The notes below the pieces were generated by a model that was not told the origin of the DNA, searched no databases, and saw only the letters and a program-made list of their open reading frames with translations. 39,593 nucleotides of DNA. Origin: Nitrospira sp. bin75 (lineage in GTDB: Bacteria; Nitrospirota; Nitrospiria; Nitrospirales; UBA8639). The position numbers and the translations under genes were made by a program. Location of the stretch: NCBI GenBank assembly GCA_002238765.1, contig MPMZ01000026.1, positions 1-39,593 on the forward strand, given 5' to 3'. Below are positions 1 to 39,593 of the stretch, piece after piece (position 1 is the stretch's first letter; each line of letters starts with the position of its first letter).

Positions 1-117
1 GGAGGGAGACCCCCGGCTGTTGGGCTAACAGCATGAATTCGTGGCGTTGAGACATGGGCGACACCTCTTTCCAAGGCATGGCGCTCCTCCTTTTGGGGTG
101 AAGCCCTGCAGCTTAAA

Positions 118-167
118 GTGTTCACCATGTCTCCGAACAGGTGTAAACCATGTCCCCGGTCTATACA
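118..167. repeat. Imperfect direct repeat, possible IS481-type element end
   Basis: Two adjacent units read TTCACCATGTCTCCGAACA and TAAACCATGTCCCCGGTCTA. Repeated 'ACCATGTsyCCG' motifs of this kind are, from memory, found at the ends of IS481-family elements. No transposase is visible here, so any element would lie mostly left of the window. The rest of 1-294 shows no credible gene. Confidence 0.3.
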
Positions 168-268
168 CTCTCCCACGTTGGGGAGAGGGTTCTATACGGT
201 TATTTTTATACCAGGGGAATAGAAGAGGGAGATGCCTTTCCCGAGACAAGCCTAGGGAAGCGGGCGGA

Positions 269-316
269 CCCTTCGACAAGCCCTTCGACTGCGCTCAGGG
301 CAGGCTCCTTCGGGGA
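269..316. repeat. REP-like intergenic repeat, copy 1
   Basis: The stretch contains CCTTCGACAAG and CCTTCGACTGCGCTCAGGG-CAGGC, the palindromic 'CCTTCGAC...GCTCAGGACAGGC' type found scattered between genes in many bacteria. Three more copies occur in this window. It overlaps the last codons of the DUF502 gene and so supplies part of that protein's C-terminal tail. Confidence 0.6.
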
Positions 317-942
317 GGTTCGCCTGTCAGCCACCCTTGGGGCGGTTGATACAGCCCCGCGGAGAATTCCAATTTCATGGCCTCTTCGGGACGCAGCTTG
401 ACGCGGTGGATCTTCGACGCCCCGACGAACGCCAAATAGCCCGTAAAGGGGTGAATGGCCGTCGGCACAAACACCATGATGAGTGAATCGTCTTTGACAA
501 TCTGGAGCATTCCGGGTGCGGTGCCCATCAGAAATCCGATCGCCCACAGGCCGGTGCGGGGAAACGGAAACACGACCACCGTACTCTGGCCGAATCGCTC
601 ACGAAACTGAAACACATCGGTCATCCCCTTGAGCGTGTAATAGATACTTCTCACCAACGGTATCCGCTCGAACAGGTCCTCTACGCGTTTCACGAACCGT
701 TGCCCGACGAGGCGAGTCCCCAACATCCCCGCCCCCAAAATGACCAAGAGCAACAGGGTAATCCCCGCTCCCGGAATTTCAAACGTCATCACGGGACCCA
801 ACAGATCCACCCACAGGCCATCCAACGTCACGAATAACGTGGACAGAATCAGGAAGGTTCCCCACGCCGGGACGACGACAAACAGTCCCGCGACGAAATA
901 TCGTTTGAGTAGCTGAAGTCGACTGCGCTTATCCATGGTCAT
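295..942 (-). CDS. DUF502 family inner-membrane protein
   Basis: The product has 215 residues from the ATG at 942; a TTG three codons upstream and an ATG two codons downstream are alternatives. Two membrane segments are visible at about residues 16-38 and 58-75. A conserved-looking block follows, with 'IPLVRSIYYTLKG' near residue 94 and 'VFVPTAIHPFTGYL' near residue 157. Both blocks are typical of the DUF502 family, whose function is not established in bacteria; plant members are the COV/LCV proteins. The C-terminal PPRRSLP tail is encoded by a REP-like repeat and is probably not functional. It stands alone on the minus strand, divergent from the Trm112-like gene. Confidence 0.8.
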   Translation of the reverse strand: MTMDKRSRLQLLKRYFVAGLFVVVPAWGTFLILSTLFVTLDGLWVDLLGPVMTFEIPGAGITLLLLVILGAGMLGTRLVGQRFVKRVEDLFERIPLVRSIYYTLKGMTDVFQFRERFGQSTVVVFPFPRTGLWAIGFLMGTAPGMLQIVKDDSLIMVFVPTAIHPFTGYLAFVGASKIHRVKLRPEEAMKLEFSAGLYQPPQGWLTGEPPRRSLP

Positions 943-1087
943 CGTCGCCAACCGATGCGCATTTGCAGGCCAGAAGCTGCCGTGTTTGAGCCAAAACTCG
1001 CTTGTTGACTGGCATGGCTCTTCGACTCTTTCCCCCCACCGGATCGCTGGCGGACTACGCCCTTAGCTCTCCGACTCCCCCTCAAGG

Positions 1088-1113
1088 GCCTGTCCTGAGC
1101 TTGTCGAAGGGGG
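1088..1113. repeat. REP-like intergenic repeat, copy 2
   Basis: GCCTGTCCTGAGC-TTGTCGAAGG is the inverted orientation of the repeat at 269-316. It lies between the divergent DUF502 and Trm112-like genes. Confidence 0.6.
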
Positions 1114-1209
1114 GAGTGATTGTACGTCGTCTTGCAATCCATCGAACGTATTGACTAGTGTATGAAAGACGGCGTTGGAAAACAACTGCACAAACGGGAA
1201 AGGGAAATC

Positions 1210-1500
1210 ATGAGTCCTGACAGCGAGTCAGCCCCGGCGATGCCTCTCGATCCTGCGCTCCTGGAAATCTTGTGTTGTCCGGAGACCAAGCAGGCTCTGA
1301 CGCTCCTGGACGCCGCCGCCCTCGACCTCCTGAACCGAAACATTGCGAATGGGGAAGTGCAGAATACGGGTGGGAACCTAGTGAAAGAACCCCTCGATGG
1401 CGGGTTGCTCAGGAGCGATAAGCAGGTCGCCTATCCGATCCGGGAGATGATTCCGATCATGCTCATTGAGGAAGGAATCCCGACCGCCGGTCTTCTGTAA
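1210..1500 (+). CDS. Trm112/YcaR-like small protein
   Basis: The product has 96 residues from the ATG at 1210, which follows GAAAGGGAAATC. An in-frame ATG at 1162 is less likely because it precedes a charged, non-conserved stretch. The core 'LDPALLEILCCPETK' followed by 'VAYPIREMIPIMLIEEG' is the Trm112/UPF0434 signature. Family members are small zinc-ribbon-like activators of methyltransferases. Here the usual CPxC knuckle reads CCPET, so one expected zinc ligand is missing. An insert of about 20 residues separates the two conserved halves. The exact role is not known from sequence. Confidence 0.8.
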   Translation: MSPDSESAPAMPLDPALLEILCCPETKQALTLLDAAALDLLNRNIANGEVQNTGGNLVKEPLDGGLLRSDKQVAYPIREMIPIMLIEEGIPTAGLL

Positions 1501-1545
1501 GCCGGAACCGGCACCCCCGCGACGAAGGCTGGTGAGACATGCGGG

Positions 1546-1794
1546 CTAGGCTTCTTCCTGGGAATCGGAGGCGCGCTCACCCCTCCACAACCACCACGCC
1601 GAGCGAAGTAACTGGACGCACACGTAAACGGAGAGCGCGAGTAAGAGGCCATACAGCCACAGGTTCCTGGCAGGCCATTCGTCCGGGGCGTGCAGCAGGA
1701 GGGCCAGGGCGATATGCCCGCCCAGGCCCAAGCAGACGGCAAAAATAATCCACTCTCGTATCCAGCGGGACTTGACTCTGTCAGCAGCAAACAT
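1546..1794 (-). CDS. Small two-helix membrane protein
   Basis: This 82-residue product starts at ATG 1794. Two hydrophobic segments are visible at about residues 15-34 and 45-68, separated by a short loop (HAPDEWPARNLW), and the tail is charged. It has no recognised family motif. It is convergent with the Trm112-like gene, 45 bases away. The hydrophobic pattern with a basic N-terminus supports a real inner-membrane protein, but no function can be assigned. Confidence 0.5.
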   Translation of the reverse strand: MFAADRVKSRWIREWIIFAVCLGLGGHIALALLLHAPDEWPARNLWLYGLLLALSVYVCVQLLRSAWWLWRGERASDSQEEA

Positions 1795-1811
1795 TCTTTG
1801 TCAGGACGGCG

Positions 1812-1856
1812 TCCTTCGACTTCACTTCGTTACGCTCAGGACAGGCAGGACAGGCT
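1812..1856. repeat. REP-like intergenic repeat, copy 3
   Basis: CCTTCGACTTCACTTCG, then TACGCTCAGGACAGGC with a duplicated GGACAGGC. It is a variant of the repeats at 269, 1088 and 37269. It lies in the gap 1795-1913, which otherwise shows nothing recognisable. Confidence 0.55.
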
Positions 1857-1913
1857 CCGTCCGTCGCCTGCGTGGGAGATCTGCAACCGGAAGCGCCGGC
1901 ACCATGAACCACC

Positions 1914-2282
1914 TCAGACCGGGCTTTTGGCCGACTCGATTTCCGTGGCCGTAATCAGACTCGTGAGGTAGTCGGTCACGAAGATCAGCGCTTCCTCCCG
2001 GCCGTCAGCCCTCCTGCCCTTTTCCCGTCGTTGAACGGATAATTCGTGATCCAGATCCGATTTGACGTCGCCTAACAATTTATGAAGGGAGGCTGTGGTG
2101 AGATTCTGGTCCACGTCTTCAAACTCCTGGCACCGATCAAGCACCCAATTAAGCCCTTCCACTCGCCCCAAATACCGATCGTGGTCAGCCGAATCGATTC
2201 GAGCCATGGTCGTCGAAAACGCCTGAGCCTCATAAATCAGGTTGTAAAAACTTGAAATCGCTCGATGTAAAGTTGAATTCAT
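1914..2282 (-). CDS. Hypothetical soluble protein
   Basis: This 122-residue product starts at ATG 2282 behind GAGGAGGAAC, a strong ribosome binding site. It is predicted soluble and mainly helical, for example 'RAISSFYNLIYEAQAF' near the start and 'ALIFVTDYLTSLITATEIE' near the end, with a basic run (RREKGRRADGREE) between. No known motif was recognised. It follows the next hypothetical gene (2316-2693) by 33 bases and is probably cotranscribed with it, downstream of the nxrAB terminator. Confidence 0.6.
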   Translation of the reverse strand: MNSTLHRAISSFYNLIYEAQAFSTTMARIDSADHDRYLGRVEGLNWVLDRCQEFEDVDQNLTTASLHKLLGDVKSDLDHELSVQRREKGRRADGREEALIFVTDYLTSLITATEIESAKSPV

Positions 2283-2315
2283 TGTTCCTCCTCAAAACGG
2301 GTCTCCGGACAAGTG

Positions 2316-2693
2316 TCAGGTAAACAATAATGGGTGAAATTCCGCCATAAAGCCGTAATACAGGGGAGCAAACTCCTTTAAGCTGTGGGGACTCGTTTCT
2401 TTTAAGCGTTTAAAAAAGAAAATCTGTTGACGGGCGTCAATTTGCTCGAGAATGGCCGAAAGCTGGGGGATGGAAATCGATTTCGCGGGGATGCTCAATA
2501 CGTAATGCACCAACCGTTCGACAAATTGTTGAGTCACGTACTCCGACCTGAGATATTCGTCTGGCACCTTTCCGGTTTCCAGGAGTTCCCAAAAGGGTAT
2601 GGCCTGAGCGGAAACAGGAAGGGGATCAGGAGGAGAGAGCGTCATATGGTCGAAATCGCGTGCTTTCTCGCGGTGTTTGGATAAGAGCAACAC
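2316..2693 (-). CDS. Hypothetical protein downstream of nxrB
   Basis: This product has 125 residues from a GTG at 2693, preceded by AAAGGGACAT. An internal ATG at 2645 would give 109 residues. The sequence is helical and soluble with a proline-rich N-terminal part (LSPPDPLPVSAQAIPFWELL) and ends in PLLFT. It shows no cysteine clusters or membrane segments. It lies about 135 bases beyond nxrB on the same strand but behind a strong terminator, so expression with nxrAB would need read-through or its own promoter. By position an accessory role for Nxr is possible, but nothing in the sequence shows it. Confidence 0.55.
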   Translation of the reverse strand: MLLLSKHREKARDFDHMTLSPPDPLPVSAQAIPFWELLETGKVPDEYLRSEYVTQQFVERLVHYVLSIPAKSISIPQLSAILEQIDARQQIFFFKRLKETSPHSLKEFAPLYYGFMAEFHPLLFT

Positions 2694-2770
2694 ATGTCCC
2701 TTTAGGATACACCATTTAGAGAAGGAATCTAAGCAAATTTTTCGAGTTGCCTCTCGAGAGACGGTTCTTC

Positions 2771-2809
2771 AAAAAAAAGCCGGAGGTCCGAAAACCTCCG
2801 GCTTTTTTT
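2771..2809 (-). terminator. Strong intrinsic terminator after nxrB
   Basis: A perfect stem of AGCCGGAGGT paired with ACCTCCGGCT, loop CCGAAA, is flanked by eight A on one side and seven T on the other. It can therefore act in both directions. It starts 20 bases beyond the nxrB stop codon and probably ends the nxrAB transcript. Confidence 0.9.
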
Positions 2810-2828
2810 ACAAACCCTACCAGGCTTC

Positions 2829-4118
2829 TTACAGCCAGGTAGCGCGTTCGGCTGGCCGAATGTAAATCGGCTCTTCCACTTGCTGCCGGACGGCTTCCTT
2901 CCCGGACTTGTTGAACCCTAACACGGTGTCGTTGTACATCTCGAACTTCCGACCGTGAATTTGGGTTTCAAACACTTTCGGTCCAGGAATGATGTCATAC
3001 CGGAACACGATTTGTTGGCTCGCTCTCCAGAGCTGGAGGACGGCTAACAATTCCCGGCTCGGCACCAAGTACTTCTCGATCGCATTGTCCACGCCCGGCC
3101 CGAACATCTGCCGGATGTAGCCACGAGGCGCTTGCCGCGGGGGAATGTAATACCCGTTCGGCTCCGTGCCCCATTGCGGATACAGCGGCAACGCCACCTG
3201 TTCCACCCGGATGGTGTAGTACAGGGGGTTCCACCGATCTTCCGCCCACAGTCCATCCTCACCGATCTTGACGAGGTTCTGTAAGCGAATCTTACCCACG
3301 CAGGCCGCCATACACCGGGTTTCCATCGGCTCACCACCGGTGAGAGGATCTTTCCCCTCCACCCGCGGATAGCACGCGATGCACTTCTCGGTCACCCGAG
3401 TCGTACCCCGATACATCGGCTTTTTGTATGGACATTGCTCCACGCACTTCTTGTACCCACGGCACCGGTTCTGGTCGATCAGCACGATCCCATCCTCCGG
3501 CCTCTTGTAGATGGCTTTCCGCGGACAGGCGGCCAAACAACCCGGATACGTGCAATGGTTACAAATGCGTTGAAGATAGAAGAAGTAGGTTTCATGTTCC
3601 GGCAAGCTGCTGCCGGTCATGCGCCATGGTTCTTCCTTGGTAAACCCGGTCTTATCAATGCCTTCCACAATCGCGCGCATTGACGTGGCCGTGTCTTCAT
3701 AAATGTTGACAAAACGCCATTCTTGGTCCGTCGGAATGTACCCGATCGCGGCCTGGCCGACTTTCGCCCCGGCATCGAAAATGGTCATCCCTTCGAACAC
3801 CCCATACGGCGCATGGTGTTTGCGGCCGACCCGCACGTTCCACACCTGTCCGCCTGGGTTGACTTGTTCGATCAACTGCGTGATTTTCACGTCGTAGAAC
3901 TGTGGATATCCACCATACGGTTTCGTTTCCACGTTGTTCCACCACATGTACTCCTGGCCTTTCGAAAACAGCCACGTGGATTTATCCGCCATGGAACAGG
4001 TTTGGCAGGCCAAGCAGCGATTGATGTTGAACACAAAGGCGAATTGCCACTTCGGATGCCGTTCCTCATAGGGATACAGCATCTTCCGCCCTAAGTGCCA
4101 ATTATAGACTTCTGGCAT
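2829..4118 (-). CDS. nxrB: Nitrite oxidoreductase beta subunit NxrB
   Basis: The 429-residue electron-transfer subunit of nitrite oxidoreductase relays electrons from the alpha-subunit molybdenum site through [Fe-S] clusters. ATG 4118 follows GGAGGAAACC. Cysteine clusters are visible as CLACQTC at residues 35-41, then CNHCTYPGCLAAC, CRGYKKCVEQC, CIAC and CMAAC. This is the four-cluster ferredoxin-like arrangement of type II DMSO-reductase family beta subunits (NarH, NxrB). There is no own signal peptide, which fits co-export with the Tat-signal-bearing alpha subunit. It lies 75 bases downstream of nxrA and is followed by a strong terminator. The length and the N-terminal MPEVYNWHLGRKM agree with my recollection of Nitrospira NxrB rather than Nitrobacter NxrB. 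Confidence 0.97.
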   Translation of the reverse strand: MPEVYNWHLGRKMLYPYEERHPKWQFAFVFNINRCLACQTCSMADKSTWLFSKGQEYMWWNNVETKPYGGYPQFYDVKITQLIEQVNPGGQVWNVRVGRKHHAPYGVFEGMTIFDAGAKVGQAAIGYIPTDQEWRFVNIYEDTATSMRAIVEGIDKTGFTKEEPWRMTGSSLPEHETYFFYLQRICNHCTYPGCLAACPRKAIYKRPEDGIVLIDQNRCRGYKKCVEQCPYKKPMYRGTTRVTEKCIACYPRVEGKDPLTGGEPMETRCMAACVGKIRLQNLVKIGEDGLWAEDRWNPLYYTIRVEQVALPLYPQWGTEPNGYYIPPRQAPRGYIRQMFGPGVDNAIEKYLVPSRELLAVLQLWRASQQIVFRYDIIPGPKVFETQIHGRKFEMYNDTVLGFNKSGKEAVRQQVEEPIYIRPAERATWL

Positions 4119-4193
4119 GGTTTCCTCCGTTTTCTTTGAACTATATAGTTAGTTCAATTGCTAAAAATCCACATTTGATCCTGGTTAAACTGC

Positions 4194-7100
4194 TTACACC
4201 TTGATCTTGATGTGGTCGCCTTTGAGCCACTTGATCATGAACTCATTTTCCTGCCCAGGCGTAAACCCGGTCCGGACTGGCTCCCATGGACCCCTGCCGC
4301 CGATACCACCGTCCTCTGCTTTGGTAATCCGCATCAGACATTCTTTCGGAGTGGTGTTGACCGCATGGTTGTCCACTTGATAACCGAATTTGAACTTCCA
4401 GCCCACTGCGTGTTTCCCCGGCAGTGAGTCGGTTTGGTGCATCGGCATCAACCAGTCCCGGGTGAAGGACTGTTGCGCCCCATACCGGAAGTTGGATTGA
4501 TAACCCGTATCCATCGCGATGGCCCGTCCGTCCGGTCGGGTTTCGTGACCCTTCACGGATTTCGCGGTTGCCACGTACGGAGCGTGTTTCGCCATCGTCA
4601 CGTGGTACGGGAACGCCGGGTTGTACTTCGACCGAATCATCAACCGAGCCACTTTGTAGTACGGGTCACTCGGCTTCCAGCCGCGGTACGGCCGATCAAC
4701 CGGATTGCCGTCAACGTACACGTAGTCACCGTCGTTGATGCCCCGGTCTTTCGCCGCTTGTGGGTTCATGTGTAATTGATGCTCACCCACACCCGGTGTC
4801 CGTTTATCCATCCGATACGCGTCACCGAAGTTCGACTCGTACATCTGCACCCAGTCGTTCACCGACCATTGGCTGTGTACACGATGCCGCGTCTTCGGCG
4901 TCACGCAATAGAACTGATACCCCTTCTCCCACAGTGGGTTGGAGTACCGTTTGATTTCCTGCCACGGCAACGCAATGTTACGTACCGTTTTGTCATCATG
5001 GTGCTGCGCCGTGATGGGAATACCATAGTCATCCGGCCGCACGTACGGGTTCGTCGTCATAATCGCGTTCGGCAAGTATGGAGTCGCCTCCGTCCCTTCC
5101 CGGTGCGAAATGAAGTTTTCCCCGTATTCAATGGCTTCCGGCTCCGTCCGGTAGTTCTCATACCGGCCAGTCCGGGTCCATTGTGGCTTACTTTCATTCG
5201 TCTCTTCCCAGAACGGTTGCCGTGGATACGTCCGGCACAGCACCATCCAGCCCTTCTCGGACTTGAGCATGGTGTCGACGCTGTACCCGTACCCCGTACA
5301 ACTGGCATCCAACAACCGTTGCACGTACACGTCCACCCGGTTGTCGTAGACGAATTTGAAGTAATCCCGGAACCGCCCATCGCCCGTCATATTGGTCAAT
5401 TTGGCGGCCACGCCGGCTGTCGTATCCAGGTCGTTTCTGGTGTCATACAAGGGCCGGATACCCCCTTTCCACACCTGGAACCACGGATTCGACACCGTTG
5501 CCGTATGCTCCGGATACGTGAACTCCATCCACGTATTCACACCCATCGCGATGTCGGCATGGTTCACGTCCGAGGTCATCTCGATATCCTGGGTGACGAT
5601 ACATTCGATGTGTGGGTCCACGTTTCTGACCATGTCATAGTGGTGTTTGGCGTTGTTCAACACGTTGACGTTCGCCACCCACCGGAACTTGGTCGGGGTC
5701 GGCATGTGCGTCTTTCCGGTAAACACCCGGCGCCCATACTTCGGCGTGTTCACGATCAACGCCGTGTCCCCATGGTTCCAGTAAGCCACCTCTTCACCAT
5801 AGTAGTAGCCACGCACGTGCACTTCTTTACCGTGTGCGTTCGGATCCGTCGTGATCTTGAACGGATTCTCCGCGGTGTGCGTGCCCAACCCACCGCCGGA
5901 CCACGGGGTGGCGTTCCAGATCCCCGCTTTGTAGTTCCCGGCCCAGGTATGTTGCCCGGTCCCGAACTTCCCGACGTTCCCGGCGATAATCAACACCATC
6001 GCCGCGCCACGCGCAATGATGGTTTGGTGGAAGTAGTGGTTCGTCCCTTCCCCGTTGTGAATCGTTGCCGGCTTGATGGTTCCTGAATCTCTGGCCCAGC
6101 GGACGATCAGGTCCTTCGGGGACCGGTTGATCTGGTGGATCGTATCCAAGTCGTAGTCCTGCAAGTGGACTTGATACAACTGGAAGATCGGTGCCACGTC
6201 GACTTCCCGGCCGTTCAGCAACTTCACCCGGTAGGTCCCGGTCAAGGCTGACTCGATGCCGCTGTTCCGGTAATGCCAGCCCACCAATTCACGGTGAATC
6301 GGCACGGCTTGGTTCTTATTCGTATCCCACACCATGAAACCGCCGAGACGCGCAATCTTCGCCGGATTCAGCGTTTGCACTTTCCCCGAATAGGTTTTGG
6401 AGAAGTCCGGCAAGGAATAGCCCTTGATCACGTCGCGCGGATCAAGATATTGCAGCGTGTCCGTACGAACCAGAATCGGCATGTCCGTATAGGCCGCGCA
6501 GAAATCATGGTCATGCATGTTCTCGTCGAACATGATCTTACAGGCACCCAGGAACAATGCCGCGTCCGTCTCCGGCCGAACCGGAATCCAGTAGTCGGCA
6601 CGATACGCCGTCGGGTTGTACTCCGGCGTGATCACGACCACCCGCGCTCCACGCTCGATACTCTCGAGCTTCCAGTGCGCTTCCGGCATTTTGTTTTCGA
6701 CGAAGTTCTTGCCCCAGCTTGTGTTCAACTTCGCGAATCGCATGTCGCTCATGTCGTTGTCAGAGGTTTGCACCCCGGACCAGAACGGATGCGCTGGGTT
6801 TTGGTCACCGTGCCAGGTGTAGTTCGACCAATACCGGCCGCCTTGGGCCTGGTTGGGCTTCACTTTCCGAATGTAGTGGTCGAGCAACGCGCCGCAGCCA
6901 CCGTTCATCCGGGTGACGGACATCTTGCCGATCACGCCCAGGATGGGCATCCCCGCGCGGAACTTCATGGTCCGCACGCCGGAACCCTTGGTCATCTCGA
7001 TCATTTCCGGCGGATAGCCTTGCTCCCGCAACCGACGGGCACCGGCTTCGCCGCTGTACCGCTCCGCGATAATGACCATGGCTTTGGCCAGGTACGTAAA

Positions 7101-7631
7101 CGCCGTATCCCAGCTTACCCGCAACATGTCATCCAGGAACCGCGAAGTGAATTTGTATTTATTCATGACGTCCGGAGTGAATTCCGGGCTACCGGCATCC
7201 ATCCAGGCTTTCCAACCACGGCGCATCAAGGGGCCTTTCAACCGATAGGGCCCATACACCCGACGATGCATCGTGTACCCCTTCAAGCACATCCGCGGAT
7301 TGTGTGCAAACGTTCCGCGGTTGCCGTAGAGGTCTTCGTAGGTTTGGTGGTCGTAGTTTTGCTCGACCCGCATCACCACACCGTTACGCACGAAGGAACG
7401 CACGCGACAGGCGTGGGTGTCGTTCGGGGAGCAGACCCACGTAAACGACGAATCATAGCGATACTGATCGTGGTACACCCGCTCCCAGGCGCGATCCGGA
7501 TACTCGCCCAGCGGATTGCCCACTTCGACAACCGGTTGCAGCGCAGTCAAGGCCAAGGCTTTGTCCGCCAACGCCACTGCCGCCACTGTCCCGGTGGTCA
7601 CTTTTAAAAATTGACGTCTAGAAAGAAACAT
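4194..7631 (-). CDS. nxrA: Nitrite oxidoreductase alpha subunit NxrA
   Basis: The catalytic subunit oxidises nitrite to nitrate at a bis-MGD molybdenum centre. The 1145-residue product starts at ATG 7631, seven bases after GAGGAGG; an upstream in-frame start (7658) lies across that binding site and is rejected. The N-terminus MFLSRRQFLKV followed by a hydrophobic alanine-rich stretch is a Tat-like signal, so the active site should face the periplasm. The N-terminal [4Fe-4S] motif reads C67-x3-D71-x3-C75 with C115 further on, with Asp in a position that is usually Cys. Size and sequence style fit Nitrospira-type NxrA in the type II DMSO-reductase family. Expression probably starts at the sigma-54-type site at 7806-7821, with a leader of about 160 bases. 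Confidence 0.97.
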   Translation of the reverse strand: MFLSRRQFLKVTTGTVAAVALADKALALTALQPVVEVGNPLGEYPDRAWERVYHDQYRYDSSFTWVCSPNDTHACRVRSFVRNGVVMRVEQNYDHQTYEDLYGNRGTFAHNPRMCLKGYTMHRRVYGPYRLKGPLMRRGWKAWMDAGSPEFTPDVMNKYKFTSRFLDDMLRVSWDTAFTYLAKAMVIIAERYSGEAGARRLREQGYPPEMIEMTKGSGVRTMKFRAGMPILGVIGKMSVTRMNGGCGALLDHYIRKVKPNQAQGGRYWSNYTWHGDQNPAHPFWSGVQTSDNDMSDMRFAKLNTSWGKNFVENKMPEAHWKLESIERGARVVVITPEYNPTAYRADYWIPVRPETDAALFLGACKIMFDENMHDHDFCAAYTDMPILVRTDTLQYLDPRDVIKGYSLPDFSKTYSGKVQTLNPAKIARLGGFMVWDTNKNQAVPIHRELVGWHYRNSGIESALTGTYRVKLLNGREVDVAPIFQLYQVHLQDYDLDTIHQINRSPKDLIVRWARDSGTIKPATIHNGEGTNHYFHQTIIARGAAMVLIIAGNVGKFGTGQHTWAGNYKAGIWNATPWSGGGLGTHTAENPFKITTDPNAHGKEVHVRGYYYGEEVAYWNHGDTALIVNTPKYGRRVFTGKTHMPTPTKFRWVANVNVLNNAKHHYDMVRNVDPHIECIVTQDIEMTSDVNHADIAMGVNTWMEFTYPEHTATVSNPWFQVWKGGIRPLYDTRNDLDTTAGVAAKLTNMTGDGRFRDYFKFVYDNRVDVYVQRLLDASCTGYGYSVDTMLKSEKGWMVLCRTYPRQPFWEETNESKPQWTRTGRYENYRTEPEAIEYGENFISHREGTEATPYLPNAIMTTNPYVRPDDYGIPITAQHHDDKTVRNIALPWQEIKRYSNPLWEKGYQFYCVTPKTRHRVHSQWSVNDWVQMYESNFGDAYRMDKRTPGVGEHQLHMNPQAAKDRGINDGDYVYVDGNPVDRPYRGWKPSDPYYKVARLMIRSKYNPAFPYHVTMAKHAPYVATAKSVKGHETRPDGRAIAMDTGYQSNFRYGAQQSFTRDWLMPMHQTDSLPGKHAVGWKFKFGYQVDNHAVNTTPKECLMRITKAEDGGIGGRGPWEPVRTGFTPGQENEFMIKWLKGDHIKIKV

Positions 7632-7746
7632 TGCGAAACCTCCTCGTGTAAAGGCCAAGCGGCCTAACGTGGAATGGATTAATGAAAAAACCCCCTGATG
7701 GGGAAAACCTTTCTCCGACCACCTCCTTTCCTGACTTTTGCTTCAT
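7618..7746 (-). CDS. Possible leader ORF overlapping the nxrA start
   Basis: A 42-codon reading frame starts at ATG 7746, twelve bases after GGAGGAGG, and ends at TAG 7618-7620, just inside nxrA. It begins MKQKSGKEVVGE. The frame spans the hairpin at 7685-7703. A leader whose stop overlaps the downstream start would allow translational coupling or attenuation. The peptide has no recognised family and its existence is inferred only from the start site and position, so it may be chance. Confidence 0.25.
   Translation of the reverse strand: MKQKSGKEVVGERFSPSGGFFINPFHVRPLGLYTRRFRNVSF
7685..7703 (-). terminator. Terminator-like hairpin in the nxrA leader
   Basis: Read on the minus strand, CCCC-ATCA-GGGG is followed by G and six T. 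The stem is only four to five pairs, so a full terminator is doubtful. Its place between the probable promoter and nxrA suggests attenuation or transcript processing. Confidence 0.35.
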
Positions 7747-7805
7747 GATTCTGTTGATCCTCCTCCATGAATACTGGCTGGTTTCCTTTATCCTCCCATA
7801 TTTCT

Positions 7806-7920
7806 AGCAATTTTCGAGCCATCATGGGAAGTTTTCAAAAATATCTATAACATATTGAAAATAAATGGGAATATGTATTTTAAACGATGTGGGATATTTA
7901 CTGGTGTTTCCAATTGGTAG
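7806..7920 (-). promoter_or_regulatory. Sigma-54-type promoter and upstream block of nxrA
   Basis: At 7806-7821 the minus strand reads TGGCTCG-AAAA-TTGCT, which matches the -24/-12 consensus TGGCACG-N4-TTGCW with ten bases between GG and GC. Transcription would start near 7794. The next ~100 bases upstream, up to CTACCAATTGG at 7910-7920, align with the block at 9163-9278. Conservation of the upstream part suggests shared enhancer or activator sites. No direct evidence for use is available. Confidence 0.6.
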
Positions 7921-7933
7921 CATGATAGTTCGC

Positions 7934-8248
7934 TCATGATGGCACTGATGACAAATCGAGATTGTTCGTGAAACGTTTAGTTTTCGTAACATAATGATCC
8001 ATCCAACCTATCGACAGTGCCAAAAGTGCAAAAAATGTCAACAAAATTTGACATAATAAAAATTTTGGCAGCCAACCAAGGACATTTTTCAGGGTTCGGT
8101 GAACCAATGAACAGCAATTACCTGGAGCTGGCTCGCTCCCCACCGCAACGGGAAGGCACGGGGGGACGCCCTCTATAGTTGTTACCTGAAGGTAACAGAT
8201 TTCAGGGCCATAACAGCAGGGTTTGGTGCGTTTGCGGGCGTCTTGCAA
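7934..8248 (-). CDS. Doubtful small membrane ORF
   Basis: This 104-residue frame has one clear hydrophobic segment (LPKFLLCQILLTFFALLALSIGW, about residues 58-80). Its N-terminal half is cysteine- and proline-rich and looks non-coding. A hairpin TGTTACC-TGAA-GGTAACA sits inside it at 8180-8197. It follows the 8334-8759 gene by 85 bases on the same strand. It could be the degenerate last gene of that operon or noncoding sequence. The rest of 8249-8333 shows nothing. Confidence 0.25.
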   Translation of the reverse strand: MQDARKRTKPCCYGPEICYLQVTTIEGVPPCLPVAVGSEPAPGNCCSLVHRTLKNVLGWLPKFLLCQILLTFFALLALSIGWMDHYVTKTKRFTNNLDLSSVPS

Positions 8249-8333
8249 AGAGCAGGCTTAAGCGAATTCCCCGTGTGTCTTCATAATACCTTCAACTCAG
8301 GGAGACAGGAGCGTAGCCAGAGCCTAGGGGAAG

Positions 8334-8759
8334 CTACCGGCAAAATACAGAGTTTTCCAATGGCTGGAGTGCGAGGTTTTCTCTGAATGAATTGATTTTC
8401 AGCTCCGCAACCGAGCAGTCTTGCAGGTAGTTAAACCGCGCCTCTAAGGCTTGCCCGAAATTAGAATTTTCCGCAACCCCTTTATCGTACTTTCCTATTG
8501 TCGCCCCACAATAAAGGGAGGCGGAGAACAAGATCATGAAAAGGCTTATCATAATCCTGACGTCATGTTCTCTACCGGCTGCGGAATTGAAAACAAACAC
8601 CATCCCTATACCCGACAACGCCACGGGAAGCACCGCCGCAAGAATCACTGCTTTTGAATCGCTTTGACCCACAAAATATCCGACAACCCATCCAAAAACC
8701 GCAGGGGCACACACCGACAAAGCATAACTTACTACTTTTGCTATTTTGTCAGAGTCCAT
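8334..8759 (-). CDS. Hypothetical three-helix membrane protein
   Basis: The 141-residue product starts at ATG 8759. Three hydrophobic segments lie at about residues 9-31, 37-58 and 69-88. A soluble C-terminal part with two cysteines follows (YLQDCSVAELK and SVFCR). No family was recognised. It lies 18 bases after the exported-protein gene 8778-9098, so the two are probably one operon under the sigma-54-type promoter at 9163-9178. Confidence 0.55.
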   Translation of the reverse strand: MDSDKIAKVVSYALSVCAPAVFGWVVGYFVGQSDSKAVILAAVLPVALSGIGMVFVFNSAAGREHDVRIMISLFMILFSASLYCGATIGKYDKGVAENSNFGQALEARFNYLQDCSVAELKINSFRENLALQPLENSVFCR

Positions 8760-8777
8760 AAGCGAAGCGTCACGACC

Positions 8778-9098
8778 TTATCCTCGTATTTGTCGATCCG
8801 GATCCGGAAAGTAGAGCTTCCGATACATTTCGGCTGGTGTCTGACCCCAGACTCCTCCTCTCTCCGGAACCAAGCTGTCTGATACCCCTGCTTGTGGAGG
8901 ATAAGGATTGTTTATAGTTAAGGAGTTCTTTAAATATTTACTACACTCTGTCTTCCACTTTGTCTCTTTCAAAACACACTCCCTAAAAGCTGCATTCTCA
9001 TTTTGTTCTGCCGTCTCGGAACTCCCGTCCTCTGCCGTTACTGCAACGGGACAACACAGAACGATCCAGAAGAAAAGACTAATCCATGTGTGATACAT
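8778..9098 (-). CDS. Small exported hypothetical protein
   Basis: The product has 106 residues from ATG 9098, eight bases after GGAGG; a GTG at 9107 lies too close to that site. The N-terminus MYHTWISLFFWIVLCCPVAV followed by TAEDGSS is a clear Sec signal peptide with cleavage likely after TA. The mature part of about 85 residues holds two cysteines (RECVLKETKWKTECSKYL) spaced for a disulfide, and proline-rich C-terminal sequence. The function is unknown. It is first in an operon whose promoter region resembles that of nxrA, which suggests that it is expressed under the same signal. Confidence 0.6.
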   Translation of the reverse strand: MYHTWISLFFWIVLCCPVAVTAEDGSSETAEQNENAAFRECVLKETKWKTECSKYLKNSLTINNPYPPQAGVSDSLVPERGGVWGQTPAEMYRKLYFPDPDRQIRG

Positions 9099-9162
9099 GA
9101 CAGTCACCTCCGACAGTAGGTCGCAATCATTCGCCTTGCATTTTCGCCTTCGCTCTATTTAG

Positions 9163-9278
9163 AGCAATTTTTGCGCCATCATGAACGTTTTTGAAATATC
9201 ACTGTAACACGTTAAAAACAAAGATTCATTTAGTTTTCTAAACAATACAAGATATTCCCTCACGTTTACAATTGGTAG
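9163..9278 (-). promoter_or_regulatory. Second sigma-54-type promoter block, sister of the nxrA one
   Basis: At 9163-9178 the minus strand reads TGGCGCA-AAAA-TTGCT, again with ten bases between GG and GC. Start of transcription is expected near 9151, giving a ~53-base leader for the gene at 8778-9098. The block matches 7806-7920 along its length: GATGGC, TGTTA, ATATC and CTACCAATTG recur at matching places, roughly two thirds of positions by eye. The gap 9279-9346 shows nothing else. Confidence 0.55.
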
Positions 9279-9346
9279 GACGTAATTGGTTTGGTAGTGT
9301 CCTTGAGCGTGTCTAGTGCTATTTATATTTAAATAAACCATAGGAT

Positions 9347-9544
9347 TCAATGTGACCAATCCTCTGCTATGCACTCGACGCTGAACCCCTTGTCTTTAAG
9401 AATTCTTTCAAAACTCTTAACGTGCTCAGCCCCGCAAATGAATAGAACTGGCCATTGGGTTACCGTTTGTAGACGCTCAAGCCAATAATGCTCGCGTCGC
9501 GTCAATGCTGAGCAAATTTGTCGTTCAATTTGGGAATTATCCAT
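9347..9544 (-). pseudogene. TraB/TIKI-like protein, C-terminal fragment
   Basis: This is the C-terminal third of the gene whose start lies at 10450-10815. Reading continues as ERQICSALTRREHYWLERL and VLFICGAEHVKSFERIL. The GAxH motif near the end is the second GxxH signature of TIKI/TraB-type proteins. The frame now opens with an ATG that belongs to the inserted cassette's end. Removing the cassette plus one 8-bp repeat joins both parts in frame (171 residues). A short shortened product from the inner ATG is possible but unlikely to be active. Confidence 0.8.
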
Positions 9545-9553
9545 TTAACTTGA

Positions 9554-9664
9554 CAGGATAATCCGATTGTGATAGGCTTCTTTCATACCGTGGATCGCAT
9601 GGCGGCCTTGTTCGGCGGCATGCCTGGAAAGACGATGACCTACAAGGGGTTGGTCGCCGATTGA
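9554..9664 (+). pseudogene. Transposase C-terminal remnant (IS1595-like)
   Basis: The open frame ends IGFFHTVDRMAALFGGMPGK then TMTYKGLVAD and a stop. The pattern GK-x-x-TYK-x-L-x-A at the very C-terminus is what I recall of IS1595-family transposases. Only about 36 codons are left, directly beside the left inverted repeat, as expected if a deletion removed the body of the transposase. The family call rests on a short match. Confidence 0.5.
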
Positions 9665-9691
9665 CAGGAAGTACTAAGTCTGCTATACAAA

Positions 9692-9726
9692 AATGGCCCG
9701 ATCCTCGGCGAAAGGATCAGGCCATT
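9692..9726 (-). terminator. Hairpin, possible minus-strand terminator in the cassette
   Basis: AATGGCC-C-GATCC pairs with GGATC-A-GGCCATT around a nine-base loop. On the minus strand the stem runs into TTTTT. It could end transcripts entering from the interrupted gene or from the 10015-10227 passenger gene. Confidence 0.45.
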
Positions 9727-9829
9727 AACACCAAATAGAAAGGATTGTAATTTGATAGGCCGTTAGGCAGGACCCCCGTTTAAGTTCAACCCGCTGTTGG
9801 TAGCAGCGAATCAAGAAAGGACGCTTACA

Positions 9830-10018
9830 ATGAAAAGTCTTATCAGTTTCGTTCGCTCAAGTCAAGCCCCCATCCAGATCATTTTCGGTGGCCGCGTGCC
9901 AAGCGGGCACGAACAACTGCAACAGTTGATTCGTCACGCTGAACGGCAATCCTTTCGGGTGTGGGCGTTCAATCGCTGGCAACGGGTGAAGGCCCGGCTC
10001 GGCTTGTGCCGCGTTTAA
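9830..10018 (+). CDS. Cassette passenger gene 1, small basic protein
   Basis: The product has 62 residues from ATG 9830, preceded by AAAGGACGCTTACA; an upstream in-frame start at 9797 lacks a binding site. It is soluble and basic toward the end (RVWAFNRWQRVKARLGLCRV), with the centre IQIIFGGRVPSGHEQLQQLIRH. No family was recognised. Its last four bases overlap those of the convergent gene at 10015-10227. Its place inside a transposon-like cassette marks it as a passenger. Confidence 0.5.
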   Translation: MKSLISFVRSSQAPIQIIFGGRVPSGHEQLQQLIRHAERQSFRVWAFNRWQRVKARLGLCRV

Positions 10019-10227
10019 TGCTTCATCATATCGGCCAAGAGTCCGAGCACCCATAGCAGGGCAAGAGAAATCGGGATGGCCTTCCAGCCCAGCGCCCGCA
10101 AGAGTACCCAACAGAAATAGAGCAGGGGAAGCGCCACCGTCACGACAAGAAGCCCTAGAGGGCCTGTCGCAAGGAAAATCAGCACAACCCATACCAAGGC
10201 CAGGGCCGCAAAGATTCCGGTCCACAT
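10015..10227 (-). CDS. Cassette passenger gene 2, small membrane protein
   Basis: The 70-residue product starts at ATG 10227 behind GGAG. It is almost wholly hydrophobic, with segments at about residues 4-22, 24-44 and 49-66, broken by a short LRALGWKAIP loop. No family was recognised. It is tail to tail with the small basic protein gene. A membrane/soluble small-protein pair in a mobile cassette could be a selfish or protective module, but the sequence gives no direct evidence. Confidence 0.5.
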   Translation of the reverse strand: MWTGIFAALALVWVVLIFLATGPLGLLVVTVALPLLYFCWVLLRALGWKAIPISLALLWVLGLLADMMKH

Positions 10228-10284
10228 AGGGCATTCTCCGCGTAAAAATGGGTGATATTCCGACAGGGATAGGGTCGGGCCTGC

Positions 10285-10421
10285 CCGTCCATTCAGGCAA
10301 GAGACTCCCTGCGTATTTACCGTGTCAATGGATCGCGCCGCGTCTGGTAGCTATCCAGGGCAGCGCGATCAGGCTCTTGTATTTCACAGGCGACCCGACA
10401 AGGGGTAGCCTGAATGGACGG
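10285..10421. repeat. Nested inverted repeats at the cassette's right end
   Basis: A perfect 14-bp outer pair (CCGTCCATTCAGGC at 10285-10298, complement at 10408-10421), a CAAGAG/CTCTTG pair, an inner GATCGCGC/GCGCGATC pair (10331-10338 and 10363-10370) and a central CTGG/CCAG pair form a long stem with internal loops. It may be a folded RNA or a recombination or replication site; no known family was recognised. Confidence 0.6.
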
Positions 10422-10449
10422 TCGGAAGGAATCTAACAGAAGCGGAAAG

Positions 10450-10815
10450 TTACGTCAAGTTAAATGGATAATTCCCTTCAATTTCATCGTCGGAAATATT
10501 GGGATCAGAGAACTGCTGAATCCTAATGTCGTTTTCCTGCAACAGTCCAAGTTCCCTACGTTGTTTGCGATCGGGGTCACAGAAAAGATGTGTAAGCGAT
10601 AACTCACTTGCGACCCGTTGTGGAATTGACTCATTGCGCTTCACCTCTACCAAGGCTTCTACGTTCATTTCCTCGGCCACCGTTCGGATGTCATATCGAC
10701 GACACGCCTCCAAAAGAAAACGTTGAAAGGTTTGTGCCCCTTGCGGGGGACATCGTTCCTCTGCCGTCTGGTATGGGTGGCTGGTTCCAATGAGCACTAT
10801 CTTATTTATGTTCAT
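10450..10815 (-). pseudogene. TraB/TIKI-like protein, N-terminal fragment
   Basis: The frame starts at ATG 10815 with MNINKIVLIGTSHPYQ, where GTSH is the first GxxH motif of the TIKI/TraB superfamily of metal-dependent proteins. It continues through TVAEEMNVEALVEV and THLFCDPDRKQRRELG to DDEIE, and then runs into the cassette for a few false codons before a stop at 10450. Joined to 9347-9523 it gives 171 residues with two GxxH motifs, acidic EEMN and Arg residues. This is an inference from motifs; the function of such short members is unknown. Confidence 0.8.
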
Positions 10816-10833
10816 GTTGCGCTTGATACTCGC

Positions 10834-11868
10834 TCATTGAGGTCTTCCGGTCGCCAGCGGAACATGAGTCCAGGACTCGCCGCCATCCCGGCTGCGAAAA
10901 AGGCCGCTGCCGTTCGTGCCCACGTACAACATCAGTGGATCGCGGGGGTCCATGGCGATCGTTCGAATATTCAGGTTGTCCAACCCGTTATTGGTGGTTT
11001 TCCACGTGTGCCCGCCGTCCCGGCTTTGAAAGATACCCCGGCTGGTCCCCATATAGAGGTGCTGCCCGTTTCCGGGTTCCAACACGAGGCTGCTCACGTA
11101 GAGTTCTCCGAGACCGGCCGCCAGTCTCGTCCACTCCTCTCCCTTGTTGAGTGTCTTGAACACGCCTCGGGTGGTACCCGCGTAGACGACGTCCGGATCG
11201 GCAGAATCGATCAGCAATCGATTCACTCCCAAGGCCATGGACGCCATTTTGGCGTCATCGGGAACGAGCCCGTTATTGGTCTTTGTCCAATGGTCTACCC
11301 CATCGAGACTGCGATACACCCCGCCGCTCGTCCCTGCATAGAGAATATTGGGGCTCATCGGATCGACGGCCAACGCGACGATAAAATTGATCTCGCTCAT
11401 ACCTCGCATGCGTTCGGTCCAGGACTGCCCGGCGTCCCTGGTCTGAAACACCCCGACGGTCGTCGCCGCGTACAGGATTTGCGAGTCAATCGGATCGAAG
11501 ACCAGTTGATTCACGTTGGCCGAGATCGTCCCTTTCTGAATGCCGGCATTGCGCGGGAGCCAACGCCGTCCGCCGTCGGGACTTTTGTACACCCCATCGG
11601 CAAGCGTACCCGCAAACACATTGGCCGGCAGCTGCGGATCGATCGCCAAATTCATGACCCGCACGCGACGTAACCCTTCCGAAAGCCGTTTCCATGCCAG
11701 TCCTCCGTCCCGGGTTTTATAGACGGCTTCTTCCGTCGCCACGTAGACCAACGTCGGCTTGCTGGGATGCACTACGACGGCGACCACACGATCGCTGCGC
11801 TGGGTGCAGCCCAACAGCAGGGCTACCATGACGAGAAAGACGACGGCATCTTGAACGACGGTCTTCAT
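10834..11868 (-). CDS. BNR/Asp-box repeat lipoprotein
   Basis: The product has 344 residues from ATG 11868, which overlaps the stop of the upstream gene (ATGA), so the two are translationally coupled. A lipoprotein signal ends in LLLGC with the lipid-carrying Cys at residue 21. The rest is made of seven or so blade-like repeats with the Asp-box pattern S/TrDGGxxW (KTRDGGLAW, KSPDGGRRW, QTRDAGQSW, RSLDGVDHW, QSRDGGHTW, RSRDGGESW). This is a beta-propeller of the sialidase/VPS10/YCF48-like type. It is probably anchored in the periplasm; a ligand cannot be named. Confidence 0.85.
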   Translation of the reverse strand: MKTVVQDAVVFLVMVALLLGCTQRSDRVVAVVVHPSKPTLVYVATEEAVYKTRDGGLAWKRLSEGLRRVRVMNLAIDPQLPANVFAGTLADGVYKSPDGGRRWLPRNAGIQKGTISANVNQLVFDPIDSQILYAATTVGVFQTRDAGQSWTERMRGMSEINFIVALAVDPMSPNILYAGTSGGVYRSLDGVDHWTKTNNGLVPDDAKMASMALGVNRLLIDSADPDVVYAGTTRGVFKTLNKGEEWTRLAAGLGELYVSSLVLEPGNGQHLYMGTSRGIFQSRDGGHTWKTTNNGLDNLNIRTIAMDPRDPLMLYVGTNGSGLFRSRDGGESWTHVPLATGRPQ

Positions 11869-13073
11869 CGGCTCAGGTGGTTCTTGCGTGAACGATACTC
11901 GAATTCCAGGGGGTTCGCATATCCGGTGAGTTCGACGTACCCGTTGCCGGTCACGGGCGCATTCCGGTAATGGCCGCGCACGTCCACCGCACCTTCCCAA
12001 TACGTCACCCGGGTGCTGTTCCCGGTCCGCAGTTCCTGATCGGGCAGCACCGGCGTCACCGTGACCTGAAGCGGGACCGACGGAACCGCCACGATCCACT
12101 GCGCCGGGTACTGCGCGTGACTGAGCGGGCTGGTCCACTGATCCGTCGTTCGCACCACGAAGTCCGCGCGTTTCAGGTGCCGGCTCGTGCCATCCGGAAA
12201 GATCAATGTCCCGCTCGACGCCGGATCATGGGACCCGTCCCGTTTACGCAGGAGATAGAGCATGAATTCGACGTTCGAATCAAATTGCACGCTGAACCAA
12301 TCCCACCCGACTTGATCCTCGCCCAAGCCGCCGGACCCGAACTCATGATCCATCCAACTGGTCCCGGTGACATCAAACGGTTCGCCCCGGACCCGGACGG
12401 TTCCCCGGGTCGCCAAACGCGTGAGTGAATAATAGTGTGACGCCTGGCCGGGGCCGAGGCCCTTGCGACTGATCCCTTCCCGGCCGTGGATCACGGGCGG
12501 TTTGTCCAAGGTGAGCGTCAGATCGACGCCGAATCCGGCATCCTGGGCCGTGAGATGCACCCGGCCATGATCCTCGGTCACGGGGTTCAAGGTCCAACGG
12601 TCGATCCAGACCTTCATCCGGTCGGGATCGGCTCCGGCTTTCCCCAATGCCGCTCGACTTAATTTTTCGGCAAATCGAAAAGTGGCCCCCTCAACGTCGG
12701 TGACGGCCAAGTGCGCGAAATACAGATGCCGCAACGCCCAACGTGACGGGTGCTCGCGCACGCGCGCATCATCGACGGCCTTGCGGAAAAACGTGACTTC
12801 ATAGCCGAACCGTCTCGCCGACCGGTCATAGAGGTGACCGGTGAAGTACCACCACTCCAGGCCGTAGCGGTCATGGGAACCGTGATCGCGCGGGAAGGCA
12901 TAGACGTATCCGGGCTGTGCCGTGATCAGCTCGGATTTCTCACCAGACTCCGTCGCGAGGACTTCGGATGGAGAAGGAAGAACCTCCTCACCCCGGCTCT
13001 CTCCAAAGGGCAGAAGGAGAACAATTGACAGCGCACAACCAAGACCGATCACCCTATCACGCAGTCCCGGCAC
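11865..13073 (-). CDS. CrtC/AttH-like lipocalin-fold secreted protein
   Basis: The product has 402 residues from a GTG at 13073 behind GGAGGGTG. An N-terminal signal peptide is visible (VIGLGCALSIVLLLPFGESRG). The signatures 'GLEWWYFTGHLYD' near residue 70 and 'GTSWMDHEFGSGGLGEDQVG' in the middle are those of the AttH/CrtC (carotenoid 1,2-hydratase-like) family with two lipocalin-type domains. Carotenoid neighbours are absent, so the substrate is not known. It is the first gene of a two-gene operon with the BNR lipoprotein. Confidence 0.85.
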   Translation of the reverse strand: MPGLRDRVIGLGCALSIVLLLPFGESRGEEVLPSPSEVLATESGEKSELITAQPGYVYAFPRDHGSHDRYGLEWWYFTGHLYDRSARRFGYEVTFFRKAVDDARVREHPSRWALRHLYFAHLAVTDVEGATFRFAEKLSRAALGKAGADPDRMKVWIDRWTLNPVTEDHGRVHLTAQDAGFGVDLTLTLDKPPVIHGREGISRKGLGPGQASHYYSLTRLATRGTVRVRGEPFDVTGTSWMDHEFGSGGLGEDQVGWDWFSVQFDSNVEFMLYLLRKRDGSHDPASSGTLIFPDGTSRHLKRADFVVRTTDQWTSPLSHAQYPAQWIVAVPSVPLQVTVTPVLPDQELRTGNSTRVTYWEGAVDVRGHYRNAPVTGNGYVELTGYANPLEFEYRSRKNHLSR

Positions 13074-13222
13074 GGCGTTTCACCCTCCAAGTTAGGCTCG
13101 TTTCGCGATGTTCACTCATACGCGGACCATTCACGCGTGACGGCACCTCACGATCGTGATCGTGCCGACCCTCCCGGAATCACCACGTTGACAGGAATTT
13201 TGAGCGTCGGCTATCGTACCGC

Positions 13223-13891
13223 ATGCCTGCAGTAAATGACACGCCTTCTTCGAAGGCCTTCCCCGTCCCGGAGATCATCCCGATCTTTCCGCTTCCCAAC
13301 GTCGTGCTGTTTCCGGATACCTATCTGCCTCTTCATATTTTCGAGCCTCGATACCGGGACATGGTCGCCGATGCCGGCCGGGAAGGCGCCTGTATCGGCA
13401 TGGCGTTGTTCAAGCAAGGATGGGAGAGCCGGTATTATGGCAATCCACCCATTTTTCCCCTGGGATGCGTGGGACGCATGACCCATATCGAGCCGCTACA
13501 GGATGGCCGGTCGAACCTGATCCTGCAAGGCGTGTCTCGGTATACGATCGAAGAGGAATTCTTTGACGCCCGGTATCGTAAAGCCAAGATCACCTTGGAG
13601 CCGAGTGAGCCGTTTCAATCGATACCCGAAGGGTCCATGCGCGCAACCCTCACGGCGTTGGCGATGCGCTATCTTCAATCACAAAAGGCCGATACACTCT
13701 GCCGGCTTGTGAACGATGAAGCCATGACGGACCGTGTCTTGGTCAACGGTCTTTCCTCGTGCCTGGACTTGACGCCGCTGGAAAAACAGTTCCTGCTCGA
13801 AGCCGACAGCTTGCATCAACAAACCCGCCGCTTGATCGACCTCCTGAAGTTTAAACTCGATAGTGAAACACAATTGTCAGGGTGGGGTTGA
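13223..13891 (+). CDS. Lon N-terminal (LON substrate-binding) domain protein
   Basis: The 222-residue product starts at ATG 13223. It is a stand-alone LON domain: 'IPIFPLPNVVLFPDTYLPLHIFEPRYRDMV' in short form near residue 20, the 'GCVGRMTHIEPLQDGRSNLI' beta-strand core, and a helical C-terminal half ending in LLKFKLDSET. It lacks the ATPase and protease domains of Lon, as is typical of the family. The role is unclear and may be binding of unfolded protein. Its stop overlaps the start of the ABC gene by one base, so it heads the run of plus-strand genes to 17260. Confidence 0.9.
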   Translation: MPAVNDTPSSKAFPVPEIIPIFPLPNVVLFPDTYLPLHIFEPRYRDMVADAGREGACIGMALFKQGWESRYYGNPPIFPLGCVGRMTHIEPLQDGRSNLILQGVSRYTIEEEFFDARYRKAKITLEPSEPFQSIPEGSMRATLTALAMRYLQSQKADTLCRLVNDEAMTDRVLVNGLSSCLDLTPLEKQFLLEADSLHQQTRRLIDLLKFKLDSETQLSGWG

Positions 13892-14868
13892 TGGATCCCG
13901 CCATCGTGATCGACGTCGCACACTTGGGGAAAACGTTTGGCTCGGTGACGGCCATTGAGGATGTGTCGTTCACGGTACACGCCGGTGAAATTTTCGGACT
14001 CCTGGGTCCCAACGGCGCCGGGAAAAGCACGACCCTGCGGATTCTGATCACCGTGCTGCCCCCTTCCAGCGGAACGGCCACGGTGCTGGGACACGACGTG
14101 CTGACGGAGGCGGACACCGTCCGAAGCCTGATCGGCTACGTCCCGCAAGAACGCGCCGTTGATCGGTTTCTGACCGGTCGCGAACACCTCGAGCTCTTGG
14201 GAGGCCTCTACCATCTTTCCCGGACGGAAACGAACGCGCGGATTGACGAACTGTTGAAGCTCGTCAATCTCGAAGAGCACGCGGACCGCGTGGCGAAAAC
14301 CTATTCCGGGGGCATGAAGCGCAAATTGGACATCGCCTGCGGGTTGCTGCCCCATCCCAAAATCGTGTTTTTGGACGAACCGACCCTGGGGTTGGACGTC
14401 CAAAGCCGTCTCCGGATATGGGACTATATCCGGCAACTTCGTGAGCAGGGCATCACCATCGTCATGACGACCAATTACCTGGAAGAAGCCGACCAACTGT
14501 GCGATCGACTGGCGATTATCGACGGCGGAACGATTCGGGTCATCGGGTCGCCGCTGGAGTTGAAAACCGGATTGGGGGGCGACAGCCTCTCGCTGACGAT
14601 CAAGGACCACGAAACGGAAAAACTCCCGCGCCTGCGTGAAGGGGTCATGGCCTTGCCCCTGGTCCGTGACGTGCGCATCAACCCGACCGGCCTGGATGTG
14701 CTCGTGGAATCTCCCGAGAAATCCCTCTCCGCCGTCATCGAGGTTGCCCAACGCCTTGATTGCAGCCTTGATGGCATCGAATATCATCGACCCCGGCTCG
14801 ACGACGTGTTCGTCGCCCATACCGGGCACGGGTTGCGGGGAGGCACTCCGGACGCGGCGGAGGAATAA
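13891..14868 (+). CDS. ABC-2 type exporter ATP-binding protein
   Basis: The 325-residue product starts at ATG 13891, overlapping the previous stop (TGATG). It has Walker A GLLGPNGAGKST, Q-loop YVPQERA, signature YSGGMKRKLDIA and Walker B IVFLDEPTLGLD. This is the DrrA/NodI-like class that drives export with an ABC-2 permease. The residue expected as the switch histidine (TTHYLEEA) is asparagine: TTNYLEEAD, about residue 196. That change often lowers ATPase activity in other ABC proteins. The substrate is unknown. The permease follows. Confidence 0.93.
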   Translation: MDPAIVIDVAHLGKTFGSVTAIEDVSFTVHAGEIFGLLGPNGAGKSTTLRILITVLPPSSGTATVLGHDVLTEADTVRSLIGYVPQERAVDRFLTGREHLELLGGLYHLSRTETNARIDELLKLVNLEEHADRVAKTYSGGMKRKLDIACGLLPHPKIVFLDEPTLGLDVQSRLRIWDYIRQLREQGITIVMTTNYLEEADQLCDRLAIIDGGTIRVIGSPLELKTGLGGDSLSLTIKDHETEKLPRLREGVMALPLVRDVRINPTGLDVLVESPEKSLSAVIEVAQRLDCSLDGIEYHRPRLDDVFVAHTGHGLRGGTPDAAEE

Positions 14869-14884
14869 CCCCGGCTTACAGACC

Positions 14885-15670
14885 ATGACCTTTCAACACT
14901 ACAGACAGGAAGTCCTCGCATTGACGATGCGGTGGGTTCGCCGGCTCAGCCGGGAAAAATTCAGCATGCTGTTCACCTTGGTCCAGCCCATGCTGTTCTG
15001 GCTGATCTTTTTCGGCAGCCTCTTTCAACGCGCGGCCAACATCCAAATCCTCGACGCCCCGAACTATATGAGTTTCCTGGCGGGCGGGGTGGTCGTCATG
15101 ACGGTCCTCAACAACGGGCTGGCCGGCGGCGTGGACCTGCTGTTCGACAAGGAGAACGGGTTCCTGGAACGCATGATGTCCACGCCCATTCACCGGTCCT
15201 CCGTGATCCTCAGTCGCTACCTCTTCGTGATGGCCATTACCGGCATGCAGATTCTGGTCATTCTGAGCATCGCGTTCGTCTTCGGCGTACGCCTCGAAAC
15301 GGGGCTGCCGGGCATCGCCGTGATCCTGGCGATCGGGATGCTGTTCGGCGTGGGGCTGACCGCCATCTCCATGGGTATCGCGTTTTCCGTCAAAAGCCAC
15401 GGCGATTTCTTTTCCTTGCTGGGCTTCCTTTCCCTGCCCATGATTTTTCTCAGCTCGGCCCTCGTGCCCCTGTCAGCCATGCCGGGGTGGATGCAGGTCG
15501 TCGCCATGGTGAATCCGATGACCTGGGTCATCGACGCCGTGCGCCCCCTCATCATCACGGGATGGGACGCGGCCATTCCCCAGGTGGCCCTGGCCTTCGT
15601 GATCCTGGCTGTCTTCGACGCCGTGTGTCTGTACGGGGGGGCCAAGGCTTTCCGCCGGGCAATCGGGTAG
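14885..15670 (+). CDS. ABC-2 type exporter permease
   Basis: The 261-residue product starts at ATG 14885, 16 bases after the ATPase gene. Six membrane segments are visible, at about 28-47, 62-82, 112-136, 143-165, 175-195 and 230-252, with the ABC-2 signature 'NPMTWVIDAVRPLI' before the last. The cytoplasmic loop KENGFLERMMSTPI is typical of the family. Together with the ATPase it should form a 2+2 exporter of the DrrAB/NodIJ type. Confidence 0.92.
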   Translation: MTFQHYRQEVLALTMRWVRRLSREKFSMLFTLVQPMLFWLIFFGSLFQRAANIQILDAPNYMSFLAGGVVVMTVLNNGLAGGVDLLFDKENGFLERMMSTPIHRSSVILSRYLFVMAITGMQILVILSIAFVFGVRLETGLPGIAVILAIGMLFGVGLTAISMGIAFSVKSHGDFFSLLGFLSLPMIFLSSALVPLSAMPGWMQVVAMVNPMTWVIDAVRPLIITGWDAAIPQVALAFVILAVFDAVCLYGGAKAFRRAIG

Positions 15671-15696
15671 GGTTCGTGAACCCGGGATCCGCCGTG

Positions 15697-16578
15697 ATGA
15701 AGAACGCGCCGTCGTCCTCCCCCGAACGATCAGCGACGAACATCGACGCGCTGGTCCACCTGCTCTCCGACCACGACCTTCGCGTCGTCCGGCAAATCCA
15801 CCGACATCTCGTCGACGCGGGCCGTGAAGCCATACCCGTTCTCAGAGATGCCCTGGGGGACTGCGACGATCCTACCCTGGCCGCGCGCCTCGGCACCGTC
15901 ATCGAAGACATTGCCCAAGCGGACGTCGACCAACACTGGGAGGAACTGCTGCAGTCTTCGGAACGGGAGCTTGACCTGGAAGCCGGGGCATTCCTGATTG
16001 CCCGGGCGGGAGACCCGCAAGTGGGAACGGCCCCGTACCGGCAACGACTGGACGCCATGGCCGCCGAACTCAACCCCCTTTCGTCAGGCACCCCCCGTCA
16101 GGTCGTGCGCCATCTGAACGAATACCTGTTTCACACCCTGCGGTTCCGGGGAAACACCCAACAGTATTACGATCCCAACAACAGTTTTCTGCACCGGGTT
16201 CTCGATGACCGCGTCGGGATCCCGATCAGTTTGTCGATCGTGTATTTGCTTCTGGGGCAACGGCTCCACGTGCCGGTGGCCGGGGTCGGCCTGCCGGGTC
16301 ATTTTCTCGTCGGGTTGCGGACGGAACCCGTGTTCATCGATTGTTTTCACCAAGGGGCGCTGCTCACCGAAAAGGATTGTGCGCGACTGTTGCGGGACTT
16401 TGGCGTCGAGTTCGACCGCCGCTATCTCGAACCCTGCTCCCATGCCCACATACTCGCTCGCATGCTGCGCAACCTCATCGCCGTGTACGAAACCCGTCAA
16501 GAGGAGACGCACGGCCGGCGATTTCGCAGGCTCCTGACCACTCTTGAAAACAGGGAAAACCGCCCACACGTTCTTTAG
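15697..16578 (+). CDS. SirB1/transglutaminase-like family protein
   Basis: The product has 293 residues from ATG 15697; a GTG at 15676 in the same frame would add seven. The N-terminal third is helical and HEAT-like (DHDLRVVRQIHRHL). The C-terminal part has the family block 'NNSFLHRVLDDRVGIPISLS' and 'VGLPGHFLVGL' followed by FIDCFHQG, in which Cys and His may form the transglutaminase-like pair. The family is widespread and poorly understood. It lies 26 bases after the permease gene. Confidence 0.85.
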   Translation: MKNAPSSSPERSATNIDALVHLLSDHDLRVVRQIHRHLVDAGREAIPVLRDALGDCDDPTLAARLGTVIEDIAQADVDQHWEELLQSSERELDLEAGAFLIARAGDPQVGTAPYRQRLDAMAAELNPLSSGTPRQVVRHLNEYLFHTLRFRGNTQQYYDPNNSFLHRVLDDRVGIPISLSIVYLLLGQRLHVPVAGVGLPGHFLVGLRTEPVFIDCFHQGALLTEKDCARLLRDFGVEFDRRYLEPCSHAHILARMLRNLIAVYETRQEETHGRRFRRLLTTLENRENRPHVL

Positions 16579-16597
16579 CAGCGTGCTGATACGTTCA

Positions 16598-17260
16598 ATG
16601 AGCGTCATGACCACCGACGCGCTTCCACCTCATCTCGGCAACCAACGGGGACAAGCCAACCTCACGATGGCCTTGGCCCTGATCATCCTGATCGTCGGCG
16701 GGATCTGGGTTTGGAACCATTTGGATTTCGACACGCAGGACTTTATCGTCGATGAAGTCGTCCCCATCCTGTTTCTGGCCGTCGCGCTCACGCTCATCAC
16801 GTGGGTGAACGTCCGAAAGGTCAAGCGGGCGAAACAGAAAAATAAACGGCGGGCCAGGCTCCTTCAAAAATTTGCCGGCGAAAAGGCCCCGCGAAAACGG
16901 TTTGACCTTGCCAGCCAACTCATTGAACTCAATGACTTTCAACTGGAAGGGCTGGAGACTGTCGCCGCGGACATGGCCGAGGTCTTCCTGTACACCTTCA
17001 AACGCTCTATGGGTGACAAACAGCACCGCTTCCGGGGCATGGCCGCCAGTTACCTGGGCGTCGTGCAACATCGTGAAAGCATTCCGCTCTTGATCAAGGC
17101 GTTGGAAGACGATCACGCGTACGTTCGGAGCTCCGCGGCGCTGGCCCTGGGACGCATGCGCGCCACGGAAGCCAAAGCCAAATTGGAATATACGATGAAG
17201 GAAGACTGGGATCAGACCGTGCGGAGTAGGTCACGAGAAGCGGTCGAACGAATAGGGTAA
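16598..17260 (+). CDS. Membrane-anchored HEAT-repeat protein
   Basis: The product has 220 residues from ATG 16598; ATG 16607 is equally possible and no good binding site separates them. Two membrane segments are visible at about residues 22-40 and 52-70, then a very basic stretch (KVKRAKQKNKRRARLLQKF). A C-terminal HEAT-like repeat follows, 'YLGVVQHRESIPLLIKALED' and 'YVRSSAALALGRM'. It overlaps nothing and starts 19 bases after the SirB1-like gene. It is probably a cytoplasm-facing binding scaffold; the partner is unknown. Confidence 0.75.
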   Translation: MSVMTTDALPPHLGNQRGQANLTMALALIILIVGGIWVWNHLDFDTQDFIVDEVVPILFLAVALTLITWVNVRKVKRAKQKNKRRARLLQKFAGEKAPRKRFDLASQLIELNDFQLEGLETVAADMAEVFLYTFKRSMGDKQHRFRGMAASYLGVVQHRESIPLLIKALEDDHAYVRSSAALALGRMRATEAKAKLEYTMKEDWDQTVRSRSREAVERIG

Positions 17261-17262
17261 GA

Positions 17263-17403
17263 AACCCTCTGCTTTATTGCGCTGGCGGGCGCATGGCGGC
17301 GTTGTGTCCTCGCTCAACCCTCGCCTATCTCTCTTGATAAGCCTCGGATTTCGCTGCGGGTCGCCTTGCCCCGCATCCCGCTTTCACAAGAAATCAGAGG
17401 GTT
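17263..17403. repeat. Intergenic block bounded by 9-bp inverted repeats
   Basis: AACCCTCTG at 17263-17271 and its complement CAGAGGGTT at 17395-17403 enclose 123 bases without a gene. The block lies between convergent genes and could be a bidirectional stem or a small mobile repeat. No target duplication is evident. Confidence 0.35.
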
Positions 17404-17410
17404 CCTGCGA

Positions 17411-18043
17411 TCAGGATTCGCCGGTCACGCGGCCCAGCGCGGCCTGATCAGCTTGGGTGAACCGGTATCCTTTGCTGTACAACGCTTGCATGCTGTCGGT
17501 CAGGATCGTGAACTCGACCGTCTCACGAACGTCGTCGAATTTTCCCGTCAACTTCGCCAGGAGCTGAAAGGGATGATCGCCCTGCAACAGCGCTACGTTC
17601 AGGGATGCCGACATATCCCGTAGCTCGCCCGCATCATAGCGCTCATTATCATCCCGATCGGCCACCAGGGCCAATTGATAAAACGTCAGGCTCAACGAGA
17701 GGGTGGATTGGGTGTATGCAAAAGCCTCACGCGCTTCATTGATGCCGGGGTACCGACTGGCACAGGGGTGGGAATCGGGATCGTTTTCCGCAAGAGAAGA
17801 AGAAAGGCGTTTCACGTCAGGGCGAACCCCCGGAGACTTTCGCAATTGTTCATAAAACCACGTCGTACAGGACTCCGCCACCGCAAAATCAACTTTGTCC
17901 CTGTTAATCTGCTGGGCGATATGACGGACGAATCCCTCGAACACGCCGTTGCCGATCGCGGCCCCACTCACCCCGCCGATGCAAAGAGCCACCACGAAGC
18001 CCGCGATCCCCAGCGATCGTTTCCATGCTTCTGTCCCATCCAT
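17411..18043 (-). CDS. Hypothetical membrane-anchored protein with EF-hand-like loop
   Basis: The 210-residue product starts at ATG 18043. One N-terminal hydrophobic segment, about residues 11-33, acts as anchor or signal. A calcium-binding-like loop 'DRDDNERYDAGE' around residue 138 has the acidic spacing of an EF-hand (Asp at 1, 3 and 9, Asn at 5, Glu at 12). Two cysteines (ESCTTW and HPCASRYPG) might form a disulfide. No family was recognised. It faces the TIGR00300 gene with a ~120-base divergent gap. Confidence 0.7.
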   Translation of the reverse strand: MDGTEAWKRSLGIAGFVVALCIGGVSGAAIGNGVFEGFVRHIAQQINRDKVDFAVAESCTTWFYEQLRKSPGVRPDVKRLSSSLAENDPDSHPCASRYPGINEAREAFAYTQSTLSLSLTFYQLALVADRDDNERYDAGELRDMSASLNVALLQGDHPFQLLAKLTGKFDDVRETVEFTILTDSMQALYSKGYRFTQADQAALGRVTGES

Positions 18044-18163
18044 GTCGGCAGTATACCACCCTCCCGGATTTGTCGCCAAAGTCATTTTTCCGCACCACGA
18101 CGATCGTTCGACGCCAGGCCCCACCCCCCGATCAGAGCCTCCCCCGGGGTGTACAATGAACGT

Positions 18164-19432
18164 ATGGCGACTGAAACCGTGACCTTGGAAGGCCACATCA
18201 TTGATTCGCTGATCCTGGCGAAGGTGCTCGACACGATTCTCCAGCGAAGCGGCACCTTCACCATCAACGAGATGCACGTCGGAGCCACGCGAGAGGACGC
18301 ATCCTCGGCCACGATCGCCGTGCATGCCGACTCCCCGCAACGACTCGCGGCCATCCTGCACGCCATTCAACCGCATGGGACCATCCTCGAACACGCCGCC
18401 GATTGCACCGTGGAACCCGCGCCGAAAGACGGCGTGTTGCCGGATGCGTTTTATGCGACTTCGCACCTCCGGACGCAAATCCGCCTCAACCACCAATGGC
18501 TCGACGTGGACGCGATCGAAATGGACCTCGCCATTCGCGTGACCGTGGAACCTCCGGCGGCTCGCACCGTGCCCATGGCCGACGTGAAAGCCGGCGACCT
18601 GATTGTCACGGGCCGAACCGGCGTTCGGGTCTTCCCGCTGGAACGGCCTCAAGAGCGGGACGCGTTCGCCTTCATGGCAGCCGACGTGTCGTCGGAACGG
18701 CCGCATCATGCGATGATCACCGACGTAGCCAGGCGCATGTGGCTGATTCGCGACAACCGGCGGAAGGCATGTACGCCAGGCGAAGCCGGCTACGACCCCG
18801 ACCTCGGCACCAAAGTGCTGTTCGTCGGGGGGCCGGCCATCATCCACGCCGGAGGCCGGGAAGCCCTCTCGTGGTTGATCGAGTCCGGCTTCATTCACGT
18901 CCTGTTTTGCGGTAATGCCCTGGCTGCGCACGACATGGAAGCCAGCCTGTTCGGTACGTCCCTGGGATACGGCCTGCGCGCGGGGTGCCCCATGCCCCAC
19001 GGTCATGAACATCACCTGCGCACCATCAACCGCGTCCGGGACGCCGGCACCCTCAAGCACGCGGTGGAATCCGGGCTCATCCGGGACGGGGTTGTCGCCT
19101 CCTGCGTCCGCAACAACGTCGGCATGGTGCTGGCGGGAAGCATCCGCGACGACGGACCGCTCCCCGACGTCATCACGGACACCAGAGAAGCCCAAACGGC
19201 CATGCGCGCCGCGCTCCCGGGCGTCGGGCTGGCGTTACTGGTCGCGACGACGCTGCACGCCATCGCCACGGGGAACTGCCTGCCGGCGAAGGTGCCCACC
19301 GTGTGCGTGGATATCAACCCGGCCGTTCCGACCAAGCTCAGCGACCGCGGCAGTTTCCAATCCATCGGCTTGGTGATGGATGCGGCGTCCTTCCTGCGAC
19401 AACTGGCGCAAGCCCTCGGCTGGAAGGGGTAG
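18164..19432 (+). CDS. TIGR00300/LOR-SDH domain protein, probable ornithine cyclodeaminase
   Basis: The 422-residue product starts at ATG 18164. Its N-terminal 'TVTLEGHIIDSLILAKVLD' and the nucleotide-binding 'KVLFVGGPAIIHAGG' plus 'SGFIHVLFCGNALAAHD' are those of the TIGR00300 (LOR/SDH) family. Archaeal members act as ornithine cyclodeaminase, making proline and ammonia with NAD. In cyanobacterial AgrE/ArgZ this domain is fused behind an arginine dihydrolase domain. Here the dihydrolase is the next gene, so the pair likely converts arginine through ornithine to proline. The function is inferred from family and neighbour. Confidence 0.85.
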   Translation: MATETVTLEGHIIDSLILAKVLDTILQRSGTFTINEMHVGATREDASSATIAVHADSPQRLAAILHAIQPHGTILEHAADCTVEPAPKDGVLPDAFYATSHLRTQIRLNHQWLDVDAIEMDLAIRVTVEPPAARTVPMADVKAGDLIVTGRTGVRVFPLERPQERDAFAFMAADVSSERPHHAMITDVARRMWLIRDNRRKACTPGEAGYDPDLGTKVLFVGGPAIIHAGGREALSWLIESGFIHVLFCGNALAAHDMEASLFGTSLGYGLRAGCPMPHGHEHHLRTINRVRDAGTLKHAVESGLIRDGVVASCVRNNVGMVLAGSIRDDGPLPDVITDTREAQTAMRAALPGVGLALLVATTLHAIATGNCLPAKVPTVCVDINPAVPTKLSDRGSFQSIGLVMDAASFLRQLAQALGWKG

Positions 19433-19437
19433 CCCGC

Positions 19438-20301
19438 ATGTCTCACCAGCCTCCTACTACGGGCACCGGTCCACTCACAACACCGAGGCGTACAAAGACG
19501 ATGTCACGCTTCCTGGTTTGCCCACCGGACCATTTCGGGATTCAGTACGAAATCAACCCATGGATGCGTCTGTCCAACACCGTGGACAAGCACGCGAGCC
19601 AGGTCCAATGGCGGACCCTCGCCCGTGTGCTGGAAGAAGACGCCGGCGCCAAGCTCGAACGGCTGACGCCGGTTGCGGGCCTCCCCGACCTGGTGTTTAC
19701 CGCCAATGCCGGTGTCATGCACGACGGCACGGCCGTCATCAGCCGGTTCCGGCATCCGGAGCGACGCGGGGAAGAGGAACACTTCGCGCGGTGGTTCAAA
19801 GAACACGGGTACCGCGTGATCCGCCTGGACAAGGATTGTTATTTCGAAGGCGCGGGAGACCTGCTGGGCTTTTCCGATATCTGGTTCGGAGGATATCGGC
19901 AACGTAGCGACATCAAAGCCCATCGCGTATTAAGCGAGGTCTACGGCAAAGAAATTTTGCCCCTGGAACTCGTCGCGAGCCGGTTCTATCACCTGGACAC
20001 CTGCTTCTGCCCGCTCAGCAACGGCGAATTGCTGTACTATCCGGCCGCGTTCGATTCCTACGCCCAAACCGCGATCGCCGACCGCGTGGATGCGCAACGA
20101 CGCATCGTGGTGCCCCACACCGAAGCCTCGCGCTTTGCGTGCAACGCCGTCTGCGTCGGGCGGCACGTGGTGCTGCCGTCGGGATGTCCGGAAACCACGG
20201 CCATGCTCAAAGACCGCGGCTACACGCCCCACCCCATCGCACTGGATCAATTTCTCAAATCCGGCGGCTCCGCCAAATGCCTGACGCTCGCCCTGGACTA
20301 G
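19438..20301 (+). CDS. Arginine dihydrolase-like (DDAH/amidinotransferase fold) protein
   Basis: The product has 287 residues from ATG 19438, eight bases after AAGGGG and five bases after the previous stop; ATG 19501 is the alternative. Pentein-fold motifs are in order: VFTANAGV (N90), FEGAGD (E137, D141), FYHLDT (H185) and SGGSAKC with the nucleophile Cys281. This is the ArgZ/AgrE N-terminal type, which hydrolyses arginine to ornithine, CO2 and ammonia without citrulline release. It is coupled with the TIGR00300 gene. A DDAH-like or arginine deiminase activity cannot be excluded from sequence alone. Confidence 0.85.
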   Translation: MSHQPPTTGTGPLTTPRRTKTMSRFLVCPPDHFGIQYEINPWMRLSNTVDKHASQVQWRTLARVLEEDAGAKLERLTPVAGLPDLVFTANAGVMHDGTAVISRFRHPERRGEEEHFARWFKEHGYRVIRLDKDCYFEGAGDLLGFSDIWFGGYRQRSDIKAHRVLSEVYGKEILPLELVASRFYHLDTCFCPLSNGELLYYPAAFDSYAQTAIADRVDAQRRIVVPHTEASRFACNAVCVGRHVVLPSGCPETTAMLKDRGYTPHPIALDQFLKSGGSAKCLTLALD

Positions 20302-20317
20302 TTGCCCGGACACACAC

Positions 20318-20662
20318 GTGAAAAAATCCGGCAACTCCTTTAAGCTCCCAGGAATGCCCCCCGAACCCTATTTCGAAATCGACCCAGACCCCGAAACCGC
20401 CAAACGGATTCGCAAGGAGCGGGACAAAGCCCGCGCACTCAAACGGACGTCCTGGTGGACTCAGCAACTCCAGAAAGGGCGCTGCCACTACTGCGGCCAC
20501 TCGTTTCAGCCGGACCAACTGTCCATGGACCACGTGGTGCCGCTGGCCCGCGGCGGAAAATCGACCAAGGGCAACACCGTCCCGGCGTGTCATGAGTGCA
20601 ATCGGAAAAAGAAGCTGGAAACCCCGGCGGAAGCGGTATTGAGGAAACTGTCAGAAGATTGA
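20318..20662 (+). CDS. HNH endonuclease domain protein
   Basis: The 114-residue product starts at GTG 20318. It has a single HNH fold: CHYC at residues 56-59, 'SMDHVVPLARGGKSTKGNTV' and CHECNRKKK. The two CxxC pairs bind structural zinc and DHV.PL..GG..T..N is the catalytic His-Asn-His core. A basic N-terminal extension precedes it (AKRIRKERDKARALKRTS). It lies 16 bases after the dihydrolase gene and may be cotranscribed. It is small and chromosomal; whether it acts in repair or as a mobile nuclease is not shown. Confidence 0.9.
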   Translation: MKKSGNSFKLPGMPPEPYFEIDPDPETAKRIRKERDKARALKRTSWWTQQLQKGRCHYCGHSFQPDQLSMDHVVPLARGGKSTKGNTVPACHECNRKKKLETPAEAVLRKLSED

Positions 20663-20665
20663 GAG

Positions 20666-20905
20666 TTATGGCACGAACGGTTGCTCCATTTGCTCCAACC
20701 GCGCCTTCGCTTTCTTGGCCCATTCCGAATCGGGATGTTCGAGCATGATTCGTTGATACAATTCCCTGGCGTGGGCAACGTTCGTCTGTCGTTCCTCGAA
20801 CTGCGCCGTTTCAAAGAGGCTTTCCGCACTCTCTCCGCCACAACCGGCGATCAGAGACCACAGCAGTCCAAGTATGACCAAAACATTTGTCACGCCACGC
20901 TTCAT
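20666..20905 (-). CDS. Small TPR-like lipoprotein
   Basis: The 79-residue product starts at ATG 20905. The signal ends in LIAGC with lipidated Cys22. The mature part is one TPR-like helix pair (LFETAQFEERQTNVAHAREL and YQRIMLEHPDSEWAKKAKA). Such short lipoproteins resemble the end repeats of outer-membrane assembly factors such as CpoB/YbgF. It is convergent with the HNH gene, 3 bases away. Confidence 0.75.
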   Translation of the reverse strand: MKRGVTNVLVILGLLWSLIAGCGGESAESLFETAQFEERQTNVAHARELYQRIMLEHPDSEWAKKAKARLEQMEQPFVP

Positions 20906-21008
20906 ACATTTCCTCCATCGGTATCAATCGTTTTTCAAGGCTTCCCGCCTTTGGCCTAGCCGAGAGGGGCCGCCAAATCCGGGCGAACAAAAGAACCAAG
21001 CCTCCCGC

Positions 21009-21695
21009 TCACCGTCGCATGAGCATGATCCATCGCCAGATATTCAACAACCCGCCCAGCGACGCCGCTACGTACGTAAGGGCGGCAGCCGTTAAAATCT
21101 TTCGCGCCCCGTCCATATCGTGCGGCGAAATATACCGGCCTTGTTCGAGGATCGGAAGCGCCCGGCGAAAGCTGGCGTCCCATTCCACGGGCAAGGTCAC
21201 GAGATGCACCAACGCCCCCATCGACATGACGGCCAACCCGGCCAGCAACACCAGCAAACCGCCGGCCGGCGAACGGGTCAGCCCGGCGACGATGGGAATG
21301 CCGAGCATGACAAAAGATCCGGCTTTTTCCGCGCCTTGCGCCAGCCGGATGAGCTTTGTGCGTTCGTGCAGCGGCCCATAGCCGGTTCGATCCTGAATGG
21401 CGTGGCCCACCTCGTGTGCCGCGACCGTCACCGCGGTCAACGACTTGCCGTTATAGTGATCCGGGAGCAACCGAACCGCTTTGGCCTGCGGGTCATAGTG
21501 ATCGCCGAGTTCCGTCGTCTCGACCTGCACGTGCGACATCTCGAAGCGATCGAGCAAATGCCGGGCCAGTTCACCGCCCGTCCCAGAATAGTCTTCACGA
21601 TGACCGCGATATTTGTTGAAGACCCATTTGGTCCACAACTGCGGCCCGATCAGCACGACCAGGATCAGGAGTAACAGCAGAACGCCTCGTATCAT
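21009..21695 (-). CDS. YugP-like zinc metallopeptidase (Zn_peptidase_2)
   Basis: The 228-residue product starts at ATG 21695. It has an N-terminal membrane segment (residues 3-20), the zinc-binding motif AAHEVGHAIQD near residue 91, and two or three more hydrophobic segments at about 122-160 and 195-222. This is the arrangement of the YugP/DUF1751-type membrane peptidases. A second His/Glu ligand may be in the 'GALVHLVTLPVEWDAS' stretch near residue 160. The substrate is unknown. Confidence 0.87.
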   Translation of the reverse strand: MIRGVLLLLLILVVLIGPQLWTKWVFNKYRGHREDYSGTGGELARHLLDRFEMSHVQVETTELGDHYDPQAKAVRLLPDHYNGKSLTAVTVAAHEVGHAIQDRTGYGPLHERTKLIRLAQGAEKAGSFVMLGIPIVAGLTRSPAGGLLVLLAGLAVMSMGALVHLVTLPVEWDASFRRALPILEQGRYISPHDMDGARKILTAAALTYVAASLGGLLNIWRWIMLMRR

Positions 21696-21773
21696 GGTGC
21701 CCCCTCACCCCAGCCCTCTCCCTCAAGGGGCGAGGGAGTCGTGGGTTGGACTGCGCTACGCTTATCCAACCTG

Positions 21774-23243
21774 CTACGAAGAGCAACTCACCACGATCTG
21801 CTTGCCCCAATCCGGCGGCGGGGCGGCATATTCGTTCATCTCGGGCTGGTCGTCGAACGGATGACACAGCAATTCCCGCAGGCGGTCGATCTCGGAGTAA
21901 TCCCGGTGCCGGGCCGCCCGTTCAATCGCGACCTGGACGAGATAATTCCTCAAGACGTATTTGGGATTGCAGGCGTCCATGCGCACCTTGCGTGCGGCGT
22001 CCTCGCTGTGCTCGGCCTTGAGCCGCGCGCAATACCGCTCCGCCCACCAGTCGAATCCTTCCCGGTCGAGGAACTGATCCCGCAGATGTTCGTTCGCCGC
22101 AGGGTTGTCCTGGTTGAAGGACCCGAGTGCGCGAAAGAAATTCGTGTAGTCCACGTGGTGGCTATGCATGAGCGCGAACAGATCGCGCCGGAGCTTGTCG
22201 TCGCCGTCGCGGGCTTCTTTCAATCCCAACTTGGCTTGCATCAAATCCGTGTAGGTCTGCTGCATGGTGGCTTCATAGACTTCGGGAGCCCCCAGGACGT
22301 CGGCTTCCTCCACCAGCGGAGACAGGGCCTGCGCGATTGCACGGACGTTCCAGTACCCGATATCGGGCTGGTTCTCAAACGAGTAGCGGCCGCGATGATC
22401 GGAATGATTGGGAATAAACCCCGGGTTGAAATCATCCATGAAGCCATACGGCCCATAGTCGAGGGTCAGCCCGAGGATCGACATGTTGTCGGTGTTCATG
22501 ACCCCGTGCGCCCAGCCCACGGCCTGCCACTGAGCAATCAGCCTGCCGGTTCGTTCGGCCACCTCACCCAAGAATCGAGCGTAGGGATCCTGGCTGTCGA
22601 CGAGATGCGGGAAATGCCGCGCCAGCACGTAATCCGCCAGGGTCTTGAGGTGATCGTGCTGACGACGATAGAAGAACACTTCGAACGTCCCGAACCGGAC
22701 GTGACTCGGGGCCATGCGCACGAGCATCGCGCCGGTCTCCACGCTTTCCCGAAGCACGGCTTCATCACTGCCGATGAGACACAAGGACCGGGTCGTCGGG
22801 ATACCCAACCCGTGCATGGCCTCGCCGCACAGGTATTCCCGGATCGTCGAACGAAGCACCGCGCGGCCGTCGCCGTCCCGCGAAAAGCGCGTCAGCCCCG
22901 CGCCCTTCAGATGCAGGTCCCATGTCTCACCACGGCCATTGCGCACTTCGCCCAACAGGATCGCCCGGCCATCTCCAAGCGGCGACACGTAATGGCCGAA
23001 CTGGTGGCCCGCATACAGCATGGCAATGGGTTCGCTGCCCGGCAGGAGGAGTTTGCCGCCCATGGCCTGATGGAACTCCGGGCGCTTGGCTTCATCCGGG
23101 TCCAGGTCGATCAAGGCCGCGGCCGAAGGATTGAAACTGACCAGATGCGAGGTGGCGAAACCCGTGGGCATCACCCGTTCAAAGAAAAGCTCGGGCAGCC
23201 GGGCATACGTGTTGTCCAAGTTCAGTGTTTCGAGTGTCCGCAT
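21774..23243 (-). CDS. selO: Protein adenylyltransferase SelO (YdiU family)
   Basis: The 489-residue product starts at ATG 23243. It is a pseudokinase-fold enzyme that transfers AMP to Ser/Thr/Tyr of target proteins, linked to redox stress. Family features are MLYAGHQFGHYVSPLGDGRA, the LKGAGLTRFSRDGDGRAVLR block, GVMNTDNMSILGLTLDYGP and the C-terminal CSS with the conserved cysteine two residues before the end (selenocysteine in some animals). The length is normal for bacteria. It is a single gene in its region. Confidence 0.95.
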   Translation of the reverse strand: MRTLETLNLDNTYARLPELFFERVMPTGFATSHLVSFNPSAAALIDLDPDEAKRPEFHQAMGGKLLLPGSEPIAMLYAGHQFGHYVSPLGDGRAILLGEVRNGRGETWDLHLKGAGLTRFSRDGDGRAVLRSTIREYLCGEAMHGLGIPTTRSLCLIGSDEAVLRESVETGAMLVRMAPSHVRFGTFEVFFYRRQHDHLKTLADYVLARHFPHLVDSQDPYARFLGEVAERTGRLIAQWQAVGWAHGVMNTDNMSILGLTLDYGPYGFMDDFNPGFIPNHSDHRGRYSFENQPDIGYWNVRAIAQALSPLVEEADVLGAPEVYEATMQQTYTDLMQAKLGLKEARDGDDKLRRDLFALMHSHHVDYTNFFRALGSFNQDNPAANEHLRDQFLDREGFDWWAERYCARLKAEHSEDAARKVRMDACNPKYVLRNYLVQVAIERAARHRDYSEIDRLRELLCHPFDDQPEMNEYAAPPPDWGKQIVVSCSS

Positions 23244-23442
23244 ATGCGCAGCCCTTGAAGGGACATGTCTTCGACAATCAGAGCCCTCTCCGGCCCCTCC
23301 GCTTTCTGCCGAAGGACGTCGGGCGGCTTGTCCCTTTTCTTCGTCACAGTCGTCGATCCGACTGCCGATGGTCTCTTATCATGTTCCGGGAAGCCAGGCC
23401 CGCGCAACTGTCAGCGTTCCTTTACCCGGATGTCTGCAGGAG

Positions 23443-24099
23443 CTACCAGACAAAATGTACACGTCGATTTTGTTGCCAGCAATGCGGTGTGGATTCCGTG
23501 CAAAACGGTTTTTCTTTCCCGTAGCTGACAATGTCCATTCTGGATTCTTCGACTCCCAGATCGACCAAATACTCCTTCACGGCTAGAGCCCGGCGTTTCC
23601 CCAATTCCAGGTTGTACCCTACGGTCCCATGTTCATCACCATGTCCCTCGATCAGCACGCCGGAATTCTTGTCCATATGCTTGAGAAGTTCAGCATTCTT
23701 TTCCAGGACGGGGACGGAACCGGCACGAATCGCAAATTTGTCAAAATCAAAAAAGACATCGGTCAACCCTGATTCTTTGGCGTGCTTCGTGCCCGCCGCG
23801 ACCGTATCAGTGCCCTTTCCCGGCTGCGGTGGCATTTCAGGAAAGAAATCGAATGGTTCAAGCCGGGAGACCTCCGGCACCGGCTCTTCGGCTCGCGCGA
23901 TTTCCTTCTCCGCCATCGCACCAGGGCGATCTCTACTTCGATCACCCTCGGTAGCAGTCGATTGTCGAGCCTGAGCGCGTATATCCTCCGCACTTACGCT
24001 TTCAGCACGTTTCGCATGCTCGCATGCCGATACGGTCACGAACAGCCACGTGCCGACGGCCAGAAGGGTCGCCACTTCCTTGACTTTTATTGTTGTCAT
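23443..24099 (-). CDS. Pal/OmpA-family lipoprotein, copy 1
   Basis: The 218-residue product starts at ATG 24099. The signal ends in VTVSAC. A linker rich in Glu, Pro and Ala follows, then an OmpA-C domain: VFFDFDKFAIRAG, LIEGHGDEHGTVGYNLELGK, RRALAVKEYL and KPFCTESTPHCWQQNRR. The Asp and Arg that grip peptidoglycan peptides are kept (GDEHG and GKRRA), but the usual GHCDERG reads GHGDEHG. It should hold the outer membrane to peptidoglycan. A closely related gene lies at 34827-35837, beyond the split peptidase; the two originally lay close together. Confidence 0.88.
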   Translation of the reverse strand: MTTIKVKEVATLLAVGTWLFVTVSACEHAKRAESVSAEDIRAQARQSTATEGDRSRDRPGAMAEKEIARAEEPVPEVSRLEPFDFFPEMPPQPGKGTDTVAAGTKHAKESGLTDVFFDFDKFAIRAGSVPVLEKNAELLKHMDKNSGVLIEGHGDEHGTVGYNLELGKRRALAVKEYLVDLGVEESRMDIVSYGKEKPFCTESTPHCWQQNRRVHFVW

Positions 24100-24263
24100 A
24101 CCAAAATTGCCTGTTTCATGGCGCTTCGTGCCCGGCATCAGTTGATCAACGACCTCGAAACGGTGATTCCCGCACGTTAAGCACGTGACCCTGCTTCCGT
24201 CAAACCGTGGCATGATGGCTCAGGGCATATCAATACACCGTGCAATATGGGATAGTAGGGCCG

Positions 24264-24806
24264 ATGATACTCGCAGCCCTTTCACTTGCACTCATCAGCG
24301 GACTCGTTGCACTCACGCTTCCGGTTGACGCGGCCGGCCGTATCACCCTGCCCGACCTTCCTCGTATGATGCGGGACATTCGGATCCTGAGTCATCCCGA
24401 CTTTGCCGGACGGCAAAGCGGCTCGGAGGGCGGACGTCGCTCAGCGGACTATGTCACCGACCGCTTTGAACGGTTAGGCCTGACGCCTGCCGGTCACCGG
24501 CGCATGGGCAATGAACGGACGGCATGGGAACAAACCGGCCCGGTGACGGTCACACACGTCAAGGCCCCTGCAACTCTGGCGTTTTCTTTCCCAGAGGAGC
24601 CGGCACCCGGCGCCATCGTCCCGCCATTGGGCTCGCAGTTTCTTCCGGTCCTCGACTCGCCCTCCGTCAATCTCACGGCCCCTTTGGTCTTCGTGGGGTA
24701 CGGCATCGCGGACCCTGCGCGCGGGTGGGATGAATACGAAGGCGTGGCGGTCCGCGACCGCGTGGTTATGTTCTGCGAGGGACGCATCCTTACAAGTCCT
24801 ACGTAG
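24264..24806 (+). pseudogene. M28-type peptidase, N-terminal fragment cut by the island
   Basis: The frame starts at ATG 24264 (or GTG 24240) with a signal peptide, MILAALSLALISGLVALTLP. A peptidase N-terminal part with a PA-like domain follows: DIRILSHPDFAGRQSGSEGG and VFVGYGIADPARGWDEYEG. After VVMFC at 24775 the frame enters island sequence and stops at 24806. The rest of the enzyme lies at 33797-34755. Without the zinc-binding part it must be inactive. Confidence 0.88.
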
Positions 24807-24914
24807 GCCAAGCAATTCCAAGAAATCACATAATCACCTCTCTATGACTGGCGTTTCATCGTTTCAAGTCTCTTGACTGTGCCGTGGATGTCTGGTACAT
24901 TCCCGTTCAAACTG

Positions 24915-24946
24915 TTCGACAAATCGTTCGACAAACTCTTCGACAT
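24915..24946. repeat. Three 12-bp iterons, likely integrase arm sites
   Basis: TTCGAC begins at 24915, 24927 and 24939; the first two read TTCGACAAA. The same TTCGACAAA occurs near the other island end at 33713. This placement suggests sites for integrase or an excision factor. Between the border and here, CCTACGTAGG (24798-24807) is a perfect 10-bp palindrome. Confidence 0.5.
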
Positions 24947-24968
24947 AGCCGCTTCACAGGGGGGAACG

Positions 24969-26141
24969 ATGGCCACACTCAATGCGCTGAAAATCAAATC
25001 GCTCAAGAAACCCGGATGGTATTCGGACATGCCGACCTTGTATCTTCGGGTTGCCGAGGGCGGGTCGCGGCAATGGGTGCAACGGCTGGTCGTTCGGGGC
25101 CGGCGGGTGGACATGGGCTTGGGCGGGTTTCCCCTGACGAGTCTGGCCGACGCGAGGGAACGCGCCTTTCACAATCGGCGGGTGGCGAGACAGGGGGGTG
25201 ATCCGCGGGCCGAACGCAAACGGCGGGAACAGACCCCGACGTTTGCGGAGGCAGTAGAAACCGTCATCGCCTTGCATGCGCCCAATTGGAAAGATGGAGG
25301 TCGCACCGCGCAGACGTGGCGGTCGTCACTGCGGGATTACGCCGTGCCGGCTCTTGGGGATCGCCTGGTGTCGGAGATTACCCAACGGGACGTGGCGCAC
25401 GTGGTCGAGGCCATTTGGAACGAGAAACGCGAAACCGCGCTCAAATTGAAAAGCCGCCTTCGGATCATTATGCAGTGGGCCATGGCCAAGAACTACCGCG
25501 AGACCAATCCCGTCGATGTCGTCAACATCATGCTGCCGAAGAGTGAGCGGGAGCAGCGACATCATGACAGCGTGCCGTATGAAAAGGTTGGGGCGGTGCT
25601 GGAACAGATTCGCGGGGCGAGGACGCACCCGACCACGAAGTTGGCGTTTGAATTTTTGATCCTGACGGCGACCTGCTCATCCGAAACGAGGTGGGCCCGG
25701 TGGGAAGAAATTGATCGGGACAAACGGGTGTGGGTGATTCCTCCGTCACGAATGAAAACGGCCCACGAGTTTAGCATCCCCCTGTCGTCCCGGGCCCTGG
25801 ACATTGTGGAGGAAGTCGCAGCCTACCAGATAAACGCGTTGCTCTTTCCCAGTGTCCGGCAGGGTGTCATGTCGGGAACGACCTTGACGAAATTGTGCAA
25901 GAACCTTCAGATCGGCGGGACGCCTCATGGGTTCCGCAGTACGTTCAGAACATGGGCTGAAGAACAAACGAATGTGGACTTTGCCGTCAAAGAACTGTGC
26001 CTGGCTCACGCGGTGGGGTCTTCGGTTGAACGAGCGTACAATCGGACCACCTTGCTGGAGAAACGACGGCGATTGATGCAACAGTGGGCCGACTACGTCA
26101 CCGGTACCACACGTGCCGACGTGATCCCGTTGCACGGATGA
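24969..26141 (+). CDS. P4-type tyrosine integrase, catalytic Arg replaced by Cys
   Basis: The 390-residue product starts at ATG 24969 behind AGGGGGGAACG. It has an N-terminal DUF4102 domain (WYSDMPTLYLRVAEGGSRQW), a central SAM-like domain and a C-terminal catalytic domain. The active site shows H320-x-x-R323 (PHGFRSTFRTW), H347 (LAHAVG) and the nucleophile Y357 (ERAYNRT). The first catalytic Arg, normally in TA(A/T)RSGE, is Cys236 (TATCSSE, codon TGC at 25674-25676). One C-to-T change from CGC explains it. Strand cleavage should be lost, so the island is probably fixed unless another integrase helps. Confidence 0.9.
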   Translation: MATLNALKIKSLKKPGWYSDMPTLYLRVAEGGSRQWVQRLVVRGRRVDMGLGGFPLTSLADARERAFHNRRVARQGGDPRAERKRREQTPTFAEAVETVIALHAPNWKDGGRTAQTWRSSLRDYAVPALGDRLVSEITQRDVAHVVEAIWNEKRETALKLKSRLRIIMQWAMAKNYRETNPVDVVNIMLPKSEREQRHHDSVPYEKVGAVLEQIRGARTHPTTKLAFEFLILTATCSSETRWARWEEIDRDKRVWVIPPSRMKTAHEFSIPLSSRALDIVEEVAAYQINALLFPSVRQGVMSGTTLTKLCKNLQIGGTPHGFRSTFRTWAEEQTNVDFAVKELCLAHAVGSSVERAYNRTTLLEKRRRLMQQWADYVTGTTRADVIPLHG

Positions 26142-26251
26142 TGAACACGGACGTGCTTTCCTTCCCCCGGTTGATCGTCCCCTATCATCGGCAGGACGCG
26201 GGTCGGCTCAGGCAACTCATTGATTGGCTGAACGGGTTGCCGCAGGGTTGA
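26138..26251 (+). CDS. Small ORF overlapping the integrase stop
   Basis: A 37-codon frame starts at ATG 26138 within the integrase stop region (ATGATG). It reads FPRLIVPYHRQDAGRLRQ, then LIDWLNGLPQG. From memory, similar short reading frames with a 'VPYHRQDAGRLR...DWLN' pattern follow other P4-type integrases, so it may be a translated companion. No function is known. Confidence 0.4.
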   Translation: MMNTDVLSFPRLIVPYHRQDAGRLRQLIDWLNGLPQG

Positions 26252-26295
26252 GTTCCCAAGCCTCGGCCATGACAAAGGGCATGGAAATTGGCAAA

Positions 26296-27060
26296 TCAAG
26301 GTGAAAAACGGCGGGTCACGGCGGCTGCATGCGCGCGAATCCCGCCGTCCTTGTGGCGCGCCCAATCCTTCAGCAACTCCCGATACGAACAGGACCTGAA
26401 GATCACTTCATCGCCCTCCACGTCTCTGGCGAAGCGGGTGATCTCTTCCCTGTGCCTGGCCTTGTCGTTTTCATCGACCAGCCTGCCGTCTTTCGGCCAG
26501 ACGGTCGGCTCCGCATAGAGATAAAAAAGGATTGGAGTAAGTTTGCCTCCCCGGCGGTGGACCTCTGTCCGCAGGGCAAAGGCGTGCTTGACGAGTTGTG
26601 CCGCGTCAAGGAAGTCGTACAGACGCCCGTTTGCGCGGAGCGTGTCCCGTACGCCTTCGTAGCCTTTCATGTCATCCCCCCAGATCGGACGCCAATAGGC
26701 ATCGGAAAAGGAAGCTGACTTTTTGCTCCGGAACGGCTCGAACCGTTTGGACTCGATGCCGATGAGTGCTGACGGCGTTGTCACCAAACAATCCAGAACG
26801 GGATGGCGGCCCCCTGACCAGGGGAAGCGAACTTCCGCTTCGAGCGACAACGAACGGGCAGGCCATGTCACCCGGTCGCAATCCGGCAAGGGCGGTAAAT
26901 CCTGCGGCCGGTTGAGAAAAAATCCCAAGGCATTGGCGGCCAACGCGGCAGAGGATTCCGGGCTGTCGAACTTCCCGCTTGCGATCTCGTTGCCCGCCGC
27001 GGCATCGAATATCCGTTCGATCTCCGCACCCGGAACGCTGGGCAGCCACCTGTCGGTCAT
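26296..27060 (-). CDS. PD-(D/E)XK nuclease-like protein, second gene of a pair
   Basis: The 254-residue product starts at ATG 27060, 19 bases after the upstream gene's stop. A nuclease core is visible: E74/E76 (LSLEAEVRFPW), D90 (RHPVLDCLV), E103-S-K105 (IGIESKRFEPF) and Q155 (LDAAQLVKHAFALRTE). This is the alpha-D-ExK-Q order of restriction-type PD-(D/E)XK enzymes. The stretch SFSDAYWRPIWGDDMKGYEG looks like a conserved family block, but I cannot name the family with certainty. Its position beside a P4-type integrase is typical of anti-phage cargo. Confidence 0.7.
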   Translation of the reverse strand: MTDRWLPSVPGAEIERIFDAAAGNEIASGKFDSPESSAALAANALGFFLNRPQDLPPLPDCDRVTWPARSLSLEAEVRFPWSGGRHPVLDCLVTTPSALIGIESKRFEPFRSKKSASFSDAYWRPIWGDDMKGYEGVRDTLRANGRLYDFLDAAQLVKHAFALRTEVHRRGGKLTPILFYLYAEPTVWPKDGRLVDENDKARHREEITRFARDVEGDEVIFRSCSYRELLKDWARHKDGGIRAHAAAVTRRFSP

Positions 27061-27079
27061 ATTTGTCGTTTCCCTGTGA

Positions 27080-27865
27080 CTAGGGCCAAACCTGAGTCAG
27101 ATTGTCGAACGCAGAGCGGATTTCCTTGCCCTCGGGCGTCAAACTCGGAGCACCGCATTTCTGTTTGACTTCTCCTCCGTCTGCAAACGGTATTTGGAAC
27201 CCATCTGGAAAAGCCAGTGCCTTCAATGACATCGTCAATGTTCCGCCCGTTTTGGAACCGGCAAACCTGTTAAGGTCCTTACTTATCCGCGCAAAGCGAC
27301 CCCCCTCGTTATAGCCGTTGTAGAACCGACGAGACGCCACGACTTCCAGCGAGACATGACTGGCATTCATCTTTATCAAAGATGTTGCCGGGAAATTCAA
27401 TTGCCCTTTGCGGACCAGACAAAAAATGTATGTGGCACCGTATCCAAGAATCTGCTTGAGTGCGGAAATCGGGTCGTTACTTTCCCATTTCGGTTGGTCG
27501 TCACTATCCCATTTCAACTCGACCAGGCGCGCAAATTTGTTTGCTTTGTCCCAGTGAACAAGATCGACGCAGCTTTTCTTATTGACGGCTTTGGAGTCTT
27601 GCCTGCTCATCGAAGAATCGGTAATTCCCGAGGCGACCGGACATTGGTTGAACCACTCAGGCATGTGCCCCCTTGCCGCCAACATAGCCACGGCTTTCTC
27701 AAGCAATGTTTCAGAAGATACATTATGAGAAGAAATGTCGCATGCGCGCCGAAGCTCCCAAAGTTTTTTGGATGTAGAGCAAGGATTGGGGCAATTCGCT
27801 TCCATCTGATTGTAGATCTTCTCTATGTCATCCATTTGTTTGGTACCATCGAATAGACTGTTCAT
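27080..27865 (-). CDS. PD-(D/E)XK nuclease-like protein, first gene of a pair
   Basis: The 261-residue product starts at ATG 27865 behind GAGGAGATTCGGTT. A nuclease-like core is visible: E52/E56 (SSETLLEKAVAML), D101 (SCVDLVHWDK), E116-L-K118 (ARLVELKWDS) and Q138 (ALKQILGYGATYIF). The N-terminal part is helical with clustered cysteines (NCPNPCS). There is no recognised family name. It is followed at 19 bases by a second nuclease-like gene, so the two may act as a unit. A role in defence or in island maintenance is inferred only from fold motifs and place. Confidence 0.6.
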   Translation of the reverse strand: MNSLFDGTKQMDDIEKIYNQMEANCPNPCSTSKKLWELRRACDISSHNVSSETLLEKAVAMLAARGHMPEWFNQCPVASGITDSSMSRQDSKAVNKKSCVDLVHWDKANKFARLVELKWDSDDQPKWESNDPISALKQILGYGATYIFCLVRKGQLNFPATSLIKMNASHVSLEVVASRRFYNGYNEGGRFARISKDLNRFAGSKTGGTLTMSLKALAFPDGFQIPFADGGEVKQKCGAPSLTPEGKEIRSAFDNLTQVWP

Positions 27866-27999
27866 AACCGAATCTCCTCGTAAAACCGCTTCCTTATGAC
27901 GAACAGGGGCTGTGTTTTTCCGTCTGCTCTATGCACGTACCATCCTTTTCACACCCTTCGCATTGTGGCTGAGGCACCCTTGGGATGCCCGCGGGTCGT

Positions 28000-28689
28000 T
28001 CATTCTCGGAATCGTCCTCGTCCGCCTGCAGCCTTGAGCAGCTTGACGATCCCTGTGTGGCTCTTCATTGCTGCCAGATCTAGGGCCGTCGCACCGCCTA
28101 AATCGGTCTTGGCGTTGATCGCCGCCCCAGCGGTTAGAAGGGCCTTGACGATCTCGGTGTGGCCCTTTAGTGCGGCTGTGTGGAGGGCTGTGGTGCCGAT
28201 TTCATCATCCTTGGCATTGACCATTGCGCCGCCAGCCAAGAGGGCCTTCACGGTCTCGGTGTGGCCCTCGATTGTGGCAAAATGTAGAGCCGTAATGCCG
28301 TTTTGAGCCTTCGCGTTGACCGCCGCGCCAACGGCTAAGAGTCGCTTGACCTCGGCGGTGTGGCCCTTCAGTGCGGCCCAGTGGAGAGCCGTAGCGCCGT
28401 CTTTATTCTTGGCGGTGCCTACCGCACCAGGGGCCACTGCCTTGACGGTGTCCGTGTGACCTCCTTTTGCGGCCTCGTGTAGGGCCGTGGTGCCTTTGTT
28501 CGTCGCGGCATTGACCTCTGCTCTTGCGCCCAGGAGGGCCTTGACGATCTCAGTGTGGCCCTTGCGTGTGGCCAAGTTTAGGGCCGTGTTGCCATTGTTC
28601 GTCTTGGCGTTGACCGCTGCTCCTGCAGCCAGAAGTACCTTGACGATTTCAGTTTGATCATTGAGGGAGGCTATATGGAGGGTCGTCAT
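28000..28689 (-). CDS. Ankyrin-repeat protein, C-terminal part of a broken gene
   Basis: This 229-residue frame holds seven ankyrin repeats of 33 residues, with GNTALNLATRKGHTEIVKAL as a typical unit, and ends LLKAAGGRGRFRE. Its apparent ATG at 28689 is an internal codon of the original gene: without the 71-bp duplication at 28724-28794 it continues in frame from the 28686-30476 gene. It has no signal peptide or good binding site of its own, so it is probably not made unless the duplication is lost. The 134-base gap 27866-27999 contains no gene. Confidence 0.7.
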   Translation of the reverse strand: MTTLHIASLNDQTEIVKVLLAAGAAVNAKTNNGNTALNLATRKGHTEIVKALLGARAEVNAATNKGTTALHEAAKGGHTDTVKAVAPGAVGTAKNKDGATALHWAALKGHTAEVKRLLAVGAAVNAKAQNGITALHFATIEGHTETVKALLAGGAMVNAKDDEIGTTALHTAALKGHTEIVKALLTAGAAINAKTDLGGATALDLAAMKSHTGIVKLLKAAGGRGRFRE

Positions 28690-30476
28690 GCTGGCTTGAT
28701 CCTCCGTGGCATTGATCGCCGCCCCGGCAGCCAGGAGTACCTTGACGGTTTCGTTGTGCCGATTGATGATTGATGATCATTGCCGTATCCATGTCCGGCA
28801 GCCAGGAGTACCTTGACGGTTTCGTTGTGCCCCTTGGTTGAGGCGAAGTGGAGGGCCGTCCAGCCTTTGTTCGTCTTGGCGTCGACCGCCGCGCCAGCAT
28901 CCACAAGCGCCTTAACGATCTGGGTGTGGCCATCGAGTACCGTCACATGTAGGGCTGTGCTCCCATCTTGAGCCTTGGCATTAACCGCCGCGGCGGCGGC
29001 TAGGAGTACATGGACGGTCTCTGTGTTACCCTTTTGTGCGGCTGCGTGGAGGGCCGTCCGGCCGTTTTGATCCTCGGCATTGACCGCTGCCCCTGCTGCT
29101 AGAAGGGCCTTGACGATCTCACTGTGCCCTTTCTGTGCCCCTATGTTTAGGGCCGTCATGCTGGCTTGATTCTCTGTGGCATTGACCGCCGCGCCGCCAG
29201 CCAGGAGTGCCTGGACAGTCTCTGTATGACCCTCAAGTACGGCTATATGTAGAGCCGTCCAGCCGACATCATTCTTGGCGTTAACCGCCGCGCCGCCGGT
29301 CAGGAGCCGCTTGACCTCAGCGGTGTGACCTCTTCCTGCGGCTGTGTGTAGGACCGTCCAGCCGACAGCAGCTTTGTCCGTGACTTCTTCTGTGTCATTC
29401 AGGTCTGCGTGACCGTCATTCCTCTTGACGTTAGCCTCTGCCCCGGCGGCTAGGAGTGCCTTGACGATCTCAGTGTGGCCCTTGCGTGTGGCCAAGTTTA
29501 GGGCCGTGTTGCCTTTTTTATCCTTGGCGTTGACATCCGCGCCCGCTTCCAAGAGGGCCTTGAGGATCTTGGGGTGGCCATCAAATGCGGCCATATGTAG
29601 GGCTGTCCTGCCGTCTTTGTATTTGGTGTTGACCTCTGCCCCGGCGGCTAGGAGGGCCTTGACGATCTCGGTGTGGCCCCTCAGTAGGGCCAAGTCTAGG
29701 GCCGTGATGCCATTGTTCGTCTTGGCGTTGACCTCCAACCCGGCCTCCAGGAGGGCCTTGACGGTCTCGGTGCGGCCCATGAGTACGGGCGTGTGTAGGG
29801 CCGTGCTGCTGATCGCCGCGCCAGCGGCTAGGAGCACCTTGACGATTTCGGTGCGGCCATCAAATATGGCCAAATTTAGGGCTGTCCTGCCGTCTTTATC
29901 CTTGGCGTTGATCTCTGCTCTGGCGTCCAAGAGGGCTTTGACGATTTCGGTGCGTTCCATGAGTGCGATCGGGTGTAGGACCGAGTGTAGGGCCGTTCTG
30001 CCGTCTTTATCTTTGGCGTTGATTTCTGCTCCGGCGTCCAAGAGGGTTTTGACGATTTCGGTGCGGCCCATGAGTGCGGCCACATGTAGGGCCGAGTGTA
30101 GGGCCGTTCTACCGTCTTTATCCTTGGCGTTGACCTCTGCTCCAGCGTCCAGGAGGGCCTTGACGATCTCAGTGTGGTCATTGAATGCGCCCGTGTGTAG
30201 GGCCGAGTGTAGGGCCGTTCTACCGTCTTTATCTTTCGTGTTGACTGCCGCCCCGGCATCCAAGAGGGCTTTGACGTCGCTTACGCCTGCAGCCACATGT
30301 AGGGCCGTCTCACCGTGTTTATTCTTAGCGTTGACCTCTGCCCCGTCGGCCAAGAGTGCCTTGACGGTCTTGGTTTCGCCAAAGAATGCGGCCCAGTGTA
30401 GGTCACCGCCTAACGCCGAACTGGTGCTGGCAAGGATCATGATGACGACTACCGTATGTGTGAGGAAGTTTTTCAT
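28686..30476 (-). CDS. Secreted ankyrin-repeat protein, N-terminal part of a broken gene
   Basis: The 596-residue product starts at ATG 30476 behind AAGGAGA. A signal peptide (MKNFLTHTVVVIMILASTSS, cleaved near ALGG) is followed by about sixteen ankyrin repeats with the usual G-TALHxAAxxGHxEIVKALLxAGAxVNAK pattern. The last repeat passes into a 71-bp duplication after VKVLLAAG, and the frame then shifts and stops at 28686. Removing one copy joins it to the next frame for a protein of about 801 residues with some 23 repeats. The signal suggests a periplasmic or secreted binding protein. Confidence 0.85.
   Translation of the reverse strand: MKNFLTHTVVVIMILASTSSALGGDLHWAAFFGETKTVKALLADGAEVNAKNKHGETALHVAAGVSDVKALLDAGAAVNTKDKDGRTALHSALHTGAFNDHTEIVKALLDAGAEVNAKDKDGRTALHSALHVAALMGRTEIVKTLLDAGAEINAKDKDGRTALHSVLHPIALMERTEIVKALLDARAEINAKDKDGRTALNLAIFDGRTEIVKVLLAAGAAISSTALHTPVLMGRTETVKALLEAGLEVNAKTNNGITALDLALLRGHTEIVKALLAAGAEVNTKYKDGRTALHMAAFDGHPKILKALLEAGADVNAKDKKGNTALNLATRKGHTEIVKALLAAGAEANVKRNDGHADLNDTEEVTDKAAVGWTVLHTAAGRGHTAEVKRLLTGGAAVNAKNDVGWTALHIAVLEGHTETVQALLAGGAAVNATENQASMTALNIGAQKGHSEIVKALLAAGAAVNAEDQNGRTALHAAAQKGNTETVHVLLAAAAAVNAKAQDGSTALHVTVLDGHTQIVKALVDAGAAVDAKTNKGWTALHFASTKGHNETVKVLLAAGHGYGNDHQSSIGTTKPSRYSWLPGRRSMPRRIKPA
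28724..28831. repeat. 71-bp duplication with 37-bp direct repeats in the ankyrin gene
   Basis: An identical 37-base segment beginning CCGGCAGCCAGGAGTACC stands at 28724-28760 and 28795-28831. The 34 bases between them (GATTGATGATTGATGATC...) do not fit the ankyrin code. A shift of 71 bases breaks the frame; loss of one repeat plus the spacer restores it exactly. Confidence 0.9.
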
Positions 30477-30519
30477 GCGGTCTCCTTGGTCTCGACGCTA
30501 CGCTTGCGTACCGAGACGG

Positions 30520-30966
30520 TCATGGTCTTGCGGGCCTGGCGGCTTTCAAGAGTTTGACTATGGCGGTGTCCCCTCGCATGACGGCAAGGGATAGGGCCGT
30601 CCAGCCGTGGTTATCTTTGGCCTCGACATTTGCACCGGCGTCGAGGAGCGCTTTGACGATGGCGTAGTGGCCAATCATTGCGGCATTCAGCAGGGCTGTG
30701 CCGTCGGTGTTATCCTTGGTTTCGACATTCGCGCCGGCCTCCAGCAGTGCCTTGACGACGGCAGGGTGGCCCTCCATTGCAGCTATGTGTAAGGCCGTCC
30801 AACCGTGGTGCTCCTTGGCGTCGACATCCGCCCCGGCTTCCAGGAGTGCCTTGACGATCTCGGTGTGGCCCTCTTGTGCGGCCATGTGGAGACCACCGCC
30901 CAACGCCAGACTGGTGGTGGCAAGGATCATGATGACGATTACCGTGTGTGTGAGGAAGAATTTCAT
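30520..30966 (-). CDS. Small secreted ankyrin-repeat protein
   Basis: The 148-residue product starts at ATG 30966 behind AAAGGAGACAAC. The signal peptide MKFFLTHTVIVIMILATTSL is nearly the same as that of the large ankyrin gene downstream, and the upstream sequence (GTCTCGACC...) is also shared, so the two are recent paralogues. Four repeats follow: GHTEIVKALLEAGADVDAK, HPAVVKALLEAGANVETK, HYAIVKALLDAGANVEAK and a last half repeat ending LLKAARPARP. It is likely in the periplasm and binds a protein partner. It lies 43 bases upstream of the large ankyrin gene. Confidence 0.85.
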   Translation of the reverse strand: MKFFLTHTVIVIMILATTSLALGGGLHMAAQEGHTEIVKALLEAGADVDAKEHHGWTALHIAAMEGHPAVVKALLEAGANVETKDNTDGTALLNAAMIGHYAIVKALLDAGANVEAKDNHGWTALSLAVMRGDTAIVKLLKAARPARP

Positions 30967-31034
30967 GTTGTCTCCTTTCGTACGGTCTCGACCCTACGCT
31001 CACGGGCTTGGCGACGGCTACCGCATGGCGGCTT

Positions 31035-31603
31035 TCAAAAATCAGTGGCCTCGTTATATGTGGAGAGGTTGGGTAGCTTAAGCCAAAGAATTTTGTCGAG
31101 CCATTTGTTCCTGGCGGCTTGCAGATCGAGAAGCGGCGCAATAGCAAGTACAGAGGCGTCATCGGGCTCATTGGAAACGGAAAAGACTGTTCCGGTATAA
31201 TCCTGACCGTTGTCATCCATTCGGATAGTGACCTGCCATCCAGCCCTCATGGACCCAATGAATCTCTTTGTCACATCCAGTACCGTACCGATACGACCAA
31301 CCGCCTCCTCATAGGTAGGCTGGCCATACTGGCCCCTGCCACCCTTGAAGGACTGGTATCCAAATTTTCGCAACCCTTTGGATCGAGGAAGAAAAATGAA
31401 CTTCTCGCCTGGCCAGCACGTAATCGGCCTGAACGTAAACCCACTCTTCGGACAAGGCTTGGACTCATCTGGCTGAGGCGCATCTGGCTCAATTCCTATC
31501 GAGCCACCCCGTATGAAGGGATTCGGCTCCTCGGCCGCAGAGAAAAAGCTCCAAGCACGTTTACACAAAAGAGCGCAAAAACGAGAATGGAAACGTATTG
31601 CAC
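31035..31603 (-). pseudogene. Exported hypothetical protein with a frameshift
   Basis: The start is probably GTG 31603 behind AAAGGGAA, giving the signal peptide VQYVSILVFALFCVNVLGAF. The frame then fails. One extra base in the A5/T5 run at 31543-31547 would lead into the long frame SAAEEPNPFIRGGSIGIEPD that ends at 31035. That body (about 165 residues) has the pattern KSGFTFRPITCWPGEKFIFLP and VTKRFIGSMRAGWQVTIRMDD. No family was recognised. The break could be a true mutation or a sequencing error in the homopolymer. Confidence 0.6.
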
Positions 31604-31649
31604 GAAAGTTCCCTTTCTTGCCACGTAAACAGTATTTAATGCGAAATCG

Positions 31650-31811
31650 TTATGGCTTGATCCGAGGGTTCGCATCCCGCTCTCTCTTTTCAAAATCGCA
31701 GTCTGGATTCGTCTTGTGCCGCACAAAACCTAGACCTGCATGATCTTCTGTAAGATCATCATTACACCTTGGGCAGACATAGTTGTTTTTTTCAGCAGTT
31801 GAAGTCTTCAT
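31650..31811 (-). CDS. Small zinc-finger-like protein
   Basis: The 53-residue product starts at ATG 31811 behind GGGAGGAGAAACAGAC, a strong site. It has CPRC at residues 13-16 and then 'GLGFVRHKTNPDCDFEKRERD', giving a CxxC...H...C pattern that can bind one zinc ion. Small proteins with the same 'GFVRH..NP.C.FE.G.RD' text occur widely as unnamed ORFs, as far as I recall. No function is known. Confidence 0.65.
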   Translation of the reverse strand: MKTSTAEKNNYVCPRCNDDLTEDHAGLGFVRHKTNPDCDFEKRERDANPRIKP

Positions 31812-31922
31812 GTCTGTTTCTCCTCCCTGGTGCGACGGAATAATGTGAGATTCGATACACCAATCCTGGTTGATGGTTAGGGCGCTTCGTAACCAATGTG
31901 TGGTAGAAACAACGCATGATTC

Positions 31923-32113
31923 TGGACCTGCCCCCGAAGTTGGTTCGGCTTCTATGCGACCGTTCTGGCCTCGTGAGCTTGGCGCGCGAAGGCCCTCGGC
32001 GTCAAATTGCCGAGCGCTGAGTGCGGCCGAGCAGTATGATCGTCGTGCCTCCAACTTTCGATTCGGTCTCTGGCGTCGTGCATCGATAAGAACCAGGAGG
32101 CATTCAAGCACTC
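31923..32113 (-). pseudogene. IS3-family transposase (orfB) 3' remnant with its terminal repeat
   Basis: A 53-residue frame reads ECLNASWFLSMHDARDRIE, WRHDDHTARPHSALGNLTP and RAFA, the very C-terminal end of an IS3-type DDE transposase with 'NxxRPHSALGxxTPxxFA'. Its stop lies at 31952, and 9-29 bases beyond it is TGGACCTGCCCCCGAAGTTGG at 31923-31943, like an IS3 inverted end. Everything upstream of residue E1 is gone. The remainder of 31812-31922 holds nothing. Confidence 0.8.
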
Positions 32114-32166
32114 GGCCAGCGCCCAAAGAAATGGACGACGCAGAGCGTCAAATTGTTCGCGGCGCA

Positions 32167-32487
32167 GACTCGCTTCCCCAAGCGAGTCAGGCCAGCAGAT
32201 CAGCCCCAGCTGATCGGCGGCCGGTGCGGTTCCCGTGCATCGACAGAGGCGACGGGAACGAGCCCGACACCCTCGGCCCCAGACGAGGTGACGGGCGACC
32301 GCAAGACCAACGGATCTGTCCCCAGACAGAGCCGAAGTGAGGCCGAGCCCCAGCGATGCCTCACTGGTTGGTCGGCTGCGCTGTCGCGGCGCACGGGAGT
32401 GAGCCGTGACCAACCCCTGGAGGCCAGCCGCGTTCAGCGGCGGGAGGGTGGGCGAATGCACAGCCTCTCCGGGGGTTGGTCACGGCT
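32167..32487. repeat. Chain of GC-rich hairpins with CCCC loops
   Basis: Perfect stems follow one another: GACTCGCTT (32167) around CCCC, GATCAGC (32198) around CCCA, GTTCCCGT (32229-32259), CCTCG (32271-32288), TCTGT (32315-32330) and AGTGAGGC (32336-32365). A 16-bp perfect pair AGCCGTGACCAACCCC (32402-32417) with 32472-32487 forms a long arm, and GGTTGGTC at 32366 can compete for it. No coding frame here has credible composition. It may be a folded RNA or a repeat cluster. Confidence 0.6.
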
Positions 32488-32522
32488 GGCGACCCCTCGC
32501 AACAGCCGGGACAGCGCAGCGG

Positions 32523-32843
32523 GGTGAATGGCCTAGGTCCGCCGCGTCCAGCGGGGGGCATGGGACCAGAGGGGGGCACCCCCTGGGCGGGGCCTGGCGC
32601 TCCCAGGCCACGCCGGTGAATTGGCCCAAAAGCCGCGTCCAGCGGCGCGTTTGGCCAAGAGGCGTAGCCTCCGCAGGGGGCCGGCGTTCCCGGCACCCTG
32701 CCGGGCCCGGGCCCCCCGAGGCCCGGCCGGTGAATTGGCCCAAAAGCCGCGTCCGGCGGCGCGTTGGGCCAAGAGGCGTAGCCCCCGCGGGGGGCCGGCG
32801 TCCCCGGCCCCCTGCCGTGCCCGGACACGGGCCGGTCCCGCGA
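32523..32843. repeat. GC-rich tandem repeat, three units of about 92-115 bases
   Basis: Units start with GGTGAATtGGCC at 32523, 32615 and 32729. The last two share GGCCCAAAAGCCGCGTCC, then GCGGCGCGTT and GGCCAAGAGGCGTAGCC. Each holds a TTGGCC...GGCCAA stem with a CCGC/GCGG inner stem. Open frames across it are low-complexity in every frame and are not accepted as genes. Its origin is unknown. Confidence 0.7.
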
Positions 32844-32909
32844 CCGGCGACGGAGTGTAGCCGGTCGATGTACCGCCGCATTCACCGGTGAAGTCACCAC
32901 TGACACGTG

Positions 32910-32945
32910 ACAGGGGTAGATACAGGGGTGAATACAGAGGTAGAA
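32910..32945. repeat. Three 12-bp direct repeats
   Basis: ACAGGGGTAGAT, ACAGGGGTGAAT and ACAGAGGTAGAA stand head to tail just right of the tandem array. They may be protein-binding iterons or a short expansion. The following bases to 33065 show no gene. Confidence 0.55.
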
Positions 32946-33065
32946 GAGGCGAGACCCGGCCCCGGACACGGGGCTCGAACCAAGACGGGGCAGCGAGCCT
33001 GGCGAGTGACGCGGCACGGTCAGGGTGCCCCGCAAGGCGAAAGCGTTTTGAAGAAATTAACCAAC

Positions 33066-33085
33066 CAGTTTCTCTAGAGAAACTG
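33066..33085. promoter_or_regulatory. 20-bp perfect palindrome, operator-like, before a -10 box
   Basis: CAGTTTCTCT and its complement AGAGAAACTG abut without a spacer. A TATAGT -10-like box lies at 33091-33096, so the palindrome covers the -35 area as an operator would. The only following frame is a 15-codon ORF from ATG 33104. The regulated gene has probably been lost. Bases 33152-33278 show nothing. Confidence 0.55.
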
Positions 33086-33278
33086 CGCGGTATAGTGGGA
33101 GACATGCGGCGGCGCGACCCGGAACGGGAGGGGGAGGTTCACGTCGCGTAATGGGCTCACGTGACGACGGCGACCGTTCACACCGTGATCGGGTGGGGGC
33201 GAGGCCGGGGCGGGTCCGGAGACTGCGGACTTGGCGGCCTCGCGGTCCGAGCCTCTCAATCACGATGGGAGGGAGGGG

Positions 33279-33557
33279 TCAGGCGTGACGCAGTTCGACG
33301 ACCCTGGCGGGACGGGTGCCGCCCAAGTAGTCATCCCATCGCTGCATCACGACCGCGCGCCGGTCATAAGAATCGGTGCGCACGTAGCATCCTTCCACGC
33401 CCGTCGGAAAATGACTGAAACAGGCTTCGGCCACGTCACGCTCGACGCCCACGTCGCTGCACCAGGACCGAAAGGACGCGCGGGCGATCCCATGCACCGT
33501 GCCGGGAATCCCCTGGGCCCGCGTCGTCAAAGTTAGCGCGTCGTCATCCGTTCTAGA
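33279..33557 (-). pseudogene. Second tyrosine-integrase C-terminal relic
   Basis: The frame, closed upstream by a stop at 33558-33560, reads TVHGIARASFRSWCSDVGVE, then VAEACFSHFPTGVEGCYVRT and DSYDRRAVVMQRWDDYLGG. This is the C-terminal end of a P4-type integrase, in the order of the HxxR, the H/W box and a Tyr-bearing end. The usual HGFRSSFRDW has gained bases (HGIARASFRSW). It faces inward on the minus strand and differs from the island's main integrase. It marks an older insertion at the same border. Confidence 0.75.
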
Positions 33558-33796
33558 TTAGTAGGGGCATTTTTCAGACGAGACAGGAAAGGAGGTGGAC
33601 ACAAAGGGACCGTGTGCAATCAAGACGGCAGGTAGAGGAACTGATGGGCTGAGCACGGACAATGACCATGTGAGCGGTGTGGTAAGGTTCAGTACGGTAT
33701 GGCAAAAAGCCGTTCGACAAAAGGTGGGACGTTTGCCATTCCAAGATTGAAAACATCAAATAAATCAATCAGTTATACAGAATTATTGCTCCTGCG
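33558..33796. other. Right island border region without a gene
   Basis: This is a stretch of about 240 bases. It contains one TTCGACAAA motif at 33713-33721, the same as the integrase-side iterons, and an AT-rich stretch before CTGCG at 33792-33796, where the M28 peptidase frame resumes. No credible coding frame is seen. Confidence 0.6.
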
Positions 33797-34755
33797 GGAA
33801 ACCGCCGCATTATCCTCTTCACGTCCGGCACGCGGAAAAGGAACGAATCGCCCGGGAAAGAGGTGCAGTGGGGTTTGTCACCTTCACCGGGCCGGTGTTG
33901 AGTCGGTACGCCGCACGTCGCGGTATGGGACCCCAGCCTTTGGCGTTCTATACCAATGCCGGGGACGACCGGCCCCTACCCGGAGTCTGGATCAGCGGCG
34001 AGACCGGAGCCGCGATCTTCCGCGCGCAAGCCTTATCCGTCATGGATATCCAAACCAGCTTGAACAACGATCGCGTGGTTGGATCGAAAGCGCTCAAGAG
34101 CCTGGCGCACGTGCAATGGACGAGTCAGCGTCAGGCGGGGTGGCTGGTGAACGTGCTGGGCGCGATTCCAGGCCGTGATCCCGTCCTGAAAAACGACGTC
34201 GTGATACTCGGAGCCCATCGCGATCACTTCGGCAACCAGGCGGGCCTGCTCTTTCCCGGTGCCGACGACAACGCATCGGGGACGGCCGTGTTGTTGGAAC
34301 TCGCGCGCCTTTTGAAAAACGCGCCGCCGCCCAAACGAACGATCCTGTTCGCATCGTTCAGCGGGGAAGAACAGAACCTGCTGGGATCAACCTGGTACGT
34401 TCGGCATCCCGCGCGCCCCTTGGTGAACACCGTCGCCATGATCAACGTGGATCACGTGGGCCTCGGCAACGGCACACTCACCGTTGGGGTGGCCAACATG
34501 TCCAAAGACGTTGCCGCCCTGGCAGCCGAGCAGGCCGGGCTCTCCGAGGCCGTCAAACTCTATGGGTTCTTTCCCGGGGGAGATCATGTGCCGTTTGCTG
34601 AAGCCGGCATTCCCACGGTGGCGGTGGTCACGGCTGGAGCCCATCCTCACTTTCATCAGTCCTCAGACAGCCACGAGACCATTCAACCCGACAGGCTCGG
34701 TACTGCCGCACGCTTCGTCATGGCCCTGACCCGACGCCTCGCCAATGCCCCGTAA
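33797..34755 (+). pseudogene. M28-type peptidase, C-terminal fragment beyond the island
   Basis: This is the catalytic part of the split peptidase. It reads KPPHYPLHVRHAEKERIARE then a PA-like domain, and the M28 zinc site LGAHRDHF (H, D), PGADDNASGTAVLLE (D), SFSGEEQNLLGS (EE) and MINVDHVG, with the last ligand at HFHQSSDSHE. All five usual M28 ligand motifs are present. A GTG at 33868 would give a 295-residue frame without a signal peptide, so any product would stay in the cytoplasm. The gene is intact except for the island. Confidence 0.88.
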
Positions 34756-34826
34756 CCATCGTGTCTCACGGGTTCTCCCGTCGACAACATGAGGGGACGG
34801 AGCTCGGCCTGCGTAACCCTAGGCGT

Positions 34827-35837
34827 TCACTCACCTTGCGAGGAAGATGAGAGGAGAACACGCTGCACAAAATGCCCACGTCGATTTTGCTGCCAGCAAC
34901 TCGGTGAGGATTCCGCACAAAACGGTTTTTCTTTCCCGTAACTGGCGATTTGAATTCTGGATGCGTCAACACCCAAATCGACCAAATACGTTTTCACGGC
35001 TTGCGCCCGGCGCTTCCCCAATTCCAGGTTGTACTTTCCCGTCCCCCGTTCGTCACAATGGCCTTCGATCACCACGCTGGAATTCTTATAGGCCTGTTTC
35101 AAGAGCGCGGCATTCCTTTCCAGTACGGGGACGGCACCGGCACCAATCGCATATTGATCAAATTCAAAGAAGACATCGGCCAACCCTGAATCGACGACCG
35201 CCTCAACCGGCCTTCCCTCGGGCTGAGGGTCCGGAGCTTCAGGAACGAAATCGGGCGACTCAAGTTTGGCGATCTCCACCTCCGGCTCGGCCGCGGGCGG
35301 CTCAGCAGACATCGTCTCCTCACTCAGCGGCGCCGCCTCCGGTTCGGCCACGGGTCCGTCACTCGCACCAAATTCCCTGGCACGAGCGGCATGAAACACT
35401 GGAGCGGGTGAGTCGGGAACGTAGTCCGATGCAGGGCTGCGTTGAACAAGTGGGGATTCCGAATATCCTGCCGGGAGCACCGGAGCGGGAGCAGGAGAAG
35501 CAACCTCGGGACCGGATGCCATCATCCCCTCCTCGCTGGGGGGCGATGCCGGACTGGGCGGAAGTTCCGGAGCAAAGACGAGTGGTTCGGCCAGGCCCAG
35601 CAAATCCGGGTCGATGGATCGCCCCTCGAAAGGCAGGCCACCTTGATCAGTCACCGTCTCTGTTGCGGTCTCGGCGTCAGGAGCAGTTGCCATGTGAGCC
35701 TGTGCGCGAAAATCCTCCGTACTCGTGATTTCCGCATGTTTCGAATTCTCACACGCCGCCAGCACCACCAGAAGCCCCGTGCCAACAACCATAAGAACGG
35801 CAAAATCCTTCGCCTTCTTTGCCCTTAATATTTTCAT
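34827..35837 (-). CDS. Pal/OmpA-family lipoprotein, copy 2
   Basis: The 336-residue product starts at ATG 35837 behind AAGGAGGTTTGTT. The signal ends in VVLAAC. A linker of about 180 residues rich in Pro, Ala and Glu follows, then an OmpA-C domain: VFFEFDQYAIGAG, IEGHCDERGTGKYNLELGK, RRAQAVKTYL and KPFCAESSPSCWQQNRRGH. Compared with copy 1 the linker is much longer and the GHCDERG motif is canonical. The two genes once flanked the M28 peptidase gene. It should bind peptidoglycan and tether the outer membrane. Confidence 0.92.
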   Translation of the reverse strand: MKILRAKKAKDFAVLMVVGTGLLVVLAACENSKHAEITSTEDFRAQAHMATAPDAETATETVTDQGGLPFEGRSIDPDLLGLAEPLVFAPELPPSPASPPSEEGMMASGPEVASPAPAPVLPAGYSESPLVQRSPASDYVPDSPAPVFHAARAREFGASDGPVAEPEAAPLSEETMSAEPPAAEPEVEIAKLESPDFVPEAPDPQPEGRPVEAVVDSGLADVFFEFDQYAIGAGAVPVLERNAALLKQAYKNSSVVIEGHCDERGTGKYNLELGKRRAQAVKTYLVDLGVDASRIQIASYGKEKPFCAESSPSCWQQNRRGHFVQRVLLSSSSQGE

Positions 35838-36192
35838 AACAAACCTCCTTTTTCATTGCACCTCTTCATGAGCATAACGTTGATAAACGATCTCGAAATT
35901 ATCCTTCTTTCACGTCTCTTCACTGATCGAAGAAGGGATCTTCACCAACTGGATGAGGGGCCGACACTCGTTGGTCCCTGCGACTGACAGCGTGTGCGCA
36001 CGCGAGAAACTGACGACGCAACGCGTAGCAGCTAAAATAACTAATTGCAAGAACTTAGCAAATTACCCTTATTCAGTCAAGATATTGTATGAATTAGTAA
36101 TTTTTGGCACTAGCGATTGGATAATTAAATAAAGTTGTCCACGCAGTAGTGAGCGAGGCTCCAGTTCTCATCGGCGGGAATAATCGCTATGG
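35838..36192. other. AT-rich intergenic region
   Basis: About 350 bases lie between the second Pal-like gene and the BASS transporter gene, both on the minus strand. The middle (36030-36140) is unusually AT-rich for this region (AACTAATTGCAAGAACTTAG). It holds the Pal-like gene's promoter region, but no clear box was assigned. No ORF is credible. Confidence 0.5.
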
Positions 36193-37191
36193 TCATGAAT
36201 CGCGACGGTCGTCCGTTTTTGTCCGGCGCCAGATGCTCGCCAACAGGGAACCGGTCACGTTGTGCCAAATACTGAACACCGCGCCGGGGACGGCAGTCAC
36301 CGGGTCAAAATGGGCCACGGCCAGGGCGACGGCCAGCCCGGAATTCTGCATGCCGACTTCGAGGGCCACGGTCCGGCAACGGCGAAGGGGGACTTTCCGC
36401 AATCGAGACCCCCAATATCCGAGTGTCAAACCCAACGCGTTATGGACGACTACGACCAGCACGACCAGGCCGGCCACGTGGCGTTGACCATGATTCAAAC
36501 CGACGATCACCCCAACGATCCACGCGATGATGACCATCGACACCAGCGGCAACGCGCCTTCAAAAAACCAGGGGCTCGGTTGCCACACGCGGCGCAGGAG
36601 TACGCCGACGACCACCGGCATCAACACGATCTTCGTGACCGTCCAGAAGAGCGGGAGCGGATCAATCGCCAACCACGTGGAGGCGAGCAGCCAAATCCAC
36701 AGAGGCGTCAAGAGCGGGCTGAGCAACGTCGAGACCGTCGTCATGCCCACGGATAAGGCCACGTCGCCTCGCGCGAGGCAGGCCACCACGTTCGAGGCTG
36801 TTCCTCCGGGGCACGCCCCGACCAGAATCACGCCGAGTGCCAACAATTCAGGCAGTCCCAAAGCCGTCGCGATAACCCACGCGCCGACCGGCATCACCAC
36901 GTACTGCAAGACCACGCCCAGCAGCAACGTCCCGCCTCCATGGCGAAGAGCAAGGACGTCCCGATGCGTCAGCGTCAATCCCATTCCGAGCATCACCGCG
37001 GCCAAGGCTTCAGGAATCCAGAGTTTCCCGGACGCGGCGGGACCCGGCATGAACCAGCCCCATGCGGCTCCGAGCACGACCCATACGACAAACCCGTCCT
37101 GAACCAGCTTCAGCCAGGACGGAATGACCCTTGGAGGAACGTCATTCGCCGAACGCGGATTCGCGATATGTTGTCTCCCGAACTCATCCAT
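36193..37191 (-). CDS. Bile acid:sodium symporter (BASS) family transporter
   Basis: The product has 332 residues from ATG 37191; an in-frame ATG at 37252 is possible, and neither has a clear ribosome binding site. About nine to ten membrane segments are visible, with BASS landmarks GACPGGTASNVVACLARGD and VALEVGMQNSGLAVALA, which shape the two crossed helices of the sodium and substrate sites. Family members carry bile acids, pyruvate, pantoate or arsenite-like anions with Na+. The substrate cannot be told from sequence. The upstream part of the long frame is repeat-derived (RRRRKRRRRKR) and is not part of the protein. Confidence 0.88.
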   Translation of the reverse strand: MDEFGRQHIANPRSANDVPPRVIPSWLKLVQDGFVVWVVLGAAWGWFMPGPAASGKLWIPEALAAVMLGMGLTLTHRDVLALRHGGGTLLLGVVLQYVVMPVGAWVIATALGLPELLALGVILVGACPGGTASNVVACLARGDVALSVGMTTVSTLLSPLLTPLWIWLLASTWLAIDPLPLFWTVTKIVLMPVVVGVLLRRVWQPSPWFFEGALPLVSMVIIAWIVGVIVGLNHGQRHVAGLVVLVVVVHNALGLTLGYWGSRLRKVPLRRCRTVALEVGMQNSGLAVALAVAHFDPVTAVPGAVFSIWHNVTGSLLASIWRRTKTDDRRDS

Positions 37192-37268
37192 GGCATAGGC
37201 ATTGTGGCAAATCTTCGAGATCGAGGGCCACTCCTTTTTCCAGGGCCGCATCACAATGTTCACGTATT

Positions 37269-37338
37269 CCCTTCGACTGCGCTTCCTTCGGCGTCGCTTC
37301 CTTCGCCTTCGCGCCGCCGCGCTACGCTCAGGACAGGC
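37269..37338. repeat. REP-like repeat, copy 4, with expanded TTCG units
   Basis: CCCTTCGACTGCGCTTCC, then several CTTCGsCGTCGCTTCC units and TACGCTCAGGACAGGC. It is the same type as at 269, 1088 and 1812 but longer. It lies upstream of the BASS gene. Confidence 0.6.
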
Positions 37339-37550
37339 GTTGACAGAATCAAGAATGACGATCTTCTCCTTCTGTTGCAGCGGCGCCATCTCATGACGCT
37401 TTCTTCCTGATAGCCGACAACAGGCGCGAGAAGGCATGTCCCGGGCTTTGACCCGGAATCGCGCGGCTACGAAAAAAAGGACTATCAGCAGTGAGAGGAT
37501 GAGGACGTTTCATTGTCAGCAATCGGCGGGCTATGCTAGACTCGATGCGT

Positions 37551-37625
37551 GGGCGATTAGCTCAGTGGGAGAGCGCTTCCCTCACACGGAAGAGGCCACT
37601 GGTTCGATACCAGTATCGCCCACCA
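37551..37625 (+). tRNA. tRNA-Val (anticodon CAC)
   Basis: The acceptor stem GGGCGAT pairs with ATCGCCC, and the D arm is TTAGCTCAGTGGGAGAGC. The anticodon stem CTTCC/GGAAG encloses the loop CTCACAC with anticodon CAC, and the T arm has GGTTCGATACC. The CCA end is encoded at 37623-37625. It reads GUG valine codons. It is not used as an attachment site here. Confidence 0.95.
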
Positions 37626-37720
37626 TTTCACCATTCTTCACCGGACGACGCAGGTCGAGCTTGAGGTCTTTTCGCTCTCTCTCAGCAGTGAAACCGCCAA
37701 GGTTCCGGAACCTTCCCCTC

Positions 37721-38869
37721 ATGGTCATCACAGCGGCCAAACAGGCGGGACAGTGGATTGTCGTTCTGTGGTTGGGCCTACTCACGGCGTGCGGGACGCC
37801 ATCAGCACCGCCTCGCGACCCCATGCTCCCTCCGTCGGCCAGCGACCTTGAACTGTTGGGCGCGACGCGCCTCTGCGAAACCGAGAATACCGTTGTCCGA
37901 CGCTGGCAGGGGGTCCGCTATGAACGGATGCCCTGGGGCTCGGGCGAACAGCTTCAACGTTCGGCGCAACGCGGCCAGCCCGGCCACGACGCGTTTTACT
38001 TTTTCAATGATGAGCAGCGCCTGGTCGGCGCCGTGTTTCGCTACAACCAGGGGCTCTCCCTGAAGCCGTATCCCCTGCTGAGAGAAACCTTGTCCGAACT
38101 CAGGCCGTCGTCCACCTTTTACATCGACCCCACGCAATTGCTCTCCAAGCAAGGCGCGCAATCCGCCGTGCTGTACCGGACCGGGGATTACACCAGCACG
38201 ACCCAATACCTGGTGCTGGAGACTGAAGGGGACCCGACGTTGCTCGTGGCTTCCTTGGCGATCGATCCGTACGAGCAACTGCTGTCGAGTTATCATGAAA
38301 CGTTCCTGCCGGGTCTCAACCGCAGCCGGTCCGCGACGCCCGGCAAGCCTTCACCCGAGGCGGCCGACGATTTTCCGGGTCTTCAGCAGTTCGCACGAGG
38401 GGAAGCCGCGTTATTCGGGTCCTGCGGCACCGCCCAACCGGCGATTGCCGTCGACGCCTACCGGCAATCCATTCAACATGGACTCAAGGACGAGTCTCGC
38501 CTCGCGGAGGCCCACCATCGACTGGGCCTGGCGCTACGGGATCAAGGCCAACAGGCGGACGCACAACGCGAACTGGAGCAGGCCCTCTCGCTTCGCCCCA
38601 ACTCTCCGGCAATCATCAGCAATCTCGGCCGGGTTCTGGCCGAACAACACCAGTCGTCCCGCGCCATCGAACTCTTTAAGCGGGCGCTCGTCCTGGCCCC
38701 GAACTATGCCGAAGCGCGGTTCAATCTGGCCAAAAGTCTGGAACAAATCGACACCCGCCGGGCGATCGAAGAGTACGAAACCTATCTCGCCCTGGTCGAA
38801 GGGATTCCCAGCGAAGCCAAACGCATTATGTTCGTCCTGGAACGCGTGAAACGGCTGAAGGGTGAATAA
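37721..38869 (+). CDS. TPR-repeat lipoprotein
   Basis: The 382-residue product starts at ATG 37721. The signal ends in GLLTAC. A ~200-residue domain of unknown kind follows (FYFFNDEQRLVGAVFRYNQG and LETEGDPTLLVASLAIDPYE). At the C-terminus are three TPR units, with SRLAEAHHRLGLALRDQGQQ, SPAIISNLGRVLAEQHQSSR and NYAEARFNLAKSLEQIDTR as examples. It is probably anchored in the inner leaflet of the outer membrane and binds partners. It may share an operon with the RNase H gene five bases on. Confidence 0.88.
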   Translation: MVITAAKQAGQWIVVLWLGLLTACGTPSAPPRDPMLPPSASDLELLGATRLCETENTVVRRWQGVRYERMPWGSGEQLQRSAQRGQPGHDAFYFFNDEQRLVGAVFRYNQGLSLKPYPLLRETLSELRPSSTFYIDPTQLLSKQGAQSAVLYRTGDYTSTTQYLVLETEGDPTLLVASLAIDPYEQLLSSYHETFLPGLNRSRSATPGKPSPEAADDFPGLQQFARGEAALFGSCGTAQPAIAVDAYRQSIQHGLKDESRLAEAHHRLGLALRDQGQQADAQRELEQALSLRPNSPAIISNLGRVLAEQHQSSRAIELFKRALVLAPNYAEARFNLAKSLEQIDTRRAIEEYETYLALVEGIPSEAKRIMFVLERVKRLKGE

Positions 38870-38874
38870 GCGCC

Positions 38875-39528
38875 GTGAAATTCTACGCCGTGCGCAATGG
38901 ACGCCGGCCCGGGGTCTATACCACCTGGCCCGCGTGTGAAGAGCAAGTCAAGGGGTTCCCCGGAGCCGTCTACAAAGCTTTTCCTACGAAAGAACAGGCC
39001 CTGGCGTTTATGGGAGAATCTCTTCCCAATGTCACCGACCTTTCCCCGGCCGGTTCCTCGCGGACGGCCGATGCCCTTGCGACAACCGATGCCATACACG
39101 TTTGGGTCGACGGGTCATGTCTGCCCATCAATGGACGCCTGTACTTCGGCTGGGCCTACATCGTCCTCGACGACGAACGGGTCCTTCACCTGGCGAGTGG
39201 ACACGACGTGCCTGCCGAGGCGCGCCGGCATCGAAACGTGGCCGGCGAAATTCAGGCAGTCTTATATGCGCTGGAGTGGTGCCGGGCGCGCGGCATGACC
39301 GCGGCCACGATCTATTTCGACTACCAGGGATTGGCCAGTTGGGTGGAAGGCACGTGGAAAACCAGGACGGCCTTTACCCAAGCGTACGCGGAACGGGTCC
39401 GGGCCATGGGGATGACCCTCACGTGGCACAAAGTGCAAGCTCATTCCGGCGAACCGTATAACGAGCTTGTGGATCGACTGGCGAGAGAAGCCGCTCGTTC
39501 TGCACCGGGCAATGATCAAGCAGTGTAA
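38875..39528 (+). CDS. Ribonuclease H with viroplasmin domain
   Basis: The 217-residue product starts at GTG 38875, five bases after the TPR gene. The N-terminal ~45 residues 'KFYAVRNGRRPGVYTTWPAC' to 'YKAFPTKEQALAFM' are a caulimovirus viroplasmin (hybrid-binding) domain. The RNase H fold follows: D in VWVDGSC, E in VAGEIQAVLYALEW, D in IYFDYQGL and D in NELVDRLARE. All four catalytic acids are present. It removes RNA from RNA-DNA hybrids. The layout is that of Bacillus halodurans-type RNase HI. Confidence 0.93.
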   Translation: MKFYAVRNGRRPGVYTTWPACEEQVKGFPGAVYKAFPTKEQALAFMGESLPNVTDLSPAGSSRTADALATTDAIHVWVDGSCLPINGRLYFGWAYIVLDDERVLHLASGHDVPAEARRHRNVAGEIQAVLYALEWCRARGMTAATIYFDYQGLASWVEGTWKTRTAFTQAYAERVRAMGMTLTWHKVQAHSGEPYNELVDRLAREAARSAPGNDQAV

Positions 39529-39559
39529 CCATTTCAACGAATGGCAAAAATTGTCACAA

Positions 39560-39593
39560 ACGTACAAAATGTACGGTTTTGTACGTTTTGTAC
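39560..39593. repeat. Cluster of GTACAAAA/TTTTGTAC half-sites at the window edge
   Basis: ACGTACAAAA at 39560-39569 is mirrored by TTTTGTACGT at 39577-39586, with a GTAC between and another TTTTGTAC to the last base. The spacing of nearly one turn suggests cooperative binding of a repressor in the promoter of a gene beyond the window. The family is unknown. Confidence 0.55.

Follow-up and report, generated by a model that had tools for sequence, protein, structure and literature searches.

Little is known of how nxr, the gene of the key enzyme of nitrite oxidation, is controlled, and the bacteria that carry it are hard to grow and to manipulate. In the closest described system, that of Nitrospira moscoviensis, a NifA-like regulator (NITMOv2_4531) and the sigma-54 regulators NITMOv2_4536 and NITMOv2_4539 are encoded beside nxrAB and have been proposed to control it; the NifA-like regulator is highly transcribed, and a term search of the text of that report yielded no promoter, enhancer or operator sequences (PMC6606698). 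We analyzed a stretch of 39,593 nt (the window) from a 3.04-Mb Nitrospira assembly of 115 contigs and compared it with its genus, for which 14 species were covered. The bacterium is likely sponge-dwelling, and the genus, judging from its genome size, G+C content and habitat, is probably Ca. Nitrosymbion of lineage IV (PMC11812461). In contrast to N. moscoviensis, where sigma-54-dependent activators adjoin nxrAB, no activator gene is seen beside nxrAB in the window, and the upstream region of N. moscoviensis nxrA (L174) carries neither a sigma-54 core at the expected place nor the palindrome described below. Classical sigma-54 promoters of the nif/ntr type bear activator half-sites about 100 bp upstream, an IHF site and the -24/-12 element. 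The block in front of nxrA has the same order of elements; one difference is that this locus holds two copies of the module. The first copy and its surroundings comprise the following features:

2829-4118, minus strand: nxrB, from the open reading frame and synteny (a name that we presume from family knowledge)
4194-7631, minus strand: nxrA, with the ATG start as in relatives (N-terminus 99-100% identical within the genus)
7802-7932, minus strand: nxrA control block, the proximal copy, also conserved ahead of nxrA in 12 further species of its genus (E 6e-26)
7806-7821, minus strand: nxrA sigma-54 -24/-12 core TGGCTCGAAAATTGCT, matching TGGC-N7-TTGCW
7846-7865, minus strand: IHF-like element TTTATTTTCAATATGTTATA, lying between the UAS and the promoter, conserved in the blocks and putatively bound by IHF
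7906-7921, minus strand: activator (UAS) half-palindrome GCTACCAATTGGAAAC, with 2 mismatches to GTTACC-N4-GGTAAC
8181-8196: perfect palindrome GTTACC-N4-GGTAAC, putative nxr enhancer, the sole exact copy in the genome

The nxrA block is found upstream of nxrA in every genus genome in which that gene was found (13 of 14), as the sequence-only reading of the window had proposed to look for. Its majority forms in the genus are, in order, GCTACCRAWTGGAAAC, TTTATTTTCAAnnnGTTATA and TGGCnCGAAAATTGCT; the first of these elements is a degenerate form of GTTACC-N4-GGTAAC, and TGGC and TTGCT of the core are invariant across all blocks of the genus. Each nxrA-bearing genome has one strong block, and a second one occurs solely in the genome studied here and in G003:

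9160-9287, minus strand: second control block, by alignment and by the two sequence models given below
9163-9178, minus strand: sigma-54 core TGGCGCAAAAATTGCT, matching TGGC-N7-TTGCW
9203-9222, minus strand: IHF-like element TTTGTTTTTAACGTGTTACA, by alignment
9264-9279, minus strand: weaker UAS-like element CCTACCAATTGTAAAC, with 4 mismatches

That the two blocks share about 115 bases, with a sigma-54-type core in each, had been claimed from the letters alone. The pairwise alignment confirmed this claim: positions 7799-7921 and 9156-9279 (minus strand) align locally from end to end with a score of 60-62, far better than shuffled DNA (z ∼18; 5000 dinucleotide shuffles with a mean of 17, a standard deviation of 2.4 and a maximum of 30), and no further place in the window approaches this score. 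In a repeat search the pair of blocks appears as D1 (67 nt, 73%) and D2 (46 nt, 72%), the principal direct repeats here, with spacings of 1357 and 1358. Both blocks match TGGCNCRNNNNTTGCT exactly at their cores. Searched by itself and with one mismatch, the core gave 54 + 61 matches genome-wide vs 53 + 51 for the control and is not enriched, so the evidence lies in the block as a whole. An nhmmer search with a model of the nxrA-proximal blocks alone recovered the second block with an E-value of 2.5e-17; a 135-position model of the blocks in the genus, the two window copies being among its sequences, gave 6e-26 for the nxrA block and 1.4e-22 for the second. Order and spacing of the elements are common to both, with the UAS 99 bp from the -24 element in the nxrA block and 100 bp in the second, compared to a position kept at about 99-102 bp among the nxrA blocks of the genus. 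At the sequence level, shared control is well supported: order, spacing, sigma-54 core and an activator-type half-site have all been retained.

The palindrome at 8181-8196, which the sequence-only reading had missed, points to the site through which such control may act. In 7 of the 14 genus genomes (this one and 6 others) it occurs exactly once and always upstream of nxrA, ∼375-485 bp upstream of the sigma-54 core, with no exact copy outside nxrA upstream regions in the genus genomes; a control word was matched in one genome only. Across the order, ∼70 nxrA upstream regions gave 8 exact occurrences, 24 with at most 1 mismatch and 57 with at most 2, compared to 0, 0 and 6 for the reversed word, counts that overstate the number of events because related loci are not independent. 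NifA binds TGT-N10-ACA and NtrC binds TGCACC-N5-GGTGCA; we know of no activator site that matches GTTACC-N4-GGTAAC. This palindrome is probably the nxr enhancer and the leading candidate for where the nxr activator binds, and its unique position upstream of nxrA, together with the degenerate forms across the order, offers a direct handle for finding this protein. RpoN is encoded in the genome (one PF04552 domain), as are eight full PF00158 sigma-54 activators. For one response regulator (C57:23219-24613), relatives with 63-71% identity lie near nxr in L113, L187 and L194. A PAS-type sigma-54 activator (C57:12580-13932; L283:9990-16776 region) is located among cytochrome c and cupredoxin genes of the same genome and is a candidate nxr regulator.

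Searches for a wider nxr regulon with GNTACC-N4-GGNAAC gave counts near the control, and the other matches of the block model lacked the half-site, consisting of just the IHF-like element and the core, chiefly upstream of what we take from the sequence to be lpxC. The IHF consensus is WATCAANNNNTTR, from which TTTCAATATGTTA differs by one letter. As the element and a sigma-54 core also precede lpxC, the IHF-like part of the block is not specific to nxrA and looks like an IHF site. This arrangement upstream of lpxC was seen in at least 8 species of the genus (L237-L244), and a sigma-54 core before a gene of lipid A synthesis looks unusual.

The second block had been described as a duplicate of the nxrA block. 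In the broad sense this holds, but it is not a simple copy of its neighbor, since the nxrA blocks of sister species are closer to it: it is 80% identical to the nxrA block of G007, 77% to that of G005, 73% to the second block of G003 and 67% to its own nxrA block. In G003 the second block (L097:3001-3120) is found at the same place, between the homologue of the gene at 10834-12138 and the palindrome. The two second blocks group together with 86% ultrafast bootstrap in an alignment of 141 columns, and they align past the shared block over ∼147 columns. The simplest reading of these sequences is one older duplication, lost later in the closed-gap sisters G004, G005, G009 and G010; a transfer of the block between species is a possible alternative origin. 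A recent duplication within each genome was also considered: the AU test rejects a tree that joins the two blocks of G003 (p = 7e-11), whereas for those of the window such a tree is not favored but also not rejected (p = 0.099). Misassembly is unlikely, as G003, a separate assembly, carries a second block in the equivalent position.

The second block lies in DNA that the sister species do not share:

8202-10850: AT-rich insert of 2.65 kb, absent from sister species, in which the palindrome runs directly to the 10834 gene
8334-8759, minus strand: open reading frame for a membrane protein of 141 aa with several hydrophobic helices, 18 bases after the exported-protein frame
8778-9098, minus strand: open reading frame for an exported protein of 106 aa with a Sec-type signal peptide and the Shine-Dalgarno sequence GGAGGTGA

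Besides the second block and both small frames, the insert contains a small gene that is interrupted, and its G+C content is 45-47% vs 57% for nxrA. With the exported protein as query, a search of the genome collection found no homologue in 49 genomes of the family or in a sample of 396 genomes of the phylum, and the protein is thus not conserved with nxr across the nitrite oxidizers covered. Pfam and NCBIfam gave no family for the exported protein and only sub-threshold matches for the membrane protein. Comparisons of the exported protein with the PDB and of the membrane protein with plasmids were uninformative, and one match of the exported protein to viral contigs was judged to be due to chance. 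Single-sequence folds of the two proteins reached pLDDT values of 54 and 50, with no confident fold. Coding of the small frames is likely but unproven, because codon usage supports neither of them and the exported protein has no homologue in these searches. Within the insert, inverted arms of 51 nt (complementarity 76%, GGGAATTATCCATTTAACTTGAC ends) at 9532-10476 enclose ∼0.84 kb of DNA. This stretch, probably an inserted element, splits the small gene in two (10450-10815 and 9347-9544), and the part at 9347-9544 weakly resembles TraB/PrgY. An end similar to the GGGAATTATCCATTTAACTTGAC ends is present at L101:6677-6702, upstream of nxrA in G007.

We propose, with a probability of about 0.6, that the second block is an older, near-functional duplicate of the nxrA sigma-54 module and that the exported/membrane operon is expressed with nxrAB. 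With the DNA bent at the IHF-like site, an enhancer-binding protein on sites of the GTTACC-N4-GGTAAC type would contact RNA polymerase-sigma-54 and so drive nxrAB; the same activator would drive the second promoter and with it the small operon. The latter would be recent AT-rich DNA that was inserted at an insertion-prone site and came under the second promoter. A duplicate nxr promoter would drive any DNA placed downstream of it, so co-regulation of the small operon with nxrAB is probable, but the proteins that it encodes may have no part in nitrite oxidation. A second module before other DNA predicts that further genes respond with nxrAB.

The second block could instead be what is left of an additional nxr promoter, perhaps one that served a second nxrAB since lost, and be decaying without any present use; we consider this reading unlikely. 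Multiple copies of nxrAB are usual in other Nitrospira (PMC6606698). Of 37 positions that are invariant among nxrA blocks, the window's second block keeps 31 (p = 0.036), and its nearest approach to the perfect palindrome, which is absent from the DNA shortly upstream, has 3 mismatches (at 9459). Because 6 of the 37 positions are lost and the half-site is weaker, the block may be decaying, or may be a weaker or fading promoter. However, its -24/-12 core and spacing are intact, the counterpart in G003 keeps 35 of the 37 positions (p = 6e-6), a ribosome site and a frame with a signal peptide follow directly, and the DNA behind the second block shows no sign of the nxrA leader.

More doubtful still is a genuine Nxr-associated role of the two small proteins, in assembly, stability or electron transfer, with the shared promoter keeping them in step with nxrAB. 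This role, suggested in the sequence-only reading, draws on the shared block with its retained spacing and on the position of the small frames next to nxrA, and a signal peptide would suit a periplasmic Nxr; beyond position and shared control we found nothing in its favor. The exported protein is absent from all other nitrite oxidizers searched, and the DNA is inserted and AT-rich, as its G+C content relative to nxrA indicates. Furthermore, the block of the same lineage and at the same place in G003 is followed by a terminator hairpin of 12 pairs and an unrelated NYN-domain gene in place of the exported/membrane pair, which shows that the neighbor of the second block changes. That the second block serves nxrA as an additional, remote activator site, with incidental transcription of the small frames, is very improbable: sigma-54 enhancers act at a distance and a strong terminator stands between the G003 second block and the NYN gene, but conservation of the -24/-12 core would be unneeded and the perfect palindrome is already closer to nxrA.

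Our preferred reading of the second block as a near-functional duplicate can be extended, quite tentatively, to a Nitrospirales nxr enhancer code, composed of GTTACC-N4-GGTAAC, an IHF-like site and a sigma-54 promoter, with the second module of the genus as a permanent site at an insertion hot spot, where changing, newly arrived genes would come to be expressed along with those of nitrite oxidation. The stretch ahead of nxrA looks insertion-prone: it holds the insert in the window, the NYN gene in G003 and toxin-antitoxin-like frames in G011. In G011 these are PIN/VapC-like and antitoxin-like frames (L105:29-1192) that lie upstream of the palindrome and reach the end of the contig. The second block of G003 is followed by a hairpin-rich stretch of ∼150 nt (L097:3128-3282) that ends in the strong terminator and is possibly a small RNA under nxr-type control; its fold z is only -1.75, and no conserved copy was found.

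The nxrA leader at 7632-7730 is strongly conserved and could be an attenuator or leader RNA; a search of 7550-10850 against Rfam gave no match. It contains AAAGGAGGTGGT, a terminator-like hairpin CCCC-ATCA-GGGGG-TTTTTT and a small stem before the ribosome site, which reads AGGCC..GGCCT here and AGGCTG..CAGCCT in other genera.
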